A stretch of 64,000 nt of DNA, taken from contig JAILAA010000034.1 in assembly GCA_024681875.1 (NCBI GenBank), forward strand, positions 8,794 to 72,793, read 5' to 3'. Below are positions 1-64,000 of this stretch, in pieces; within the stretch, counting starts at the first letter, position 1; each line of letters begins with the position of its first letter. The DNA comes from Prevotella sp. Its GTDB lineage: Bacteria; Bacteroidota; Bacteroidia; Bacteroidales; Bacteroidaceae. The notes under the pieces were generated by a model. The model ran no database searches. It was not told where the DNA came from and worked only from the letters and a program-made list of their open reading frames with translations. The position numbers and the translations under genes were made by a program.

Positions 1-112
1 CCGGTTCATCTACACTTTGGAACGCCTTGACGATGGCGTTCATAATTTTGTCGAGCGAGAAGGCATCTTTTGATCCGTCTCTTTTTGTGATGGTAAAGTT
101 TTTGATTTCCAT
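1..112 (-). CDS. Ribonucleotide reductase large subunit, N-terminal ATP-cone (partial, 3' end outside window)
   Basis: Only the first 37 codons are in the window; the gene reads off the left edge. The start is the ATG at 112 (minus strand). The translated N-terminus contains TKRDGSKDAFSLDKI followed by MNAIVKAFQSV, which matches the ATP-cone domain that starts ribonucleotide reductase large chains and senses dATP/ATP. The class (aerobic diphosphate or anaerobic triphosphate reductase) cannot be decided from this fragment; NrdR-type regulators also carry an ATP-cone but not at the extreme N-terminus. A strong promoter lies about 120 bp upstream, leaving a leader of roughly 115 nt. Confidence 0.7.
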   Translation of the reverse strand, partial: MEIKNFTITKRDGSKDAFSLDKIMNAIVKAFQSVDEP

Positions 113-233
113 TATATTGTTGGTTCTTAGCATGTTGTCGGTTTCTGACTTGAGGTTTTGTTCTCCGTTTTGGAAAACTTTTTCATTTTTGTCGGAGAAG
201 AAGTTTTCCGTTTTGGTGAACGCGATTCGGGTG

Positions 234-264
234 CAAAGGTAATACAATTTCGCAAAAGGTACAA
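234..264 (-). promoter_or_regulatory. Bacteroidota-type promoter for the reductase gene
   Basis: On the minus strand TTG (264-262), a 20-bp spacer and TACCTTTG (241-234) match the -33/-7 consensus of the phylum's housekeeping sigma factor. It points at the gene starting at 112. Confidence 0.7.
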
Positions 265-380
265 CTTTTCTTTCTGATTTTTTTTATTTTTTTTCGGCCA
301 AATGTTGGCACTGCACCTTCCGTCGTTTCTTCCGTCGAAGGTACTTTCGCTTGGAAGAGCAAAGAAAAACCGAGTTTTCC

Positions 381-411
381 TTTGCTTTTCTCTCTCTAAT
401 TCGTACCTTTG
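381..411 (+). promoter_or_regulatory. Bacteroidota-type promoter of the PBP4 gene, almost on the start codon
   Basis: TTTG (381-384), 19-bp spacer and TACCTTTG (404-411). The start codon at 417 lies only 5 nt after the box, so the transcript should be leaderless or nearly so. Confidence 0.75.
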
Positions 412-416
412 CACCG

Positions 417-1688
417 ATGAAACAGTTATTTCCCTTTCTGATGCTATTGTTGTCGGTTGCCGCCATAGGTCAGCCGGACAGCAGTGCTGTGCAGCCGATG
501 ATGTCTGAGGTGGATGTGCAGATGTCTGAGGTGGATGTGCAGATGACTGATAACGTGTCCATGCCCGTGCGCGACTATCGAGAGCTACTCTGTGCCCGCT
601 TGGACACTCTTATGTGCGACACGCTGTTGGAGACTACGCAGTTGGGACTGATGGTGTGGGACTTGACCTCCGATTCGCTGCTCTATCAGCACAACGCCCG
701 CCAACTGATGCGTCCCGCGTCGACCATGAAGCTGTTGACAGCCATTACCGCTCTCGACCGCCTTGGCGGTGGTCACCACTTTACCACTACATTATATTAT
801 AAGGGTTCCATCGTGCAGGGTCAGCTGCGTGGCGACCTCTTCTGTGTGGGCGGCATGGATCCGATGTTCGATGCCAGCGACATGAAAGCACTGGCGATGG
901 CTGTACGTGTCAAGGGCATTACCAGCATTCGCGGCCGTTTGGTGTGCGATTACTCGATGAAGGATACTGACAAGTGGGGTGAGGGCTGGTGCTGGGATGA
1001 CAAGAATCCTACGTTGTCGTCGCTGCTTGTCGACGGTTCACCGCTGTTCTCCGCAGCGCTCTTGCGCGAGTTGCGTTCTGTCGGTGTGTCCACCGGTGGT
1101 GTCACCACAGCCTCGGGCAAAGTGCCGTCCGACGCCACAGCACTGTCGACGCGCTGGCATACGCTCGACGATGTGTTGCAACAGATGATGAAGGAAAGCG
1201 ACAATCTTTTTGCAGAGTCCGTCTACTACCAGATAGCGGCCAGTAACGGTCATCGTCCTGCCCAGGCGCGTGATGCACAGAAGATTGAGCGTGAACTGAT
1301 GACCCGGGCCGGTTTGCGCGGCGACGACTATCGTTTGGCCGACGGTAGCGGTCTGTCACTCTACAACTATCTTTCGGCTGAAGCCGAGGTGATGCTGTTG
1401 CGTTACGCATGGCAGCGTTCTGCCGTTTACGAGCATCTCCTGCCGTCGTTACCCATTGCCGGTGTCGACGGCACGCTGAAAAAACGCATGACCGACGATG
1501 AGGCTGCTTGTGGCAATGTCATGGCAAAGACGGGCACCGTCACCGGCATTTCCGCCCTTGCGGGCTATCTCACGGCTCCTGACGGCCACCGACTAGCCTT
1601 CAGCATCATCAACCAGGGCGTGCGCCGTGCTTCTGACGGACGCCAGTTTCAGGACCGCCTCTGCCATATTCTTTGTTCCGCGCAGTGA
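417..1688 (+). CDS. dacB: D-alanyl-D-alanine carboxypeptidase/endopeptidase, PBP4 (peptidase S13) family
   Basis: The enzyme trims or cleaves peptidoglycan cross-links in the periplasm. The protein has 423 residues and starts with a signal peptide (MKQLFPFLMLLLSVAAIGQ). The three penicillin-binding motifs are present: STMK at 102-105 (catalytic Ser and Lys), SDN at 261-263 and KTG at 371-373; DGSGLSLYN near 309-317 is typical of the family. I chose the ATG at 417 because it begins the signal peptide; an in-frame TTG at 351 lies upstream of the promoter. A 21-bp tandem duplication codes MSEVDVQ twice just after the signal peptide (residues 29-42), outside the catalytic core. The gene stands alone, divergent from the reductase gene and convergent with the GH36 gene. 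Confidence 0.9.
   Translation: MKQLFPFLMLLLSVAAIGQPDSSAVQPMMSEVDVQMSEVDVQMTDNVSMPVRDYRELLCARLDTLMCDTLLETTQLGLMVWDLTSDSLLYQHNARQLMRPASTMKLLTAITALDRLGGGHHFTTTLYYKGSIVQGQLRGDLFCVGGMDPMFDASDMKALAMAVRVKGITSIRGRLVCDYSMKDTDKWGEGWCWDDKNPTLSSLLVDGSPLFSAALLRELRSVGVSTGGVTTASGKVPSDATALSTRWHTLDDVLQQMMKESDNLFAESVYYQIAASNGHRPAQARDAQKIERELMTRAGLRGDDYRLADGSGLSLYNYLSAEAEVMLLRYAWQRSAVYEHLLPSLPIAGVDGTLKKRMTDDEAACGNVMAKTGTVTGISALAGYLTAPDGHRLAFSIINQGVRRASDGRQFQDRLCHILCSAQ
501..542 (+). repeat. 21-bp tandem duplication in dacB
   Basis: Two identical 21-bp units (501-521, 522-542), each coding MSEVDVQ, with a degraded third start (MTDNV). The length is a multiple of 3, so copy number can change without a frameshift. 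Confidence 0.9.
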
Positions 1689-1705
1689 GGCGCGTCGTCC
1701 TGGCG

Positions 1706-3982
1706 TTACTCGTTGAGCAGGAAGACGCGACTGGCGTATTCTTCCCATAGCGGTACTTCAATGCCTACTTCCATCAGGAAGCGGCCGGTGAAGCGCTTGC
1801 CGTTGAGTTGGCAGGGCTTCTGTCCCACACGCACGTTCTTCTCCGTTAGTGTATAAGTCTTGTCGGGATTGAGTCCGGCCAGGCGCAAGCGCGGCAGTGG
1901 CTGGTTATAGAAATTCTCAGTCTTGTAGACGAAGAGAACGGCCTCACCCCCAACCCCTCTCGCGGGGGAGAGTGGAGTGATTACTTCTTCCTCAGAATGT
2001 TCGCCTAAATTGTATTTACTCCCCTCTCCTTTGCGAGAGGGGGCGGGGGTGAGGCTGTACAGCGTTGCTGCCACGCCTTTGCGGTCATAGGGTGAGATGA
2101 GACGGTAGATGTCACCTGTCTGCACGATGGGACGCAGTTGCTTGTAGTCGGCGAAGCATGTTGTGCACTGCTGGCGTTCCTCGTCGGTCATCTGGCTGGG
2201 CTGCAGCTCAATGCCAAGGCGACCGCTCATAGCCACGTCGCAGCGGAACTTTACGGGGATGACGCGTCCGCCGGTATTCCAATACGGGCAGTGGTTGATG
2301 TGCGAGGCCATGGCGTTGGCAGGGAAGAAAAGGCTAGTGCCATACTGCATGTACACACGCTGCAGGGCGTCGGTGTTGTCAGACACCCAGAACTCGTCGA
2401 AGTAGGGTAGGAGCCCGTAGTTCGCGCGGCCGCCGCCACTGGCGCAGTCCTGAATCACCAGGTCAGGATATTTGGCCCGAATGCGCTCCAGCGTCTTGAT
2501 CAGTCCCTTGTGGTAGTCTACGTTCAGGTTGTTCTGCTTCGTCTTGGGCAAATAGAGCGAGCCGTAGTTTTGTATCGGTGCGTTGGCGTCCCACTTGATA
2601 TAGGCAATCTCGGGATATTCCGTCATCAGGTTGTCGACGATGCTGAACACGAAGTCCTGCACCTTGGGATTGCACATGTCGAGCACCACCTGCGTGCCGC
2701 CGCGGCCTTGGCGCAGCTCGCGTCCCGGTCGCTGCAGCACCCAGTCGGGATGCTGCTCATAGAGCTCACTCACGGTGTTCGTCATCTCAGGCTCTATCCA
2801 GATGCCGAACTTGATTTTGCGCTGCTTGGCGGCGTCGGTGAGGGCCTTGATGCCGTTGGGCAGCTTGTTCTTGTCCACCACCCAGTCGCCGAGGCTCGAG
2901 TTGTCTACCTTGCGCGGATATTTGTCGCCAAACCAGCCGTCGTCCATCACGAAGAGCTCACCGCCGAAGGCTGCGATGTCGTCCATCATCTTGATGATTT
3001 TCTCCTCGGTGATGTCGAGATAGATGCCCTCCCACGAGTTCAGCAGGATGTCGCCCGTGTTCATGCCGCGGTGCAACCAGCCCTCGGTGCGTGCCCAGCG
3101 GTGGAAGATGCGGCTGACGCCGCTCATGCCTTCGTTGCTGTAGGCCAATGCCACGTGTGGGGTCTCAAACACCTCTTTCGGCTCCAGCACATATTCGCTG
3201 GCCGTGGGGTCGATGCCGGCATAGACGTGGTGCTCCTTGTGTAGAAGCGTATTGACACGCAGCTCAAAGTTGCCGCTCCAGCACAGAGCAAGACCGATGG
3301 TGCGTCCCGAGAGTTCCTGTGGCTTGCCGTCCAATGATATGAGCATCTCAGGCGCGTCGAGGTGCGAGTTGCGGGTACCGTCACTGTTGCGGATGGTCTT
3401 CATTCCCTGAGTCAGCGGCTCACTCGTCGGTTCGGTCTCTGCAGCCCAGTTGCCATGCAGGTGAGTGATCCAGGCATCGCTCTGACGCAGCACCAAATGG
3501 CCGCTGTCGAAGCGCTTCAGCGTGATGGCCTTCTTCTCCTGGTGCACCATCTCGGTCCAGGTCTCAATCATGTCCACGTTCTTGTAGGCCTTATAAAACA
3601 CCTTCACGGTGAAGGGCAGCAACTTGTCCTGCATCGTGAAGATGTGGACGACGGCTTTTCCGTCGTCATTCTTGCTATAGTCGGTGACGACCAGCTCCAG
3701 GTTCAGGTCTCCATCAGCGTGCTGCACCTGCAGGGCGGGTGTGTGCACGGCATCCACGGTGCCGAAGGCAGGAAGGGCGTGGAAGCTTAGGTCTGCACCA
3801 GCGTCGCGCAGCTGCTGCAGCGTGGCGCTCTTGTCGCCATAGTACGACTGTTGCAGGTCGCCGCCTTCCTTTGCGGTGAGCAGCATCTGCGTATTGGGGG
3901 TCTCGATGGTGACATCGCCCTGCCAGGCCATCAGCGGCAGCGACGAGAGGAGCATTGTGGCTCCGGCGATGATTCTTTTCAT
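1706..3982 (-). CDS. GH36 alpha-galactosidase, secreted
   Basis: Predicted to remove alpha-1,6-galactose from raffinose-type oligosaccharides or galactomannan. The start is the ATG at 3982, which begins a signal peptide (MKRIIAGATMLLSSLPLMAWQ); the open frame extends upstream but only across the promoter region, where a TATCTTTG box lies at 4027-4020. In the 758 residues, YIKWDAN (461-467) carries the GH36 nucleophile Asp465 and WVSDNTDA (532-539) the acid/base region; MDDGWF (346-351) and WIEPEM (395-400) are also family motifs. Residues about 643-681 are translated from a GC-rich palindromic insertion (1941-2055) that lies in the C-terminal beta domain without breaking the frame. It follows fructokinase, 112 bp downstream, so it may be co-transcribed or use its own promoter. 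In the fructan PUL it would allow raffinose/stachyose use together with GH32. Confidence 0.9.
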   Translation of the reverse strand: MKRIIAGATMLLSSLPLMAWQGDVTIETPNTQMLLTAKEGGDLQQSYYGDKSATLQQLRDAGADLSFHALPAFGTVDAVHTPALQVQHADGDLNLELVVTDYSKNDDGKAVVHIFTMQDKLLPFTVKVFYKAYKNVDMIETWTEMVHQEKKAITLKRFDSGHLVLRQSDAWITHLHGNWAAETEPTSEPLTQGMKTIRNSDGTRNSHLDAPEMLISLDGKPQELSGRTIGLALCWSGNFELRVNTLLHKEHHVYAGIDPTASEYVLEPKEVFETPHVALAYSNEGMSGVSRIFHRWARTEGWLHRGMNTGDILLNSWEGIYLDITEEKIIKMMDDIAAFGGELFVMDDGWFGDKYPRKVDNSSLGDWVVDKNKLPNGIKALTDAAKQRKIKFGIWIEPEMTNTVSELYEQHPDWVLQRPGRELRQGRGGTQVVLDMCNPKVQDFVFSIVDNLMTEYPEIAYIKWDANAPIQNYGSLYLPKTKQNNLNVDYHKGLIKTLERIRAKYPDLVIQDCASGGGRANYGLLPYFDEFWVSDNTDALQRVYMQYGTSLFFPANAMASHINHCPYWNTGGRVIPVKFRCDVAMSGRLGIELQPSQMTDEERQQCTTCFADYKQLRPIVQTGDIYRLISPYDRKGVAATLYSLTPAPSRKGEGSKYNLGEHSEEEVITPLSPARGVGGEAVLFVYKTENFYNQPLPRLRLAGLNPDKTYTLTEKNVRVGQKPCQLNGKRFTGRFLMEVGIEVPLWEEYASRVFLLNE
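1941..2055. repeat. Palindromic insertion element A1 inside the GH36 gene
   Basis: Two 44-bp arms (1941-1984 and 2012-2055) are inverted copies with 36 of 44 matching bases; each arm holds a smaller hairpin of the CCCCTCTC...GAGAGGGG type. The 27-bp middle differs from the other copy. The element is open on the minus strand and adds about 38 residues (TPAPSRKGEGSK ... TPLSPARGVGGEA). Confidence 0.85.
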
Positions 3983-4094
3983 GCGTTTGTTCTTTGGGTT
4001 AGTAAATGCTATCTGTCGGCAAAGATAGATATTTTTTTCTACTCCATGAAGTTTTTTGCGAAGAATCTGCCTTTTTGCCACCAAAAGAGCACAA

Positions 4095-4979
4095 TTATTT
4101 CAGCAGATGTTCGGGCAGCTTAGGCATGGCACCGTTCTGAGTGCAGACGTAAGCAGAGACCTGTACGGCCGTGCGATGGGCGTCAACTACCGACTTGCCG
4201 TTAAGGATAGAACCCACAAATGAGCCTGTGAACGAGTCGCCGGCGCCGACAGTATCAGCCACTTGAACCTTTGGTGTCTCTTGGAACGACATCTGGCCAG
4301 GAGTGAAGACATAGCTGCCGTTGGTGCCGCAGGTCAGCACAAGCATGTCGAGGTTATACTTGCCCAGGATGAGCCAGCACTTATTTTCAATGTCAAGGCC
4401 AGGATAGCCGAACATACGGCCGATGAGGACCAGCTCCTCGTCGTTGATTTTCAGGATGTTGCAACGCAGCAGCGACTCCTTGATGATTTCCTTCGTGTAG
4501 AACTGCTGACGCAGGTTGATGTCGAAGATTTTCAGACAGTCGTCAGGTGTAGCATCGAGGAACTTGTGGATGGTCTCGCGGCTGACCACGTTGCGCTGGG
4601 CCAGTGAGCCGAAGCACACGGCACGGCAGTTGCGGGCAATCTGCTTGATGTCGTCGTCGAAGGGAATGTTGTCCCATGCCACGTTCTCCTTGATGTCGTA
4701 GGTGGGGATGCCCTGCTCGTCGAGCTGCACCTGTACGGTGCCAGTGGGATAGGGTACCTGCGGCATCAGGTCGTTGAGGTCGTGGTCGAGCAACGCCTTG
4801 AGCGTTTCATCACCCAGTTTGTCGTCACCCACAGCGCTGATGGCAAGGGTGTTGTCGCTGCCCAGGAACTGTCCTGCATGATAGGCGAAATTGGCAGGGG
4901 CACCGCCCAGTTTCTTACCTTCGGGGAGTACGTCCCACAGGACTTCGCCGAGTCCTACTACGTAACGTTTTGATTCCAT
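4095..4979 (-). CDS. PfkB-family sugar kinase, probably fructokinase
   Basis: Likely phosphorylates fructose released by the GH32 enzymes and imported by the neighbouring MFS carrier. The 294-residue protein starts GLGEVLWDVLPEGKKLGGAPANF (residues 9-31) and ends with the PfkB signature DTVGAGDSFTGSF (about 242-254), where GAGD includes the catalytic Asp. Length is normal for the family. The start is the ATG at 4979, 12 nt after the stop of the MFS gene, which suggests one operon. Substrate is inferred from context; ribokinase-type family members with other substrates look alike. Confidence 0.85.
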   Translation of the reverse strand: MESKRYVVGLGEVLWDVLPEGKKLGGAPANFAYHAGQFLGSDNTLAISAVGDDKLGDETLKALLDHDLNDLMPQVPYPTGTVQVQLDEQGIPTYDIKENVAWDNIPFDDDIKQIARNCRAVCFGSLAQRNVVSRETIHKFLDATPDDCLKIFDINLRQQFYTKEIIKESLLRCNILKINDEELVLIGRMFGYPGLDIENKCWLILGKYNLDMLVLTCGTNGSYVFTPGQMSFQETPKVQVADTVGAGDSFTGSFVGSILNGKSVVDAHRTAVQVSAYVCTQNGAMPKLPEHLLK

Positions 4980-4991
4980 GTTATGATGAAT

Positions 4992-6224
4992 TTAGATTTC
5001 TTGATTCTTAACTCTTAACTCTCTTATATACGTGAAGAGATAAAGGACGCCAACGGCCATGACCAGCACGGCTCCTATCTGTCCGATGGCATCGCTGGCA
5101 AAGCCCATGAGCAGCGGGAAGATGGTGCCGCCGAAGAGACCCATGATCATCAGGCCACTCACCTCGTTCTGCTTGTCGGGCATGGCGGTGAGGGCTTGTG
5201 CGAAGCACATGGAGAACACGTTGCTGTTGCCATAGCCTACGAGGGCGATGCCTGCGTAGAGCAGCACCTTCGTGTCGCCCACGCCCATCAGCAGCATTGC
5301 TGCGGCCATCATAACTACCGAAATGATGAAGAAGGTGCGTGTCTTCAGCACTCTGAGGAAATAGGAGCCAGTCAGGCAGCCCACGGTACGGAAGATGAAA
5401 TAGAGCGAGGTGGCAAATCCGGCATCTTCGAGCGTCATTCCCGTGCGCTCCATCAGTAGCTTGGGGGCCGTGGTGTTGGTACCCACGTCGATGCCCACAT
5501 GGCACATGATGCCGAGGAACGAGAGCAGCACGACAGGTACGCCCAACAGTCGGAAACAGTCGGCAAACTGCTTGCCCACAGAGGGCATCTTCTCAACACT
5601 CTTCTGTTCTTCATGAATAGGAGTAGACCAGAGCAGCAGGGTGGCTGCAACGCTGATGACGAAATAGACGGCAAACAGCACGCGCCAGTCAAGGCCGAAG
5701 GTGGGAATCAGCGCCTTGTAGCCCCAGCCGGCAATGAGCGGAGCCATAAACGAGGCAATGGCCTTGATGAACTGTCCGAACGTGAGCTGCGAGGCCAGGT
5801 TTTCGCCTCCGCTCACCAGAGCCATCAGCGGGTTGAGCGAGGTCTGCATCAGCGTGTTGCCAATGCCGAGCAGCGAGAAGGCTATCAGCATGATGGGGAA
5901 GCTGTTGCCGAAGACAGGCAGCAGTAGCGAGAGGGCCGTGACAGCCAGCGAGAGTAGTACCGTCTTCTTCTTTCCAATCTTGTTCATCAGCACGCTAGTA
6001 GGCACGCTGAAGATGAGGAACCAGAAGAACACCAACGACGGCAACACGTTGGCCACACTGTCGGTCAGACCTTGTTCGGCTTTCACATAGTTGGATGCGG
6101 TGCCCACCAGGTCGACGAAGCCCATGCAAAAGAAGCAGAGCATCAGGGGCACAAGTACAAGTTTGGCCTCACCCCTGCCCCCTCTCCGACGGGAGAGGGG
6201 AGTAGTTACATTTTGCTGTGACAT
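4992..6224 (-). CDS. MFS sugar permease (FucP/GlcP type)
   Basis: Inner-membrane sugar:proton symporter, probably for fructose or the sugars released by the PUL enzymes. The 410 residues contain about 12 hydrophobic segments, beginning with LVLVPLMLCFFCMGFVDLVG, which resembles the first helix of fucose/glucose permeases. Residues 7-20 (TTPLSRRRGGRGEA) are translated from one arm of a palindromic element that spans the junction with the GH32 gene. The last residues (ELRVKNQEI) come from a 7-bp-period repeat. So both ends are repeat-derived while the transport core is intact. The start is the ATG at 6224; a start further in would have to be non-ATG. Confidence 0.85.
   Translation of the reverse strand: MSQQNVTTPLSRRRGGRGEAKLVLVPLMLCFFCMGFVDLVGTASNYVKAEQGLTDSVANVLPSLVFFWFLIFSVPTSVLMNKIGKKKTVLLSLAVTALSLLLPVFGNSFPIMLIAFSLLGIGNTLMQTSLNPLMALVSGGENLASQLTFGQFIKAIASFMAPLIAGWGYKALIPTFGLDWRVLFAVYFVISVAATLLLWSTPIHEEQKSVEKMPSVGKQFADCFRLLGVPVVLLSFLGIMCHVGIDVGTNTTAPKLLMERTGMTLEDAGFATSLYFIFRTVGCLTGSYFLRVLKTRTFFIISVVMMAAAMLLMGVGDTKVLLYAGIALVGYGNSNVFSMCFAQALTAMPDKQNEVSGLMIMGLFGGTIFPLLMGFASDAIGQIGAVLVMAVGVLYLFTYIRELRVKNQEI
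4998..5025. repeat. 7-bp-period repeat at the 3' end of the MFS gene
   Basis: Four successive heptamers of the TTCTTAA/CTCTTAA type, forming the last codons of the permease. Confidence 0.75.
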
Positions 6225-6305
6225 ATCAATTATACTTAATTTGGTTATTCAAAGGAAGAGTCTATTTACTCCCCTCTACCTTTGGAGAGGGGTTGGGGGT
6301 GAGGC
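6166..6305. repeat. Palindromic element A1 bridging GH32 and the MFS gene
   Basis: Arms 6166-6209 and 6262-6305 (44 bp each) match the arms of the element at 1941-2055 and are inverted to each other. The right arm codes the GH32 C-terminus (SLTPNPSPKVEGSK) and its TAG stop at 6264-6262. The left arm codes the MFS N-terminus after MSQQNV. The 52-bp middle contains the MFS start codon. Confidence 0.85.
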
Positions 6306-7974
6306 TGTAAATCGTTGCCTTTCCCCCCTTCACTTTCAGCATAGAATATGGCTCAGAGGGGAACACCAGGTTGGTCATGGCCATCTTGCCTTCTGCGTCG
6401 AAGGCCTCGATGCTGCAGCGGTCGATGAAGAGGCGCAGCTGCCTGACGGCACCGAAGGTCGGGGCCACCGTTACGCAGGGGAAGGACTCGCTGAAGCTCA
6501 CGTCGCCGCTCTTCGTGCGGTCCATGCTGAATGTCAGCTGCTGTGCATCGTAGTGCATCGTCACCTGCTCGCCCTTGGCGTTCGAAAGTGTGATGTCGGC
6601 CGAGCCCTTCACGTCGATGATAATCTCGCAGGCCTCCGTGGGCTGCTTCACCTTCTTGCCGCGCAGCGCCGTCACCTCCTTCGAGGGCGTGCTGGTGAGA
6701 TAGGTCTCGCCATTGACGGTCTTCAGGCCCAGGTCGCGCGGCAGACCATTAGCTGAGCGGAACTGCTTCGTAGGCACCTGATTGGCATACTGCCAGTTGC
6801 TCATCCAGGGCAGGGCGACGATGCGGCCTTCGGGAGAATTGTGGAAGGTGACGGTGGCATAGTGGTCCTTGCCGTAATCCATCCATTTCGTCTCCGAGGC
6901 GTTGTCCTCACACACAAACTGATGACCGTCGAACTGTCCCACGAAATACTGCGTGGCCGAGCCGCCGAAGGGACCGCCGGGATTGATGTTGAGCAGCAGT
7001 ACCCACTTGTCGCCGAAGCAGAGCATATCGGGGCACTCCCACACGCCATCGTGACAGCCGTAGGTACGGCCGAAGGAACTCTCATACTTCCACTCCTTCA
7101 GGTTGTCAGAGCTGTAGAACTGCACCTCCTGACCCACGGCCAGCACCACGATCCAGCGCTTTGTCTGCTCATGCCAGAACACCTTGGGGTCGCGGAAGTC
7201 GGGCGCATTATAAGTAATGACAGGGTTGCCGGCATATTTCGTGAAAGTCTTACCATTGTCACTGCTATAGGCGATGCTCTGCGTCTGAGCAGCACCGGCC
7301 GAGGTGTACATGGCGATGACGGCATTGCGGCCGAAGCCAGCAGTATTATCCTTGTCGACGATGGCGCTGCCCGAGAAAATGGCTCCCAGCCAGTCACCCT
7401 CAATAGCCAGCGGCTCTGCTTCCCAATGAATGAGGTCGCTCGACGTGGAGTGTCCCCATGTCATGTTCTCCCATTGCGAGCCGTAGGGGTTGTACTGGTA
7501 GTAAAGATGCCACACACCATCCTTGTAATACATCCCATTGGGGTCATTCATCCAGCCGTAGAGCGGCGTGTGGTGATACAGCGGACGGAATTTTTCACGG
7601 TTCGTTGTGTCGAACGTGTCGCTATATCTCATCTCTTTCCAGCACACGAAGTCCTTTACGGCACCCGTCGTACGTCGGTCGCCTTGGAAGGTGATGTCAA
7701 GCAGCTGTGCCTTGCCTATTTCAAAAGGCACGTAGTAGTCGGCCTTGTCCACGGCCAGGCGCACATTCAGCCGTTTCACCATGTCATTCTTACTGTCGAG
7801 GACGGCAATGTGCGCGTTCTCCTCTTTCTCCTGCACGGGCAACAGCAGATACTTCTTGCCCTGTTCCAGTCGCATCATGGCATGATTGTCGCCCAAAATC
7901 ATCGGCGTCTGTGCCTCCATCGTCGTGCCGGCCATCACTGCCATTAATGTCATCAACCATTTTTTCATGTTCAT
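6262..7974 (-). CDS. GH32 beta-fructosidase (levanase/inulinase/invertase type), secreted
   Basis: Hydrolyses beta-fructosidic bonds in sucrose, inulin or levan. The protein (570 residues from the ATG at 7974; 7968 is a second possible ATG) has a short signal peptide ending near MEAQ. The GH32 catalytic triad is complete: WMNDPNG at 141-147 (nucleophile Asp144), RDP at 261-263 and ECP at 313-315, followed by a C-terminal beta-sandwich. A domain of about 100 residues before the propeller (24-130) resembles the N-terminal module of some Bacteroides GH32 enzymes. The last 14 residues and the stop codon come from a palindromic element. It heads an operon with the MFS permease, fructokinase and perhaps GH36. 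A TAATTTTG box (8012-8005) lacks a good -33 element, and a long inverted repeat lies upstream, which fits activator-dependent control. Confidence 0.92.
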   Translation of the reverse strand: MNMKKWLMTLMAVMAGTTMEAQTPMILGDNHAMMRLEQGKKYLLLPVQEKEENAHIAVLDSKNDMVKRLNVRLAVDKADYYVPFEIGKAQLLDITFQGDRRTTGAVKDFVCWKEMRYSDTFDTTNREKFRPLYHHTPLYGWMNDPNGMYYKDGVWHLYYQYNPYGSQWENMTWGHSTSSDLIHWEAEPLAIEGDWLGAIFSGSAIVDKDNTAGFGRNAVIAMYTSAGAAQTQSIAYSSDNGKTFTKYAGNPVITYNAPDFRDPKVFWHEQTKRWIVVLAVGQEVQFYSSDNLKEWKYESSFGRTYGCHDGVWECPDMLCFGDKWVLLLNINPGGPFGGSATQYFVGQFDGHQFVCEDNASETKWMDYGKDHYATVTFHNSPEGRIVALPWMSNWQYANQVPTKQFRSANGLPRDLGLKTVNGETYLTSTPSKEVTALRGKKVKQPTEACEIIIDVKGSADITLSNAKGEQVTMHYDAQQLTFSMDRTKSGDVSFSESFPCVTVAPTFGAVRQLRLFIDRCSIEAFDAEGKMAMTNLVFPSEPYSMLKVKGGKATIYSLTPNPSPKVEGSK

Positions 7975-8062
7975 TTTGCTTTTAGTTATTTGAAATATCT
8001 GCTGCAAAATTACGTTTTTTCTCCTTTCCTCCCTATAACTTATGTTACAAACACTACAAAAA

Positions 8063-8099
8063 ATCGTTCATTGCAACATCTTTGTTAACAATGAACGAT
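8063..8099. promoter_or_regulatory. Inverted-repeat operator of the fructan regulon (GH32 promoter)
   Basis: ATCGTTCATTG (8063-8073) and its exact inverse CAATGAACGAT (8089-8099), 15 bp apart. The same 11-bp arms occur before susC at 17215-17273. Both lie upstream of a minus-strand -7 box without a proper -33 element. The distal half-site starts 77 bp from the end of the -7 box here and 78 bp before susC. Confidence 0.75.
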
Positions 8100-8214
8100 A
8101 ATTTGTGTGATTCTAAAAAGGGGTACGGCTCCCATATCCTCTGTGAGTCTGCACTCCCATCGGTGCAGGGGCGACTTTTTGTCAAGAGTCTCTTTTTCAG
8201 GAAGGCGCAGTGGC

Positions 8215-8240
8215 TTTGTCTTATTTTAAAATAAGACAAA
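8215..8240. terminator. Perfect 26-bp palindrome after the secreted-protein gene
   Basis: TTTGTCTTAT (8215-8224), TTTAAA centre and ATAAGACAAA (8231-8240) form a perfect palindrome 7 bp after the stop of the 8248-9150 gene. The place suggests a terminator or mRNA-end hairpin for the susC operon; no T-run follows on the minus strand, so a protein-binding site is also possible. Confidence 0.5.
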
Positions 8241-8247
8241 CTAACCC

Positions 8248-9150
8248 TTATTTAATGATGTATTTCTTTCCATTCTTGCCTTGCAAGCGTCCTTCGGCCG
8301 AGCGATTGATGTACAGGCCATGAGTTGGCTGAGTCACACGACGACCCTGCAGGTCGAACATCACATCAGAAGCACTCGATGATGGACTAACGGAAAGTAC
8401 ACGAACATCCGTACTTTCCCTCTTTACAAGTACGATGGCGGTGAAGTTGAAGGGGGCGCCACCTTCTTTGTTGCATTGCACCATCAGCCTGTCCACATCA
8501 GCAAGTTTTGCTGCCATATCAATATTCTCCAAACTGAGTTCAGCATACTCGTTGGTCATGGTCATAGTGGTTTGGTCGCCCAACTTGCCGCCATCTCCCC
8601 ATTTGGTGAGTACGTTGATAACAAAGTCTGTGCGGTTTGCCTCTGAATAGAAGCGAATGGCCTTGTAGTCGTTCCAGTTGATGCCGTCGAACGAGGTCTT
8701 TGCCACCTCTAAGGTGCTCCACTCATCCATCCAGAAATATCCGGACCAAACTGTGTTGTCGTCGACATTTTCCTTTCCCTCGCCATACCATGCCTTAGTT
8801 GCTGTAAAGCCTGTGCCACAGATTTCCAGTCCTGATTCCTTCAAGCGTGCCAGCATGCCTGGAGTGATGAATACTTCCATCGAACTTTGATCGGCATAGA
8901 GATGATGCTCATAGCGTGTACCAGGAAGCATGCCTCCGTTGCTATGCAGTTCTATCACTTCTCCTGTAGCGTCAGTAAACTCGATGACTATTTTCTGGCC
9001 TACCAGTGCGTCGGTAAACTTTTCAGCTTCGATAGTCAGTGTGTTGTCCCATTTCACTGGATGTGAACCTTCCCACAGGTCGGTTGCCGATGCAATCGTG
9101 GTATTGAATACCATCGCAAGTGCAAGAAATGCTATTTTCATTTTTTTCAT
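8248..9150 (-). CDS. Secreted protein of unknown function in the fructan PUL
   Basis: Not recognised as an enzyme. The 300 residues begin with a signal peptide (MKKMKIAFLALAMVFNTTIASA). The body is rich in Trp, Tyr and Asp (DLWEGSHPVKW, YFWMDEWSTLE), giving two beta-rich stretches (about 25-120 and 125-240) that look like carbohydrate-binding folds. The C-terminus carries MFDLQGRRVTQP followed by GLYI and GKKYIIK, a tail seen again in the protein at 58913-62215. It is the last gene of the susC operon, 26 bp after the GH32-like gene. A role in binding fructan is an inference from position only. Two ATGs (9150, 9141) are possible starts. Confidence 0.75.
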   Translation of the reverse strand: MKKMKIAFLALAMVFNTTIASATDLWEGSHPVKWDNTLTIEAEKFTDALVGQKIVIEFTDATGEVIELHSNGGMLPGTRYEHHLYADQSSMEVFITPGMLARLKESGLEICGTGFTATKAWYGEGKENVDDNTVWSGYFWMDEWSTLEVAKTSFDGINWNDYKAIRFYSEANRTDFVINVLTKWGDGGKLGDQTTMTMTNEYAELSLENIDMAAKLADVDRLMVQCNKEGGAPFNFTAIVLVKRESTDVRVLSVSPSSSASDVMFDLQGRRVTQPTHGLYINRSAEGRLQGKNGKKYIIK

Positions 9151-9176
9151 TTTTTTGTTGCTTTTTTATTGCTTTT

Positions 9177-10769
9177 TTATTGATACTGTGTTACCTTAAC
9201 GTCGCTCACAGTCACCGAGCCGCCGTAGTTGTTGATGCTCCAGCAGTTTTTCTGGATGCCGTAGATGCGGTTGGTGTAGGCGCAGACGTTGTTAATATAC
9301 ATTACCATGACAGAGTTGTCGGTGTAGATGTCGATGTTGTAGATGTTGTCGGCAGGGCGCTGGAAGTTATAGCCGTCAATGCCCTCGACGAAACCCTTGC
9401 CTTCCTCACCTTCCTGCTCGAAGTTCACCTTGCGTCCGTCCTCCCACTCGGGATTGACCACCATGGTGTAGTATTTCTTCGAATCAGTGCCGCGCACCAG
9501 TGAGATGCCGAACTTGTCCCAGTTGTTGCTGGTGGTGACCTTCAGCGAGATGTGATTGTGGGCACCGAGGCGGTTGTACATCACATAGGCATCGTTGCCC
9601 GTGAGCGTTCCGTTACTGTAGCCGTTGGAAGCCATTACCGAGAGGGTCTGCTGCTGGTTGTACTTGGCGGCCATGGCGGGCACTTCGCCCAGCGTCAGTG
9701 TGCCGTCGCTGTGCTGGATGATCTTGTGGCAGACGAGTGCGCCCGACCAGTTGGGCTCGCCACCGGCACCTACGTTGACATTCTTGTCGTGGATAGTAGT
9801 GCCTGTGCGATAAGGACACCAGCCCCAGATATAACGGTCTGTGCCGTTGGAGGCCGTCTTGCCGGCATAGAAAGCACGGCTGTCGAGCACGCCTTCGTGA
9901 CCGTCTTTCGGCCAGTTGGCACCGGGATCGTTGAAGCAGGCTTTCAGCTCTTCCCACGAAGTAGCCATCATATACTTCACCTTGCGGCTCCAGGAGGCAC
10001 GATAGCCCTCGCTATACACGAGATACCAGTAGTCGCCCATCTTGAAGACATCCGGACATTCCAGCATGCGGTCCCAGATCATATTGAACTGTCCTACGTG
10101 CTCCCAGTTCTTGAGGTCGCTTGACTTGAACTCGGCAAACTTCAGGTTCGAGGTTATGACCATGTGCCAAAGTCCGTCCTCAGCAACGAACACCTGCGGG
10201 TCGCGGAAGTCAACTGAAGAATAGCCATAGTCGTCGCCCTTCAGCATCCAGGTGTTGTCCTTCGTCCAGGTCTTGAAGTCGGGCGAGGTGGCACGCATTA
10301 CGACCTCCACGTTCTTCAGCAGCACGTTGTGACCTGTATAGTAGATGTAGTAGAGTCCGTCCTTTTCGTTATAGACGGCACAGCCAGTACCCAGCGAAGC
10401 ATCGGCCTCCTGTGTGGAAGTGCCTGTAGGCAGCACCTCGCCTAAGGATTCATAGTTAGCGCCATCCTTTGTTGAGATGCCCCAGAATGGATGGTAGCAG
10501 GCGCCGTTGTTGTCGTACTCCTGCAGATAGAGCACCTTGAACTCCTGAGCCTTCTGGTCGTAGAACGGCATAGGGTCGCCACAACGTCCGATGGCGGGGG
10601 TATAGTACGTCAGGAAGCCAGCCTCGTCGGTCGAGTTGAAGAATGTGGCCGTGCCAGCCCAGTCCTTTGGTGCGTCGGGGCCGAAGTCGTCGTCGCTGCA
10701 GCTTGTCGTGGCTGCGGCCAGGCCGCAGCATACGAGACAAGCAAAGAGAATATTATTTAGCATCTTCAT
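9177..10769 (-). CDS. GH32-like lipoprotein, possible surface endo-fructanase
   Basis: The lipobox TTSC with Cys24 followed by SDDDFG fits a surface-exposed Bacteroidota lipoprotein. The five-bladed-propeller motifs of GH32 are partly changed: the first motif is GRCGDPMPFYD (about 61-71) instead of WMNDPNG, while FRDPQVF (RDP) and MLECPDVF (ECP) are kept. A beta-sandwich of about 200 residues follows. In fructan PULs the gene next to the glycan-binding protein often codes a surface endo-acting GH32, so it may cut long levan or inulin chains before import. The altered nucleophile motif still has an Asp, so activity is plausible but unproven. It lies 6 bp downstream of the glycan-binding lipoprotein gene. 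Start at 10769; 10763 is an alternative. Confidence 0.8.
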   Translation of the reverse strand: MKMLNNILFACLVCCGLAAATTSCSDDDFGPDAPKDWAGTATFFNSTDEAGFLTYYTPAIGRCGDPMPFYDQKAQEFKVLYLQEYDNNGACYHPFWGISTKDGANYESLGEVLPTGTSTQEADASLGTGCAVYNEKDGLYYIYYTGHNVLLKNVEVVMRATSPDFKTWTKDNTWMLKGDDYGYSSVDFRDPQVFVAEDGLWHMVITSNLKFAEFKSSDLKNWEHVGQFNMIWDRMLECPDVFKMGDYWYLVYSEGYRASWSRKVKYMMATSWEELKACFNDPGANWPKDGHEGVLDSRAFYAGKTASNGTDRYIWGWCPYRTGTTIHDKNVNVGAGGEPNWSGALVCHKIIQHSDGTLTLGEVPAMAAKYNQQQTLSVMASNGYSNGTLTGNDAYVMYNRLGAHNHISLKVTTSNNWDKFGISLVRGTDSKKYYTMVVNPEWEDGRKVNFEQEGEEGKGFVEGIDGYNFQRPADNIYNIDIYTDNSVMVMYINNVCAYTNRIYGIQKNCWSINNYGGSVTVSDVKVTQYQ

Positions 10770-10775
10770 GGTTGT

Positions 10776-12173
10776 TTACTTCATTAAATGGTTGAATGCA
10801 TTTTGTGTCATAATCTCGATGTTTTTGTGGAACTTCTCCGTGTAGCCACCTTCGTAGGTGTAGGAATACCAGTCGTAGCAGCCAGAGCCGATGCAGACGA
10901 TGCCGCCCTTGCCGTCGCGGGCAGGATATTCCCATGCCACGACAGCTCCGTCGCCGCCTACGCCGAGTATCTTACCGCCCGTGCGGGCTTCCCATGCAGC
11001 ATGGTTGTCATAGCCGCCCCAGTCGGTACCGATATGGTACTGAGCCGTAGAGTTGGTGATGTGATAGCCGGCATCGGTGCAATACACCTCCTGTGGGTTG
11101 TCGCCGGCAATCAGGTTCTGGAATAGCGGATGGTCGTTCTGTCCATCGAAGATGCGGAAGCTCCACGGGCCGCCACACAGCTCGGCAGCATCCTCGTTCT
11201 GTCCCCAGCAGTTGTTCGGGGTTGTCCACTCGTCATCGCCAGTCACTCCGATGAACGACGGGAGGTTGGTGGCATAGCGGGTGAGGAACATCGAACCGCC
11301 ATTCTCGTAGAAGGAGCGCAGCTGGTTTTTGGTATCCAGGGCATCTGTAGCCTTGGCCATGAACACATCGTGACCATCAACGCCACCGTCAACGTGGTAA
11401 TGCCACCAGATGACTTTACAGTCAGAGAGGTCGAGCGTTCCGGCACGTAGGTCGGCAAATGAAGCATAGAGCGAGTTGGGCACGTTGCCGAGCATCCACT
11501 GGCAGGCAGCTTTGGCCTCGGCATCGAGGTCGTTCATCATCGGTGCTGAGCCGATGAAGAGTGCCTTCGGCTTCTCGATGGCAATCACCGTCACCGTATA
11601 GGTGCTCTCGGCAGAATTGTTGGTCACTTTATAAGTCACGGGCTGCGAGAAGTCCTGAGCCACACCCGTCCCCGGGGTTATAGTGGCATTAGCGCTGAAG
11701 GTGATGGTAGGCACCAGATGGGTGATGTCGACAGAGCCAGGCACGTAGACCGTGATGGTCTTGGCCTCTTGGTCGATAGCTCCCTGATAGATGTCGTTGA
11801 TGACGAACTGCGTGATGCGGGCCTCATCGTGGAGCACGCTGAGTGTCCAGTTCATAAACACGTCGCCATTTGTGATGTGCAACACCTTGGCGGCATCCAT
11901 ATTCAAGGTCTCACCCAACTTAACATTGCAGTCGGCACCATTAGAGATGTTTAGAACTGTTACCTTCATGGCCGATGTCTCATAGACTTCAGGCAGGCGT
12001 ACCAAGATGCTGCGTGAGGGAAGATCGATGATTCCTTCGTAGTTGTCGAGCGTGATAGACTCTATCATGCAGTCACCACTCAATTGCAGGTCGCTGACAT
12101 GATCGTCGGAACAGGATGTAAGGCCGAAGATGACCATACAAGCGCAAATGATGCTATATATCTTTGTTTTCAT
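10776..12173 (-). CDS. Surface glycan-binding lipoprotein (SusE position; DUF4960-like)
   Basis: The start is the ATG at 12173, giving a lipoprotein signal with FGLTSC followed by SDDH; the longer open frame reads through a repeat tract. N-terminal half: two Ig-like beta domains (about 20-195), with EKPKALFIG marking the start of the second half. C-terminal half (about 196-465): an alpha/beta domain rich in Trp and Gly (WWHYHVDGG, WGGYDNHAAWEARTGG), which I recall as DUF4960, a domain of levan-binding proteins in Bacteroides fructan PULs. Position right after susD supports a role in capturing fructan at the cell surface. The family assignment is from memory and needs a profile search; the position-based call is firm. 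Confidence 0.8.
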   Translation of the reverse strand: MKTKIYSIICACMVIFGLTSCSDDHVSDLQLSGDCMIESITLDNYEGIIDLPSRSILVRLPEVYETSAMKVTVLNISNGADCNVKLGETLNMDAAKVLHITNGDVFMNWTLSVLHDEARITQFVINDIYQGAIDQEAKTITVYVPGSVDITHLVPTITFSANATITPGTGVAQDFSQPVTYKVTNNSAESTYTVTVIAIEKPKALFIGSAPMMNDLDAEAKAACQWMLGNVPNSLYASFADLRAGTLDLSDCKVIWWHYHVDGGVDGHDVFMAKATDALDTKNQLRSFYENGGSMFLTRYATNLPSFIGVTGDDEWTTPNNCWGQNEDAAELCGGPWSFRIFDGQNDHPLFQNLIAGDNPQEVYCTDAGYHITNSTAQYHIGTDWGGYDNHAAWEARTGGKILGVGGDGAVVAWEYPARDGKGGIVCIGSGCYDWYSYTYEGGYTEKFHKNIEIMTQNAFNHLMK

Positions 12174-12176
12174 AAC

Positions 12177-12218
12177 GTTCAATGTTGAATGTTCAATATT
12201 CAATGCTCAATGTTTAAT
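12177..12218. repeat. 7-bp-period repeat between susD and the glycan-binding gene
   Basis: Six heptamers of the GTTCAAT type in register, filling the 46-bp spacer between the two genes. The neighbouring spacer (13979-14020) has the same repeat. Confidence 0.85.
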
Positions 12219-12219
12219 G

Positions 12220-13968
12220 TTACCAATTGCCAATGTTCTGAGTGTAGTGGCCGTTGGAGGCAGAAATCTGACTAAAGGGAATAGGCAGGTATTCGTCCTT
12301 ATTGGCTGTGAAGTGGGCACCGCTATAGATGGCGCAGTTGTCAATTTCCTCAGCGTAGTATTTGTTCAGCACGGTGGCGGCATCGCCCCAGCGTACGAGG
12401 TCGAAGAAGCGCTCACACTCCATGCCCATTTCCAGGCGGCGCTCCATCTTCACTATCTTGATGGCGTCTTCCTTGGAATAGTTGCCCTTGTAATTGGCGA
12501 TGTACATCTTCACGCCGTAAGTATTCTGATAGTTGCCAATCATCTGAGTGCTCTGAGCGGCACGGCTGCGAATCTGGTTCACCAATGCGATGGCCTGTTC
12601 GGTCTGTCCTAGCTGAGCGTATGCCTCAGCACGCTCCAGCAGCACGTCGGCATAGCGGAAGACGATGCGGTTCATGGAACTGGCCCAGTAGCTGCCCTTG
12701 ATCAGATAGTTGTCGATGAGGGCCGGGTCGACGTTCTGCTTCAGCGAGACGTTGTAGCCATAGAGTCCGTTGCTACGGCTCCAGATGCTTGTCTCCTCCA
12801 TCATGTAGTTCTTGTTGAACATATAGGGCAGTCCGGGGATGCCAACCGTGAGGAACAGGCGCGGGTCGGCATTGTCGCTGGTCTTGTTGTAGTCTTTCTC
12901 GTTGAAGCTGTCAAGCAGGGGCAGACCGTCGGCTCCCGTGCGATAGGCGTTGACCAGGTTCTGCGAAGGCTTGTAGAAGTCACAGCCGCCATCGGTTGCA
13001 CCGGGAATGTTGGGCGGAATCAAGCCGTAGCTCCAGTTCAGGTTGCCGTAGGTGCTGCCGTCGTTGCGAGAGTATTGGATAGCCCAGAGGCTCTCCTTGC
13101 CGTTCTCATACTGCTCTTCAGGACGGAAGTTGTTGTGAATGTCATCTTCTAGACCGTAGCTGGAATAGAAGGCGGGATTGGTGAACTCGATGACCTTCTC
13201 CAAGTCCTGCTGGTTGATGCTGGTCACCTTGTTGCTGTTCTCATCATCCTGACGATAGGCCTTATAGAGATAGACCTTGGCCAGGAAAGCAGCGGCGGAA
13301 GCCTTGGTGGGACGCCCCTTGTCTGCCTGTGTCTGAGGCAGGGTGTTGTAAGCCTCCATCAGGTCGTCGATAATCAGCTGCCAGCCTTCGTCGTTGGTAT
13401 AGGTGGTATTCGACAACGTGTTATACTCGTCGTAGGTCAGGTTCTCGTTGACCACGAAGGGGATGTGCTTATACAGACGCTTCAATAGGAAATGTCCGTA
13501 GGCTCGGAGGAATTTCATCTCTGCCAGTCGCTGTGTTTTCATGTTGTAGTCGCTCTCGTTCAGCAGGGCAATGGTGCTATTGACGCGTGAAAGGCTGTTG
13601 TAAAGACGTACCCACATGTCGTTGATGTTCCAGTTAGTGGTCAGCACACCCTGCTGCACTTCCAGTTGATGGAACACGTCGCCGTCGCTCGTGCCGCTGC
13701 CTCCCTTATAGGCATCGTCGCTACGCACGTCGAAGTTCCACATTGAGAAAGAAGAGTTGATGTCTTCTGCCGTGGTAAAGATGGCATAGGCTGATACAAC
13801 CATGGCTTCGGCGTTCTCAGGACTTTTCACTTGTTCGTCGCTGAGTGTCCCCTGAGGCGTGTGCTCGTCGAGGAAATCAGAGCACGAGGTGAGCAACGTG
13901 CTAAATGCTAAATGACAAATGATAAATGATATAGTTATCAGAAGTCGTTTGTATATCCTTGTTTTCAT
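12220..13968 (-). CDS. susD: SusD/RagB outer-membrane glycan-binding lipoprotein
   Basis: Partner lid of the SusC channel. The 582 residues begin with a lipoprotein signal (LLTSC, then SDFLDEHTPQG), the standard SusD start, and show TPR-like alpha-helical segments and the SusD-type C-terminal region with YRYADVLLERAEAYAQLG-like helices (FRYADVLLERAEAYA). Length is normal. The signal peptide is partly written by a 7-bp repeat (13911-13938), giving FIICHLAFS. It follows susC by 54 bp of another 7-bp repeat. Substrate is inferred to be fructan from the linked GH32 and fructokinase genes. Confidence 0.95.
   Translation of the reverse strand: MKTRIYKRLLITISFIICHLAFSTLLTSCSDFLDEHTPQGTLSDEQVKSPENAEAMVVSAYAIFTTAEDINSSFSMWNFDVRSDDAYKGGSGTSDGDVFHQLEVQQGVLTTNWNINDMWVRLYNSLSRVNSTIALLNESDYNMKTQRLAEMKFLRAYGHFLLKRLYKHIPFVVNENLTYDEYNTLSNTTYTNDEGWQLIIDDLMEAYNTLPQTQADKGRPTKASAAAFLAKVYLYKAYRQDDENSNKVTSINQQDLEKVIEFTNPAFYSSYGLEDDIHNNFRPEEQYENGKESLWAIQYSRNDGSTYGNLNWSYGLIPPNIPGATDGGCDFYKPSQNLVNAYRTGADGLPLLDSFNEKDYNKTSDNADPRLFLTVGIPGLPYMFNKNYMMEETSIWSRSNGLYGYNVSLKQNVDPALIDNYLIKGSYWASSMNRIVFRYADVLLERAEAYAQLGQTEQAIALVNQIRSRAAQSTQMIGNYQNTYGVKMYIANYKGNYSKEDAIKIVKMERRLEMGMECERFFDLVRWGDAATVLNKYYAEEIDNCAIYSGAHFTANKDEYLPIPFSQISASNGHYTQNIGNW
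13911..13938. repeat. 7-bp-period repeat inside the susD signal peptide
   Basis: Four heptamers ending in AAATG (CTAAATG twice, then ACAAATG and ATAAATG) on the plus strand, translated on the minus strand as part of FIICHLAFS. Confidence 0.8.
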
Positions 13969-13978
13969 AATCTACAAT

Positions 13979-14020
13979 GTTCAATGTTCAATAATCAATG
14001 TTCAATAATCAATGTTCAAT
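13979..14020. repeat. 7-bp-period repeat between susC and susD
   Basis: Six heptamers alternating GTTCAAT and AATCAAT; the tract ends next to the susC stop codon (14023-14025). Confidence 0.85.
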
Positions 14021-14022
14021 AA

Positions 14023-17000
14023 TCAGAAGCTCACGTTTAAGCCAAAGGTGATGTTCAGAGGAATGGGATAGCCGAAGTTGGCGTTCTCAGGATCCACACC
14101 CGTGAAGCTCTTGCTCTTGATGGTGAGCAGGTTCTGGGCTGAGACATACATGCGCAGGCGTTCCATATATAACTTCTGGCTTAAGCTCTTGGGGAAGTTG
14201 TAACCTAGCTGAATGGTGCGCAGCTTGGCAAACGAGCCGTTCTCGACGAAGTAGGTGCTGACGCGCTTCTCGTTGTTGTTGTCCATCGTGCTGATGGCGG
14301 GGATGTCCGAACCGTTGTTCGAGGGGCTCCAGGCGTCGAGCAGACGACGACCCTTGTTCAGGTTCGAGATATTCAGGCCGCTCCAAAGATCGGTCTCTTT
14401 CTTTAGGTCGCTGATGACGTCAACGCCCTGCACGCCCTGCCAAAACATGGTGAAGTCGAAATCCTTGTATTGCAGATAGATGTTCAGACCCCATGTGAAG
14501 TCGGGTGTCGGGTCGTAAATCCACTGCTGGTCCTGCTCGTTGATGACACCGTCGTTGTTCAGGTCTTTCCAACGGATGCGGCCCAGGCCGGCGCCGTTCT
14601 GTACGGCGTGGTTGTCAATCTCGTCCTGGCTCTTGAAGATGCCGTCGTAGACGTAACCCACCTGCGAGTACATGGGATGACCGATGACACTCTCCACACC
14701 GTTACCACCGAAGGTGCCGTTGGCGGCAATCGTCTCGGGCAGCTTCGTCACCTTGTTGCGATAAGTGCCCAGGTTGCCTGACAGGTCGTAGCTCAGCTCT
14801 CCCAGGTCACCACGGTAGCCGACGTTCAGCTCGATACCCTTGTTCTCCACCTCGCCGGCGTTGATCCACTGGCTGGAACCCTCACCCATCACACCTATGC
14901 CCGGCATGTAGACCAGGATATCCTTCGTCTTCTTGAAGTACCATTCAAACGAACCGTAGAGCGCATTGCGGAACAGACCGAAGTCAAGACCGAGGTTGGT
15001 CTGCGTTGTGGTCTCCCACTTCAGGTCATCGTTGCCAAGCTGGTTGCGCTTGAAGCCGCTGGGCAGCGTCTGACCGCCGTTGGTGCCGGCAATATCGTAG
15101 CTGGTGCCATAGCTCTGGCCGCCGAAGTTGGCCTCGCCGTAGTTGCTCTCATAGAGTGTATAGCGTGCAATGTTTGAGATTTCCTGATTACCCGTCTGTC
15201 CCCAGCTGGCACGCAGCTTCAGGTTGTCGAGCCAGTTGAGGCCCTCCATAAACTTCTCCTCGTTGATGCGCCAGCCAGCACTGACTGAGGGGAATGTGCC
15301 GTAGCGGTTGTTCTTGCCGAAGCGGCTGCTGCCATCGTAGCGCATGGTCAGGCTCAGCAGGTAGCGGTCGGCGAAGTTATAGTTCACCTTGCCAAAGTAA
15401 GACACCAAGGTATAGCCTTCGCCTGAGCCGTAGGCCTCAGCCTCGCCCACACCTGCATTGGGCCACATATAGTCGGGATTCAGCACCATGTAGTCGAATT
15501 TCTTGCCACTGAACCATACGTCGTCCTCGCGGTTGAGCTCCGTACCAACCATCACGTCGGCACGATGTAGGTCTTTCTCCAGATTGTAGGTGGCAATGGC
15601 GTTCCACATCCACTTCGTCCAGTGCTCCTGCTTGCCCTCGACGGCATTGGTCGAGTTGGCCACCGTACCCTCAGTGACAGGATAGGTGAAGATGCGCTGC
15701 TGCTTCTGTGCATAGTCGAGACCGAAGGTCGACTTGATGTTGAAGTCTTTGAAAGGATTGATATTGATATAGGTATCGCCGAACATGCGCCAGTAGGTAT
15801 AGCGGTTGTCGCTGTTGCGCTGCAAGCGGGCAACGGGGTTTTCGCGGTCAGGGTAGCCGCCCACGGGGCCGGCAAAATCGCCATTCGTAGTGTAGACGGG
15901 CAGCGAGGGGTTGAACTGCAGCACGTTCTCCAGGAAGCCGCCAGGGGCCTGCACCTCGCTGGTGCGGTTCATGGTGAAGTGCTCACCCACGGTGACAATG
16001 CTTTTGTCGTTAATCTTCAGAAGCTTGTACTCGGCATTCATACGGGCAGAAAGGCGCTCAAAGTCGCTGCTCTTAATAATGCCTTTGTTCTTGTAATAGC
16101 CAAGGGAAAAGAATGAGGTGCCCTTGTCTGAGCCGTTGCTCAGCGACACGTTGTACTGCTGTATCAGTCCTGTGCGCGTCGTTTGGTCAAACCAGTCGGT
16201 ATCGGCTGCAGGTGTGGTGGCTGCTGCATCCAGATACTTGTTCATTGTGATATTATTGAGTACTGGCTGTCCCAGCTGGTTGTAGCTCCAGTCATACCTA
16301 TAGCCCAAGCCGTTGGCATTGGGGTCGAGGCCGTCGTTCACGTAACCCTGCCACATCACTTGTCCGAACTCCTTGGCGTTGAGCACCTCCATCTTGTGGG
16401 CGTAGGTCTGCATGGCAATACTGCCGTCGAAGTCGATGCGCACCTTGCCGTCCTTGCCCTTCTTCGTGGTGATAATGATGACACCGTTGGCGGCGCGGCT
16501 ACCATAGATAGAAGCCGAGGCAGCGTCCTTCAACACTTGTATTGACTCAATATCGTTGCCGTTTAGCTCGTGCATACCTGTCTTTGTGGGCACGCCGTCG
16601 ATGATGTAAAGCGGGTCGTTGTTGTTTAGCGTTCCCACACCACGGATACGGACTGAGGCATTACCCGAGGGAGAACCGTCGGCCGAGATGTTCATGCCTG
16701 GCACACGGCCCTGCATGGCTTTGATGGGGTTGTTCTCGTTTTGCTTCGCCAAGTCGCTGGGTGTCACCGTCGATATGGCCCCCGTCAGGTCGACCTTGCG
16801 CTGGGTGGTATAACCTGTCACCACGACCTCGTTCAGTGCTTGGGTACTCTCTTTCAGTTCCACTTTCATGCCGTTGGTGGTAGCCATCTCCACCGGATCG
16901 TATCCAATGTAGGTCACAACTATTATTGCTCCGGCATTCACTTTGATTTTGAAATTACCGTCAAAATCGGTCGCAGTGCCATTCGATGTGCCCTTCTCCA

Positions 17001-17133
17001 TTACGGTGGCGCCGATGACGCCCTCGCCGGTCTCGTCGACCACCGTTCCCGTAATCTCGCTTTGCGCGTACGTTATAGTACTCGCAAGAATGAGCAGCAT
17101 GCTCATCAGGATTCTCCTTAGTTCCTTTTTCAT
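14023..17133 (-). CDS. susC: SusC/RagA TonB-dependent outer-membrane transporter
   Basis: Imports oligosaccharides across the outer membrane using TonB energy. The start is the ATG at 17133 (MKKELRRILMSMLL, signal peptide ending at TYAQ); the longer frame starts inside the promoter. After the signal comes a carboxypeptidase-like domain (SEITGTVVDETGEGVIGATV, about 24-100), the TonB box/plug region (LNEVVVTGYTTQRK, LYIIDGVPT) and a 22-strand barrel ending in a final aromatic strand (NITFGLNVSF). 1036 residues is normal for the family. A TACTTTTG box lies at 17185-17178 with no good -33 element, and the regulon operator lies upstream. First gene of the five-gene PUL operon. Confidence 0.95.
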   Translation of the reverse strand: MKKELRRILMSMLLILASTITYAQSEITGTVVDETGEGVIGATVMEKGTSNGTATDFDGNFKIKVNAGAIIVVTYIGYDPVEMATTNGMKVELKESTQALNEVVVTGYTTQRKVDLTGAISTVTPSDLAKQNENNPIKAMQGRVPGMNISADGSPSGNASVRIRGVGTLNNNDPLYIIDGVPTKTGMHELNGNDIESIQVLKDAASASIYGSRAANGVIIITTKKGKDGKVRIDFDGSIAMQTYAHKMEVLNAKEFGQVMWQGYVNDGLDPNANGLGYRYDWSYNQLGQPVLNNITMNKYLDAAATTPAADTDWFDQTTRTGLIQQYNVSLSNGSDKGTSFFSLGYYKNKGIIKSSDFERLSARMNAEYKLLKINDKSIVTVGEHFTMNRTSEVQAPGGFLENVLQFNPSLPVYTTNGDFAGPVGGYPDRENPVARLQRNSDNRYTYWRMFGDTYININPFKDFNIKSTFGLDYAQKQQRIFTYPVTEGTVANSTNAVEGKQEHWTKWMWNAIATYNLEKDLHRADVMVGTELNREDDVWFSGKKFDYMVLNPDYMWPNAGVGEAEAYGSGEGYTLVSYFGKVNYNFADRYLLSLTMRYDGSSRFGKNNRYGTFPSVSAGWRINEEKFMEGLNWLDNLKLRASWGQTGNQEISNIARYTLYESNYGEANFGGQSYGTSYDIAGTNGGQTLPSGFKRNQLGNDDLKWETTTQTNLGLDFGLFRNALYGSFEWYFKKTKDILVYMPGIGVMGEGSSQWINAGEVENKGIELNVGYRGDLGELSYDLSGNLGTYRNKVTKLPETIAANGTFGGNGVESVIGHPMYSQVGYVYDGIFKSQDEIDNHAVQNGAGLGRIRWKDLNNDGVINEQDQQWIYDPTPDFTWGLNIYLQYKDFDFTMFWQGVQGVDVISDLKKETDLWSGLNISNLNKGRRLLDAWSPSNNGSDIPAISTMDNNNEKRVSTYFVENGSFAKLRTIQLGYNFPKSLSQKLYMERLRMYVSAQNLLTIKSKSFTGVDPENANFGYPIPLNITFGLNVSF

Positions 17134-17214
17134 TTGGTTTTGTTTTTTAGTTAATAGGATTTGTCTCAAAACTGACGCAAAAGTATTAACTAATTGATTC
17201 TACGTGTAAAAGAA

Positions 17215-17273
17215 ATCGTTCATTGCACTGCAAAAATGTTTCAATGTAACATTTTTAACAGACAATGAACGAT
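17215..17273. promoter_or_regulatory. Inverted-repeat operator of the fructan regulon (susC promoter)
   Basis: ATCGTTCATTG (17215-17225) and CAATGAACGAT (17263-17273), identical to the arms before GH32 but 37 bp apart instead of 15. At the position matching the GH32 proximal arm there is a weaker copy, ATGTTTCAATG (17236-17246, 8 of 11 matching), so this promoter seems to carry three sites. Probable target of the regulator encoded just upstream. Confidence 0.75.
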
Positions 17274-17297
17274 TATTGCAAGTCTGCTTGGCAGGTC

Positions 17298-18890
17298 TCA
17301 GACGGCTCGTACCTCGCCTGGCACTTTGCCGTATTCATCCTTGAAGCATTTGGTGAAATAGCTGGGAGAGGTGAAACCTACCTTGTAGGCAATCTCGCTG
17401 ACGCTGAGATCGCTGGTGAGCAGCAGCTGGTAGGCACGGTTCAGACGGGCGGTGCGCAACAGTTCGATTGGCGTGGAGTCGGTCAGCGCCTTCACCTTGC
17501 GGTAGAGCTGCACACGGCTGAGGTTCATATCGGCAGCCAAGTCCTCGACACTGACGTCGCTCTCTTCCAGACGTGCCTCGACAACCTCACGGAAACGTTT
17601 GATAAAGAGTGCCTCACCGCCGACAGTCCTTTCTCCAACAGTCCCCTCTTGTGAGGGAGTGGCGTTTTCATTTAGCAAGCCTGTGTCATCAGTGGTAAGC
17701 GTATCTTCTCCGCTTCCTGTGGAGGAGGAATGGGTGAAATTCTGTTCAGTGAGGCTCTCCATATTCCACACGCTACTTGCCACACGTTCTCTTCGCAGTA
17801 TCATCTTGCCAATATGATAGCGGTAGAACAACACAATGCTAAGTACCAACAGGACAATGACTCCTAACGCCATCCAGATGATGATGCGCTGGGTGCCGAG
17901 CCTTTCAAGATAGTTGTCGGCGCGGTTGTGTAGCTGGTCGATGTAGTTGGACTGCCGCATGATCTCTTCATTCTCCATCAGCAGCACGTTGGCATTTTCG
18001 TGGGTTACCAGGGCCGACATGAGGTGGATTTCCTTCTCATAGGGCTTGCCTTCCAGAATGTCAACAGCCAATTGTATCAGGCGGTCGCCGTGGGTGGGAT
18101 AGATATAGGTGGCATCAAGAATGGAGTCGCGCACTAGGCGTATGCCGCCGTTCTCTCCTGGCAGGCCGTCGATGCCGCAATACTTTGTCGGATACTGTGT
18201 GCTTAGAGTGGAGAGAACTTGGCGTGCACCCATAGCCATGCGATCGTTCTGTCCGAATACAAAGTCGATGTCGCTCAAATCGCCCTGATAGCTTCGGATG
18301 GCATTGACAGCACTCTCTTCCGTCCAGTCGCCTTGCAGCGTGTCGACTACAACAATCGAGGGATAGTCCTTCAAGGCATCCATAAAGCCTTTGTGCCGCT
18401 CAATGGCGGGTGACGAGCCTTTCAGCCCCATGATCTCTAAGACACGGCCTTCTCCGTGCAACTGTGTAGCAATATATTCACCCATCACGTGCCCCATCTC
18501 ATAGTTGTCGGCACTGATGAAGGCGGTATGCTTGCTTGAATTGGTCTTGCGCTCAAACACAATGACAGGGATGCCCTTGTCGTAGGCACGGTCAATGGCG
18601 GGCGAGATGGTCTGTACCTGATTGGGGGCCACAATCAGCAGGTCGATGCCTGTCGCCACCAGACTGTCAATCTGCTGCACCTGCCGCTCGTCGCTGTCGT
18701 AGGCAGCCGCAAACCGCAGCTCCACATTCCCCTGACAATAAGCACCCATGCGCAGCTCGGAGTTCTGTTTCTCACGCCAGATGTCCTCTGAACACTGTGA
18801 CACGCCTATCTTGTACCTCTTCTCACTTGGAGAGCAAGAAGCAAAGACCATCCCAGATATTATGAAGATGTATGTGAGAATCTTTTTCAT
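17298..18890 (-). CDS. Membrane-spanning regulator: periplasmic sugar-binding domain + TM + AraC-type HTH, no kinase
   Basis: Probable fructose/fructan sensor for this PUL. Start ATG 18890; N-terminal signal with FASC (Cys19). Residues about 25-315 form a LacI/ribose-binding type domain (KIGVSQCSEDIWREK, IDLLIVAPNQ, VIVFERKTNS). A TM helix follows at about 336-356 (IIIWMALGVIVLLVLSIVLFY), then a linker and an AraC/XylS double HTH at about 428-530 (LAADMNLSRVQLYRKVKAL; SVSEIAYKVGFTSPSYFTKCFK). Fructan regulators of Bacteroides are usually hybrid two-component proteins of over 900 residues with histidine kinase and receiver domains between TM and HTH; both are absent here. The linker (about 408-427, TPSQEG ... 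VGGEALF) is written by a degenerate palindromic repeat. A TATCTTTG box lies at 18918-18911. Confidence 0.88.
   Translation of the reverse strand: MKKILTYIFIISGMVFASCSPSEKRYKIGVSQCSEDIWREKQNSELRMGAYCQGNVELRFAAAYDSDERQVQQIDSLVATGIDLLIVAPNQVQTISPAIDRAYDKGIPVIVFERKTNSSKHTAFISADNYEMGHVMGEYIATQLHGEGRVLEIMGLKGSSPAIERHKGFMDALKDYPSIVVVDTLQGDWTEESAVNAIRSYQGDLSDIDFVFGQNDRMAMGARQVLSTLSTQYPTKYCGIDGLPGENGGIRLVRDSILDATYIYPTHGDRLIQLAVDILEGKPYEKEIHLMSALVTHENANVLLMENEEIMRQSNYIDQLHNRADNYLERLGTQRIIIWMALGVIVLLVLSIVLFYRYHIGKMILRRERVASSVWNMESLTEQNFTHSSSTGSGEDTLTTDDTGLLNENATPSQEGTVGERTVGGEALFIKRFREVVEARLEESDVSVEDLAADMNLSRVQLYRKVKALTDSTPIELLRTARLNRAYQLLLTSDLSVSEIAYKVGFTSPSYFTKCFKDEYGKVPGEVRAV
17611..17664. repeat. 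Degenerate palindromic element in the regulator linker
   Basis: Starts GCCTCACCGCC and contains CCCCTCTTGTGAGGGAG, resembling one arm of the A1 element. It translates as ATPSQEGTVGE...VGGEA, like the VGGEAVLF end of the GH36 copy. Confidence 0.55.
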
Positions 18891-19033
18891 GGTCGTAAGC
18901 AATGTGAGTGCAAAGATACGAAGAAAAATAGAAAAAGAGTAATAAAATGAAAAAAATGACTAAACTATTCTTTAACTTCGTCGTCTAATTGGGTAGTCAG
19001 TAACCTTTTTATTACAACTTAAAGCTAAAGAAT

Positions 19034-19543
19034 ATGAAAAAAGTAATGATGCTGATGGCCATGCTGGCCATTCCGTTTGCCATGATGGCACAGACCAGGT
19101 TCCACGACGTAGAGCTGAACGAGGCTACAGGCCCCGTGAAGTCTATCTCAACCAGCGTAATGGGCCGCGACCAGGTGACTACTTTCACGCAAGACGGCAA
19201 GATGCAGCGTGAGGGCATGAGCGACCCCGTCTATGACGCTGAGGGCTACATGCAGTCAATGAAGATGAGCATGATGGGCCAGTCAAGCACCGTGAAGTAC
19301 AAGTGGGAGAACGGAAAGGTGGTGAGCCAGACCATGAATATGATGGGCAACGACGTCACCGTGAAGATGACCTATAACGACAAGGGTGCCATTGCCTCGC
19401 AGTCGATGAACATGATGGGACAGGACGTGGTCATTCCCTTCACCGACTACAAGTACGACGAAAAAGGCAACTGGATCAGCCGCAAGTCGTCGATGATGGG
19501 CCAAGAAATAGAGCAGACCCGCAAGATTGAATACTACGAGTAA
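19034..19543 (+). CDS. Small secreted Met-rich repeat protein, unknown function
   Basis: The 169 residues begin with a signal peptide (MKKVMMLMAMLAIPFAMMAQ). The rest consists of about five repeats of 20-25 residues built on a MMG core: SVMGRD, MSMMGQSS, MNMMGNDV, MNMMGQDV and SSMMGQEI, each followed by a short beta segment with Tyr/Lys and a Gly turn (KYKWENGK, MTYNDKGA, YKYDEKGN). This recalls YD-type or MORN-like beta repeats, but I do not recognise a family. Its 3' end overlaps the convergent epimerase gene by 10 bp. No convincing promoter or RBS was seen. Confidence 0.75.
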   Translation: MKKVMMLMAMLAIPFAMMAQTRFHDVELNEATGPVKSISTSVMGRDQVTTFTQDGKMQREGMSDPVYDAEGYMQSMKMSMMGQSSTVKYKWENGKVVSQTMNMMGNDVTVKMTYNDKGAIASQSMNMMGQDVVIPFTDYKYDEKGNWISRKSSMMGQEIEQTRKIEYYE

Positions 19544-20895
19544 CGCTCGAGAATCTCCAGACACATGCGGCTGTTGTGGTAGGGACATTTCCAGAAACCG
19601 GCATGGTCGTCGTCCTGATTCAATGTGCCGTCGGCATGGCGGCTCCAATACCATTCGCCGTGCTCCCAGTCTATCAGGTTGTCCTTGATGTACTGCCAGC
19701 AGCGTAACGCACGCTGTAATGCCTCCTCATCGCCAAAGTGCTGATAGAGATTCATCCAGCCTACGACGTTTTCGGCCTGCACCCACCAGTGCAGGTCGTC
19801 GTCTTTTTTCCCTTTCTCCGAGGAGGAGGGGTGCCAGTAGGGTGAGGTGGTAGCGATAGTTGCCTCGTGAATCATCGACCCGTCGGCATTTAGGCCTTTC
19901 TCGCTGGCTTTTGCAATTAATTTAACGATGGATTCGACCTTTTTTGTCACTTCGTTGTCGCCTAGCACTAGCGCTGCCTCATGCAGCAGCCAGGAACACT
20001 CGATGTCGTGGCCATAGCTTTCTATCTGTCCTGCGCCACGCGTCCAGTCCATCTCGAAGAACAGGTCGAGGTGATTGGTTTCTGGGTTGAGGATCTTGTC
20101 TGTGAAAATGTCAATAAGGTTTCGCAATGCTCCCTCCACCTGGGTGATGGTTTCGTGCGGAACGGCAATGTCGATGGGAATGACTGAGCCGATGACAGGA
20201 ACGTAAGCACATTCCTGAGCTGCTTGAAGCTCCCGCATGGCACGAAGAAGGTTCGTGTAGGGCTCGATGATGTGAAGGTGAGTATTCTGCGACTTGGGGT
20301 AGTTGGCGTCAAGGTCGCTCAGACGCATGTCGGCAATTGTTCCCCACTCTCGTGTGCAGGCCTCGATATAGCCGTTGTGCACTGGGTCGAAGGCATGTTC
20401 TTCGATGCAGTCAAAGAGCTGTAGGGCATAGTCGAGAGCTTCACGGTCGCCAGTGGCGCGGGCATATTCTGACAAACCATAGAGTGCAAAACCGAGGGCA
20501 TAAAACTGCTTCTTAGTGTCTTTTGGCTGCCCCGTGTGGTCCAAGCTCCAGAACACTCCACCGTATTCTTTATCGATGAAATGGGCTAAAATGTAATCTT
20601 TGGCCCTGGTAGCGGCCTCCAAATAATCAGAGAGGTAAGGGGAGAGAGGTGAGAGGTGAGAGAGCACCCTATATGCCGCTGAGAAGCTCCAGAGGATGCG
20701 GGCATTCAGGATGGCGCCTTTCTCGGCGTCCTTCAACAGCCGGTAGTCGCCGGTCATACGTCCGTAGAAACCGCCGAACTCGTGGTCCTGCATGTCCTTC
20801 AGCCAGAAACTCAGGATGTTTTTCTGCAGCACGTCCTGCATCTCGTTTTTCATCGTCGCTATTGCGGCTGTTTCAGCATGTTTGTTGCTCTTCAT
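19534..20895 (-). CDS. N-acylglucosamine/cellobiose 2-epimerase family enzyme
   Basis: An (alpha/alpha)6-barrel sugar epimerase of the AGE family, most likely epimerising beta-1,4-disaccharides (cellobiose or mannobiose). The 453 residues include NILSFWLKDMQDHEFGGFYGR (26-46), typical of cellobiose epimerases, EKGAILNARILWSFSAAYR, and conserved His positions in ECSWLLHEAALVLG, LHWWVQAENVVGW and WKCPYHNSRMCLE. The start at 20895 precedes a second ATG 14 codons in (20853), which may be the real start. A 7-bp repeat writes RVLSHLSPLSPYLSD between helices. N-acylglucosamine epimerase is the alternative function. Confidence 0.85.
   Translation of the reverse strand: MKSNKHAETAAIATMKNEMQDVLQKNILSFWLKDMQDHEFGGFYGRMTGDYRLLKDAEKGAILNARILWSFSAAYRVLSHLSPLSPYLSDYLEAATRAKDYILAHFIDKEYGGVFWSLDHTGQPKDTKKQFYALGFALYGLSEYARATGDREALDYALQLFDCIEEHAFDPVHNGYIEACTREWGTIADMRLSDLDANYPKSQNTHLHIIEPYTNLLRAMRELQAAQECAYVPVIGSVIPIDIAVPHETITQVEGALRNLIDIFTDKILNPETNHLDLFFEMDWTRGAGQIESYGHDIECSWLLHEAALVLGDNEVTKKVESIVKLIAKASEKGLNADGSMIHEATIATTSPYWHPSSSEKGKKDDDLHWWVQAENVVGWMNLYQHFGDEEALQRALRCWQYIKDNLIDWEHGEWYWSRHADGTLNQDDDHAGFWKCPYHNSRMCLEILERYS
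20630..20664. repeat. 7-bp-period repeat inside the epimerase gene
   Basis: Five heptamers of the GAGAGGT type in register, coding LSHLSPLSP-like residues on the minus strand. Confidence 0.8.
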
Positions 20896-20926
20896 TTTTA
20901 ATGTGATTCAAGTTTCTGCGTTTGCT

Positions 20927-21002
20927 GTCATGGACTTACACGGTCTTAATCGGACTTTTTTATGCAGTTTATTTCCGTAATAGTCCGTGAAAGCCCGTGG
21001 CT
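20927..21002. repeat. Intergenic inverted repeat of the CACGGACTTACACGG type
   Basis: Left end ATGGACTTACACGG and right end CCGTGAAAGCCCGTGG are roughly inverted to each other. The same word is found in the tandem repeat inside rnpA (38587-38664). It fills most of the 141-bp gap between sufD and the epimerase gene. Confidence 0.6.
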
Positions 21003-21036
21003 CTGTTTATTACCTTCCGTTACTTGAGTTTTATGA

Positions 21037-22473
21037 CTATTGACAAAGGCGACAGCCCTTGCACTTGCTGAGTTCTCCGCGGAAGCGCTTCTCTACAAGA
21101 TAGTGCAGACGGTCGCGCAAGGGCACGAGGCTGATGCCGTCGATGACCTGGTTTATGAAAGCCACCTCAAGCAATGTGCGTGCCTCTTCGCGAGGGATGC
21201 CGCGCTGCTGCATGTAGAACAGGGCCTGGTCGTTGAGCTGGCCCACGGTGCTGCCGTGCGCACACTTTACGTCGTCGGCATAGATCTCGAGCATGGGCTG
21301 TGTATACATGTGAGCCTCTTTGGAGGAACAGAGGTTTTGGTTGGTCATCTGCGACGCGGTCTGCTGTGCGCCGTGCTCTACTAATACGCGACCCGCAAAG
21401 GCACCCGTGCTCTGGTCGTTGAGCACGTATCTGTAGAGCTCGTTGGATGTGCAGTGCGTTGCTCGGTGGGTGATGAGCGTATTGTTATCCACATGCTGCT
21501 GTTTGTCGGCGATGACGCATCCCAGGCATTTACATTCGGCACCCTCGCCGTTGAGTGTCAGGTCGAGTTTGTTGCGGGTGACGCCGTTGTGCAGGGTAAT
21601 GACGTTGTGGGTGACGCGGCTGTTGCGCTGCTGGTCAATATAGACGTTGCTTACACGTACATTCTTATAATGGGTTTCCTCCAGACAATAGAGGTTGACG
21701 GTAGCGTTGTCCTTGGCGAACACTTCGATGACCTGCGTGGTGAGGAAAGCTTGGTCGTCGGCAGCATGGTCGCAGAAGAGCAGCGTCACCTCGGCGCCTT
21801 CCTCGGCCACGATGAGCACGCGGCGATTGACCATGAAAGGCGCAGACCCACCCCCAGCCCCTCCCTGTGCGGGATGAGTGTGGTTACTGCTAAAGGGGCT
21901 CTTTAGGATATTCAATACTTGGATGGCGCGCTCGGCCTTTACGCCACGGGGCACGTAAATGAGCAGACCGTCCTGCGCCAGCATGGTGTTGAGGTCGGTA
22001 ACGGCATCGCCGTCCTTGCCTGCCAGGGTGTTGTAAAGGTGTGAGGTGAGGGGTGAGAGGTGTGAGGATAGTTCTTTTAGGGAAGCGACGATGACACCAT
22101 CCGGAAGATGAGGCTTAGGTATTCTCTCACCTCTCACCTCATGCCTCTCACCTCTCATCTCGAACTTCTCACCCCCATAGAACTGATCGTTAACGATGAA
22201 GAAAAGGTCGGTCGAGAGGTTGGGCACGTCGCAGCGGAAGGCCTGCCAAGGGTCTACGGGGATGTTTAGGCGACGCAGGTTCAGGCCATAGTCAGGCTCG
22301 AACAGCTTCTGCAGGTCGGTGTATTTGTAGCGCTCCATCTTCTGTGTGGGAAAGCCATTGGCCTTGAAGCGCGCAAAGGCCTCGTCGCGCACTGCGTTCA
22401 TCACCTCCGATGAATGCTCGAAGATAACGTCGCGCTGCTGCTCGTAGATGTCGATGTACTGTTGCTCGCTCAT
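21037..22473 (-). CDS. sufD: Fe-S cluster assembly protein SufD
   Basis: Scaffold partner in the SufBCD complex. The start is ATG 22473 (MSEQQYIDIYEQQRD), overlapping the sufC stop by ATGA; the longer open frame is an artefact. The 478 residues hold the SufB/D beta-helix (VTLLFCDHAADDQAF, NVYIDQQRNSRVTHNVI) and the C-terminal conserved part HGSTVGQLNDQALFYMQQRGI. Three repeat-derived inserts interrupt the N-terminal half: two 7-bp repeat tracts (RGERHEVRGER and SSHLSPLTSHL) and one palindromic half-element (NHTHPAQGGAGGGSA). Their frames stay open and the beta-helix core after them looks normal, so the protein is probably functional. Confidence 0.93.
   Translation of the reverse strand: MSEQQYIDIYEQQRDVIFEHSSEVMNAVRDEAFARFKANGFPTQKMERYKYTDLQKLFEPDYGLNLRRLNIPVDPWQAFRCDVPNLSTDLFFIVNDQFYGGEKFEMRGERHEVRGERIPKPHLPDGVIVASLKELSSHLSPLTSHLYNTLAGKDGDAVTDLNTMLAQDGLLIYVPRGVKAERAIQVLNILKSPFSSNHTHPAQGGAGGGSAPFMVNRRVLIVAEEGAEVTLLFCDHAADDQAFLTTQVIEVFAKDNATVNLYCLEETHYKNVRVSNVYIDQQRNSRVTHNVITLHNGVTRNKLDLTLNGEGAECKCLGCVIADKQQHVDNNTLITHRATHCTSNELYRYVLNDQSTGAFAGRVLVEHGAQQTASQMTNQNLCSSKEAHMYTQPMLEIYADDVKCAHGSTVGQLNDQALFYMQQRGIPREEARTLLEVAFINQVIDGISLVPLRDRLHYLVEKRFRGELSKCKGCRLCQ
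21842..21880. repeat. Palindromic half-element in sufD
   Basis: GCAGACCCACCCCCAGCCCC followed by TCCCTGTGCGGGAT; matches the outer GCAGACCCACC and the CAGCCCCTCCC part of the A2 elements at 33628-34432. Codes HPAQGGAGGGSA on the minus strand. Confidence 0.65.
22039..22066. repeat. 7-bp-period repeat in sufD (first tract)
   Basis: Four heptamers of the GTGAGAG/GTGTGAG type in register, coding part of SSHLSPLTSHL. Confidence 0.8.
22124..22172. repeat. 7-bp-period repeat in sufD (second tract, inverted)
   Basis: Seven heptamers, mostly CTCTCAC, in perfect register. The tract is the reverse complement type of the one at 22039-22066, so the two form an inverted pair around about 57 bp. Codes MRGERHEVRGER on the minus strand. 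Confidence 0.85.
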
Positions 22474-23213
22474 AACTCTTTTAGCCAGTCGTAACCCTTC
22501 TCCTGTATCTCCTGCGCCAGCTCCGGACCTGCCGTCTTCACGATGCGCCCCTGGTAGAGCACGTGAACGTACTGCGGACGGATCATCTCCAACAGACGGT
22601 CGTAGTGGGTGATGACGATGCACGACGTCTGTGGCGTCATCAGCTTGTTCACACCGTCGGCCACAATGCGCATGGCATCCACGTCAAGGCCTGAGTCGGT
22701 CTCGTCGAGGATGCTCAGCCTCGGCTCGAGCATGGCCATTTGGAAAATCTCGTTGCGTTTCTTCTCGCCGCCGCTGAAACCCTCGTTCACCGAGCGGTTG
22801 GCCAGCTTGGCGTCCAGTTCCACAATCTTGCGCTTCTCACGCATCAGCTTGATGAAGTCGGCGGCGTTCATCGGCTCTAAGCCCTGTGCCTTGCGCTTCT
22901 CGTTGATAGCAGCCTTCATGAAGTTGGTCATAGAGACGCCGGGGATTTCCACTGGATACTGGAACGATAGGAACAGCCCCTCGTGCGCCCGTTCCTCGGG
23001 CTTCATGGCCAAGAGGTCCTTGCCGTTGAATGTGGCCGTGCCCTCGGTCACCTCGTAGAGCGGGTTGCCCACGAGGACGGCTGAGAGCGTCGACTTGCCC
23101 GAGCCGTTAGGGCCCATGATGGCGTGTGTCTCGCCATCGTTGATCACCAGGTCGATGCCTTTTAATATCTCTTTGTCGCCGATGCTGGCGTGTAGGTTTC
23201 TTACTTCTAACAC
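22470..23213 (-). CDS. sufC: Fe-S cluster assembly ATPase SufC
   Basis: ABC-type ATPase that powers the SufBCD scaffold. The 247 residues contain Walker A GPNGSGKST (33-41), the signature FSGGEKKR and Walker B-type LSILDETDSGLDVDA, where DETDSGLD is typical of SufC. Start ATG 23213. Between sufB (42 bp) and sufD (ATGA overlap) in the usual order. Confidence 0.97.
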   Translation of the reverse strand: MLEVRNLHASIGDKEILKGIDLVINDGETHAIMGPNGSGKSTLSAVLVGNPLYEVTEGTATFNGKDLLAMKPEERAHEGLFLSFQYPVEIPGVSMTNFMKAAINEKRKAQGLEPMNAADFIKLMREKRKIVELDAKLANRSVNEGFSGGEKKRNEIFQMAMLEPRLSILDETDSGLDVDAMRIVADGVNKLMTPQTSCIVITHYDRLLEMIRPQYVHVLYQGRIVKTAGPELAQEIQEKGYDWLKEL

Positions 23214-23255
23214 TGTTTTCTCGTTATTTCGTTATCACGTTATTACGCTCATTCT

Positions 23256-24743
23256 TTATCCGACAGTTCCCTCAAGGGAGACTGAGAGGAGCTTCTGCGC
23301 TTCGACGGCAAACTCCATGGGCAGTTTCTTCAGCACGTCGCGGGCATAGCCGCCGACGATGAGGCCTACGGCCTGCTCGGTGGGGATGCCGCGCTGGTTA
23401 CAGTAGAAGAGCTGGTCCTCGCTGATTTTGCTGGTAGTGGCTTCGTGCTCGAAGATAGCCGTTGGATTCTTCACGTCCATATAGGGGAAGGTGTGGGCAC
23501 CGCAGTTGCTGCCGAGAAGAAGCGAGTCGCAGCTGGAATAGTTGCGGGCGTTTTCGGCCGTGGCGGCGGCGCGGACGAGACCGCGGTAGCTGTTCTGCGA
23601 GTGGCCGGCGCTAATGCCTTTCGAGATGATGGTGCTCTTGGTGTTACGGCCTAAGTGAATCATCTTCGTACCTGTGTCGGCCTCTTGATAGTTGTTCGTC
23701 ACGGCCACGCTGTAGAACTCGGCCACGCTGTTGTCGCCCTTCAGCACGCACGACGGGTACTTCCACGTGATGGCGGAGCCCGTTTCAACCTGCGTCCATG
23801 ACAGCTTCGAGCTCTCGCCGGCCAGCAGGCCGCGTTTCGTCACAAGGTTAAGTACGCCGCCCTTGCCCTCTTCGTCGCCTGGGTACCAGTTTTGCACGGT
23901 GCTGTATTTCACCTCGGCGCGGTCTTTCACAATAATCTCTACGATGGCGGCGTGTAGCTGGTTCTCGTCGCGCATCGGTGCCGTGCAGCCCTCTAGATAC
24001 GAGACGTAGCTGTCGTCGTCGGCCACGATGAGGGTGCGCTCAAACTGTCCTGTGTTGCGTGCGTTGATGCGGAAGTAGCTGCTCAACTCCATAGGGCAGT
24101 GAACGCCCTTTGGTATGAAGACGAAAGAACCGTCAGAGAAGACAGCGCTATTGAGGGCTGCGTAGAAGTTGTCGCGATAGGGCACAACGGTGCCAAGGTA
24201 TTGGCGCACCAGATCGCCATGCTCCTTCACGGCCTCACCTATGGAACAGAAGATGACGCCTTTTTCCTTGAGTTTCTCCTTGAAGGTGGTTTTCACCGAG
24301 ACGCTGTCCATGATAGCGTCGACAGCGGTGTTGCCTGAAAGCGCCAGCCGCTCCTCCAAGGGGATGCCCAGCTTGTCGAAGGTCTTTTCCAGTTCCGGGT
24401 CAATAGCCCCCTCTGAACCTCCCCCCGTAGGGGAGGCTTTTTTTGCTGTGGGGTCAGCGTAATAGCTGATGGCTTGATAGTCGATGGGAGGCACGTGCAC
24501 GTGGCCCCAGGTGGGCTGCTGCTGCGTGCTCCAATAGCGGAAAGCCTTTAGGCGGAAGTCAAGCAGCCATTCCGGCTCGCCCTTTTTCTGCGAGATTTGG
24601 CGCACCACATCCTCGTTCAGTCCTGTAGGGATGATCTCAGTGTGAATATCGGTAGTGAAGCCGTATTCGTATTTCTGCTCCGCAATGCGGCGCACCAGTT
24701 CATTATCGTTTTCCTGTGGCTTTTTCTTGAAGTATTCTTCCAT
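23256..24743 (-). CDS. sufB: Fe-S cluster assembly protein SufB
   Basis: Cluster scaffold of the SUF system. I take the ATG at 24743 ([16 protein letters not shown]), giving 495 residues; the open frame continues to a TTG at 24806, only about 13 nt from the expected transcript start. Conserved regions: [55 protein letters not shown], and the C-terminal [21 protein letters not shown] stretch ([18 protein letters not shown]) with Cys and His near the active site. Residues around [18 protein letters not shown] are written by a palindromic half-element between the N-terminal helices and the beta-helix. First gene of sufBCD with a strong promoter. Confidence 0.95.
24406..24437. repeat. Palindromic half-element in sufB
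   Basis: Minus strand reads GCCTCCCCTACGGGGGGAGG followed by TTCAGAGGGGGC. It aligns with the arm at 52921-52955 in priA (GCCTCCCC, GGGG, AGGTT, GAGGGGGC in the same order). Confidence 0.7.
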
Positions 24744-24825
24744 CCTCTTCTCTTCAGCTTTGTCTGTGAGGCAAATCGTGTGTTCTTCGTCCTTGTCATG
24801 CGACAAGGCGCAGAAAACTCCGTTG

Positions 24826-24856
24826 CAAAGTTACAACTTAATTGTGACAGGAGCAA
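24826..24856 (-). promoter_or_regulatory. Promoter of sufBCD
   Basis: Minus strand TTG (24856-24854), 20-bp spacer, TAACTTTG (24833-24826). Divergent from the argE-like promoter 60 bp away. Confidence 0.75.
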
Positions 24857-24914
24857 GGAAAAGTTGGAATTTTTAAAAAGTTGCATGTATTCACCCATAA
24901 ACAACTTTCATTTC

Positions 24915-24945
24915 TTTGTTTTTTAATCAGTTATTCGTATCTTTG
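24915..24945 (+). promoter_or_regulatory. Promoter of the argE-like gene
   Basis: TTTG (24915-24918), 19-bp spacer, TATCTTTG (24938-24945); start codon 32 nt further. Confidence 0.75.
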
Positions 24946-24977
24946 CGGTCTGTCAATGCAAAGTAAAGCTTGAGATA

Positions 24978-26045
24978 ATGATAATGAAATGGAAGAATGA
25001 CCTCAACGAGGCGGTAGAGCTGCTCAAGGAGTTGATTGCCACGCCGCGCGTAAGCCGTCAGGAGACGGCTGCAGCCAACCTGTTGGCGAGTCGCATGGAA
25101 GCATGGGACCTGAAGCCGCAGCGCTATGGCAACAATGTATGGGCGGTGTGCCCTGACTACGACGCAACGCGCTCTACGCTACTGCTGAATGCCCATATCG
25201 ACACGGTGAAAGCAGTGGCGTCGTGGACGCGTGATCCGCTTGTGCCCACCGTGGAGGGCGATCGGCTCTACGGTCTGGGGGCTAACGACTGCGGCGGCGG
25301 GCTAGTGACGTTGCTGATGACGTACAGGAGAATGGTAGAAACAACGCGCGCGTACAATATTATTTATTTAGCCTCCGCCGAAGAAGAGGTGTCGGGCAGC
25401 GAGGGAGTGGCGCGTGTGCTGCCTAAACTACCGCCCATCAGTGTGGCCATTGTGGGTGAACCGACGGGGATGCAGCCCGCCATTGCCGAGAGGGGGCTGA
25501 TGGTGGTAGACGGCTATGCCGAAGGCGTCAGCGGTCATGCGGCGCGCGAGGAGGGTGTAAACGCCATCTACGAGGCGTTGGATGACTTATTATGGCTTCG
25601 TGACTATCGTTTTCGCCGCGTCAGTCCGCTTCTGGGACCAGCGAAGATGACCGTCACTGTGGTGGAGAGCGGCACCCAGCATAATGTGGTGCCTGACAGG
25701 CTGCACTTCGTGCTTGACGTGCGCACAAATGAGCTATATGGTAATGAGGAGATTTTTGAGTTCTTACAGGGGCAGATGAAGAAGTGCCGTCTGGTGGCGC
25801 GTTCTTTCCGTCTCCACTCGTCGTCGATAACGGCAGAGCATCCGTTGGTAAGGCGCTGTGTGGAGATGGGCTTACGGCCTTTCGGCTCGCCTACGCTCAG
25901 CGACCAGTCGCTGATGTCCTTCCCCTCGTTGAAGCTGGGACCGGGCGAGTCCTCACGCTCGCACTCTGCCGATGAGTTCATCCTATTCAGCGAGATGGAA
26001 CGTGCCCTCGATGTCTATGAGCAGCTATTAGACGTAGAGCTCTGA
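24978..26045 (+). CDS. argE: M20 zinc deacetylase, probably N-acetylornithine/N-acetylcitrulline deacetylase
   Basis: Amidohydrolase of arginine synthesis. The 355 residues carry the M20 metal motifs: NAHIDTV (His, Asp), GANDCGGG (bridging Asp), EEEVSGSEG (catalytic Glu and metal Glu) and VGEPTGM. The dimerisation domain follows (SGHAAREEG), and the last metal His is in SRSHSADEF. Length and the short N-terminus fit the ArgE form of Bacteroides, which acts on N-acetylcitrulline; the substrate is an inference. Starts at 24978 or 24984. It stands alone between sufB and the EnvC-like gene. Confidence 0.8.
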   Translation: MIMKWKNDLNEAVELLKELIATPRVSRQETAAANLLASRMEAWDLKPQRYGNNVWAVCPDYDATRSTLLLNAHIDTVKAVASWTRDPLVPTVEGDRLYGLGANDCGGGLVTLLMTYRRMVETTRAYNIIYLASAEEEVSGSEGVARVLPKLPPISVAIVGEPTGMQPAIAERGLMVVDGYAEGVSGHAAREEGVNAIYEALDDLLWLRDYRFRRVSPLLGPAKMTVTVVESGTQHNVVPDRLHFVLDVRTNELYGNEEIFEFLQGQMKKCRLVARSFRLHSSSITAEHPLVRRCVEMGLRPFGSPTLSDQSLMSFPSLKLGPGESSRSHSADEFILFSEMERALDVYEQLLDVEL

Positions 26046-26057
26046 GTGTGGCCAGCC

Positions 26058-27404
26058 CTATAGCCGGCTGAGCCATTGCTTGGGGTTAAGAATCTTGTCC
26101 CAGTCCTGAAGACGGAAAAGAAGGACATGGGTAGGGCCTACGGCACCCAAAGCTTGATTGGTGGAAACCTGCTGTCCGGCAGTAACTGTGACGGATGCCA
26201 GGTTGCTATAGACGGAGATGTAGCGGCCGTGGCGCACCATGACGACATAGCCACTCTGTCCAGCGTTGTACACGCGGCTGACCTCGCCGTTAAAGACACA
26301 GCGTGCTTGAGCGCCAGCCTGTCCTTCAAGTTGTACGCCGCTACTGTTGAGCGTTACGCCGCCGATTGTATATTTGCCATAGGGCCTTACTACACGGTAG
26401 CTGCCAGTGATGGGTACGGGCAAGCGGCCTTTGTTGCTGCGGAAACTACCGGTGAGTTGGCGGTCTGGGTCAGCGTTGCGGTAGGATGGCGTCGTGGGAG
26501 CAGCAGGTGTTGCAGGTGTCGTGTTGCGCCGTCTGCTGTTGCGTCTTGTGGTTGTAGTATTATTATTGGCAGTGGCAGCCTGTGCCTCTTCTCTGCGACG
26601 CTGCTCAGCAATTTGTCTGCGGCGCTCCTCCTCTGCGCGGCGTTGACGTTCCAGCTCTTCTGCCACAAGCTTATTGATTTGCGAAGTCAGTTCACCCTCC
26701 TCGCGCTGTTGTTGCGCGATGAGCTTGTCCACGGTCTTCTGCTCTTGCTGCAAGTCGGTAACGATGCGTTGCTGCTCCTCTTTCTTCACCTCCATGTCGT
26801 GTTGCTCGGCTTCGCTCTTTGCCAGCAGCACGCTCAGCTCGTCGCGTGCTGTGTTCAGCTCACCCAGCTTGACCGACACTTGCTCGCTTTTTTGTTTGAC
26901 GGCTTCGCCCTGAGCACGCTGGTGTGTGGTGTACTCGTTCATGAATCGCATTCTTCGGTACATCTGGTCGAAATTCTTGGCGCTAAGTACGAAGATGAGC
27001 TGGCTCTGTGCGTTTCTGTTGCGATACATGTAGCGGAGAGAACGTATGTAGTGCTGGCGGCGCTCTTCCAGTTCCTCTTGAAGGACGGTGAGCTGTGAGT
27101 CGAGGACGGCGATATGAGTGTTGACGCTGTCAATGACGACATGGAGACTGTCAAGCACCATCTGCATGTCATCAATGTCGTTGGCCAGCACTTCAACGTC
27201 CTTGATGCGCTGCGCCACTTGCCTTTCTAACTCTTGCTGTCGCTGTCGTGCCTGCTTCTGTCGCTCACGCAGCTGGTTACGCTGTCGTTCCAGTTGGCTA
27301 CGCTGTGTCGTCGGCTGTGCACGTCGCGTCCCCCGGCTGTTCCTTTGGGCGGGAACAGCCGTGCATAGGGCAAGCAGCAAAAGTAGCAGTGACAGTCGGC
27401 GCAT
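26058..27404 (-). CDS. EnvC-like murein hydrolase activator (coiled coil + degenerate LytM)
   Basis: Periplasmic activator of amidases that split septal peptidoglycan. Signal peptide at 1-19 (MRRLSLLLLLLALCTAVPA), then a long coiled coil (about 35-270) rich in Gln, Arg and Glu, a low-complexity linker (TANNNTTTTRRNSRRRNTTP) and a C-terminal M23/LytM domain (about 320-448). The metal ligands are lost: the HxxxD motif position reads NSSGVQLEG and the HxH region reads YSNLASV after HGRYISVY. That pattern marks an activator rather than a peptidase, as in EnvC. Last gene of the dut operon. Confidence 0.88.
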   Translation of the reverse strand: MRRLSLLLLLLALCTAVPAQRNSRGTRRAQPTTQRSQLERQRNQLRERQKQARQRQQELERQVAQRIKDVEVLANDIDDMQMVLDSLHVVIDSVNTHIAVLDSQLTVLQEELEERRQHYIRSLRYMYRNRNAQSQLIFVLSAKNFDQMYRRMRFMNEYTTHQRAQGEAVKQKSEQVSVKLGELNTARDELSVLLAKSEAEQHDMEVKKEEQQRIVTDLQQEQKTVDKLIAQQQREEGELTSQINKLVAEELERQRRAEEERRRQIAEQRRREEAQAATANNNTTTTRRNSRRRNTTPATPAAPTTPSYRNADPDRQLTGSFRSNKGRLPVPITGSYRVVRPYGKYTIGGVTLNSSGVQLEGQAGAQARCVFNGEVSRVYNAGQSGYVVMVRHGRYISVYSNLASVTVTAGQQVSTNQALGAVGPTHVLLFRLQDWDKILNPKQWLSRL

Positions 27405-27434
27405 CTCCTTATCCCCTACTTTCTGGTTCCTGTT

Positions 27435-28304
27435 TTAAAGTGCCATAAAGCGGCGCAGAATTTCGTCAATCTCGACTTCGCGGTATTTGTCGCTGACGCG
27501 GGTGCGCAGTTCCCAGTCGTTGTCGTTGTTCAGGTAGTTCAGCTTCAACCCCAGCTTCACTTCTTTCTGTGGTGTGGTCAGTGTGATGGCCATATCGCTG
27601 GGGAACAGTTTGGAACCAAGGTTTTTGAAGTCGCGGTAGTCCCAGTTGAGCTGAGTGTTGCCGTTGGAGGCGTCGCGGTACATGATGTTGGCCATCTTGA
27701 TACGTCCCGTCGTTTCGTTAACCAACCAGCTGTAGAACATCTTGCTGCGTATTGTCTCGCCGTCGCCGTCTTCGAAGTTAATCAAGGCATCGCCGTCGCC
27801 CAGTGACTGCGTAGTGTATTTCTGACGGTCTTCGTCGGTGAGATCGGTCTTACCTGGCTGGAACAACTCGTCCCAGAAGAGAGCCTGAAGTGTGTTGAAG
27901 TTAATACCGCTGTTGCGCAGGAAGTCAATGTAATAGTACGGAGCCTTGAGATAGAGCTTATTGATTCTATCCATGATAAGCACATAGTCCTGTGTAAACT
28001 CCAGACGAGCGGCCTCTACGAATCCAAATGCCATGAGCTGTAGGCGGATGACATCGTCGCGCTTCATGCGCAGATTGCCTGTCAGAGAGATGTCTTGGTC
28101 GCCGACGGTGACCGAGAACTTAATCTTTGACCCCACGAAGGTGGCGTTCTTCTGGGCGTGGCTTTCCACCTTGTCCAGCAGCTCAACCTGTTCAGGGCTG
28201 GAGACGACGGGATTTTCATTTACAACTTTCTTGTGTGAGCGGCAGGAAACCGTTGTGAGTAGGACTGCCATCGCGGCAATCTTGAAAAAGCTAGATAGTT
28301 TCAT
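27435..28304 (-). CDS. DUF4292 lipoprotein
   Basis: A lipoprotein (TTVSC, Cys21) of 289 residues matching the DUF4292 family of Bacteroidota, whose fold resembles LolA/LolB lipoprotein carriers. Family-like stretches are FVGSKIKFSVTVGDQDISLTG and RLQLMAFGFVEAARLEFTQDYVLIMDR, then KAPYYYIDFLRNSGINF. Function is unproven; lipoprotein handling at the outer membrane is the usual guess. The start overlaps the stop of the TPR gene by ATGA, showing tight coupling. DUF4292 next to a TPR gene and an EnvC-like gene is a frequent Bacteroidota arrangement. Confidence 0.85.
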   Translation of the reverse strand: MKLSSFFKIAAMAVLLTTVSCRSHKKVVNENPVVSSPEQVELLDKVESHAQKNATFVGSKIKFSVTVGDQDISLTGNLRMKRDDVIRLQLMAFGFVEAARLEFTQDYVLIMDRINKLYLKAPYYYIDFLRNSGINFNTLQALFWDELFQPGKTDLTDEDRQKYTTQSLGDGDALINFEDGDGETIRSKMFYSWLVNETTGRIKMANIMYRDASNGNTQLNWDYRDFKNLGSKLFPSDMAITLTTPQKEVKLGLKLNYLNNDNDWELRTRVSDKYREVEIDEILRRFMAL

Positions 28305-30031
28305 TTGCTGAAGTATTTTTTACGTTTGATTTTTCGTCTTAGAATTTTGTTGTCTGGGTCTTCGGCCTGTGCCTGACGCCAGAGAGTAATGGCTTTGTCG
28401 ATTTCGCCACAGAGCGCGTAGATGTCGCCGGCGTGTTCTACGATGACACCACTGGCGAGCGAGTCACATTGTAGCGCCTGGTCGATGTAGATTTTTGCCT
28501 CTGCATAGCGTTCCTGACGGAACAGTATCCATGCATAAGTGTCGAGATATGTGGCGTTTTCCGGTTCGGCCTTGACCGTGCGGTAGCTCATCTGTTCGGC
28601 CTCGTCAAGGCGCTTGCCGATGAGGCTGAGGTAGTAGGCGTAGTTGTTAAGGCATCCGATGTTGTCGGCCTTCCAAACAAGGCAGGAGTCATAGGCAGCA
28701 AAGGCCTCCGCTTCACGTCCTTTCTGGTGCAGCAAGTCGCCCATGACGGCATAGAAGTCGCTGACTATCTCTGGTATGCTCTCTTCGTTAATCACATTGA
28801 TGCCATTGCGGAATGCCTCGAGTGCGTTGTCGGTGTCTTCCTTTCTGTAGAAAGCCATGCCTTGATAATAATAGAACGCCATCTCCTCAGGATTGTACTG
28901 GCGTGCCTCTTGGCAGAGGCTTATGACGACGTCGTTCTCCTCGTCATTCCATGCTTGCTGCACAAGGCGCAGCCGTGCTGACGCCTGCTCAGGCGCAAGC
29001 TGCAGGACATAGGAGAAAGCCTGCTGTATGCTGTCTTTCGGCATGTTCTTGAGTTGCATGTAGACGGCTTTCATCTCGGCGATGTCAGCATCGGGCTTGG
29101 GTTGGCTGAGCAGCTCGTTGAAGAGGGCCAGTACGACGGTGCTGTCGCCTCCTTGCTGCTCGTTTTCGAAGATGACCTGTCTCATTTGCAGCACCCTGTC
29201 TTCCGTCGAGGCCTTAGGGTTGAGCAGAATGGCGTGGTTGACTGAGTCGGCGGCAGCCTCGTCGCCCTGACGGATATAGTAGTTGCGCAGTACCTCCTGT
29301 GCCCGCAGATTGCCCGGATCTTCAGACAGAACCTTTTGTAAGACGGCATGGCAGTCGTCGAAGCGGTCGGCTACAAGCAGAGTGTTGGCGTAGAGGGTGC
29401 TGTAGGTCGGTTCGTTGGGATAGCTCTCGGCCAGTCGGTGCATCTCCTCGATGGCTCTGTCTGATTGGTCCTGCTCAAGAAAAATACGACACTTGGCCAG
29501 TGTGGTACGCTCACTGGGGCCGTCGGCGGCCTCCATGCGCGTCAGTGCGTCGATGGCCTTGTCGAAGTCCTTCTGCTGCATGTACAACTGGTAAAGCATC
29601 TGCAACAGTTCCTCCTGGCGGCTTTTGTCGGCGTCATACATCTGTTCGAGCATGGCAGCCCCCTCTTCATAGGCACCAGCTTGTATGTTGGCGTAGGCCG
29701 TGCGCTCGAGAAAAGTCATGTTTTTCGGTTCCAGCTCACATGCGTGACGGAAAGCGTTGATAGCCTGCTCGTTCTTGTCCATGTCGGCGTAGAGGTCGCC
29801 AAGGTAGTAATAAGTCTCGGCAGCATCGGGGCATAGCTCCTGACAACGTTGCAGCAGGTCAAACGATGCGCTGAGGTTGCCCTTCAGCCTTTGCAGCAGT
29901 GCCTCGTGGAAGATGATGTCGAACTCTCTCTTGAGTTGAGAATTGAGGATAGAGGAGTACTGGACAGCCTGTGCCGAGACGGACAAGCCAGCCATTACCA
30001 TCATCACTATCAAAACAAGTCTTTTCAACAT
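28301..30031 (-). CDS. Periplasmic TPR-repeat protein
   Basis: Start ATG 30031 gives a signal peptide (MLKRLVLIVMMVMAGLSVSAQ); the longer frame begins at a TTG in the repeat-like spacer. The 576 residues are almost wholly TPR-type helices (AETYYYLGDLYADMDKNEQAI, AIDALTRMEAADG, ATYLDTYAWILFRQERYAEAKIYIDQAL), about a dozen units. Such proteins are scaffolds for complexes; nothing shows a specific partner. Sits between dut and the DUF4292 gene. Confidence 0.88.
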   Translation of the reverse strand: MLKRLVLIVMMVMAGLSVSAQAVQYSSILNSQLKREFDIIFHEALLQRLKGNLSASFDLLQRCQELCPDAAETYYYLGDLYADMDKNEQAINAFRHACELEPKNMTFLERTAYANIQAGAYEEGAAMLEQMYDADKSRQEELLQMLYQLYMQQKDFDKAIDALTRMEAADGPSERTTLAKCRIFLEQDQSDRAIEEMHRLAESYPNEPTYSTLYANTLLVADRFDDCHAVLQKVLSEDPGNLRAQEVLRNYYIRQGDEAAADSVNHAILLNPKASTEDRVLQMRQVIFENEQQGGDSTVVLALFNELLSQPKPDADIAEMKAVYMQLKNMPKDSIQQAFSYVLQLAPEQASARLRLVQQAWNDEENDVVISLCQEARQYNPEEMAFYYYQGMAFYRKEDTDNALEAFRNGINVINEESIPEIVSDFYAVMGDLLHQKGREAEAFAAYDSCLVWKADNIGCLNNYAYYLSLIGKRLDEAEQMSYRTVKAEPENATYLDTYAWILFRQERYAEAKIYIDQALQCDSLASGVIVEHAGDIYALCGEIDKAITLWRQAQAEDPDNKILRRKIKRKKYFSK

Positions 30032-30048
30032 GTTTTCATTCTCAATTA

Positions 30049-30483
30049 TCAATTCACTCCCGTGTGACCATAGCCACCTGCCCCGCGTTCGGTCTCGTCC
30101 AGCGTTTCCACTTCCACCAGCTCTGGTTGTTCGTGGCGGGCAATGACCATCTGGGCAATGCGCTCGCCATCGTTGACGGTGAAAGGTTCTTGAGAGAGGT
30201 TGATCAGCAGAACGCCCACTTCGCCTCGGTAGTCGGCGTCAATGGTGCCTGGAGCATTCAGCACGGTGATGCCGTGCTTCAACGCCAGTCCGCTGCGAGG
30301 TCTTACTTGTGCCTCATATCCTGGTGGCAGCGCAATATAAAGCCCGGTAGGTATGAGGCGGCGCTGCAAAGGCTGCAGCACGATAGGCTCTGGCGTGTTA
30401 GCTCGCAGGTCCATGCCAGCGCTCTGCGTCGTGGCATAAGCGGGCAGTGCATGATGGCTGCGGTTGATGATGTGTATCTTCAT
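30049..30483 (-). CDS. dut: dUTP diphosphatase
   Basis: Cleaves dUTP to dUMP, keeping uracil out of DNA. All five motifs of the trimeric enzyme are visible in 144 residues: AGMDLRA (22-28), [11 protein letters not shown] (61-71), [14 protein letters not shown] (76-89), GERIAQMV (106-113) and the C-terminal [11 protein letters not shown] (132-142). Start ATG 30483, 4 bp after the stop of a 56-residue protein. Confidence 0.97.
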
Positions 30484-30487
30484 TCTT

Positions 30488-30658
30488 TCAGAGTTGTGCC
30501 AGCACTTCTTTCGCTGGGATATACTGGAAGCCGCCCTCTGCCGATGACACCACGATGGTTTCGTCGCGTAGCGCCTTCTCTTCTAACATTCGTTTTTCAG
30601 CCAGACGCAGTCCTGTCTCCAGCTTGCGTGTGAAATTCTTAACTTCTCTGTTTGACAT
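30488..30658 (-). CDS. 56-residue protein, possible partner of the zeta-like P-loop protein
   Basis: A short gene missed by length cut-offs. ATG 30658, stop 30488; its first 20 bp overlap the end of the zeta-like gene. The product starts [14 protein letters not shown], has a charged helix ([17 protein letters not shown]) and ends [15 protein letters not shown]. Codon use matches the neighbours and it fills the space between two genes exactly, so it is very likely translated. The 20-bp overlap implies translational coupling. By position it could be an antitoxin or regulator of the zeta-like protein; I know no family for it. Confidence 0.7.
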
Positions 30659-31223
30659 AAGTCAGCATTTTTTCATAGGATGATTTCTCAAAGATTTCGG
30701 TCTTCGCCTGCATTCCGCCGGTAGCCACGGTCTTGCGTGGCGTGTCGCTGTTGTCGAAAACGGCCCAATAGTCTACAAACGGGATGAACAGCTGGAACAG
30801 ATTATCGATTCCTGCCGCATAGCGCCGCCTGATGGTGGACTCAGGAATGTCGTGGCCGCCCTTGCTGACGCGCTCCGCCACACGGCGCATGGCCAGCTGC
30901 GGACTGTCGAGCCAGAAATAGAGCAGACTGACACGATAATCCTGTTGCTTGGCACGGTGAACAAGGTTGACATAAGAGCGCGTGGCGAGCGTTGTCTCTA
31001 TAGAGAAACTCTCGTCACGCGCTAAAAGGTCTTCTATACGCTGCAACATAAGGCGCCCTGCCTCAATGGCCACACTTGTCGGATTGAAAGGTGACAGGCC
31101 ACGGGCTATCTCATCAGCGTTGACAAACTCCTTGCACCCGAGAATCTCGGGCAACACGGTGTAGGAGGCTGTAGTTTTACCCGCCCCGTTGCAGCCACTG
31201 ATGATATACAGGTTTTTTGCCAT
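30639..31223 (-). CDS. Zeta-toxin-like P-loop protein
   Basis: Start ATG 31223 (MAKNLYIISGCNGAGKTT); the longer frame runs through the promoter. The 194 residues contain Walker A GCNGAGKTT (9-17), VNADEIARGLSPFNP and FSIETTLATRSYV, all typical of zeta-toxin/UMP-kinase-like proteins that in toxin systems phosphorylate UDP-GlcNAc. A later IPESTIRRRYAAGIDNLFQLF matches the same group. A TAACTTTG box (31240-31233) lies only 9 bp before the start, so the mRNA is nearly leaderless. First gene of the operon with the 56-residue protein, dut, TPR, DUF4292 and EnvC-like genes. It may be a housekeeping kinase rather than a toxin. Confidence 0.8.
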   Translation of the reverse strand: MAKNLYIISGCNGAGKTTASYTVLPEILGCKEFVNADEIARGLSPFNPTSVAIEAGRLMLQRIEDLLARDESFSIETTLATRSYVNLVHRAKQQDYRVSLLYFWLDSPQLAMRRVAERVSKGGHDIPESTIRRRYAAGIDNLFQLFIPFVDYWAVFDNSDTPRKTVATGGMQAKTEIFEKSSYEKMLTYVKQRS

Positions 31224-31344
31224 AAATCGCTGCAAAGTTACGAATAATTCCGCGAACAGCGTCAAACAATGTGTTAAAAAGGACAAACGGGCCTTATGCA
31301 CAAGGAAAAATGAGCTTGAGCCCCCTTTGCACAGCTGGCTGTGC

Positions 31345-31536
31345 TCAGCGGTGTTTGCGGTTGGCACGCTGCTCGCGGTATTTTGCCTTTTGCTTGGCCG
31401 AGCCGCTGCCGTGGGCGCCGGTGATGTACTGCTTTTTCTTCGCCTTGGTCTTCACCTTGCCTTCGTTGGGGTCGTGGCGCTCGCCGCCACGCCCGAAGGA
31501 GATGCCGTTCTCAAGGATGCTCTGAAAATCGTCCAT
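31345..31536 (-). CDS. Small basic protein, unknown
   Basis: 63 residues from ATG 31536, 10 bp after the AICAR transformylase stop. The N-terminus is acidic/neutral (MDDFQSILENGISFGRGGE) and the rest very basic (KVKTKAKKKQYITGAHGSG, KQKAKYREQRANRKHR), suggesting nucleic-acid binding. Not recognised. A short inverted repeat (GCACAGC/GCTGTGC, 31329-31344) follows the stop codon. Its position in the operon and intact frame support it, but the composition leaves some doubt. Confidence 0.55.
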   Translation of the reverse strand: MDDFQSILENGISFGRGGERHDPNEGKVKTKAKKKQYITGAHGSGSAKQKAKYREQRANRKHR

Positions 31537-31546
31537 AGGGCTAAGA

Positions 31547-32737
31547 TTAGTGGTGGAACAGGCGCACACCAGTGAAGGCCATGGCGATGCCGTATTTGTC
31601 GCAGGTCATGATGACATGGTCATCGCGCACTGAGCCGCCGGCCTGGGCGATATACTGCACGCCGCTCTTGTGGGCACGCTCGATGTTGTCGCCGAAGGGG
31701 AAGAACGCGTCGCTGCCTAAGCTGACGGCTGTGTTCTTGGCTATCCACTCTTTCTTCTCGGCCAGCGTCAGCACCTCGGGCTGTTCGGTGAAGAACTGCT
31801 GCCAGGCACCGTCGCGCAGCACGTCGTCATGCTCGTCCTCAGAGATGTAGACGTCGATGGTGTTGTCGCGGTCGGCACGGCGGATGTTGGGCAGGAAGGG
31901 CAGGGCGAGCACTTTCGGATGCTGGCGCAGCCACCAGATGTCGGCTTTCTGTCCGGCCAAGCGCGTGCAGTGGATGCGGCTCTGCTGTCCGGCACCGATG
32001 CCGATAGCCTGGCCGTCTTTCACGTAGCAGACGCTGTTCGACTGGGTGTACTTCAGCGTGATGAGGGCAATCATCAGGTCACGCAGGGCCTCAGGTGAAA
32101 AGTTCTTGTTCTGCGTGGGGATGTTCTCGAAGAGTTTCGGGTCATCGAGGCGAATCTCGTTGCGGCCCTGCTCGAAGGTGACGCCGAATACCTGCTTGCG
32201 TTCGATGGGGTCGGGCTTGTAGGACGGGTCAATCTTGATGACATTGTACGTGCCCTTGCGCTTCTCCTTAAGTATCTGCAGTGCCTCGTCGGTATAGTCG
32301 GGGGCGATGACGCCGTCGCTGACCTCGCGCTTGATGATCAAGGCGGTCGTCTTGTCGCAGGTGTCGCTCAGGGCGATGAAATCGCCATAGCTCGACATGC
32401 GGTCGGCGCCACGGGCACGGGCGTAGGCACAGGCAATGGGCGAGTCGTCCAGTCCCTCAATGTCGTCTACAAAATAGATATGCTTCAGCGTCGGACTGAG
32501 TTTCAGGCCCACGGCGGCACCTGCAGGCGACACGTGCTTGAACGAGGCGGCAGCGGCCATACCCGTGGCCTCGCGCAGCTCTTTCACCAACTGCCACGAG
32601 TTCAGTGCGTCGAGCAGGTTGATGTAGCCGGGGCGGCCGTTCAGCACTTCAATGGGTAGCTCACTGCCGTCGGCCATAAACACACGCGACGGTTTCTGGT
32701 TTGGATTGCATCCGTACTTCAGTTCCATTTCTTTCAT
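31547..32737 (-). CDS. AICAR formyltransferase, stand-alone (PurH C-terminal domain only)
   Basis: Ninth step of purine synthesis: formylates AICAR using 10-formyl-THF. The 396 residues correspond to the transformylase half of PurH; SFKHVSPAGAAVG (65-77) has the catalytic Lys-His pair, and TLKYTQSNSVCYVKDG, GIGAGQQSRIHCTRLAG and SDAFFPFGDNI are conserved. The N-terminal IMP cyclohydrolase (MGS-like) domain is absent. Separate transformylases of this size occur in Bacteroidota and Clostridia, so this is a family form and not a truncation; another gene must supply cyclohydrolase. Start at 32737 or 32728. Confidence 0.9.
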   Translation of the reverse strand: MKEMELKYGCNPNQKPSRVFMADGSELPIEVLNGRPGYINLLDALNSWQLVKELREATGMAAAASFKHVSPAGAAVGLKLSPTLKHIYFVDDIEGLDDSPIACAYARARGADRMSSYGDFIALSDTCDKTTALIIKREVSDGVIAPDYTDEALQILKEKRKGTYNVIKIDPSYKPDPIERKQVFGVTFEQGRNEIRLDDPKLFENIPTQNKNFSPEALRDLMIALITLKYTQSNSVCYVKDGQAIGIGAGQQSRIHCTRLAGQKADIWWLRQHPKVLALPFLPNIRRADRDNTIDVYISEDEHDDVLRDGAWQQFFTEQPEVLTLAEKKEWIAKNTAVSLGSDAFFPFGDNIERAHKSGVQYIAQAGGSVRDDHVIMTCDKYGIAMAFTGVRLFHH

Positions 32738-32759
32738 AGTCGTTATGCTTGTTTTATGA

Positions 32760-35700
32760 TTATCGGCGTTTGAGCCAGAGCACCTGGCCGTTGTGGAGTC
32801 CGGTGCGGAGGAATGTTTCGTTGACTTTCAGCTTCTTCTGCAGCAGGGTGACGCGGCCTGTGGAGGCGTCGATACTGAAGAGATTGTAGGTGCCGGATTC
32901 TATGCTGAGGCTGACGGTGTCGCCCTGTGCATAGAGCAGATAGCCTTCGGTAGCGCTGCCAAGGGCCACGCAGCCGTCGGCTTCCATAGGCTTCATCTGT
33001 GGTATGGCGCGCAGCAGCTCGTCGTGATAAGGGTTGCCGACGCCAGCCTGTAGCGGGACGTTGGGCAGCGAGCCGCCAGCCATGAGGATGGCCCATCCAT
33101 ATTGCGGATACTGCTGTGAGAAGAACGTCACGGACTTGTCGGGATACTTTTGACGCATCTCCAATACGGCGTCGTAGGCCTCCTTGAAGCCCGTCTTTCC
33201 CACACGCTCCTTGCGCATCCACTGGCGTGGTGCCATGTTGCGGCCTGCGCGTGGGGCCCAGAGTCCCTGCGTGTTGTAGTGCCAGTAGCGGATGTCGATG
33301 ATGTCGACCACACGACTGAGCTCGGGGTCGGCCATGATGCTGTCCTGGGCATCGCGAGTGCAACTGAGGGCTATCAGCGGATGACGACCTGTCTCCTCTT
33401 CCCACTCGGCGATGGTCTGTAGCCAGAAGCGGGTGAAATGCAGCGGTCCGGTATATTCAGCACTGATGAGATGCACCACATTGGGCTGATCCTTCAACTC
33501 GTCCAAGCACATACGGATATACTGGCGGTGCAGGGGCCGCAGCACGCTGTCCGTCTCGTCATAGAACTGCTCGGCCATGAAGATACGCTTGTCGCCAGCA
33601 AAGGGCACGGGTTCGGGGAAGGGAAGAGCAGACCCACCAGACTCTCCCCCACCAGACTCTCCCCCAACCCCTCCCTTGTAGGGAGGGGGGCAATTTGCTT
33701 GCACGCCCTTCTTTTGCGCACTCTCCGCCTTTGGGGTATCTCCTCCCCTCCCTACAAGGGAGGGGTTGGGGGAGAGTCTGCTGGGGGTGGGTCTGCTAGT
33801 CCCATAATTAATATTATTCACCGGCCTCCACGGGCAGTCCACCCAGTGGGCACCGGCCTCGAGGATGTTGTGCTGGAAGTAGTGGTGGTGGAAAAGGAGA
33901 ATGTCGTGGGCGGCGGCTTTGTCGGCAAACTCTCGCAGACGGCTCCAGTACCACTGGTTAGGGCGTGTCAGGTCGTAGCACGAGAGGCCGTCCCATGCTG
34001 TGCCTACGCCGCTGCGACTGAAGGGCTGCTCGTAGAACGGTGCCCACACATCGCCGTCAGCACGGCGCACGCGCTCATGGTCAGTACGGCGAAGATCGTA
34101 CCACAGTCCGTAGTTATGGGATAGAGAACTATAATGGCCATCAACCAAGAAGGTCACGACGCTGTCTATACGGTCTGTCCAGCCTGTTCCCTCGCGTCCG
34201 GGCACAAAACGGGTGATGGCGGGCTTGGCATCGCGAAGCACAAAGTTATCCTTCACCCGACCGCTCCACCAGGGGATGTTGTATTGGTTACCAGGCCCAC
34301 CAAAAAAAGACGCTCCGGACTCTCCCCCAGTCCCTCCCTTGTAGGGAGGGGGGCAATTTGCTTGCACGCCCGTCTTTTCTAGGGAAGAGGTAATTCCTCC
34401 CCTCCCTACAAGGGAGGGGCTGGGGGAGAGTCTTTTTATCCACTCCTCCATCGTAAGCCGTGGTGTGGTCAGCGACTCCATGGCCATCTGCATGGCCTGC
34501 TCCTCCGTGGGTGACGACGTGGCGTTGGTGTTCATCGGCAGGAGTAAGGCCTTTGGGCCGTTGTCTCCGATGCGAGCCTCCAATTGCGCGTAGAATAATG
34601 AGCGCGGCTGCACATGGTCGTTGCTGCTGGTCCATTCGGCGTTGCCCGTCAGCGTGCCCCAGCAGCCATGACCGCTGCAGCGGTTGTCCTTGTCGGGCGA
34701 ATAGCACCAGATGGTCGAGGCGGTGCACTGCCAGAACATGGAGTTGGCCGTGTTCCAGCCTGTGCCGAACTGAAACTGTTCCAGATTCTTGAAGCACAGG
34801 TCGTGGCCGTCGATGTTGACGATGTCGAAGAGCAGTCCGGCTGCCCATGAGCCTATACCGCCGCTAAATCCTAATGATTTTTCGCCCTCGCACTGCACAA
34901 ACGCGTTGGGACCGGCGGCGCAGAATCCGGCGGCGAAGTCGTGGATGCCCTCACGAGATACGCATCGCTGAAAGAGCGTCTGCTGACCGCGAGTGAGGAA
35001 GACCTGACGGCGCCAGCCGCCAATCTCCGAGACGGGCTCCTGCGCGATGCAGTCCTCTACGGTGATGCGGCTGGTGTGTAGCTGCAGGTTGACGGCTGAG
35101 CCGGCAAAATGGCGGAAGTTGACACCATCCACCCAGCAGTCGCGGGCATACTCCATGAAGATGGCGTCCCAGCAGTGGTCTTCATCCTTCGTATTCCACT
35201 CATTTTTTGCCGATTCCATCGTTAGATTCTCTACACCGCACTCGGTCAGTTCGCCCCCGTGATGGCCTACGAGGATATGGGCGCCGCCAAACTCTGGGCT
35301 GATGGAAGTAGTCAGTGGCGCGTCAAGGATGAGGGAGTCATTGCGCACATCGGTGATTGTGCGGTCCCAGCGCAGTTCGATGTCGGTGGGCTTCCAGCCT
35401 GTATAGTCCAGCCCGCCACCGAAATCGCGCATACCTAAATGGTCTATCCACTCCCACGTGCAGGGGCGGAGAATGGTGATTCTGAAGTGTGAGGTGAGAG
35501 GTGTGAGGTGAGAGGTGAGAGATTTCAGGCTGATGGCGGTGCTGCCGGCGGGGATGCTGTCGGTGATAAAGCAGAGGGTGTCGGCAGGATGGGTGTCGGC
35601 AGAGCCCTCGATATAGAGCAGGGCACCACGGTCGAAGCCGTGCTTCACAAGGATAGTCTCATCTCTGCTTGCACCACGCAACACTACACCCGAGGCATTG

Positions 35701-36050
35701 ATACGCAGTGGCGTGTCGAGCCTGTAGAGGCCAGCCCCCAACAGCACAGCACCGCGACGTCCTTGCGCATCCGGTTTCATGCGGCTCACCTGGTCTATTG
35801 CCTGTTGGATAAGTGGCGAGCAGTCACCCTCCTGCCACGCCACGCCGACTGCCACAGGCACGTCGGGCAATGCCTCGTTGCTGGCACGGTAGCCGCAGGT
35901 GGAATAGTCCATCGGGATATATACCTCTTTTTTGGGCGCAGCATCGATGAAACCGCAGAAAATGAGGCAAAGCAGGGTGGTGAACAACAACTTTCCCCTT
36001 CCTTCGAGGGGAGGGGTAAGGGTAGATGCTGTATTGTGATAATGCTTCAT
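32760..36050 (-). CDS. Large secreted protein: pectate-lyase-like beta-helix plus C-terminal DUF6298-like domain
   Basis: Start ATG 36050; the signal peptide (LLFTTLLCLIFCGFIDAA) is preceded by repeat-derived TLTPPLEGRGK. Residues about 60-480 look like a right-handed beta-helix: QEGDCSPLIQQAIDQV, RRGAVLLGAGLYRLDTPLRI and ASGVVLRGASRDETILVKHG, as in pectate-lyase-3 proteins. The C-terminal third (HNYGLWYDLRRTDHERVRR, HDILLFHHHYFQHNILEAG, AHWVDCPWRPVNNINYG) resembles what I recall as DUF6298. It probably acts on a plant or host glycan; the substrate is unknown. Four repeat-derived inserts lie within its 1096 residues, yet the frame is intact. A good promoter (36065-36096) precedes it. No transporter genes are adjacent, so it is an orphan enzyme. 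Confidence 0.75.
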   Translation of the reverse strand: MKHYHNTASTLTPPLEGRGKLLFTTLLCLIFCGFIDAAPKKEVYIPMDYSTCGYRASNEALPDVPVAVGVAWQEGDCSPLIQQAIDQVSRMKPDAQGRRGAVLLGAGLYRLDTPLRINASGVVLRGASRDETILVKHGFDRGALLYIEGSADTHPADTLCFITDSIPAGSTAISLKSLTSHLTPLTSHFRITILRPCTWEWIDHLGMRDFGGGLDYTGWKPTDIELRWDRTITDVRNDSLILDAPLTTSISPEFGGAHILVGHHGGELTECGVENLTMESAKNEWNTKDEDHCWDAIFMEYARDCWVDGVNFRHFAGSAVNLQLHTSRITVEDCIAQEPVSEIGGWRRQVFLTRGQQTLFQRCVSREGIHDFAAGFCAAGPNAFVQCEGEKSLGFSGGIGSWAAGLLFDIVNIDGHDLCFKNLEQFQFGTGWNTANSMFWQCTASTIWCYSPDKDNRCSGHGCWGTLTGNAEWTSSNDHVQPRSLFYAQLEARIGDNGPKALLLPMNTNATSSPTEEQAMQMAMESLTTPRLTMEEWIKRLSPSPSLVGRGGITSSLEKTGVQANCPPPYKGGTGGESGASFFGGPGNQYNIPWWSGRVKDNFVLRDAKPAITRFVPGREGTGWTDRIDSVVTFLVDGHYSSLSHNYGLWYDLRRTDHERVRRADGDVWAPFYEQPFSRSGVGTAWDGLSCYDLTRPNQWYWSRLREFADKAAAHDILLFHHHYFQHNILEAGAHWVDCPWRPVNNINYGTSRPTPSRLSPNPSLVGRGGDTPKAESAQKKGVQANCPPPYKGGVGGESGGGESGGSALPFPEPVPFAGDKRIFMAEQFYDETDSVLRPLHRQYIRMCLDELKDQPNVVHLISAEYTGPLHFTRFWLQTIAEWEEETGRHPLIALSCTRDAQDSIMADPELSRVVDIIDIRYWHYNTQGLWAPRAGRNMAPRQWMRKERVGKTGFKEAYDAVLEMRQKYPDKSVTFFSQQYPQYGWAILMAGGSLPNVPLQAGVGNPYHDELLRAIPQMKPMEADGCVALGSATEGYLLYAQGDTVSLSIESGTYNLFSIDASTGRVTLLQKKLKVNETFLRTGLHNGQVLWLKRR
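33628..33796. repeat. Palindromic element A2, first copy in the 1096-residue gene
   Basis: Outer 11-bp inverted ends GCAGACCCACC/GGTGGGTCTGC; inner 36-bp arms (33653-33688, 33745-33780) are perfect inverted copies with CCCTCCCTTGTAGGGAGGG palindromes. The core contains GGGGCAATTTGCTTGCACG, also found in the copy at 34318. Translated on the minus strand as LSPNPSLVGRGGDT ... VQANCPPPYKGGVGGESGG. Confidence 0.88.
34318..34432. repeat. Palindromic element A2, second copy in the same gene
   Basis: 34-bp arms (34318-34351, 34399-34432) with 33 of 34 inverted matches, and the same core word as the first copy but a different middle. Same reading frame: LSPSPSLVGRGGIT ... GVQANCPPPYKGGTGGESG. Confidence 0.88.
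35487..35521. repeat. 7-bp-period repeat in the 1096-residue gene
   Basis: Five heptamers GTGTGAG/GTGAGAG in register, coding LKSLTSHLTPLTSHF on the minus strand. Confidence 0.85.
35991..36026. repeat. Palindromic half-element before the signal peptide core
   Basis: CTTTCCCCTTCCTTCGAGGG followed by GAGGGGTAAGGG. Codes TLTPPLEGRGK, placed between the start codon and the hydrophobic part of the signal peptide. Confidence 0.65.
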
Positions 36051-36064
36051 CGAAAACTCTGCTG

Positions 36065-36096
36065 CAAAGGTACAAATAAGCGAGAAGAAAACCAAA
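36065..36096 (-). promoter_or_regulatory. Promoter of the 1096-residue protein gene
   Basis: Minus strand TTTG (36096-36093), 20-bp spacer, TACCTTTG (36072-36065). Confidence 0.75.
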
Positions 36097-36259
36097 TATA
36101 TTTACAAAAAAGCCAATTAACTACCCTCAAATTTTAAAAATTCTCCACCAAAAAATTTCCGGTGGAAAAAAGTACCGTATTTCTGATCTTTGCCTATCTT
36201 TCAGATAATCAGCTAGATAGTGTGTTTTTTGAAATATTTTCAGTTGCGGCGAACTTGCC

Positions 36260-36291
36260 CGTAAAAAAATCTAACGGTAGATTTTTTTACG
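36260..36291. repeat. AT-rich hairpin with 13-bp perfect arms
   Basis: CGTAAAAAAATCT, loop AACGGT, AGATTTTTTTACG. The right arm with its flank (TTTTTTTACGCGGAG) recurs at 46289-46304. Confidence 0.7.
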
Positions 36292-36374
36292 CGGAGGCCC
36301 CTTTTTGAAAAAAGTAGCTCTTTGGTAAAATTGCGAAAGACGTTTTTACTCTTAAAAATGACCTCTAAAGATAC

Positions 36375-36410
36375 AAAAGCTGCACATTTTTTATCAAATG
36401 TGCAGCTTTT
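36375..36410. terminator. Hairpin, probable terminator after the amidase gene
   Basis: AAAAGCTGCACAT and ATGTGCAGCTTTT are perfect 13-bp inverted arms around a 10-nt loop, 105 bp beyond the amidase stop. T-runs on both sides would allow termination in either direction. Confidence 0.55.
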
Positions 36411-36514
36411 TGAAGCTAATTTCCTGTCCCGAATGAGGCACTTTCGTCATTTTTCAGTCTCTTCCCGTTCTAGTTTGACGTTTTTCGCGTGCCTGTTTTT
36501 GCGGTAATTTTTCT

Positions 36515-36940
36515 TTACATATTTCGTGGTAATGATTCTTTATCAAACTCTGCGTGCACATCGAAGCATGGACATGCCTTGGCAGCGAAGTCACGATGAC
36601 CGTAGACTTGTGCCTCGGGGAATTGCTGGCGCAGACGGGCGATGAGTTCACGTAGAGCCTGACGCTGTGCCTCGGTACGAGTGTCCTTCGGACGCATGTA
36701 GGCATCGAGGCCTCCGACGTAGCAAACACCGATGGAATGGGCATTATGATCCTTGCAGTGGGCACCGCTGCGCCACAGCGGGCGACCTTCGCAGACGGTG
36801 CCGTCGAGCAGTATGAGATAGTGATAGCCAATGCCGAAGAAGCCGCGCTGACGATGCCAGCTGTCGACGTCGGTCAAGGTATGCCAGCGTCCTTCGGGTG
36901 TGGCCGTGCAGTGCACGATGATTTCAGTGATTCGTCTCAT
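36515..36940 (-). CDS. N-acetylmuramoyl-L-alanine amidase (amidase_2/T7 lysozyme type)
   Basis: Zinc amidase cleaving the MurNAc-L-Ala bond. The 141 residues match the small phage-type family: IIVHCTAT (zinc His 10), GIGYHYLILLDG with the catalytic Tyr region, HCKDHNAHSIGVCYVGG and VYGHRDFAAKACPCFDV (second zinc His and Cys). There is no signal peptide, as in phage lysins and in the amidases scattered through Bacteroidota genomes next to small DNA-binding proteins. Start ATG 36940, 32 bp after the upstream unknown gene; the two may form a small mobile or prophage-remnant unit. Confidence 0.88.
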   Translation of the reverse strand: MRRITEIIVHCTATPEGRWHTLTDVDSWHRQRGFFGIGYHYLILLDGTVCEGRPLWRSGAHCKDHNAHSIGVCYVGGLDAYMRPKDTRTEAQRQALRELIARLRQQFPEAQVYGHRDFAAKACPCFDVHAEFDKESLPRNM

Positions 36941-36972
36941 GTCTATAAAAATGTATGGATCATTGAATTACA

Positions 36973-37374
36973 TTAGAGTAGGATGCAGTCTTTGGCGCGG
37001 ACAAGGAAGAAGTGCATGTCGGCTATGTCGAGATGATTACGCAGATGGGCGATCATGCGCTGTGTGTCCTCTCGGCCCAGCCAGCTGTAGACAAATAGCT
37101 GCCAACGCGGACGGTCGTAGCCTTTGTGACGTACACCGTCGAAGGCAGCTGGCATAACTACCACTTGTATGGCGCTGTGGTGGGTGACTTCGTGGGTGAC
37201 AGGCTGCAGCACGGCCAGGCGTGTGCTGCGCATACAACCTGAGGAGGCATGTATGGCCATCAGCTGTTGCTGACCCTCGTTGTGCAACCAGTTCAGGCAG
37301 ATGTTGACGACGTAGAGTTTCTTCTGACAGGCGTTGGTGAATGCGTTGCGAGTCTCTTCTTGATTCTTTTTCAT
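36973..37374 (-). CDS. Hypothetical protein upstream of the amidase
   Basis: 133 residues from ATG 37374 (MKKNQEETRNAFTNACQKK); the open frame extends further but through the promoter region. No signal peptide or TM segment. The C-terminal half (RPRWQLFVYSWLGREDTQRMIAHLRNHLDIADMHFFLV) looks like an alpha/beta fold. Not recognised. Its link with the phage-type amidase suggests a shared origin. A TACCTTTG box lies at 37461-37454 without a clear -33 element. Confidence 0.6.
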   Translation of the reverse strand: MKKNQEETRNAFTNACQKKLYVVNICLNWLHNEGQQQLMAIHASSGCMRSTRLAVLQPVTHEVTHHSAIQVVVMPAAFDGVRHKGYDRPRWQLFVYSWLGREDTQRMIAHLRNHLDIADMHFFLVRAKDCILL

Positions 37375-37594
37375 GGTGATAATAAACTTTAGGATGAGCG
37401 AGCCGCCGGTGCAGGGGCGCCTTCCTGCCGACGTGCTTTTTGCTTTTCGTCTGCAAAGGTATGGCGGAAAAGTGAGCACATCGGGAAATAGAGGAAAAAG
37501 AACAGAATAATAGGTGTGGCAGCTTAACAAACGGTGGAAAAACGGCGAAATAGGCAGAAAAAAGGCATTTTCGATTAAAAATCAGGACAAAAAG

Positions 37595-37625
37595 TTGGAG
37601 GGAACGTAAAAAAGCAGTACCTTTG
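37595..37625 (+). promoter_or_regulatory. Promoter of rpsO
   Basis: TTG (37595-37597), 20-bp spacer, TACCTTTG (37618-37625). It leaves a leader of about 105 nt before rpsO, long enough for S15 autoregulation, though I could not identify a known leader fold. Confidence 0.75.
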
Positions 37626-37735
37626 CACCGCTTTTCGGAAAACCCGAACCATTTGAGGCTGTGAAGCAGCTGCGATTAAAGGCTGTGAACGACTGAAAGA
37701 TGGAATGAGCACACAATTATTTAATCACAAACGTC

Positions 37736-38005
37736 ATGTATTTAGACAAAGAAAAGAAACAGGAAATTTTCTCGCAGTATGGCCAGTCGGCTACGGACAC
37801 AGGCTCAGCAGAGAGCCAGATTGCTCTCTTCACCTATCGCATCAAGCACTTGACTGAGCACCTGAAGAAGAATCACAAGGACTATGGCACTGCCCGTTCA
37901 CTGACGAAGCTCGTCGGTCGTCGCCGCAAGATGCTGAAGTATCTTTACCAGAACGATATCGAGCGCTATCGCGCCATCATCAAGGCTCTGGGTCTGCGCA
38001 AGTAA
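37736..38005 (+). CDS. rpsO: 30S ribosomal protein S15
   Basis: 89 residues with the S15 helices: GSAESQIALFTYRIKHLTEHLKKNHKDYGTARSLTKLVGRRRKMLKYL covers the rRNA-binding core (HLKKNHKDYG is diagnostic). Single-gene transcript with its own promoter and a hairpin terminator just after the stop. Confidence 0.98.
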   Translation: MYLDKEKKQEIFSQYGQSATDTGSAESQIALFTYRIKHLTEHLKKNHKDYGTARSLTKLVGRRRKMLKYLYQNDIERYRAIIKALGLRK

Positions 38006-38023
38006 TTGCCTGTCTTCACTATT

Positions 38024-38059
38024 GCGCCTCCCGCCACTGGCTGGGGGCGCTTTTCTTTT
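38024..38059 (+). terminator. Rho-independent terminator of rpsO
   Basis: GCGCCTCCC, loop GCCACTGGCT, GGGGGCGC, then TTTTCTTTT, 18 bp after the stop codon. Confidence 0.8.
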
Positions 38060-38082
38060 GTCTGTGAGGTTGGGGGAGAACG

Positions 38083-38325
38083 TCAGGGAACGGGGTCGTA
38101 GCCGGAGCCGCCCCAGGGATGGCAGCGCAGGATGCGGCGGACGGCAAGGTACATGCCCTTGAAAGGACCATGCTTTTTAATGGCCTCCTTGGCATATTGT
38201 GAACATGTGGGAGTGAATCGGCAGGCTGGTGGCGTGAATGGGCTGATGCAGCGCTGATAGAAAAGAATAGGTAGCAGTAGCAGCCATTTCAGGGGCCAGC
38301 AGACGATTTTCCAGATTTGCTTCAT
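38083..38325 (-). CDS. yidD: Membrane protein insertion efficiency factor YidD
   Basis: Small membrane-associated protein that assists YidC. The 80 residues from ATG 38325 contain the signature [23 protein letters not shown] and [28 protein letters not shown]. The start overlaps the rnpA stop by ATGA, the usual rnpA-yidD pairing; the longer open frame is an artefact inside rnpA. Confidence 0.95.
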
Positions 38326-38849
38326 GTGGCGGATTTTACTTGCTTTTCGGTCATGGCGTCTGCGATGCGCCGTAGGATGGTGACTACGCGTTTCTCTACC
38401 TCTGATGTGGGTAGATGGTTGTCGGACATCCAGATGAAGGCCAAGGCTACGCACTTGTTGGCTTCGACGTTTTCAGCAAGAAGCGTCTTGTGCTTGCGGA
38501 AGCCCTCGCGCAGCTGCCGTTTTACGCGATTGCGGTCAACGGCGTGCTTGAACCGACGCTTTGGCACACTGAGCAACAGCTGTGTTTTTGCCACGGACTT
38601 ACACGAACTCACATGGTTTTCTTCTTTTGCCACGGACTTACACGGACTCACATGGTTTTCTTCTTCCAAGGATTGCGATGGATGGTCACGGATAATATAG
38701 ACGGCACGTAAAGGGAAAGCGGTCAGTGAATGACTCTGACCGCCTGTAAATAGCTCGTCTATCAGCTTCTGGCTGACGATACGCTCCAGTTTTGAAAAAC
38801 CTTGTTTCTCCAAAGTCCGTTTTTTTCCGTGTTCCTTCGTTGCCAACAA
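38322..38849 (-). CDS. rnpA: Ribonuclease P protein component, with a repeat-derived insert
   Basis: Protein subunit of RNase P. Conserved parts are [54 protein letters not shown] (the RNR motif) and the C-terminal helix. At 175 residues it is longer than usual (110-140) because about 33 residues sit between the first two beta strands: a 39-bp tandem repeat codes [13 protein letters not shown] and [13 protein letters not shown]. The insert is in the loop facing away from the RNR helix, so function is probably kept. No ATG fits: the start is a TTG, at 38849, 38846 or (after RT) 38813. Confidence 0.88.
38587..38664. repeat. 39-bp tandem duplication inside rnpA
   Basis: Units 38587-38625 and 38626-38664 differ at one base; each starts TTTGCCACGGACTTACACG. 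The 39-bp length (13 codons) keeps the frame. A diverged CACGGA...GGTCACGG continuation follows to about 38695. Confidence 0.9.
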
Positions 38850-38862
38850 GAAAGATCTGTGG

Positions 38863-39612
38863 CTACTCGTCCTGCATCAGCAGGAAATGCTGCAGGGCAC
38901 CCGTCATGGATGGATATTTCTCACTGGGGGCTTGAAGGTCAAGGCGCAGACCGGCTTCCTGGGCTGCCTTGGCCGTGGCAGGTCCGAAGGTGGCAATGGC
39001 TATCTTGCCCTGGTCGAAGTTGGGAAAGTTCTTCATCAGAGACTCAATGCCTGAAGGGCTGAAGAACACCAGCATATCATAATCGAAGGTCTTCACCTCA
39101 TCTTCAGTGAAGTCGTTGCTCACCGTCTTGTACATGACGCACTCCTTGTGCACGAGTTTCTTCGAATCTAACAGCTTAGTCAACGTGTCATTGTGCACGT
39201 CGCTCATCGGAACGAGATAGCGCTCCGTCTTGTGCTTCACCATCGTGGGCAACAGGTCGTCCACACGGCCGGTCGTACCGAAGAATACCTTGCGCTTGCG
39301 GTACTGCACATATTTCTGAATATAAAGTGCTATGGTTTCCGTGACGCAGAAATACTTCATATCCTCAGGGATATTGCACCGCAGCTCCTTGGCCAGCGTG
39401 AAAAAATGATCAATGGCGTGTCTTGAGGTGAAGACGATGGCTGTATAGTCGAGGATGTTCACTCTCTGTGTGCGGAACTCGCGTGCCGTCAAGCCCTCAA
39501 CCTTGATGAAAGGCCTAAACACAAGTTCTGTGCCAAAGCGCTCAGCTATGTCAAAATAGGGAGACTTCTCACTCGTGGGTTTTGGCTGGGAAACCAGAAT
39601 CTTTTTAATCAT
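38863..39612 (-). CDS. hemD: Uroporphyrinogen-III synthase
   Basis: Closes hydroxymethylbilane to uroporphyrinogen III. The 249 residues show the two-lobed HemD pattern: IKKILVSQPKP, DYTAIVFTSRHAIDHFF, and in the second lobe DMLVFFSPSGIESLMKNF and IAIATFGPATAKAAQEAGL. Start ATG 39612, 9 bp after the DUF4271 gene. The order metK, DUF4271, hemD, rnpA, yidD is a usual Bacteroidota gene run. Confidence 0.93.
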   Translation of the reverse strand: MIKKILVSQPKPTSEKSPYFDIAERFGTELVFRPFIKVEGLTAREFRTQRVNILDYTAIVFTSRHAIDHFFTLAKELRCNIPEDMKYFCVTETIALYIQKYVQYRKRKVFFGTTGRVDDLLPTMVKHKTERYLVPMSDVHNDTLTKLLDSKKLVHKECVMYKTVSNDFTEDEVKTFDYDMLVFFSPSGIESLMKNFPNFDQGKIAIATFGPATAKAAQEAGLRLDLQAPSEKYPSMTGALQHFLLMQDE

Positions 39613-39621
39613 CAGAATGTC

Positions 39622-40395
39622 TTAATAATTTACTTTCAAAATGTGTGCCAACATGAGCCAAGCACCGCCGAAGGCGAGCAAAGGCGTCATTTCGAGGGCA
39701 CAAAAGTACAAAATATTTTGTAAAAAAAGAATCTTTTGTCTAAAAAAGATGACCTGACTCTTGTAAAAAGATAGCATTTTGTTTAAAAATAGAACAAAAA
39801 TGAAGCAATATGAAGCGATTTCTACAGAAAGTCCGAGGTATACCACCATGAGTAACAAGGGCATCGTCAGTAGTTCTTCGAAGGCAGTAAGGATGAAATA
39901 TACAGTATTCCAATGTAAACTTTTTTTACTGCCGAAGAGCACATTGTTCACTATGCTGTATATGAACCATTTCAGGAGAAAATAGACTGTGAAGGCGGCG
40001 AAGAAGATGGCGATGATAGCGATGGTGCTTTTGATGGCGAAGGAGCCTTCCACCATGCTGGCGGTATAGACGAAAGAGCTAAGCGACATGATGACGCATG
40101 TCATTGTTGCGAAGAAAAGCAACAGGGGCGTAACGCGTGCCGGAACGTCAGCGTCTTCTGTCGTTGGAGGGAAGAAGAAATTCCTGATCAGGCTTTTGAT
40201 AGTGTGCATGTAGCTGCCGATGATGACAGCCAGTAATAAGATGCTCACCACAAATAACAGCGTGAACATGTCGTCATGCCGCACGCTGTAGGGTCGTGGC
40301 GTTCCTATCACTCCTTCTACGAATGAGTTGACGTGGAAGGTGATGACGCTGCTATCTGCTTCAGATACCGAATTCGCGGCGAATGTCGTCCACAC
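39622..40395 (-). CDS. DUF4271 integral membrane protein
   Basis: 258 residues with about six TM helices ([56 protein letters not shown] and others), matching DUF4271 next to hemD in Bacteroidota. There is no ATG before the first helix; the GTG at 40395 overlaps the end of metK by 35 bp and includes the family's [11 protein letters not shown] segment, so I kept it. Function unknown. Confidence 0.8.
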
Positions 40396-41617
40396 GGTCC
40401 AGCTTCTCCCAAGTAAATAGTTCCACGTCGATGGTCTTCGTCTCGTGATAATGGCTGGTGAACGTCTTCTTCACCACTTCAGACTGGCGTCCCATGTGTC
40501 CGTAGGCCGCAGTCTCAAGGAACATGGGCTGGCGCAACTTCAGGGTGCGCTCGATGGCTTTCGGACGCAGGTCGAATAACTTCTCAATGCGCTGGGCTAT
40601 CTCGCCGTCACTCATGTTTACGTGTGAGCGTCCGTAGGTGTTGACGTAAATGTTCATGGGCTTGGCCACGCCGATAGCGTAGCTTACCTGTACGAGCATC
40701 TCGTCAGCCACGCCGGCGGCCACCATGTTCTTCGCAATGTGGCGTGCGGCGTAGGCAGCGCTGCGGTCTACCTTCGACGAGTCCTTGCCGCTGAAGGCGC
40801 CGCCGCCGTGGGCGCCCTTGCCGCCGTAGGTGTCGACGATAATCTTGCGCCCTGTCAGGCCCGTGTCGCCGTGCGGGCCGCCAATGACGAACTTACCCGT
40901 GGGGTTGACGTAGTATTTGATGTCGTCGCCGAAGAGGTCGAGGACTTTCTTCGAGTGTATCTGCTCTTTTACGCGCGGTATCAAGATGTTGATGACGTCG
41001 TGGCGGATGGTGTCCTGCATGGTCTGGTCGTCGGCGAATTCGTCGTGCTGCGTAGAGACGACGATGGTGTCGATGCGTTCTGGGATGCCTTCGTCGCTGT
41101 ACTGCACCGTCACCTGGCTCTTCGCGTCGGGGCGCAGGTAGGTCATCACTTGGCCCTCCTTGCGAATCTGGGCCAGCGTGCGCATCAGCAGATGGGCCAA
41201 GTCGAGACTGACGGGCATCAGGCTCTCTGTCTCATTCGTGGCATAGCCGAACATCATGCCCTGGTCGCCAGCGCCTTGGTCGTCGTCGTTCTCGCGGTCC
41301 ACGCCACGGTTGATGTCCTGGCTCTGCTCGTGTATGGCGGTGAGGATGCCGCACGAGTCGCCGTCGAACTGATATTCGGCCTTCGTGTAACCAATCTTCT
41401 TGATGGTATTGCGTGCGATGGTCTGGAGGTCTATGTATACGTCGCTGCGAACCTCGCCCATGATGACCACCTGCCCTGTGGTAACGAAAGTCTCGCAGGC
41501 CACGCGTGCTGACGGGTCATAGGCCAGGAACTGGTCAAGGATGGCGTCGCTGATCTGGTCGGCCACTTTGTCGGGGTGCCCCTCCGACACTGATTCTGAT
41601 GAGAAAAAATATGCCAT
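40361..41617 (-). CDS. metK: S-adenosylmethionine synthetase
   Basis: Makes S-adenosylmethionine from ATP and Met. The 418 residues carry [18 protein letters not shown] (11-28), [33 protein letters not shown] and [19 protein letters not shown], all MetK signatures. Start ATG 41617. No SAM riboswitch fits in the 40 bp upstream. Confidence 0.98.
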
Positions 41618-41657
41618 GATTATCTTTGTCCTTATGTGACTTTTTTTCTATGAAAAA

Positions 41658-42044
41658 TTAGTGCTTCATCTTCCAGATAAGCAGTCCTACACCCACGGCC
41701 AAGGTTACGCCGGTGCTGTTGGCTGCGAAGTCCAGCCACTCGCCCTGTCGCGTTGTAGTGCAATACTTTTGCAGCAGTTCCAGCAGACCACTCATCAGGA
41801 TAGGGCCAAGCCAGGCCAGGATGAACAGTTTCCAGAAATGCAGGCGGTCATGACATCGGGCATACTCCAGCCACATGACTGAGCATGTGCCGCCGTACAT
41901 GACCAGGTGTGTCCATTTGTCGATGAAGGGTACGTCATCCATTGGCGTCTCAGGCATGACGATGAACAGCGACAGGTACCATACCAGTGCCAGACAAAGA
42001 AGCGTCAGCGGATAATGGCTCAACAGGTAGCGGAAGCGGTTCAT
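41658..42044 (-). CDS. VanZ-like membrane protein
   Basis: 128 residues from ATG 42044 with four TM segments. Features of VanZ-like proteins: FIDKWTHLVMYGG, then SGLLELLQKYCTTTRQGEWLDFAANSTGVTLAVG, where E-x-Q and the DFAANSTG motif are typical. Role is unknown, perhaps envelope-related. The longer open frame overlaps the divergent transporter and is not real. A TACTTTTG box lies at 42079-42072. Confidence 0.85.
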   Translation of the reverse strand: MNRFRYLLSHYPLTLLCLALVWYLSLFIVMPETPMDDVPFIDKWTHLVMYGGTCSVMWLEYARCHDRLHFWKLFILAWLGPILMSGLLELLQKYCTTTRQGEWLDFAANSTGVTLAVGVGLLIWKMKH

Positions 42045-42147
42045 TTCGGATGGGTCGTTAAAATTTGACTGCAAAAGTACAAAAAATCTTTCAATAAGTA
42101 CGTTGAAACGGAGAAAAAAATGTACTTTTGCAGGCAAATGATGACAG

Positions 42148-43515
42148 ATGACAACAAAAACTATGAGTAACAGGGCAAATTTCGGAAGCCGCTTGGGCAT
42201 TGTCTTGGCTACGGCCGGTTCGGCTGTAGGTCTGGGCAATGTGTGGCGCTTTCCTACGATGACGGGCGAGAATGGTGGTGCAGCCTTCATCCTTTTATAT
42301 ATAATATGTGTCATTGTGCTGGGCATCCCCTGTATGCTCAGCGAGTTCATCATTGGCCGCAGGGCGCAGGCCAACACGGCACGGGCCTATGCCAAATTGG
42401 CCAATGGCACTCCGTGGCGCTTCATCGGCTATTTCGGCGTGTTTACCGGCTTCCTCATATCCGGCTATTACTGCGTTGTGTCAGGCTGGTGCCTTCAGTA
42501 TGTCTATGCTTCGGTAGGCGATGGCCTCACTGGCGACGCCGACAGCGTGTCCAATTATTTCAACAGCTTCGTAACGAATCCGTGGAAGCCCATTGTGTGG
42601 CTTGTGTTGTTCTTTGCCATTACGCATTTCGTTGTAGTCAAAGGCGTGGAGAAGGGCATCGAGCGTGCCTCGAAGCTGATGATGCCGCTATTGTTCCTGC
42701 TGCTCATTGTCATTGCCGTGGCAGCATGTCTGTTGCCTGGTGCAGGCGATGGCATCGCCTTCCTCTTCAGCCCTGATTTTTCCAAGGTAGACTCCAATGT
42801 CTTGCTCGGCGCCTTGGGCCAGGCGTTCTATTCCCTGTCGCTCGGCATGGGATGCCTGTGCACCTATGCCAGCTATTTTAGCCGCGATACCAATTTAACA
42901 AGATCTGCGACGCAGATTATAGGTGTGGATACCGCCATTGCCATTATGGCGGGACTTATGATTTTCCCCGCTGTCTTCAGTGTGGGCGGCGATGTAGGCG
43001 CAGGTCCTTCTCTGGTGTTCATCACCTTGCCCAACGTGTTTACTCAAGCGTTCTCGTCGGTGCCGCTGCTGGGGCATGTCATCGCGTTGTTCTTCTATTT
43101 GTTGTTGTCTATGGCAGCACTGACGTCGCTCATTTCCCTGCATGAGGTGAGCACGGCATTCTTCCATGAGGAGTTCCGCTTGTCGCGAGCCAAAGCTGCC
43201 ACCATCGTTACCGTACTGGGGTGTATTATCGGCGTGTTTTGCTCGCTGTCGTTCAGCCAAGACAGCCTGTCGCTCTTTGGGCGCTCGCTTTTCGACTTCT
43301 TCGATTTCACTACTGGTCAGGTCTTCCTGCCGCTGGGCGGCTTCCTCACCTGTCTGTTCGTTGGCTGGTATGTGCCGCGTCACATCGTTGTTGACGAGTT
43401 GACCAACCAGGGCACATTGCGTGGACGCTTCATCGGCCTGTACTTGTTCTGTGTGCGCTTCGTCTGCCCTGCCTGCATTCTGCTCGTCTTCCTTCATCAG
43501 ATGGAAGTGCTGTAA
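42148..43515 (+). CDS. Sodium:neurotransmitter symporter (NSS) family amino-acid transporter
   Basis: LeuT-type Na+-coupled importer, probably for a hydrophobic or aromatic amino acid. The 455 residues have 11-12 TM helices; helix 1 reads GIVLATAGSAVGLGNVWRFP, the Na+ and substrate site of the family, and GENGGAAFILLYIICVIVLGIP follows. Start ATG 42148; 42163 is an alternative. A TACTTTTG box at 42123-42130 lies 17 bp before it. The HhH protein gene follows after 9 bp. Confidence 0.92.
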   Translation: MTTKTMSNRANFGSRLGIVLATAGSAVGLGNVWRFPTMTGENGGAAFILLYIICVIVLGIPCMLSEFIIGRRAQANTARAYAKLANGTPWRFIGYFGVFTGFLISGYYCVVSGWCLQYVYASVGDGLTGDADSVSNYFNSFVTNPWKPIVWLVLFFAITHFVVVKGVEKGIERASKLMMPLLFLLLIVIAVAACLLPGAGDGIAFLFSPDFSKVDSNVLLGALGQAFYSLSLGMGCLCTYASYFSRDTNLTRSATQIIGVDTAIAIMAGLMIFPAVFSVGGDVGAGPSLVFITLPNVFTQAFSSVPLLGHVIALFFYLLLSMAALTSLISLHEVSTAFFHEEFRLSRAKAATIVTVLGCIIGVFCSLSFSQDSLSLFGRSLFDFFDFTTGQVFLPLGGFLTCLFVGWYVPRHIVVDELTNQGTLRGRFIGLYLFCVRFVCPACILLVFLHQMEVL

Positions 43516-43524
43516 TGTCCTGTC

Positions 43525-44412
43525 ATGTTCGGTGATTTCTTCTATATGCCCAAGAGCGACAGGAAGATTATCCTGTCTGCAGTGTTGCTGATAGGCGTTG
43601 CCGTTGGCATTATTTTCTTTGCCGGTGGAGGGAAGACAGTGGCTCCTGCAACGATTGGGCAGGCCGACACCACGGTGCTGGCTATGTCTGCTGAGATGTA
43701 TGAGGCTCCCATGGCCGACGTGTCTGCTGAACGCTTTACCTTCGACCCGAATACAGCCGACAGCGCTTCGCTTAAGCGCCTTGGCCTGACGTCTTGGCAG
43801 ATACGCAATCTTTACAAATACAGAGAGATGGGTGGAGTCTTCAGCCGCAAGGAGGATTTTGCCAGACTATATGGTCTTACCGTGAAGCAGTATCGTGAGC
43901 TGGAGCCTTATATCGTCATCGGGGCCGACTACCGGCCGGCCGCTACACTCTTTGCCGACAGAAGGACGGAACACCGTGACACCACGTTCACGCCCCGCTA
44001 TCCCGTCAAACTGGCTGAAGGTGAGACCATCGACCTGGCAACTGCCGATACAACACTGCTGCAGCGCGTGCCTGGCATTGGCCCCTATTTTGCACGTCGT
44101 ATTGTTGATTATGGGCGAAGACTTGGAGGCTACATCAGTCTATCGCAGCTCGATGAAATCGAGGATTTTCCACAAGAGGCACTGTCATTCTTTACTCTCG
44201 AAGAGGGCGTTGCACCTGTGGAAAAGCTTCATGTGAACAGTCTTTCTCTAAATGAGCTGAAGCGACATCCATACCTCAATTTCTATCAGGCCCGTGCCAT
44301 CGTTGATTACCGACGCCAGAATGGCCCCATCGCCGACATTAGCGAATTGCGTCTGCTGTCTGATTTCGACGATGCTGACATCGACAGGTTACGTCCATAC
44401 GTCAGCTACTGA
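43525..44412 (+). CDS. Membrane-anchored helix-hairpin-helix (ComEA-like) protein
   Basis: The 295 residues have one N-terminal TM helix (IILSAVLLIGVAVGIIFFAG, 14-33) and then three or four HhH modules: FDPNTADSASLKRLGLTSWQIRNLYKYREMGG, VPGIGPYFARRIVDYGRRLGGYIS and LKRHPYLNFYQARAIVDYRRQNGPI. This is the build of ComEA-like DNA-binding proteins of Bacteroidota. A role in DNA uptake is possible but unproven. The protein ends 30 bp before the convergent protease gene. Confidence 0.88.
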   Translation: MFGDFFYMPKSDRKIILSAVLLIGVAVGIIFFAGGGKTVAPATIGQADTTVLAMSAEMYEAPMADVSAERFTFDPNTADSASLKRLGLTSWQIRNLYKYREMGGVFSRKEDFARLYGLTVKQYRELEPYIVIGADYRPAATLFADRRTEHRDTTFTPRYPVKLAEGETIDLATADTTLLQRVPGIGPYFARRIVDYGRRLGGYISLSQLDEIEDFPQEALSFFTLEEGVAPVEKLHVNSLSLNELKRHPYLNFYQARAIVDYRRQNGPIADISELRLLSDFDDADIDRLRPYVSY

Positions 44413-44442
44413 CCTCTACGCCAGCTTTTCTGGCTTTTTCCC

Positions 44443-46152
44443 CTATTCTTTGTTAGCTTGTGGCTCCAGAATCCGTCTGTACTCGTCGGTGTTAAGGAGC
44501 AGGCGCTCTGCCTCGCTCAATTGATTGTCGTAGTTGAGGCTTGCCTCTATGGAGCCACGCTGGTAATAATAGGCTGCGATGATGTCGAGTTCCAGCATCT
44601 GCTGTACGGCCTTACGCTGGCGGTCCAGCTCTGTGGCTACGTCGTGGTGCAGTTTTTCCCCAAGCAGGTCGAAGGCTTCTTTTGCCTCTTCATAATAGCC
44701 TTCGAACTTGGCTGTTTTCACCAGTTCGTCATACTGCTTGCGACTGAGGTTGTCGTATGTGAAGCCGCTGTCTATGACGCGTTGGCGGAACGACTGCCAG
44801 TCTTCTTCAGTGAGGTGGAACTCCGTTGGCGTGGCTATCTGCTCGTGGCGGGCGATGTAGTCGACAACATAGTCGAACATCACCTCTGTAGAGTCAAGCC
44901 CGCTGGCCGATAAATAGTAGGCAATGTTGGGCATGGTGTCGCTCTTCACCTCCACGTCGGGCTTGATGCCGCCTCCGTCGCGCACCTCTCTGCCGTTGCG
45001 GGTGTGGAAAACGCGCGTCAGCGAGTCGGCGATGTGCTCGGTATAGGCAGCGCCGGTCTCGCGGTTATAGTTGATGGCCTGGATGCAGCGTCCTGAGGGT
45101 ATGTAGTATTTCGATGTGGTAATCTTCACATTGGCATTGTAAGGCAGGTCGAGTGGCACCTGTACGAGACCTTTGCCGTAGGTCCTGGTGCCAATGACGA
45201 CGGCACGGTCCAAATCTTGCAGTGCGCCGCTCGTTATCTCGCTGGCCGACGCCGTCTCGCCGTTGACCAGCACAACCATGGGCATAACCGTGTCGACGGG
45301 CTCTAAACGTGTCTGGTAAATGCGGTTTGCCTGCGCCACCTTGCCCCGGTTTTCCACTACGGTCTGCGCTTGCGGCACCCAGATGTTGACGGTGTTCACT
45401 GCTTCCATCTCCGATCCGCCGCCATTACTGCGCAGGTCGAGGATAATGGCTTTGGCGCCTTGGCGCTTCAGTTCGACGAAAGCACGGCGTACCTCCTTCG
45501 AGCAGTCCTCAGTAAACTGGTTTAAGTTGATGTATCCTATGCTGTCTGGCCTCATGCCGTAGTAGGGAAGCTCGGGCAGCTTGATGTTGCGGCGCGTGAT
45601 GCGGAATTTCATCTCCTTGCCGGTAGAAGGGCGCTTGATGCGCAGGACAAAGGTAGTGCCAGGATCGCCGCGCAAGTGACTACTGACGTAGCTCACGTTC
45701 TTGTCGGTCATTACCGAGTCGTCGATGCTCAGGATGATGTCGCCCTTCTTCAGCCCCGCCTCGGCGGCTGGCATCCCTTCATAAGGCTCATCGATGACGA
45801 CGCGCTTCAGTCTGCTGTGGTACTTCACCATGGCGCCTATGCCTGCATATTTACCCGTGAGCATCATCTCCAGCTCCTTCTTGTTTTCTTCCGGAAAGTA
45901 TTCCGTATAGGGGTCGAGTGAACGCAACATGCCCTTGATGCCTGCCGTCATGGTCTGTCCGGGATTGAGCGAGTCAACATAGAAGAGATCCAGCTGACTG
46001 TAGAGCGTATTGAAGATTTCCAGGTTCTTGCCAACCTCCAGATTATGGTTGCTCTCTGTCTGCGCCTTGGCAGGCATAGCGAACATGATGCCCATGCAGA
46101 ACAGACCTGATACTTGTGCGAATAGTTGCTTTCCCTTTGTCATTATCATCAT
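44443..46152 (-). CDS. S41 C-terminal processing protease with PDZ domain
   Basis: Periplasmic serine protease of the CtpA/Prc family. 569 residues: signal peptide (ending PAKAQ), N-terminal helical part, PDZ domain (about 95-190, GMPAAEAGLKKGDIILSIDD) and the S41 core. The catalytic pair is Ser302 in NGETASASEI and Lys327 in YGKGLVQ, 25 residues apart as in E. coli Prc. ILDLRSNGGGS is also conserved. Three in-frame ATGs (46152, 46149, 46143) could start it. A perfect promoter lies just upstream. Confidence 0.95.
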   Translation of the reverse strand: MMIMTKGKQLFAQVSGLFCMGIMFAMPAKAQTESNHNLEVGKNLEIFNTLYSQLDLFYVDSLNPGQTMTAGIKGMLRSLDPYTEYFPEENKKELEMMLTGKYAGIGAMVKYHSRLKRVVIDEPYEGMPAAEAGLKKGDIILSIDDSVMTDKNVSYVSSHLRGDPGTTFVLRIKRPSTGKEMKFRITRRNIKLPELPYYGMRPDSIGYINLNQFTEDCSKEVRRAFVELKRQGAKAIILDLRSNGGGSEMEAVNTVNIWVPQAQTVVENRGKVAQANRIYQTRLEPVDTVMPMVVLVNGETASASEITSGALQDLDRAVVIGTRTYGKGLVQVPLDLPYNANVKITTSKYYIPSGRCIQAINYNRETGAAYTEHIADSLTRVFHTRNGREVRDGGGIKPDVEVKSDTMPNIAYYLSASGLDSTEVMFDYVVDYIARHEQIATPTEFHLTEEDWQSFRQRVIDSGFTYDNLSRKQYDELVKTAKFEGYYEEAKEAFDLLGEKLHHDVATELDRQRKAVQQMLELDIIAAYYYQRGSIEASLNYDNQLSEAERLLLNTDEYRRILEPQANKE

Positions 46153-46169
46153 GCGTTGTTATCAGACGG

Positions 46170-46200
46170 CAAAGGTACAACAATTCCATGATACATGCAA
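46170..46200 (-). promoter_or_regulatory. Promoter of the S41 protease gene
   Basis: Minus strand TTG (46200-46198), 20-bp spacer, TACCTTTG (46177-46170). Confidence 0.75.
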
Positions 46201-46242
46201 GCTTTCCACTTTTTTTTTCAGCCACGTTACAATATTGTACGA

Positions 46243-46337
46243 GCTCCGCAAAAAGTAAAACAACTTGTTTTACAAAATGCGGAGCCTGGATTTTTTTACG
46301 CGGAGCCTGTTTTTTTCAGTAAAACAACTTGTTTTAC
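46243..46337. repeat. Intergenic array of AT-rich palindromes and GCGGAGCCTG repeats
   Basis: Two identical 19-bp palindromes (GTAAAACAACTTGTTTTAC at 46255-46273 and 46319-46337). The first is nested in a longer hairpin closed by GCTCCGCA (46243-46250) and TGCGGAGC (46278-46285). Between them GCGGAGCCTG plus a T-run occurs twice. Fills most of the gap between the radical SAM and protease genes; no gene seen. Confidence 0.8.
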
Positions 46338-46387
46338 TTTTTTAACGCTTCCCTTTTGGGAAGGAGTGGGCTGACTGTCGTGAAAAG

Positions 46388-47164
46388 TCAGTAGCTGACG
46401 GAACAGTCGATGCCCTCGGCCCTGACCAATGCAGCGATACGGTCAAGCTGTTCGTGCGTGGCTTTCAGCAGTCCCTGCGTAGGTGTCTCGCGGTCGATGG
46501 TGTAAATCATCACCTGACGGGGCTGTATGGCCTTGACGGCATCGAGCCAGGGCAACACGTAGTCGTCGCCTGTGTTGTCGACGTCTTCGCCGTTGCACTC
46601 GCCTCTCATAAACATGGTCTGAATGATGATACTTCCGTTAAAAGAGACCATTTCATCGACGATTCGCTTCACGTCGTAGGTGCCCTGGGGATGGTCGACG
46701 CGTGCGATGTAATCGGGCGAAACGGTATCGAGCTTCAGAATGTTGTTGTCTACGCACAGTAGTGCCTTGTGCACCTGTGGACGGTGGATGAGCGTGGCAT
46801 TGCTGAGCACGCTGACCTTGGCCTCTGGGCAGTATTTGTTGCGCAAGTCCATGACGTCGCCGATGATTTCTGCGAAGTGCGGATGGCATGTGGGTTCGCC
46901 GTTGCCTGCAAAGGTAAGCACGTCGGGCAGGCGTCCTTCGGCTTGCATCTGCTGCAGGCGTTTTTCTAATGCTTCGGCCACTTCCTGCCGCGTGGGCATG
47001 GGCAGCTGCGGACGGTGCTCATCGTTGAAGCCACATTCGCAGTAAATGCAGTCGAAGGAGCATACTTTGCCGTCGGCCGGCAGCAGGTTAATACCCAATG
47101 ATAGACCGAGACGGCGACTATGCACCGGCCCGAAAATAGGTGAGGGATAGATGATTGTGCTCAT
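46388..47164 (-). CDS. Radical SAM protein
   Basis: The 258 residues from ATG 47164 contain the cluster motif CSFDCIYCEC (Cx3Cx2C), preceded by PIFGPVHSRRLGLSLGINLLP, a start seen in a group of radical SAM proteins of unknown substrate, and FAGNGEPTCHPHF (GEP SAM-binding motif). No extra iron-sulfur domain at the C-terminus. The reaction is unknown. A TAATTTTG box lies at 47181-47174. Confidence 0.88.
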   Translation of the reverse strand: MSTIIYPSPIFGPVHSRRLGLSLGINLLPADGKVCSFDCIYCECGFNDEHRPQLPMPTRQEVAEALEKRLQQMQAEGRLPDVLTFAGNGEPTCHPHFAEIIGDVMDLRNKYCPEAKVSVLSNATLIHRPQVHKALLCVDNNILKLDTVSPDYIARVDHPQGTYDVKRIVDEMVSFNGSIIIQTMFMRGECNGEDVDNTGDDYVLPWLDAVKAIQPRQVMIYTIDRETPTQGLLKATHEQLDRIAALVRAEGIDCSVSY

Positions 47165-47351
47165 AACAGTCTGCAAAATTACATGTTTTTTCTGACATCG
47201 CAGCGGTCTTCACCCAAAAAACAAGCCCTTTCTTATGGCGCACAACTGTTAAATAAACATAATCGGGTGCGACAATCTTCCATCTTCATCCGTGAACTTA
47301 AAAGAAATGACTACCTTTGCAGCGTAATTGGCATCTTATGCCCGATTCGGA

Positions 47352-48230
47352 ATGAAGAGAAGAAAAAGAATGGCCGGCCGCCATCTGGGCTTGCAGGCCG
47401 TATCATTGTGTATTAGCACCACGATGGTGCTTATTCTGCTGGGACTGGTGGTAGCCTCTGTACTTACTGCGCGCAGCCTTTCCACATTTGTCAGGGAAAA
47501 CATGTCGGTGAGCCTTGTGCTCGGCGATACCGTGAGCGTCAGTGACGGTCAGGCGTTAGTAGGCCGTCTGCAGGCGCGGCCTTTCGCCCGTCAGGTGCGC
47601 TATGTCAGTGCCGACGAGGCATTGGCCGTGATGACCGAAGAGCTGGGAGCCAATCCTGTTGAATTTGCCGGGGTGAATCCCTTTCAGTCGGAGATTGAGA
47701 TACAGCTGGCCGCCAGCTATGCCAACGCCGACTCGCTGAATCGTCTGGCCCTGTCCTTGAAAGCCGATTCGCTGATTACCGATGTATATTATGCGCGTGA
47801 TGAGATAGATGCTGCCGACAAGACGCTGAACTATGTCAACCTGGTGCTGCTGGTGCTCTCGGCACTCCTTATCTTTATCTGCTATACTCTCATTAGCAAC
47901 TCCGTGCAGCTGGGTGTCTACGCACGGCGCTTCACCATACACACCATGAAGCTGGTCGGCGCGCGCTGGTCGTTCATCAGGCGCCCCTTCCTTGTGCGTA
48001 GCATTATCATAGGCTTCGTCTCGTCACTGCTGGCCAGCGCCGTGCTCGTGGTCATAGGATATTCACTCTACCGCTATCAGAACAGCCTTGCCCAACTTAT
48101 CACATGGAGCCATGTGGCCATCACAATTGCCGCTGTCTTCGTCTTCGGTTTCGCTATCATGCTGTTCTGCACGCTTGTCTCAGTGAACAAGTTCCTCCGT
48201 ATGACGGCAGGTGAGCTGTATAAGAATTAA
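47352..48230 (+). CDS. ftsX: Cell-division permease-like protein FtsX
   Basis: Membrane partner of FtsE, which in the septal ring controls peptidoglycan hydrolases such as those activated by EnvC. 292 residues from ATG 47352: TM1 (VSLCISTTMVLILLGLVVASVL), an extracytoplasmic domain (about 45-165) and three C-terminal TMs with TIHTMKLVGARWSFIRRPFLVRS, typical of FtsX. A TACCTTTG box (47312-47319) lies upstream. First gene of a run with DUF3098, uppP, truB, queA and folK, common in Bacteroidota. ftsE is not in the window. Confidence 0.93.
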   Translation: MKRRKRMAGRHLGLQAVSLCISTTMVLILLGLVVASVLTARSLSTFVRENMSVSLVLGDTVSVSDGQALVGRLQARPFARQVRYVSADEALAVMTEELGANPVEFAGVNPFQSEIEIQLAASYANADSLNRLALSLKADSLITDVYYARDEIDAADKTLNYVNLVLLVLSALLIFICYTLISNSVQLGVYARRFTIHTMKLVGARWSFIRRPFLVRSIIIGFVSSLLASAVLVVIGYSLYRYQNSLAQLITWSHVAITIAAVFVFGFAIMLFCTLVSVNKFLRMTAGELYKN

Positions 48231-48253
48231 AGAATTGAAAATTGAAATAACAA

Positions 48254-48523
48254 ATGGACAAGAAAGACTTTGCTTTTGGCAGGACAAACTTCATCCTGCT
48301 GGGCGTGGGGATGCTTGTGGTCATCATCGGCTTCCTGCTGATGAGCGGTGGCTCATCGACCAACGAGGCCTACAACCCCGACATCTTCAGTGCACGCCGC
48401 ATCAAACTGGCACCTGTCGTGTGCTTCCTGGGATTCGTCTCCATGATCTATGCCGTGGTGCACAACCCTGATAAAGGCTTCCCCTGGCAGAAACGCACTG
48501 GCAATAACCTTGAAAAGAAGTAG
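48254..48523 (+). CDS. DUF3098 small membrane protein
   Basis: 89 residues with two TM helices (NFILLGVGMLVVIIGFLLM and LAPVVCFLGFVSMIYAVV) joined by GGSSTNEAYNPDIFSARRIK, the family pattern of DUF3098. It always seems to sit between ftsX and uppP in Bacteroidota; function unknown, presumably envelope or division related. Confidence 0.9.
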   Translation: MDKKDFAFGRTNFILLGVGMLVVIIGFLLMSGGSSTNEAYNPDIFSARRIKLAPVVCFLGFVSMIYAVVHNPDKGFPWQKRTGNNLEKK

Positions 48524-48525
48524 GC

Positions 48526-49401
48526 ATGGACTGGCTGCAAACTATTATTATCGCTGTGGTGGAGGGCTTGACCGAGTTCCTGCCTGTTTCTTCCACAGGC
48601 CACATGATTATTACGCAGAACCTGCTCGGACTCGATGCTGCATCACTGAGCGAGAGCGACAAGGCTTTCGTTCATGCCTTTACGTTCATTATTCAGTTTG
48701 GTGCCATCCTGTCGGTTGTTTGCCTCTATTGGAAGAAATTCTTCCATTTCGACCATTCGCCGGCACCAGAAGGCAGCAGCGCCTTCGCCAAGCTTAAGCA
48801 TCGCTACAATTTCTACTGGCTGCTCTTTGTGGGCGTCCTCCCTGCTGTCATCATCGGCTTGGCTGCTAAGAAGTCGGGCTTGCTTGACTGGCTGCTCGAC
48901 AGCGTTGAGGTGGTGGCGGTCATGCTGGTGTTGGGTGGTATTTTTATGCTGTTCTGCGACAAGCTGTTCAACAAGGGCAGCGACGAGAACAAGGTAACAG
49001 AGAAACGAGCTTTCAATATCGGCCTCTTTCAGTGTATCTCTGTCATTCCAGGCGTGTCGCGTTCAATGGCTACCATCGTGGGCGGCATGACGCAGGGACT
49101 CACGCGCCAACGCGCTGCAGAGTTCTCGTTCTTCCTCGCCGTGCCCACTATGGCGGGTGCCACGCTGCTCGACTTGCTCGACCTGATGAAGGAAGAAGCC
49201 GCATGGGCCACCTCTCATAATATTGCCATGCTCATCTTGGGCTGCGTTGTGGCCTTTATCGTAGCATTGTTAGCCATGAAGTGGTTCGTATCTTTCCTGA
49301 CGAAATACGGTTTCAAGGCATTTGGAGTTTACCGTATCATCGTCGGAGGAATCATCATCCTGCTTTTGCTTACCGGCCACTCACTTGTAATGGTTGACTA
49401 A
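48526..49401 (+). CDS. uppP: Undecaprenyl-diphosphatase
   Basis: Recycles the lipid carrier of peptidoglycan synthesis. 291 residues, about eight TM helices; active-site motifs VVEGLTEFLPVSSTGHMI (11-28) and VIPGVSRSMATIVGG are intact. Starts 2 bp after the DUF3098 stop. Confidence 0.97.
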   Translation: MDWLQTIIIAVVEGLTEFLPVSSTGHMIITQNLLGLDAASLSESDKAFVHAFTFIIQFGAILSVVCLYWKKFFHFDHSPAPEGSSAFAKLKHRYNFYWLLFVGVLPAVIIGLAAKKSGLLDWLLDSVEVVAVMLVLGGIFMLFCDKLFNKGSDENKVTEKRAFNIGLFQCISVIPGVSRSMATIVGGMTQGLTRQRAAEFSFFLAVPTMAGATLLDLLDLMKEEAAWATSHNIAMLILGCVVAFIVALLAMKWFVSFLTKYGFKAFGVYRIIVGGIIILLLLTGHSLVMVD

Positions 49402-49405
49402 AGTA

Positions 49406-50128
49406 ATGGACTTTCAGGAAGGCGAAATCCTATATATCAATAAGCCCTACGGCATGTCGTCATTCGGCGCGCTGGCCTACGTGCGTACCCGATTGTCGAA
49501 GGCACTCCACGTGAAGCGCCTGAAGACCGGCCACGCAGGAACGTTAGACCCTTTGGCCACGGGCGTGCTCATCCTTTGTACGGGCAAGGCCACAAAGCGA
49601 ATTGAGCAGTTGCAGGCAGCGTCGAAGGAATACACGGCAACGCTGCAACTGGGCGCTACTACGGCGAGCTACGACCGTGAGCATACGGTGAACAGGACCT
49701 TCCCCACGCGCCACATCACCCGTGAGCTCATCACCCGTGTGCTCGCCAATTTCGTTGGCGAGATCCAACAGGTGCCGCCCGAGTACAGCGCTTGCAATAT
49801 CGGCGGCGACAGAGCCTATAAGCTGGCACGCAAAGGAGAGCACGTAGAGCTGAAGGCGAAAACACTGCGCATTGACGAGATTGAGCTTACCGCCTTTGAT
49901 GCGCAGGCAATGCAGATGAGCATCCGCGTGGTATGCGGCAAGGGCACCTACATTCGTGCCTTGGCACGCGATATCGGCCAGGCCTTGGGCTCAGGCGCTT
50001 TTCTCACTGCCCTGTGCCGTACCCGTGTAGGCGACGTATGCATCGAACAATGCGTGACGCTTGACGGGTTCCAGCAGTGGCTCGACGAGAGAATGAAAGT
50101 GGATGAGACAGAACAGACAAGAGTTTAG
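49406..50128 (+). CDS. truB: tRNA pseudouridine(55) synthase
   Basis: Makes pseudouridine 55 in tRNA. 240 residues from ATG 49406; KTGHAGTLDPLATGVL (40-55) holds catalytic Asp48, and YTATLQLGATTASYD and RVVCGKGTYIRALARDIGQ are conserved. The frame opens earlier at a TTG (49394) inside uppP, but the ATG fits the family. Confidence 0.96.
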   Translation: MDFQEGEILYINKPYGMSSFGALAYVRTRLSKALHVKRLKTGHAGTLDPLATGVLILCTGKATKRIEQLQAASKEYTATLQLGATTASYDREHTVNRTFPTRHITRELITRVLANFVGEIQQVPPEYSACNIGGDRAYKLARKGEHVELKAKTLRIDEIELTAFDAQAMQMSIRVVCGKGTYIRALARDIGQALGSGAFLTALCRTRVGDVCIEQCVTLDGFQQWLDERMKVDETEQTRV

Positions 50129-50140
50129 AATATACAGATA

Positions 50141-51283
50141 ATGAAACTTTCGCAATTCAAATTCAGACTGCCTGAAGAGCAGATTGCCCTCTATCCGGCG
50201 CACCGAGCCTTTGAGAACGAGGACGGCACTGTGGAACGCGTCTACCAGCGCGACCGCTGCCGCCTGATGGTGGTTCACCGAAAGAGCCAGACCATTGACC
50301 TGTGGAAGAAAGATGCCACAGGAAAGGATACCGACGAACCTATCGTGTTCCGCGATATCGTCGAATACTTTAATGAAGGCGATACATTCGTCTTCAACGA
50401 TACCAAAGTGTTCCCCGCCAGACTGTTCGGCACTAAGGAGAAAACCGATGCGCAGATAGAAGTGTTTCTGCTGCGCGAGCTGAACGAGGAGTTGCGCCTA
50501 TGGGACGTACTGGTAGAGCCGGCACGCAAGATACGCATAGGCAATAAACTGTTTTTCGATGGAGACGGCCCCATGGTGGCCGAGGTTATCGACAACACAA
50601 CATCGCGTGGACGTACGCTGCGCTTTCTCTACGACTGCCCGCATGACGAGTTCAAGCGTGAGCTTTACGCGCTGGGCAGTGCGCCGTTGCCCCGCTATAT
50701 CGTCGAACAGCGCGCTGCCGATGCCGACGATATGGAGAATTTCCAGACCATTTTCGCTCGCAACGAGGGTGCCGTCACTGCTCCGTCAACCAACCTTCAC
50801 TTTAGCCGCGAGTTGATGAAGATGATGGAGATACGTGGCTTGAACAGTGCTTTCGTTACCTTGCACTGCTCGCTTGGCGCCTTTGATACCATTGAGGTGG
50901 AGGACCTGACGAAGCATAAGATGAGCAGCGAGCAGATGTTCATCAGTCCTGAAGCCTGCGACATTGTCAACCGCGCCAAGCGCGATGGCAACAAGGTTTG
51001 TGTGGTGGGCGCCAGTACTGCCCGTGCCACCGAGAGCGCGGTGGGCACCGACGGCATGTTGAAGGAGTATGACGGATGGACCAACCGCTTCATCTTCCCA
51101 CCTTATGAGTTCGGACTTGCCGATGCACTCGTCGTCAATTTCTACCACCCCGAGTCGACCATGATGATGTGTACAGCTGCCTTCAGTGGTTACGACCTCT
51201 GCATCGAGGCCTACAACTTGGCATTGAAGCATGACTTTAAGTTCGGCTGCTATGGTGATGCGATGCTCATCCTTGATGATTAA
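50141..51283 (+). CDS. queA: S-adenosylmethionine:tRNA ribosyltransferase-isomerase
   Basis: Transfers the ribose part of SAM to preQ1 in tRNA during queuosine synthesis. 380 residues: N-terminal MKLSQFKFRLPEEQIALYP, FVFNDTKVFPARLFG, LHFSRELMKMMEIRG, FVTLHCSLGAFDTIEVEDL and FPPYEFGLADALVVNFYHPESTMMM are QueA signatures. 12 bp after truB. Confidence 0.96.
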   Translation: MKLSQFKFRLPEEQIALYPAHRAFENEDGTVERVYQRDRCRLMVVHRKSQTIDLWKKDATGKDTDEPIVFRDIVEYFNEGDTFVFNDTKVFPARLFGTKEKTDAQIEVFLLRELNEELRLWDVLVEPARKIRIGNKLFFDGDGPMVAEVIDNTTSRGRTLRFLYDCPHDEFKRELYALGSAPLPRYIVEQRAADADDMENFQTIFARNEGAVTAPSTNLHFSRELMKMMEIRGLNSAFVTLHCSLGAFDTIEVEDLTKHKMSSEQMFISPEACDIVNRAKRDGNKVCVVGASTARATESAVGTDGMLKEYDGWTNRFIFPPYEFGLADALVVNFYHPESTMMMCTAAFSGYDLCIEAYNLALKHDFKFGCYGDAMLILDD

Positions 51284-51292
51284 GACTTTAGG

Positions 51293-51760
51293 TTGAAGAC
51301 TGATAATTATCATGTGGCTTATTTAGGGCTGGGGTCTAACCTGGGCGAAAGGGAGACCAACATCAGCCGGGCGACAGAGCTGATAGCAGAACAGGCTGGC
51401 GACATAGTGCGCCAGTCTGCCTTCTATTATTCTGAGCCATGGGGCTTTACTTCAGAGAACGCCTTCGTCAATACCGTTGTCTGCATCCACACCACACTGA
51501 AGCCCCACCAACTGCTACGCGCCACACAGCGCATAGAGAGGAGTATTGGCAAGAGTGCCGAACATGCCACAAAGCGCGGGGATGCCACCATCTACCATGA
51601 CAGACCCATTGACATCGACATCCTGCTCTATGATGATGTTACCATCAGCACACCAACACTTACCATTCCCCATCCTCTCATGCTGCAAAGGCCTTTCGTC
51701 ATGGAGCCGTTGAGCCAGGTCTTGCCGCCTGGACACCCGCTACTGGAAAAACTTGTGTGA
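51293..51760 (+). CDS. folK: 2-amino-4-hydroxy-6-hydroxymethyldihydropteridine diphosphokinase
   Basis: Folate synthesis kinase. 155 residues with AYLGLGSNLGERETNI, FYYSEPWGF, ENAFVNTVV and RPIDIDILLYDD (metal-binding Asp pair). No ATG is available; the TTG at 51293 (9 bp after queA) or the GTG at 51314 must start it. Last gene of the ftsX operon, convergent with priA. Confidence 0.93.
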   Translation: MKTDNYHVAYLGLGSNLGERETNISRATELIAEQAGDIVRQSAFYYSEPWGFTSENAFVNTVVCIHTTLKPHQLLRATQRIERSIGKSAEHATKRGDATIYHDRPIDIDILLYDDVTISTPTLTIPHPLMLQRPFVMEPLSQVLPPGHPLLEKLV

Positions 51761-51828
51761 GTTAGTAGAAACACTAGGATTCTTCTGGGAAAGGAAATGA
51801 TGACGCTTGAAGAGAACAGCTTAGTCTT

Positions 51829-54642
51829 TTATAGCGGATCGACGTCGTAATAAAGTTGCAGGCTGGCGTAACGCTTGTCCTGCAACATTTGTGTCTGGGC
51901 CAAGCGAAGGTATTCGCGCACCTTCACCATATCGATGCCACGCTCCAGCTTCAGCACGAGCTTGCGGATGCTCAGTGTTTTTACACGGGCCACAGCTGGT
52001 TTGTCGGGCCCCAGCACACGGGCACCAAACCATTGGCGCAGACGGGCTCCCAGCTCCAAGCCGGCCGTGTCTACGATCTGGTCTTTCTGATGCTTAAGGA
52101 AGATATAGACGATTCGGTAGTAGGGCGGATAGTGGAAAGCCTGGCGCTCAGCTAGTAGCGAACGGAAAAAAGCCTGATAGTCGTTGCGCACCACATAGTC
52201 GATAAGTGGCAGGTCTGGCTGCTTGGTCTGAAGGATGACAAGGCCTCTTTTCCCCTTGCGCCCTGCTCGTCCGCTCACCTGAGCCATCATCATGTAGGCG
52301 TGCTCGTATGCCCGGAAGTCAGGATAGTTGAGCATCGAGTCGGCATTGAGGATGCCCACTACGCTCACCTTGTCGAAGTCGAGACCCTTGGTCACCATCT
52401 GCGTACCGATGAGCAGGTTGGTGCGTCCGGCAGAGAAGTCGCTGATCAGATGCTCGTAGGCCTGTCGTGTGCGTGTCGTATCGAGGTCCATGCGTGCAAC
52501 GCGTGCCATAGGGAAGATGTCGCGTATCTGATCCTCAATCTTCTCAGTGCCGTAGCCCTTGCCCAGCAAGTCCTTTGAGCCACAGGCGGGACACTCCGTA
52601 GGCACGCGATAGGTGTTGCCGCAATAGTGGCATGTCAGCTGGTTCATCGAGCGATGCAGCGTCAGCGAGACGTCGCAATGCTCACATTGTGGCACCCAGC
52701 CGCATTGCTTGCACTCCACCATCGGTGCCCAGCCGCGGCGGTTCTGAAAGAGGATAGCCTGATGACCGCTCTCCAATGCTTCGCGCACGCGAGCTAACAG
52801 GAGAGGTGAGAACGGGCCGCGCATCATCTTCCTACGCTGCAGTTCCTGAATGTTCACAACCTGTATCTCGGGCATCTCAATGTCCTGATAGCGTTGCTTT
52901 AATTCCACTAAGCCGTACTTGGCCCCCTCCAACCTTCCCCAACTGGGGGAGGCTGTTTCGCTCTGAAAAGGACTGGGGGAGTGAGAAAGACTGGGGGAGG
53001 CTGCTGCGGCAGAGGAAATCAGCTTTTTAGGTTGTATGGGAGTTGTTGCATTATAGTACGTCTCAATTGAAGGCGTTGCTGTGCCCAGTAGAACCTTCAC
53101 CTGAACATCTATTCCTAATTCCTCTTGTATTGTCTTTATGACTTCATTGGGAGATAATAATATTTGTTCGTTAGTAAATCTCAGCTCTTTGAAGCCCATT
53201 TCTTTAAGCATGGCAGTTCTCAGCGAGTCTGCTTCTTTCTGCTCTGGGGTAAAATGATAGCCACCATCAATTTCAATAACAAGATTCTTGGCCAAACATA
53301 CAAAATCCACAACAAAATCCCCAATAATGTACTGCCTGCGGAATTTCTCGGTTATTTTATTTTGCCTTAACAGTTCCCACATGGCAGTCTCTGCCTCAGT
53401 CTGTTTGTTTCGGTTCTCCAAAGCAAAAGACTTCAATAATTTATAAGATGATGGTATGGCTGTTTTATAATGATTAATTATTTCCTGTTGTTTTTCATGC
53501 GCAGCAGCCTCCCCCAGTTGGGTGAGGTTGGAGGGGGCCGTAGTTAGCATTATTGCTACACTCCTTGCATGATAGCGGGGAGCCGGGTCCTGTTGCTTGA
53601 AGCTGGTTTCATGCTCTTCGTCGACGATGATGAGGCCTAAGCGCTGGAAGGGCAGGAAGACAGCGGAGCGGGCCCCAAGAATGACGTCGTAAGGGTGGGG
53701 TGAGAGCTGCTTCTGCCAGATCTCTACGCGCTCGGCATCGCTGTATTTCGAGTGATAAATGCCCAAACGATTGCCGAAGACGCGCTGCAGGCGCTCCATC
53801 ATTTGAACCGTCAGGGCAATCTCGGGCAAAAGGTAGAGCACCTGCCTGTGCTGTTCTATCTCACGCTGAATGAGGTGGATATAAATCTCCGTCTTTCCGC
53901 TGCTGGTGACACCGTGTAACAACGTGACAGGCTTTTTCAGGAAAGAGAAGAGAATCTGGTTGAAGGCCTCCTGCTGGGCCTCGCTCATCTTCTTAATCAG
54001 TTCAGGATGCGGCTCACCGTTCTTGTTCAAACGGCTTACCTCCACCTCGTAGGTCTCCAGCATGCCACGCTTCACCAACAGGTTCAGTGTGGGCAGTGTG
54101 GCACCGCTCTGATTCATCAGTTCTTCGCGGGTGACGGGCGAGATGCTGACATTCTCATCGCCAACCATATCCCAACCGGACAATTGTAAGTAACTGACGA
54201 ATGCCTGCTGCTGTTTGGGAGCGCGGGCGAGTATGTTCAGCGCCACATGCAGTGTTGTCTCGTTCTGGTAGGCAGGCGTCAGGCGGATATAGGTCTCGGT
54301 GCGCGGATGGTAGCCTTCTTCCGCTTTTAAACCAGCAGGCAGTGCGGCCTTCATCACGTCGCCAATGGGCGACATGTAGTAATCGGAAATCCAGTGCCAT
54401 AGCTTTAGCTGGGCATTGAGCAGGATGGGCTGCTCATCCATCAGCTGTGTGATGGGCTTCACAGCGTAGCCCTCGGGCTTGATGTCGTGCAGATGGTCGA
54501 CGATGCCAACGTAGCTCTTGCCTCGTCCGAAAGGTACTAAGACGCGCATGCCCGGCTTCAGCATTGGCTGTATGGCATCGGGCACGGAGTAGGTGAATAG
54601 GCCGTCGAGCGGCACAGGCAAGATGACGTCGGCGTAGCTCAT
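51829..54642 (-). CDS. priA: Primosomal protein N' (PriA helicase) with an inserted DUF559 nuclease domain
   Basis: Restart helicase that reloads the replisome at stalled forks. PriA parts: N-terminal DNA-binding domain, Walker A GVTSSGKTE, DEEHETSFKQQDPAPRYHARSV, GTATPSIET (520-528), zinc-binding Cys pairs (CKQCGW, CEHCDV, CHYCGN, CPACGS) and GTQMVTKGLDFDKV. At 937 residues it is over 100 longer than usual. Residues about 369-514 are an insert holding a full DUF559 endonuclease fold (409-510); residues about 535-574 (PIQPKKL ... WGRLEGA) are a second, repeat-derived insert. Between them is the native helicase motif KVLLGTATPSIETYYNATT. The frame is intact throughout. The start overlaps the ftcD stop by ATGA. 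Confidence 0.95.
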   Translation of the reverse strand: MSYADVILPVPLDGLFTYSVPDAIQPMLKPGMRVLVPFGRGKSYVGIVDHLHDIKPEGYAVKPITQLMDEQPILLNAQLKLWHWISDYYMSPIGDVMKAALPAGLKAEEGYHPRTETYIRLTPAYQNETTLHVALNILARAPKQQQAFVSYLQLSGWDMVGDENVSISPVTREELMNQSGATLPTLNLLVKRGMLETYEVEVSRLNKNGEPHPELIKKMSEAQQEAFNQILFSFLKKPVTLLHGVTSSGKTEIYIHLIQREIEQHRQVLYLLPEIALTVQMMERLQRVFGNRLGIYHSKYSDAERVEIWQKQLSPHPYDVILGARSAVFLPFQRLGLIIVDEEHETSFKQQDPAPRYHARSVAIMLTTAPSNLTQLGEAAAHEKQQEIINHYKTAIPSSYKLLKSFALENRNKQTEAETAMWELLRQNKITEKFRRQYIIGDFVVDFVCLAKNLVIEIDGGYHFTPEQKEADSLRTAMLKEMGFKELRFTNEQILLSPNEVIKTIQEELGIDVQVKVLLGTATPSIETYYNATTPIQPKKLISSAAAASPSLSHSPSPFQSETASPSWGRLEGAKYGLVELKQRYQDIEMPEIQVVNIQELQRRKMMRGPFSPLLLARVREALESGHQAILFQNRRGWAPMVECKQCGWVPQCEHCDVSLTLHRSMNQLTCHYCGNTYRVPTECPACGSKDLLGKGYGTEKIEDQIRDIFPMARVARMDLDTTRTRQAYEHLISDFSAGRTNLLIGTQMVTKGLDFDKVSVVGILNADSMLNYPDFRAYEHAYMMMAQVSGRAGRKGKRGLVILQTKQPDLPLIDYVVRNDYQAFFRSLLAERQAFHYPPYYRIVYIFLKHQKDQIVDTAGLELGARLRQWFGARVLGPDKPAVARVKTLSIRKLVLKLERGIDMVKVREYLRLAQTQMLQDKRYASLQLYYDVDPL
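52921..52955. repeat. 35-bp arm of an inverted pair in priA (distal copy)
   Basis: Plus strand begins GGCCCCCTCCAACCTTCCCC. Inverted copy of 53505-53539 with 33 of 35 matching bases. Two partial copies (ACTGGGGGAG) follow at about 52972 and 52990. Codes ASPSWGRLEGA on the minus strand. Confidence 0.9.
53113..53496 (-). mobile_element. DUF559 (Vsr-like) endonuclease domain inserted in frame in priA
   Basis: Codes priA residues 383-510. It has the whole DUF559 pattern: NHYKTAIPSSYKLLKSFALENR, then TEAETAMWELLR with Glu418, KFRRQYIIGDFVVDF with Asp446, LVIEIDGGYH (457-463), the DSLRTAMLKEMGF helix and ELRFTNEQIL. All family acidic and His positions appear present, so it could be an active nuclease of the very-short-patch-repair fold. 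Its DNA is visibly more AT-rich than priA around it. I know of no PriA with this domain as a normal part. Confidence 0.85.
53505..53539. repeat. 35-bp arm of an inverted pair in priA (proximal copy)
   Basis: Plus strand CAGCCTCCCCCAGTTGGGTG then AGGTTGGAGGGGGCC; inverted copy of 52921-52955. Codes APSNLTQLGEAA directly before the DUF559 domain. Confidence 0.9.
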
Positions 54643-55625
54643 CGGGCGGCAAGAAGTTCGAGCACTCTTTTCTCGGGAAGGAACGGTGACAATTCGTCGA
54701 GATGCATACGTCTGATGGCGTCGTCGCCAGCCTCTGTCAATACACGCTGAGGAATCAGGCCGACTATCTCTGTGCCTGTGACGTGGACGCCGTGTTTAAG
54801 GGCACAGCGGCTGATCGTGTCGAAAGCCACATGCAAGGGGGTCGTATTGATGTCGGTGAGGTTGGTCGACACCTGAGCAATACCATATTCGTCGATGTAC
54901 CAGCCGATGGCTTTCACTGTGGGCAGGGCATAAGGACGGCCTTCAGGCCCTTTCTGCCGCACATCGGCAGCGATGGCTTTGGCTATGGAAACGTCTTTCG
55001 TGTCGAGATTGAAGTTGACGGCGACAAGGAATTCGCGTGCGCCAACCACAGAACAGCCTGATCGCCTGACACATTCAGGGATGTCAGCTGTGTCCGTCAT
55101 GATAGACGGCAGGAAATCGGGCTGTAATTCAGGGGTGGTGAGCTTGCGGTCGAGTGCCTCGTATTCCCCCTGACGACAAACGGCCAGGTTCTTGAATTCA
55201 GGCCGCAAGGCAGCAGCCTCATAGCAATAGCAGGGGATGTTGGCCTCAGTGGCCATGCGTCGTGCCAATTGTTGTGCCAAAGTGGCACATTCGGCCAGCG
55301 TGATGCCGTTCAAGGGAATGAGAGGAAGCACATCGGTGGCGCCGATGCGAGGATGTGTACCATGATGGCGACGCATGTCAATGACTTTTGCAGCAATGTC
55401 AGCGGCACGGAATGCGGCTTCAGCTACCGCTTCTGGCTCGCCCACGAAGGTAACGACAGTACGATTGGCGGCATAGCCAGGGTCTACGTGCAGCAGCTTC
55501 ACGCCATCCACGCTTTCCACAGCGTCGGTTATCTGGCGGACAACGTTAGTATCGCGGCCCTCACTGAAATTAGGGACACACTCTATCATAGGGCTCAGAG
55601 GCCCCAGTTGATTCAGAGGATTCAT
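54639..55625 (-). CDS. ftcD: Glutamate formimidoyltransferase
   Basis: Transfers a formimino group between folate and glutamate in histidine breakdown. 328 residues with IECVPNFSEGRD, LLHVDPGYAANRTVVTFVGEP, RRHHGTHPRIGATDVLPLIPL (catalytic His region) and GIAQVSTNLTDINTTPLHVAFD. The cyclodeaminase half of the mammalian enzyme is absent, as usual in bacteria. The ATG at 55625 adds 12 residues; the ATG at 55589 (MIECVPNF) fits the family better. No other hut genes are near. Confidence 0.93.
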   Translation of the reverse strand: MNPLNQLGPLSPMIECVPNFSEGRDTNVVRQITDAVESVDGVKLLHVDPGYAANRTVVTFVGEPEAVAEAAFRAADIAAKVIDMRRHHGTHPRIGATDVLPLIPLNGITLAECATLAQQLARRMATEANIPCYCYEAAALRPEFKNLAVCRQGEYEALDRKLTTPELQPDFLPSIMTDTADIPECVRRSGCSVVGAREFLVAVNFNLDTKDVSIAKAIAADVRQKGPEGRPYALPTVKAIGWYIDEYGIAQVSTNLTDINTTPLHVAFDTISRCALKHGVHVTGTEIVGLIPQRVLTEAGDDAIRRMHLDELSPFLPEKRVLELLAAR

Positions 55626-55631
55626 AAGAGA

Positions 55632-56384
55632 CTACAATCTGTTGATGTATTTCTTCAGCTCGAAGGCCCAGACACGGTAGCCCTGCTCAGTGAGGTGCAG
55701 ACCGTCGCCGCTCAGCTCCTTGCGCAGCTGGTTGGAGTGTCCACGCGTCATGCGATGGAATAGGTCGACGAAGACGATGTCGTGTGTCTCGCAATAGGCC
55801 TTGATGAGCATATTGGCAAAAGGAATGTCGTCGGTGCGGCCAGCCAGTGTGCGCCAGTGTCCGTCGGTCTCGTCGATGGGCAGGATGCTCTGCACAAAGA
55901 GCTGTGTCTGAGGTGCCTGCTGGCGGATGGCTTCGATGAGCGTGATGACGTGCTGTGCCACTACCTCATACGTGGTGTTGCCCACCATGTCGTTGATGCC
56001 GGCCATGAGGAAGATGGCCTTGGGCTTGAAGGGAGTAATTTGGTAGAGGCGTTCCTTCATTCCCACCGTGTTGTCGCCGATGATGCCGCGGTTCACCACG
56101 TTCTTCGTCGTGCCGATACGCTGCTGCCAGTCCTTGCCGTTCTCGGTAAGGCTATTGCCCAGCATCACGATGGTAGTTGAGTCAATATTGGCCTCGCTGT
56201 CGAACTGCGCCATACGCTGCTGATGGTGGTTACCGCTACTATGGCGTACAGCGGTAGTCCGTGCACGGCTGCGAGAACGGCTACGGCGCCGTCGCTGAGC
56301 ATCCGCCTCCTGCACGACAAGCAACAGACAGAGCAACAGCAGCCACGCTTTTAGCAACGGAAAAACACGGTGTAACACGGTCAC
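55632..56384 (-). CDS. SGNH/GDSL-type hydrolase, secreted
   Basis: Esterase fold probably acting on acetylated glycans or peptidoglycan. The open frame has no ATG; GTG 56384 (or 56378) starts a signal peptide (LLKAWLLLLCLLLVVQEADAQ). After an Arg/Ser-rich linker come the SGNH blocks: VMLGNSLTENG (Ser), NRGIIGDNTVGM (Gly), LMAGINDMVGNTT (Asn) and DGLHLTEQGYRVWA (Asp-x-x-His). About 250 residues, normal length. The GTG overlaps the first unit of a 7-bp repeat that also covers the end of the HtpX-like gene. Confidence 0.88.
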   Translation of the reverse strand: MTVLHRVFPLLKAWLLLLCLLLVVQEADAQRRRRSRSRSRARTTAVRHSSGNHHQQRMAQFDSEANIDSTTIVMLGNSLTENGKDWQQRIGTTKNVVNRGIIGDNTVGMKERLYQITPFKPKAIFLMAGINDMVGNTTYEVVAQHVITLIEAIRQQAPQTQLFVQSILPIDETDGHWRTLAGRTDDIPFANMLIKAYCETHDIVFVDLFHRMTRGHSNQLRKELSGDGLHLTEQGYRVWAFELKKYINRL

Positions 56385-56418
56385 AATTCTCAATTCTCAA
56401 ATCTCAATTCTCAATACT
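56384..56418. repeat. 7-bp-period repeat between the HtpX-like and SGNH genes
   Basis: Five heptamers of the CAATTCT type in register; covers the stop codon of the HtpX-like gene and touches the start of the SGNH gene. Confidence 0.85.
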
Positions 56419-57355
56419 GTTCCAGCAGGCGGATGCGTTCCTTCGTATCAGGGTGGGTGCTGAAGAGATGGCTGAAAAAGCCGGAGATACCACCGGCAAG
56501 TGCCTGCGGATGGATGATATACATCTGAGCGATGTCGTCGCGCTCCACATTCTGCAGGCCAGGGTCGTTGGAAATCTTGCGTAGCGCAGAAGCCAGGGCC
56601 AGCGGATTGCCGCAGAGCTCTGCGCCGCCTGCGTCGGCCATGTATTCGCGCTTTCTGGAAATGGCAAAGCGCGTCAGCATGGTGAACAGATAGGCGATGG
56701 CTGCACACACCACGGCGATGAGCATCACTACGACGATGCTGGCGCCTTTGTCCTTGCCGTTGCTGCTGCGTCTGCTGCCGGAGCCGCCGAAAAGGAAAGT
56801 GTTCCACAACATGCGTACCAATAGCGTCATAACAACGCTGATGATGCCCACGAAGACAATGCTGGTGATGAGCAACTGCGTGTCTTTGTTGCGGATATGT
56901 GTCAGCTCATGGCCGATGACGCCAGCCAGCTCGTCGTCGTCAAGACGGTCGAGCAGACCGGTAGTGACGGTGACGGTGTAGGTCTTCTCGTTGATGCCTG
57001 AGGCGAATGCATTCAGCTGCGGGTCGTTGACGATGTTGATCTCAGGCATCGGCATACCGCAGGCCATCGTCAGGTTCTCCACAATATTATATACGCGTGG
57101 ATTGTCGCGGCGGGCCAGTGGTGTGGCGCGCACGGCGTGGCGAATCATCGATGTATTGGAGAAATAGGCAATGGCGAACCAGATGCCCACGCCCACCAGC
57201 ACCCACGGCAAGATGCTCATAAAGGCCCGCGTGTTGTCGGTGAACAGCAGAAACAGGTAGACTGCTCCAAGCAAAATGGCAGGAAACCCCAGCAGCAATA
57301 GCACGCTGAGCGTGTTGTTGCGCTGGATGACTGAGTGCAATCCTACGTACTTCAT
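56411..57355 (-). CDS. M48 zinc metalloprotease, HtpX-like
   Basis: Membrane protease for quality control. 314 residues with TM helices near 17-38, 48-65 and two in the middle; the zinc motif HELTH is at 149-153 and the third ligand in REYMADAGG. Starts 9 bp after lemA; lemA with an M48 protease is a frequent pair. A Gly/Ser-rich loop (FGGSGSRRSSNGKDKG) lies between the last TMs. Confidence 0.92.
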   Translation of the reverse strand: MKYVGLHSVIQRNNTLSVLLLLGFPAILLGAVYLFLLFTDNTRAFMSILPWVLVGVGIWFAIAYFSNTSMIRHAVRATPLARRDNPRVYNIVENLTMACGMPMPEINIVNDPQLNAFASGINEKTYTVTVTTGLLDRLDDDELAGVIGHELTHIRNKDTQLLITSIVFVGIISVVMTLLVRMLWNTFLFGGSGSRRSSNGKDKGASIVVVMLIAVVCAAIAYLFTMLTRFAISRKREYMADAGGAELCGNPLALASALRKISNDPGLQNVERDDIAQMYIIHPQALAGGISGFFSHLFSTHPDTKERIRLLEQY

Positions 57356-57364
57356 CTCAAATCT

Positions 57365-57928
57365 TTAGAATGAGATTTCGGGAGCTTTCTCCATAGAGGC
57401 ACGCTCTTCCTTAGGCACCTCGAACATGGGCTCCTTTTGGAATCCGAACATGCCAGCGAGGATGTTCGACGGGAATGTCTGTACCTTGTTGTTCAACTCA
57501 CGCGTAGCTGTGTTGAAGTAACGGCGTGTGGCGGCCAGCTTGTTCTCGATGTCGCTAATCTCGCCTTGCAGCTGCAGGAAGTTCTGGTTGGCCTTCAGGT
57601 CAGGATAGGCTTCGAGACTTACTTTCAGTCCTGCGAGTGCGCTCGAGAGTTGGTTCTCGGCCTGAATCTTGTCGTTGATGCCAGTAGCGCTCATGGCTGC
57701 AGCGCGAGCCTCGGTGACGCGTGTCAGCAGCTCCTTCTCATGCTGAGCATAGCCTTTGACAGTAGCTACGAGCTGTGGAATAAGGTCGTGACGCTGTTTC
57801 AGCTGCACGTCAATGTTAGCGAAGGCATTTTCGCGGTTGTTGCGCAGTTTGACCAGACTGTTGTAGATTCCAATAACCATGAATACGAGTAGCACGATGA
57901 CTGCCACGACGATGATAATTGCTGTCAT
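57365..57928 (-). CDS. lemA: LemA family membrane protein
   Basis: 187 residues: one N-terminal TM helix (AIIIVVAVIVLLVFMVIGIY) then the LemA helical domain, NRENAFANIDVQLKQRHDLIPQLVATVKGYAQHEKELL and RRYFNTATRELNNKVQTFPSNILAGMFGF. Function is not established in general. Start ATG 57928 with a strong promoter. Confidence 0.95.
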   Translation of the reverse strand: MTAIIIVVAVIVLLVFMVIGIYNSLVKLRNNRENAFANIDVQLKQRHDLIPQLVATVKGYAQHEKELLTRVTEARAAAMSATGINDKIQAENQLSSALAGLKVSLEAYPDLKANQNFLQLQGEISDIENKLAATRRYFNTATRELNNKVQTFPSNILAGMFGFQKEPMFEVPKEERASMEKAPEISF

Positions 57929-57969
57929 AATTCTGTTATTTAAAGGGTTGATACTTATCTATTGACATG

Positions 57970-58000
57970 CAAATATAATGCTAAACTTGTCAACTGCCAA
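57970..58000 (-). promoter_or_regulatory. Promoter of lemA and the HtpX-like gene
   Basis: Minus strand TTG (58000-57998), 20-bp spacer, TATATTTG (57977-57970). Confidence 0.75.
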
Positions 58001-58020
58001 AGATTTTAAGCATTTTTCGG

Positions 58021-58067
58021 AAAAAAGTCCGGTCGCATGGCCTTTTTGTCAGCCTGCAACCGGACTT
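58021..58067 (-). terminator. Rho-independent terminator of the lytic transglycosylase gene
   Basis: AAGTCCGGT (58025-58033) and ACCGGACTT (58059-58067) pair; on the minus strand a run of six T follows. 29 bp after the stop. Confidence 0.8.
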
Positions 58068-58096
58068 GGTATACTTTCTAAGCAATCTCTGTTTGC

Positions 58097-58531
58097 CTAT
58101 CTCATGCGTCTGAGCACCTTCTGGTAGTAGCCATCGGTGGCGCGTACGCTGTAGCGAGGTCCGCCGTTCCATGTACGGATGGCTTTTTCTACGTTGTTCG
58201 TTTTGTTGTGCTCGGACTGAATCAGAAGGAACATCTCTTTCGACTTCTCTACGTTGTAGCGGTCAGCCAGTGTGTAGCGCTTGTCGCTGCCTCTTGACTG
58301 GAGGATGTTGTTGCACTCGCGCACCAGAATGGGAGTAATCTGCATGGCACCTACCGAGTTCCCACTCACGGCATTTGGATTTCCTTCGCTCTCTACCAGT
58401 ATGATAGCCTCCATCACGGGGGTCCAATCAAACTGTTCTGAGTTATCGTTCTCATTGGCAGCCCCGGCTTGTAGGGGCATCAGGGTCAGAATCGATAAGC
58501 TCAGACATACATTCTTCACTAATCTTTTCAT
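58097..58531 (-). CDS. Lytic transglycosylase (SLT domain), secreted
   Basis: Cuts peptidoglycan glycan strands. 144 residues from ATG 58531 (signal peptide MKRLVKNVCLSLSILTLMPLQAGAA); an ATG at 58546 is also possible. The SLT domain has IILVESEGNPNAVSGNSVGAMQITP with catalytic Glu in VESEG, and RTWNGGPRY near the end. Shorter than typical SLT proteins but with all core motifs. A TACCTTTG box lies at 58641-58634. Confidence 0.88.
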   Translation of the reverse strand: MKRLVKNVCLSLSILTLMPLQAGAANENDNSEQFDWTPVMEAIILVESEGNPNAVSGNSVGAMQITPILVRECNNILQSRGSDKRYTLADRYNVEKSKEMFLLIQSEHNKTNNVEKAIRTWNGGPRYSVRATDGYYQKVLRRMR

Positions 58532-58912
58532 ATTCTCTATTATCATTTAGGGGCTTTGCCAAGGCCCTCGTTTTTGTTCTGTCTGCCGCTTGTTCTCGTC
58601 TCGAGAAGATGCGGCATGTCCTGAAAACGGGTGCAAAGGTACGAAAGAATTAGGAGTCGGGAGTTGGGTTTTTGCGATTTTGTGCGCGCACAACGTTGTA
58701 TTTTTGATATAAGTCAACTATTTGGCTATTTTTGGAAAGTTCCCTTTTAACGAGTCAAAACCGGTCTCAAAAAAGACCACGTTAGTTTTAAAAAAATCTC
58801 ATATGACTTTTGAAAAAAAGTAACGTTAGATTTTGTCAAAAGTCATATGAGATTTTTTTGTGAGTCAGCCACCCCTGATCATGGGGTAGCTCATGCCTGT
58901 TGGCGAGAGCCT
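58532..58912. other. 381-bp non-coding region with promoter box and long hairpin
   Basis: Holds the transglycosylase promoter box (58641-58634) and a long perfect hairpin (58790-58859). No gene seen. Confidence 0.7.
58790..58859. repeat. AT-rich inverted repeat with 23-bp perfect arms
   Basis: Arms 58790-58812 and 58837-58859, each containing CATATGACTTTTG or its inverse, around a 24-nt loop with TAACGTTAGATTTT. The loop resembles the loop and arm at 36273-36288 (AACGGTAGATTTTTTT). Lies 53 bp after the stop of the 1100-residue gene. Confidence 0.85.
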
Positions 58913-61900
58913 TTATTTGGTGGTACGGACGAACTTTTTGCCGTCGCGGATATAGATGCCGTCTTTGGCAGGCGTACTCAGGCGACGGCCTTGCAAGTCG
59001 TAGACGAAGCCCTTTGTTGGCGACACGTCCTCTGCGTTGGTAATGCCTACAGTAGTATTGTTTTCCTTCCAGGTCATGGTAAAGTGGTCGGCGCTCCACC
59101 ATGTGGTGACCTGTGCATCGATGGATGCCTTGATGGTGACTTGGTCGCCGCTGGTGGCGGTGAAGACAGGCAGGGTCAGCTGCTGCCAGCCGCGCTGATA
59201 GGCGCTGCCGGTCTGCGTCTGGTCGCCGATGCCGGTGAGTGTCTTGGTGTAGTTCTCACCGTTGTGGGTGGCACTCAGCGTGATGGTCTGTCCCGTGGTG
59301 CAGCGCAGCAGGGCACTCACCTCATACTCTCCAGCGGGCAAGTAGGCGATGGTTTGCTCCATTGATGACTTCAGGCTGCCGCTGTTCCACTTGTCCCAGT
59401 AGGTGTTTTCGGCCTGTCCGTCCCATGCCTGACCCTTGGTGATGCCCAGGTTCGACACCGTCCATCCGTAATTGTCGCTGCGGTTGCAGTCGGCGTTGAC
59501 GATGAGCACTGAGGCGTCCTTCTTCTCATCAGTCAGGTTGTTGAACAGGTTCGTGAGCTGCTGGTCGCGCTCTATGAGCTTCTCGCGGATGAAGGTGTCG
59601 CCGTCCTGTCCGAGCACCTCTTCCTCAGTGCCTAAATACTCTAGCACAAAGTTGTCGGCGCCAGCCCAGCGTGCCGTCATCGGGCCCTGGTTCTTGATGC
59701 CGATGCGCATTACGCCGTCGCGTACGAGAATCTGCGGAATGACGGTCTGCTGGTTGTAGTCAATATCTGAGTCGATGGTGACGGGAGCGAAATACTCTAC
59801 GCCGCCAGCCTGTGCATAGAGGCCCACGTTGCCGTTGACCGAGGCTCCTGTTACGTTGTTTGATGAGTTGAAGCACACGGCAGTGAGTTTGTAGACTCCC
59901 TTCGGCAGTGCCCCTACGTTTTGGTAGTAGTCGAAGCCCATGTCTGTTGCCGTGCCGTTCCATACCTCTAAATAGGTATCGCCGCTGTCGCCCTTGGTAT
60001 ATCCGTTGGCAGCACTGCGCTGACAAGTCCATCCAGGAACATTGTTCTTGCTCTCGGTCACGATGTTGCCGTTGATGATATAGTCAATCGTCATTTCCTC
60101 ACTGGTGGCTGTTCCACCGAATATGGTGGTGACGCTCACGCGGAAAGAGTCGCCAGTGCGGTTGATGGCATCAAGCGGCAGGGGATAGCGTATGGTGGTG
60201 GGATCCAGCTCCGAGCGCTTTGTGATGGTGCTCAGCGTCTGCCAGCTGCCTCCCTTGGCCTTACGCTCTATCACCAGTTTCTCAGTGGTGTCACCGTTGC
60301 CGTTGCCTATGAGAAGAATAAGGTTTTCGGCCGTGGCCTCATACTGTAATGCAGGCTTCTGCACTCCAGGCCTCCACCAAACCGGGGTCTTCGTGTAGTT
60401 GGAATGATAGGCGAAGGTGGCCCGATGGTCGCGATAGACTTGTCCTGCAGGCGTGATGCTGCCATCGTCGTAGAACATGTAGTTGCGCCAGAAGTCGAAG
60501 TCGTAGATGGCATAGCGCTCCACATAGTCGCACTCGTCGAGTTTCTCTAACATTGCCTGAAGATATTGGCGTGCCTTGTCATAGCTGGTGATGGCGGCCG
60601 CATAGTTGCTCCACGATGCGCCTGCTTCCATCTCTGTGAGCCACACGGGGCGGCCTGTGTTGTTGTAGATGGTCTGGCACTGGCTGGCCATAAAGCTGGC
60701 ATAGCTGGCTGCATCACGGCTTCCGATGTCCCAATAGGCGTGAGTGACGGCGAAGTCACAGCGCGTCTGGTTGTCATTCTCGTCCACATACTTGAAGTAA
60801 TTGGTCAGATAGCTGAAGTCGGTGGGCTGTGGCGAGCCGATGCGCCCGCCACCGGCCTGGAAGTCCTTGGTCAGGCCGTAGGCCGTCCATTCGTTGATGG
60901 TGCCGCCGCACGTGCACTTGTCGCTGGTGTGCTGCTCTGCGTGCTCCGGCTCGTTCAGTGAGAGCGAGGCGGTGGCCGTCTTGTAGTTTACGTCCGAGGC
61001 GCTGGGCCAATAGCGGTGCTGGCGGCAGGGCACGTACTCCAAGTCGTTGGTTGAGCTGTAGCCGGCGCTCCACGTCCAATACCACGTAGCCCTCAGCTCT
61101 GGACCTCTCGTAATACCGCTCTTATCGCCCCATCCTTTCTTGGAGAGGTATTGCCACGGCTTGATGTTAACAGACGACACGCGGAGTTTGAGGGCTTCAG
61201 GCAGGGTGATGGTGAGGTCGCTGTGGTCAGCCACATAGACGCGGCTGTGGCCGCTGCCGTAGGTTCCGGAAGCCACCGTGGCCATGTAGCCGCGGCGCAG
61301 GGTGAAGCTCTTCATGGTGTTGTTTTTCTCGCCCAGGTCACTGTTGTTACCGACATTCAGGGTGAAGGCTCCGTCGGTGCCCTGACAGCTCATCACTGTT
61401 GCTGGCGTGGGGATGACGGCAGCGCCGTTCAGGTAGATGGCCACGCGGCAGTTGGTGCCGTTCTGGGCGGCTGCACCATTGATGGTGACAAACTTCAGAT
61501 AGTCGCTGATGACCTTGCTAGGCACGATGTTGTCGATGATGAGCCAGGTGCGGTCGCTGCCCAGGTTCACCTTGCTGCTGCCTATGATGGGGGTTTCGTT
61601 GGCAGAGATATGGATGTCGACGTCATCGCTGCGGCTGATGGTCTTGTTGTTCAGCTGACAGTAGTCTATCTCCTTCACACCCTGTGCGTTGGTATAGACA
61701 GCCGACTCGTAGGCCTGGCGTGCCTCGTCCCAGCTGTTGCCTGTAGCGGGTATGATGGAATACTGCGAGTGGCTGCCCTTCGGCTTGTCGTAGAAGACGC
61801 TGACATAGTTGTTGCCTTTCTGGGCGCCGTCAATGCCGAGATACTTACTGCTCTTCTTATTAATAATGTACACGTAAATACCTTCATCGGCTTTCCAGCA

Positions 61901-62215
61901 GAAACGGTCGTCGGTCGACCTGTTTTCCAAGGTTACACTCCAATTGTTAGCGCTGCTGGCGGCCAGATACTTGCCGCTGCTCTTTTGGCGTAGCAGCACA
62001 TAGCCGCTTTTGCCGCTGTTCTCCGCCACGAAGACGTAGCCGTCATTCTTCGTGCCGTATGCAGACAGTGCTGGACCGCTGCCTGCCTCGTTGGAGCCAA
62101 GCAGTTTCTCGTAGATGTTCAGCCAGATATAATACTCGGTACCGGCAGTCAGTTCTGCCATTGCTGTACTGCCTGCCAATAATGCCAAACAGATAAAAGT
62201 TAGTAGTCTTTTCAT
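58913..62215 (-). CDS. Large secreted multidomain protein with a GH128-like TIM-barrel domain
   Basis: 1100 residues. Signal peptide at 1-20; an N-terminal beta-trefoil/ricin-like part (about 22-155, YVLLRQKSSGKYLAAS, KKSSKYLGIDG); a TIM-barrel part (about 340-610) with SLNEPEHAEQ and RPVWLTEMEAG placed like the two catalytic Glu of GH128-type beta-1,3-glucanases (NEP and WLTE); an Fn3-like part; two CBM-like beta domains; and a C-terminal tail FVYDLQGRRLSTP, GIYIRDGKK, as in the PUL protein at 8248. GH128 is recalled from motifs and needs a profile search. No transporter is adjacent. A clean promoter precedes it. Confidence 0.75.
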   Translation of the reverse strand: MKRLLTFICLALLAGSTAMAELTAGTEYYIWLNIYEKLLGSNEAGSGPALSAYGTKNDGYVFVAENSGKSGYVLLRQKSSGKYLAASSANNWSVTLENRSTDDRFCWKADEGIYVYIINKKSSKYLGIDGAQKGNNYVSVFYDKPKGSHSQYSIIPATGNSWDEARQAYESAVYTNAQGVKEIDYCQLNNKTISRSDDVDIHISANETPIIGSSKVNLGSDRTWLIIDNIVPSKVISDYLKFVTINGAAAQNGTNCRVAIYLNGAAVIPTPATVMSCQGTDGAFTLNVGNNSDLGEKNNTMKSFTLRRGYMATVASGTYGSGHSRVYVADHSDLTITLPEALKLRVSSVNIKPWQYLSKKGWGDKSGITRGPELRATWYWTWSAGYSSTNDLEYVPCRQHRYWPSASDVNYKTATASLSLNEPEHAEQHTSDKCTCGGTINEWTAYGLTKDFQAGGGRIGSPQPTDFSYLTNYFKYVDENDNQTRCDFAVTHAYWDIGSRDAASYASFMASQCQTIYNNTGRPVWLTEMEAGASWSNYAAAITSYDKARQYLQAMLEKLDECDYVERYAIYDFDFWRNYMFYDDGSITPAGQVYRDHRATFAYHSNYTKTPVWWRPGVQKPALQYEATAENLILLIGNGNGDTTEKLVIERKAKGGSWQTLSTITKRSELDPTTIRYPLPLDAINRTGDSFRVSVTTIFGGTATSEEMTIDYIINGNIVTESKNNVPGWTCQRSAANGYTKGDSGDTYLEVWNGTATDMGFDYYQNVGALPKGVYKLTAVCFNSSNNVTGASVNGNVGLYAQAGGVEYFAPVTIDSDIDYNQQTVIPQILVRDGVMRIGIKNQGPMTARWAGADNFVLEYLGTEEEVLGQDGDTFIREKLIERDQQLTNLFNNLTDEKKDASVLIVNADCNRSDNYGWTVSNLGITKGQAWDGQAENTYWDKWNSGSLKSSMEQTIAYLPAGEYEVSALLRCTTGQTITLSATHNGENYTKTLTGIGDQTQTGSAYQRGWQQLTLPVFTATSGDQVTIKASIDAQVTTWWSADHFTMTWKENNTTVGITNAEDVSPTKGFVYDLQGRRLSTPAKDGIYIRDGKKFVRTTK

Positions 62216-62245
62216 GATAATAAGTTATATGATTCGAATTGTCTG

Positions 62246-62277
62246 CAAAGGTAGGGAATTATGTTGGAAAAATCAAA
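62246..62277 (-). promoter_or_regulatory. Promoter of the GH128-like protein gene
   Basis: Minus strand TTTG (62277-62274), 20-bp spacer, TACCTTTG (62253-62246). Start codon 30 nt on. Confidence 0.75.
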
Positions 62278-62293
62278 GAAAAACAGAATATTT

Positions 62294-62839
62294 TTAGCAT
62301 TTGTCAGCAGTAGCAAGAAGCTGGGTGATGTCGTTTAAGGATGTGGCTACTTGGAACATCTGCTGCCACTGGCTGCGGAGTACGCCTCGGCGCGACAGGT
62401 CGTCGAGCAGCAGGAGGAGCGAGTCCCAAAAACCCTTCATGTTATAGATAATGATAGGCTTGCTGTGATAGTTGAGGGTGGCAGCAGCAGCTACTGTAAA
62501 CAGTTCGTCGAGGGTGCCGATGCCACCGGGCAGAATGATGAAGGCATCACTCTGATCTTGCATCAGCTGCTTACGGTCGGTGAGGTCCTCCGTAGGGATG
62601 TGTACGTCAAGGTAGGGGCTGAGTTTACCCATGCGCTCAATAACACGCGGCACTACGCCGATAACCCTCCCGCCGGCCTCGTGAGCAGCCTTGCTCACAC
62701 TGCGCATCAGACCGGCGTTGTGGCCACCAAACACGATGGAATGGGCGTTTTTTGCAGCCCAATCCCCCAATTCTTCTGCTAAGGAGAAGAAATCAGGGTC
62801 AATCTGCTCGTTGGCAGAGCAAAATACGCAAATATTCAT
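62294..62839 (-). CDS. LOG family protein (nucleoside 5'-monophosphate phosphoribohydrolase)
   Basis: 181 residues from ATG 62839 (MNICVFCSANEQ). Family motifs: VFGGHNAGLMRSVSKAAHEAGG and the PGGxGTxxE active site in IILPGGIGTLDELF. LOG enzymes release free bases such as adenine or cytokinins from nucleotides; in most bacteria the role is unclear. A TACTTTTG box lies at 62866-62859. Confidence 0.92.
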   Translation of the reverse strand: MNICVFCSANEQIDPDFFSLAEELGDWAAKNAHSIVFGGHNAGLMRSVSKAAHEAGGRVIGVVPRVIERMGKLSPYLDVHIPTEDLTDRKQLMQDQSDAFIILPGGIGTLDELFTVAAAATLNYHSKPIIIYNMKGFWDSLLLLLDDLSRRGVLRSQWQQMFQVATSLNDITQLLATADKC

Positions 62840-62906
62840 ATAAAACAATAATAGGGCACAAAAGTAGTCAAAAAAATAGTATTTTAAAAGAATTGCAGAA
62901 AAAATG

Positions 62907-62938
62907 TTTGGCAGAAGTCTCTCTTTTTTTTATCTTTG
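62907..62938 (+). promoter_or_regulatory. Promoter of the GSCFA gene
   Basis: TTTG (62907-62910), 20-bp spacer, TATCTTTG (62931-62938). Confidence 0.75.
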
Positions 62939-62968
62939 CGCTGACAAACAACAGAACGTATTCATACA

Positions 62969-63763
62969 ATGAACTTCCGCACCATCGTAGATATTCCGCA
63001 GCCTCGGTTCCAGATTGATCCGATGGAACCGCTGCTTTTCGTCGGATCTTGCTTTGCAGATGCTATAGGGCAGCGCTTTGCTGAGGAGCACTTCCCCGTT
63101 ACGGTCAACCCCTTCGGAGTAATGTATAATCCTGCATCTGTACTCCACACCGTGCAGAGGTGCGAAGTGGTAACTCGAGTATCCTTCTTTACGCTTGGTA
63201 CCAACCACGTCTATCGGCTGAAGGAATCAGGCGAGATTGTCGATAATTGTCAGAAAAGGCCACAGACGCTCTTTCAGGAGGAGGAATTATCGACGGCAGA
63301 GTGTGTTGACTATCTCTCACAAGCTGTTGATACATTGCTCCACCGCAGGCCCGATGCACATGTTGTTGTGACCGTCAGTCCCATCCGCTATGCCAAATAC
63401 GGATTTCATGGCAGCCAGCTGTCGAAGGCTACCCTGCTGATGGCAGCAGATGAGTTGTGTCGCCGCTACGATTGCGTCGGTTATTTTCCTGCATACGAAA
63501 TCGTTCTTGACGAACTGCGTGACTATCGGTTCTATCAGCCCGATATGCTGCACCCGTCAATGCAGACTGTTGATTTTATCTGGGAACGTCTGTCTGAGGC
63601 CTATCTCAGTCCACTCGCAAAGCAGTTCGTTCATGACTGGCAACCCATAAAGGCCGCGCTACGTCATAAACCCTTTCATCCTGACAGTGAAGACTACCAG
63701 CAGTTTCTTGCACGAACCAAGGGAAAAGAAGCTGAGCTCCTTTCGCGCGTGCGGAATATATAA
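62969..63763 (+). CDS. GSCFA domain protein
   Basis: 264 residues. The family name motif appears as FVGSCFADAIG (24-34), followed by FPVTVNPFGVMYNPASV, VTVSPIRYAKYG and YFPAYEIVLDELRDYRFYQPDMLHPS, all typical of GSCFA proteins, which are related to SGNH hydrolases (Gly-Ser near the start, Asp-x-x-His at the end). No signal peptide. Substrate unknown. Confidence 0.92.
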   Translation: MNFRTIVDIPQPRFQIDPMEPLLFVGSCFADAIGQRFAEEHFPVTVNPFGVMYNPASVLHTVQRCEVVTRVSFFTLGTNHVYRLKESGEIVDNCQKRPQTLFQEEELSTAECVDYLSQAVDTLLHRRPDAHVVVTVSPIRYAKYGFHGSQLSKATLLMAADELCRRYDCVGYFPAYEIVLDELRDYRFYQPDMLHPSMQTVDFIWERLSEAYLSPLAKQFVHDWQPIKAALRHKPFHPDSEDYQQFLARTKGKEAELLSRVRNI

Positions 63764-63845
63764 TATGTGTTAGTTCTCTTTTTCTTGACTGTAGTCATCG
63801 GTTGAAATTTTTTTTGCCCTTTGATGAAAAAAAGTTGCGAAAAAA

Positions 63846-63877
63846 TTTGGTAGGTGTAGAAAAAGTTCTTACCTTTG
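63846..63877 (+). promoter_or_regulatory. Strong promoter, probably of an rRNA operon
   Basis: TTTG (63846-63849), 20-bp spacer, TACCTTTG (63870-63877), matching the consensus exactly. Confidence 0.75.
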
Positions 63878-64000
63878 CATCCGCTAACGAGGGAACGCCC
63901 CTTTTTGCTAAGGGGCCGTAACTTTGTCCGCGCAATGAGGCGAGTTCTTTGAAAGACTTACATAGACAGAATGAAGTAGTACAAGAAGCGATGTCCTGCT
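63878..64000 (+). other. Probable 16S rRNA leader (gene itself outside window)
   Basis: After the promoter comes a GC-rich hairpin (CGCCCCTTTTTGCTAAGGGGCCG-type, 63896-63919) and then AGTTCTTTGAAAGACTTACA and GTAGTACAAGAAGCG, which are like the leader sequences before 16S rRNA in Bacteroidales. The mature 16S should begin just past the right edge. Confidence 0.6.

Follow-up and report, generated by a model that had tools for sequence, protein, structure and literature searches.

A DUF559 nuclease between hairpin arms in Prevotella PriA points to overlooked mobile elements inside essential proteins

A primosomal helicase gene in a 64-kb stretch of Prevotella DNA (64,000 nucleotides, hereafter the window) encodes a complete nuclease domain, DUF559, within its own reading frame and in the company of inverted palindromic arms. 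This raises the question of how a nuclease came to lie inside PriA and whether it is the mobilising enzyme of the repeat family to which the arms belong, a first reading of the insert that our analysis partly supports. We consider it rather probable that the insert belongs to a mobile family of REPIN-like type with DUF559 as its enzyme.

Two insertions in PriA

The PriA frame (937 aa; positions 51829-54642, minus strand), recognised from its open frame and Pfam, holds two inserts. Pfam places DUF559 (PF04480) at residues 404-509 (53116-53433, minus strand; E 5.6e-29, 100.6 bits against a cut-off of 20.6), spanning profile positions 4-108 of 109. The 3'BD, DEAD, Helicase_C and zinc-ribbon domains of PriA surround it, and the C-terminal PriA domain scores 24.1 bits, just under the Pfam cut-off of 26.9. 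The domain has a GC content of 38.7%, against 55.8% for the PriA flanks and 71.4% for each arm. Ten genomes were searched for relatives, G005 yielding DUF559 matches only; in all nine other relatives (9/9) PriA lacks DUF559, and one of these nine has a lone arm at the insertion place. The insertion of a complete foreign domain, in DNA AT-richer than its host gene, is confirmed as the initial annotation described it from the sequence, and the relatives do not share an arm-less domain at this place. The same annotation spoke of a nuclease spliced as protein; as far as can be read from the sequence there is no splicing, and the nuclease is part of the host frame. The full-length PriA structure model (8 sequences) had a mean pLDDT of 48 and was unusable, so we make no structural claim about the loop.

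At site 1 the left arm (53505-53539, minus strand) is translated in frame as APSNLTQLGEA. It is joined to the Pfam domain by a linker (53434-53504, minus strand) with a predicted N-terminal helix around IINHYKTAIPSSYKLLKSF. A native PriA stretch, VLLGTATPSIETYYNATT (53041-53094, minus strand), separates this insert from a second in-frame insert of 40 aa at site 2 (52921-53040, minus strand); the native motif GTATPSIET sits between the two. Site 1 of the window has no right arm. The right arm (52921-52955, minus strand) is located at the end of the site 2 insert; when inverted it is identical to the left arm, 549 bp away, at 33/35 positions. Their local score of 30 was reached by 0 of 3000 random placements, the maximum being 29, and the top placements may hit the same arms. 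The arms, their spacing and the position of the second arm inside an insert of its own are all borne out.

The order arm-DUF559-arm is found at site 1 in 10 of the 11 listed PriA-DUF559 proteins, the remaining one (P0003) being a fragment that starts at the left arm. One of 29 PriA loci inspected (L126) has both arms around DUF559 at site 1, L153 has a two-arm copy at site 1 with no nuclease, and in another species (L127) a separate two-arm insert without nuclease occupies site 2. Because relatives have the complete element at site 1 and L127 has a separate insert at site 2, two events fit better than one 619-bp element, as had been suggested, and the site 2 insert of the window is probably a decayed two-arm element. 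A target duplication was sought at site 1 by comparing L126 with an empty-site relative (L144), and no clear one was found. The borders read GGGG/GCCCCC...GGGGGC/TAAG in L126 (slashes mark the borders) and TGGGGGCTAAG in the empty site; with G and C letters shared, the border is ambiguous.

DUF559 and its arms beyond PriA

Further members of the arm family lie on the minus strand of the window. A two-arm element without nuclease is in frame in a GH36 alpha-galactosidase (1938-2055), another two-arm element lies where a GH32 C-terminus meets an MFS N-terminus (6166-6308), and two more are in frame in one DUF6298 protein (33638-33795 and 34318-34433). The family had also been said to interrupt sufB. 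One decayed arm is indeed present in frame (21844-21887, minus strand), but the gene (frame 21037-22623) is one which we take to be SufD-like. The family is clearer in the GH36, GH32/MFS and DUF6298 cases than in this gene.

A census of arms was made in one Prevotella genome, G001. It contains 65 cognate arms (reversed control, 0), 50 of which form inverted pairs (87-232 bp); neighbouring arms are inverted in 25 of 26 pairs. A 580-bp DUF559-ispF element in the same genome bears the same arms as this population. The arm tails that were read are G-rich, for example TTGGGGGTGGG. Two-arm copies are in frame in SAM synthetase, a radical-SAM/TRAM (MiaB-type) enzyme, ArgRS and two helicases, and 7 of 14 arm pairs checked fall outside any long frame. 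Selection for stop-free arms was not supported (12/32 stop-free, 8.7 expected by composition).

The association extends to DUF559 genes elsewhere, where the initial annotation had suggested searching for arms. Of 144 DUF559 loci, 131 have a pyrimidine-rich hairpin no more than 250 bp away on one side or both, and 95 have one on each side; the association spans five phyla. The loci include orthologous insertions and are therefore non-independent. Random positions gave about 75/864 for either side and about 2/864 for both, and an acetyltransferase control 1/30 and 0/30, with windows placed 30-40 bases farther out owing to the longer gene. A lack of association between DUF559 genes elsewhere and such repeats, the case that would have spoken against the idea, is not what was found. 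An IR score of at least 12, a threshold picked after its null had been seen, was obtained at 99/144 loci against 75/4840 random placements; this strict test misses 45/144. The hairpin test (250 bp or less) found none at L193, L201 and L202. Twelve further loci stand outside the 144; four (L186, L187, L188, L191) duplicate counted ones and 7 of the other 8 have an IR score of at least 12. The plasmid sample comprised 12 of the 45 plasmid records that had a match. Counted by genome, the hairpin is present in 28/126 with a strong DUF559 match and in 11/170 without (p 1e-4), three of the latter 11 (G018, G060, G068) having 3-12 hairpin copies. No recognised link between DUF559 and palindromes emerged from the literature within our scope, most subscription papers lying outside it.

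DUF559 is inserted in frame in many unrelated genes. Its hosts include LeuRS, IleRS, CCA enzyme, HsdR, IspF, guanylate kinase, PriA and a MetH-type protein, and several are restriction-modification proteins. One LeuRS (P0006) has two dissimilar copies at two sites and another (P0017) a tandem pair. The host names LeuRS, IleRS, GH31, GT4, DegT, epimerase and MetH are presumed from Pfam accession numbers, and our reading of GATase_5 as PurL is likewise presumptive; rmlA, rfbB and gmk serve as provisional labels of sites. This recurrence of nuclease and hairpin in many genes of several phyla points to overlooked mobile elements inside essential proteins.

A conserved nuclease, mostly inherited in place

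Nine active-site residues are conserved at 0.99-1.0 across 72 embedded DUF559 copies, and all are there in PriA (E418, D446, E457, D459, H463, D472, R475, R488, N491). The domain model has a pLDDT of 86. A fold search with it returned 3hrl (E 1.6e-6) and I-Bth0305I (E 5.3e-5); the match to Vsr had an E of only 0.03 but a probability of 1.00. The modelled fold and the E-D-x-H-D type active site place DUF559 among the EDxHD (Vsr-like) nucleases, and a Thermosynechococcus paper already assigns a DUF559 gene to EDxHD (PMC9403480). dN/dS is 0.05-0.13 in 7 of 11 locus pairs and 4 are saturated. The within-protein pairs L001/L002 and window/L126 (pN 0.19 and 0.24 against pS 0.89 and 0.84) are saturated, so no dN/dS is given for them.

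The proposal that DUF559 mobilises the family stands in that such arms flank DUF559 elsewhere; transposition or other movement, a clear target duplication and near-identical copies did not come to light. The last were sought within genomes in 27 loci, out of 72 listed matches from ten high-copy genomes, where the closest copies are 80% identical over 202 bp. In 69 of 84 locus pairs the similarity of the nuclease falls below that of the best flank, as under plain inheritance, and in 6 it exceeds it by more than 5 points, for example L030/L031 (99.7% against flanks of 75-91%), L019/L021 (99.7% against 74-91%) and L022/L024 (92.6% against 68-81%). Host-site groups mostly cluster on the DUF559 tree, so many insertions are old. 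The tree left out L014, L043-L047, L050-L052, P0002, P0013, P0014, any identical cores, and the LeuRS and IleRS rows past 16 each, and L026 is mislabelled there. A candidate jump between L009 and L026 was rejected, both being at one SpoU-type gene.

A proposed REPIN-like family and its alternatives

We propose that the family has a coding form, in which an open frame for the small EDxHD (Vsr-like) nuclease DUF559 lies between two inverted palindromic arms, and a non-coding form made of the two arms alone, with roughly 30-170 bp between. Each arm is a pyrimidine-rich hairpin with a G-rich tail, often NNGGGGGTGGG. DUF559 would recognise the arms and cut there or at a target, and the cut would lead repair to copy element DNA in; the enzyme would serve itself and, in trans, the two-arm copies. 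Within genes, the frame in use runs through arms and nuclease without meeting a stop codon, so that insertion in a tolerant loop would give a longer, presumably working host protein, and an essential host gene would guard the element against all but exact loss.

A different enzyme, for instance a Y1 (RAYT-type) transposase, could instead move the palindromes, with DUF559 as cargo between the arms. REPs of other bacteria are tied to RAYTs (PMC3116915, PMC3733652) and Y1_Tnp is common (210/296 genomes), yet by genome presence it is unlinked to the hairpin (30/39 hairpin genomes against 180/257 others, p 0.45), and G013 and G212 have hairpin and DUF559 but no Y1. Cargo would also be expected to vary, yet several phyla have this one nuclease, its active site conserved, between arms, and we regard such a passenger as quite unlikely. 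That DUF559 is retained for host benefit (defence, repair or policing of repeats) and merely adjoins repeats would agree with the purifying selection on it, with largely vertical inheritance at each site and with the restriction-modification hosts; the hosts, however, share no common function (synthetases, PriA, IspF, guanylate kinase, MetH-type), and one LeuRS with two dissimilar copies and another with a tandem pair tell against it. We hold this to be unlikely. Very unlikely, in our estimate, is that DUF559 cuts its own empty alleles (conserved stretches in genes such as those of LeuRS and IspF) and that recombination between cells then copies it in, the arms being only convenient ends. The closest listed fold match with a published function is the homing endonuclease I-Bth0305I, and the locus pairs with the nuclease clearly above its flanks are in keeping with homing, but the 25 inverted same-arm pairs elsewhere in one genome and the occurrence of a similar hairpin with its tail across several phyla would go unexplained.

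The REPIN-like reading has its nearest parallel in REPIN/RAYT systems, described in PMC3116915 as a non-autonomous population of short imperfect palindromes in inverted pairs, the same palindromes also standing on either side of an enzyme gene present in single copy. The one genome surveyed likewise has palindromes in inverted pairs, in many copies and with the same arms beside DUF559. The differences are that the enzyme here is an EDxHD nuclease and RAYT an HUH/Y1 transposase, that the tag is a G-rich tail and not the GTAG of REPINs, and that many copies, enzyme domain included, are in frame inside proteins. Rickettsia palindromic elements (RPEs) also lie repeatedly in frame in unrelated protein genes; the available text gives them about 150 bp and a short conserved peptide and describes no enzyme (PMC10969869). 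According to PMC3733652, the RPEs of R. conorii terminate in CGTC, and repeats of the CGTC type, which Bacteroidetes have as well, seem to be without a transposase of their own. DUF559 shares its fold and an E-x-D-G-x-x-H type active site with I-Bth0305I and Vsr; its elements differ in showing palindromic arms instead of an intron, intein or extended DNA-binding region, and the domain remains in the host frame. Like an intein, it is an in-frame nuclease domain within conserved essential proteins, but no Hint/intein Pfam family was found in PriA (E ≤ 0.01) or in 20 other frames (E ≤ 1e-5).

We more tentatively suggest, with slightly less than even confidence, that a second REP/REPIN-like superfamily, independent of RAYTs and present in at least five phyla, has DUF559 (EDxHD) nucleases as its dedicated mobilisers, and that its coding copies put an active nuclease in frame in essential proteins and so shield the element from loss. 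DUF559 might then supply the enzyme that CGTC-type protein-coding palindromes appear to lack. If true, a widespread domain of unknown function gains a role, a large class of palindromic repeats gains a candidate enzyme, and there is an example of how a mobile element can persist, unspliced, within an essential protein. Annotators should then regard nuclease domains found in synthetases, PriA and proteins like them as insertions. In free-standing DUF559 copies the arm tails often point inward, unlike those of the Prevotella copies.

Arms and nuclease within PriA

PriA is encoded on the minus strand of the window by an open reading frame of 937 amino acids (51829-54642). A DUF559 nuclease domain occupies residues 404-509 (Pfam, E 5.6e-29); PriA domains are matched in the same frame, the C-terminal one slightly under the cut-off. 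The 35-bp arms (52921-52955 and 53505-53539) are inverted repeats identical at 33 of 35 positions and 549 bp apart, the same figures as in the initial annotation, which also rightly described the insert as AT-richer than its host gene: the domain DNA has 38.7% GC versus 55.8% in the PriA flanks, and the arms 71.4%.

PriA was present in nine of ten related genomes searched with the window protein and lacked DUF559 in all nine, so the domain is not common to all close relatives. The native sequence around the insert reads ..HARSAAIML-x-VLLGTATPSMESYYNA..GKYGLVEL. One of the nine (L059, in genome G003) carries a lone left arm at the DUF559 insert position (site 1). In a wider sample at least 194 of 200 genomes were matched by the PriA search, these matches being partly non-PriA, and 29 PriA loci (L125-L153) were read. 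Among them, L126 alone has a whole arm-DUF559-arm element at site 1. An arm pair free of nuclease lies at site 1 in one other (L153) and at site 2, the position of the second PriA insert, in one more (L127). The closest PriA among the matches listed (L125; 91-93% at the protein level, 85-87% at the DNA level) is without DUF559 and has another short repeat at site 1. Further short repeat families (for example TATTCACTATCCACTATCAACTATTCACTA, AAAAGCC and GAGGTGAGAGG) lie in frame in the site 1 loop of L125, L128, L135 and L137; they also occur in the window (20630-22173, 35487-35543), with copies in a gene we take to be SufD-like.

When proteins close to PriA in size were searched with the DUF559 stretch alone, 266 matched; 11 of the 120 listed are PriA. 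An in-frame arm pair lies at site 1 in ten of these 11, translated as APSNLPQLGEA...ASPSWGRLEGA or near it (P0003 is a fragment starting at the left arm; P0012-P0014 are near copies of one another). The remaining protein, P0002 (98% identical), shares the window's layout. Given the complete arm-DUF559-arm element in ten of the 11 listed proteins and the window layout in P0002, an ancestor of the window probably carried the complete site 1 element and later lost its right arm; the right arm now present is part of the second insert, at site 2. The L127 copy at site 2 is independent of the window's insert there. Full elements at site 1 and this separate two-arm copy at site 2 agree with the earlier suggestion of two insertion events.

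Arms and hosts of DUF559 elsewhere

DUF559 was matched in 170 of 296 genomes sampled from the phylum of the Prevotella genome G001. By Pfam, it lies in frame within CCA-adding enzyme, IleRS and LeuRS and is N-terminally fused to SpoU methylase, ArgB-type amino-acid kinase, IspF, guanylate kinase and an RNase H protein; N6/N4 methylase proteins carry it by Pfam accession. It is also found in HsdR, HsdM, type ISP, MmeI-like and GATase_5 proteins, the last presumably PurL-type, and in proteins that by Pfam accession we take to be MetH-type, GH31, glycosyltransferase, DegT and sugar-epimerase. Of LeuRS P0006 and P0017, one has two dissimilar copies at two sites and the other a tandem pair. In an HsdR-type protein (L087:175-3315), a GIY-YIG domain and DUF559 both lie in frame after the N-terminal domain and before the helicase. 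Arm remnants upstream of unfused ispF (L109, L113) resemble deletion products of a DUF559-ispF fusion.

The 250 bp upstream of DUF559 were compared with the reverse complement of the 250 bp downstream, with random positions in the same loci as the null. Scores of at least 12 were obtained at 99 of 144 DUF559 loci versus 75 of 4840 random positions: 39/52 (null 21/2080), 19/30 (16/900), 20/27 (18/810), 13/23 in the phylum of a Candidatus Giovannonibacteria genome (8/690) and 8/12 on plasmids of other phyla (12/360). The plasmid loci at or above this score are from Pseudanabaena, Picosynechococcus, Deinococcus (two), Qipengyuania, Sphingomonas, Sphingobium and Novosphingobium; those below it are from Azospirillum, Sinorhizobium, Methylobacterium and Geobacillus. 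A pyrimidine-rich hairpin (stem at least 7) within 250 bp of DUF559 was found on either side at 131 and on both sides at 95 of the 144 loci, versus about 75 and 2 of 864 random positions (rebuilt from rounded fractions); neither side had one at 6/52, 3/30, 0/27, 1/23 and 3/12 loci. DUF559 genes elsewhere are thus commonly accompanied by arms, the association whose absence would have counted against the initial annotation. Among 30 loci of control acetyltransferases of similar size from the same phylum, one had a hairpin on either side, none on both, and none scored in the first comparison. Locus scores by phylum, plasmids included, place the arms in five phyla (Bacteroidota, the candidate phylum, Pseudomonadota, Cyanobacteriota and Deinococcota); no arms were found at the one Bacillota locus tested. 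Prevotella, Qipengyuania and the candidate phylum provide examples of a tail near TNGGGGGTGGG after the hairpin. Several free-standing copies (L154-L180 and others) have G-rich tails toward the gene and hairpins on the outer side, opposite to the order in the Prevotella in-protein copies.

In G001, with at most 3 mismatches allowed, hairpin plus tail occurs 65 times, 33 on one strand and 32 on the other, and the reversed control 0 times. Neighbours within 300 bp are inverted in 25 of 26 cases, and 50 arms form inverted pairs that measure 87-232 bp between their outer ends. A 580-bp element with DUF559 at the ispF start carries the same arms. Pairs make up 14 of 19 arm loci checked, and seven of the 14 lie within open frames of 279-658 amino acids; five of these hosts are, by Pfam, SAM synthetase, a radical-SAM/TRAM enzyme (MiaB-type), ArgRS and two helicases, and two have no Pfam match. 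The window has in-frame two-arm copies in a GH36 enzyme (one) and a DUF6298 protein (two), and one at a GH32 frame end and MFS frame start.

The candidate enzyme

Nine DUF559 residues (E418, D446, E457, D459, H463, D472, R475, R488 and N491, window numbering) are conserved at 0.99-1.0 across 72 embedded copies; in 56 others the figures are 0.96-1.0. Among 11 locus pairs, dN/dS was 0.05-0.13 in seven, all free-standing or N-terminal copies. Silent sites were saturated in the other four, which include the in-protein pairs (L001/L002, pN 0.19, pS 0.89; window/L126, pN 0.24, pS 0.84). The domain model (26 sequences, pLDDT 86) matches 3hrl and the homing endonuclease I-Bth0305I (catalytic domain) and, more weakly, Vsr. 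Weak fold matches of model m8d124ad99bf3 to apicomplexan and ciliate mitoribosomal proteins were also seen.

The enzymes of known REP systems are described as Y1 transposases (PMC3116915, PMC3733652), and these occur in 210 of the 296 genomes. The hairpin pattern CCCCTYYC-N(2-5)-GRRAGGGG is present in 39 and shows no link with Y1 (30/39 hairpin genomes versus 180/257 others, p 0.45). It is present in 28 of 126 genomes with a strong DUF559 match versus 11 of 170 without (Fisher p 1e-4, kinship uncorrected), and at three or more copies in 15 versus 3, counts that take in arms adjoining DUF559 itself. G018, G060 and G068 have 3-12 hairpins without a strong DUF559 match, as old remnants or incomplete genomes might.

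A REPIN-like family with DUF559 as its enzyme fits the anatomy, distribution and selection described here. This agrees with the original suggestion that DUF559 could mobilise the repeats; the mobilisation itself we infer. The family works like REPIN/RAYT yet lies outside it, because enzyme class and tag, both tested, differ.

History of the insertions

Host-site groups cluster on the DUF559 tree (27 changes for 23 groups, shuffled mean 77.7; 128 rows, 59 of 124 inner branches unresolved, L026 under a wrong label). The PriA copies group with those from CCA (support 89); those from LeuRS are scattered over seven changes, only one forced by well-supported branches. RAYTs, described as single-copy and largely congruent with species (PMC3116915), have a similar habit. 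In 69 of 84 locus pairs similarity is lower in the nuclease than in its best-matching flank; in six the nuclease exceeds that flank by more than 5 points (L018/L021, L019/L021, L022/L024, L030/L031, L009/L026 and L044/L047). Such an excess, read from sequence similarity, is what recent local transfer would give; in L044/L047 the nuclease reaches 85% versus 50-74% in the flanks.
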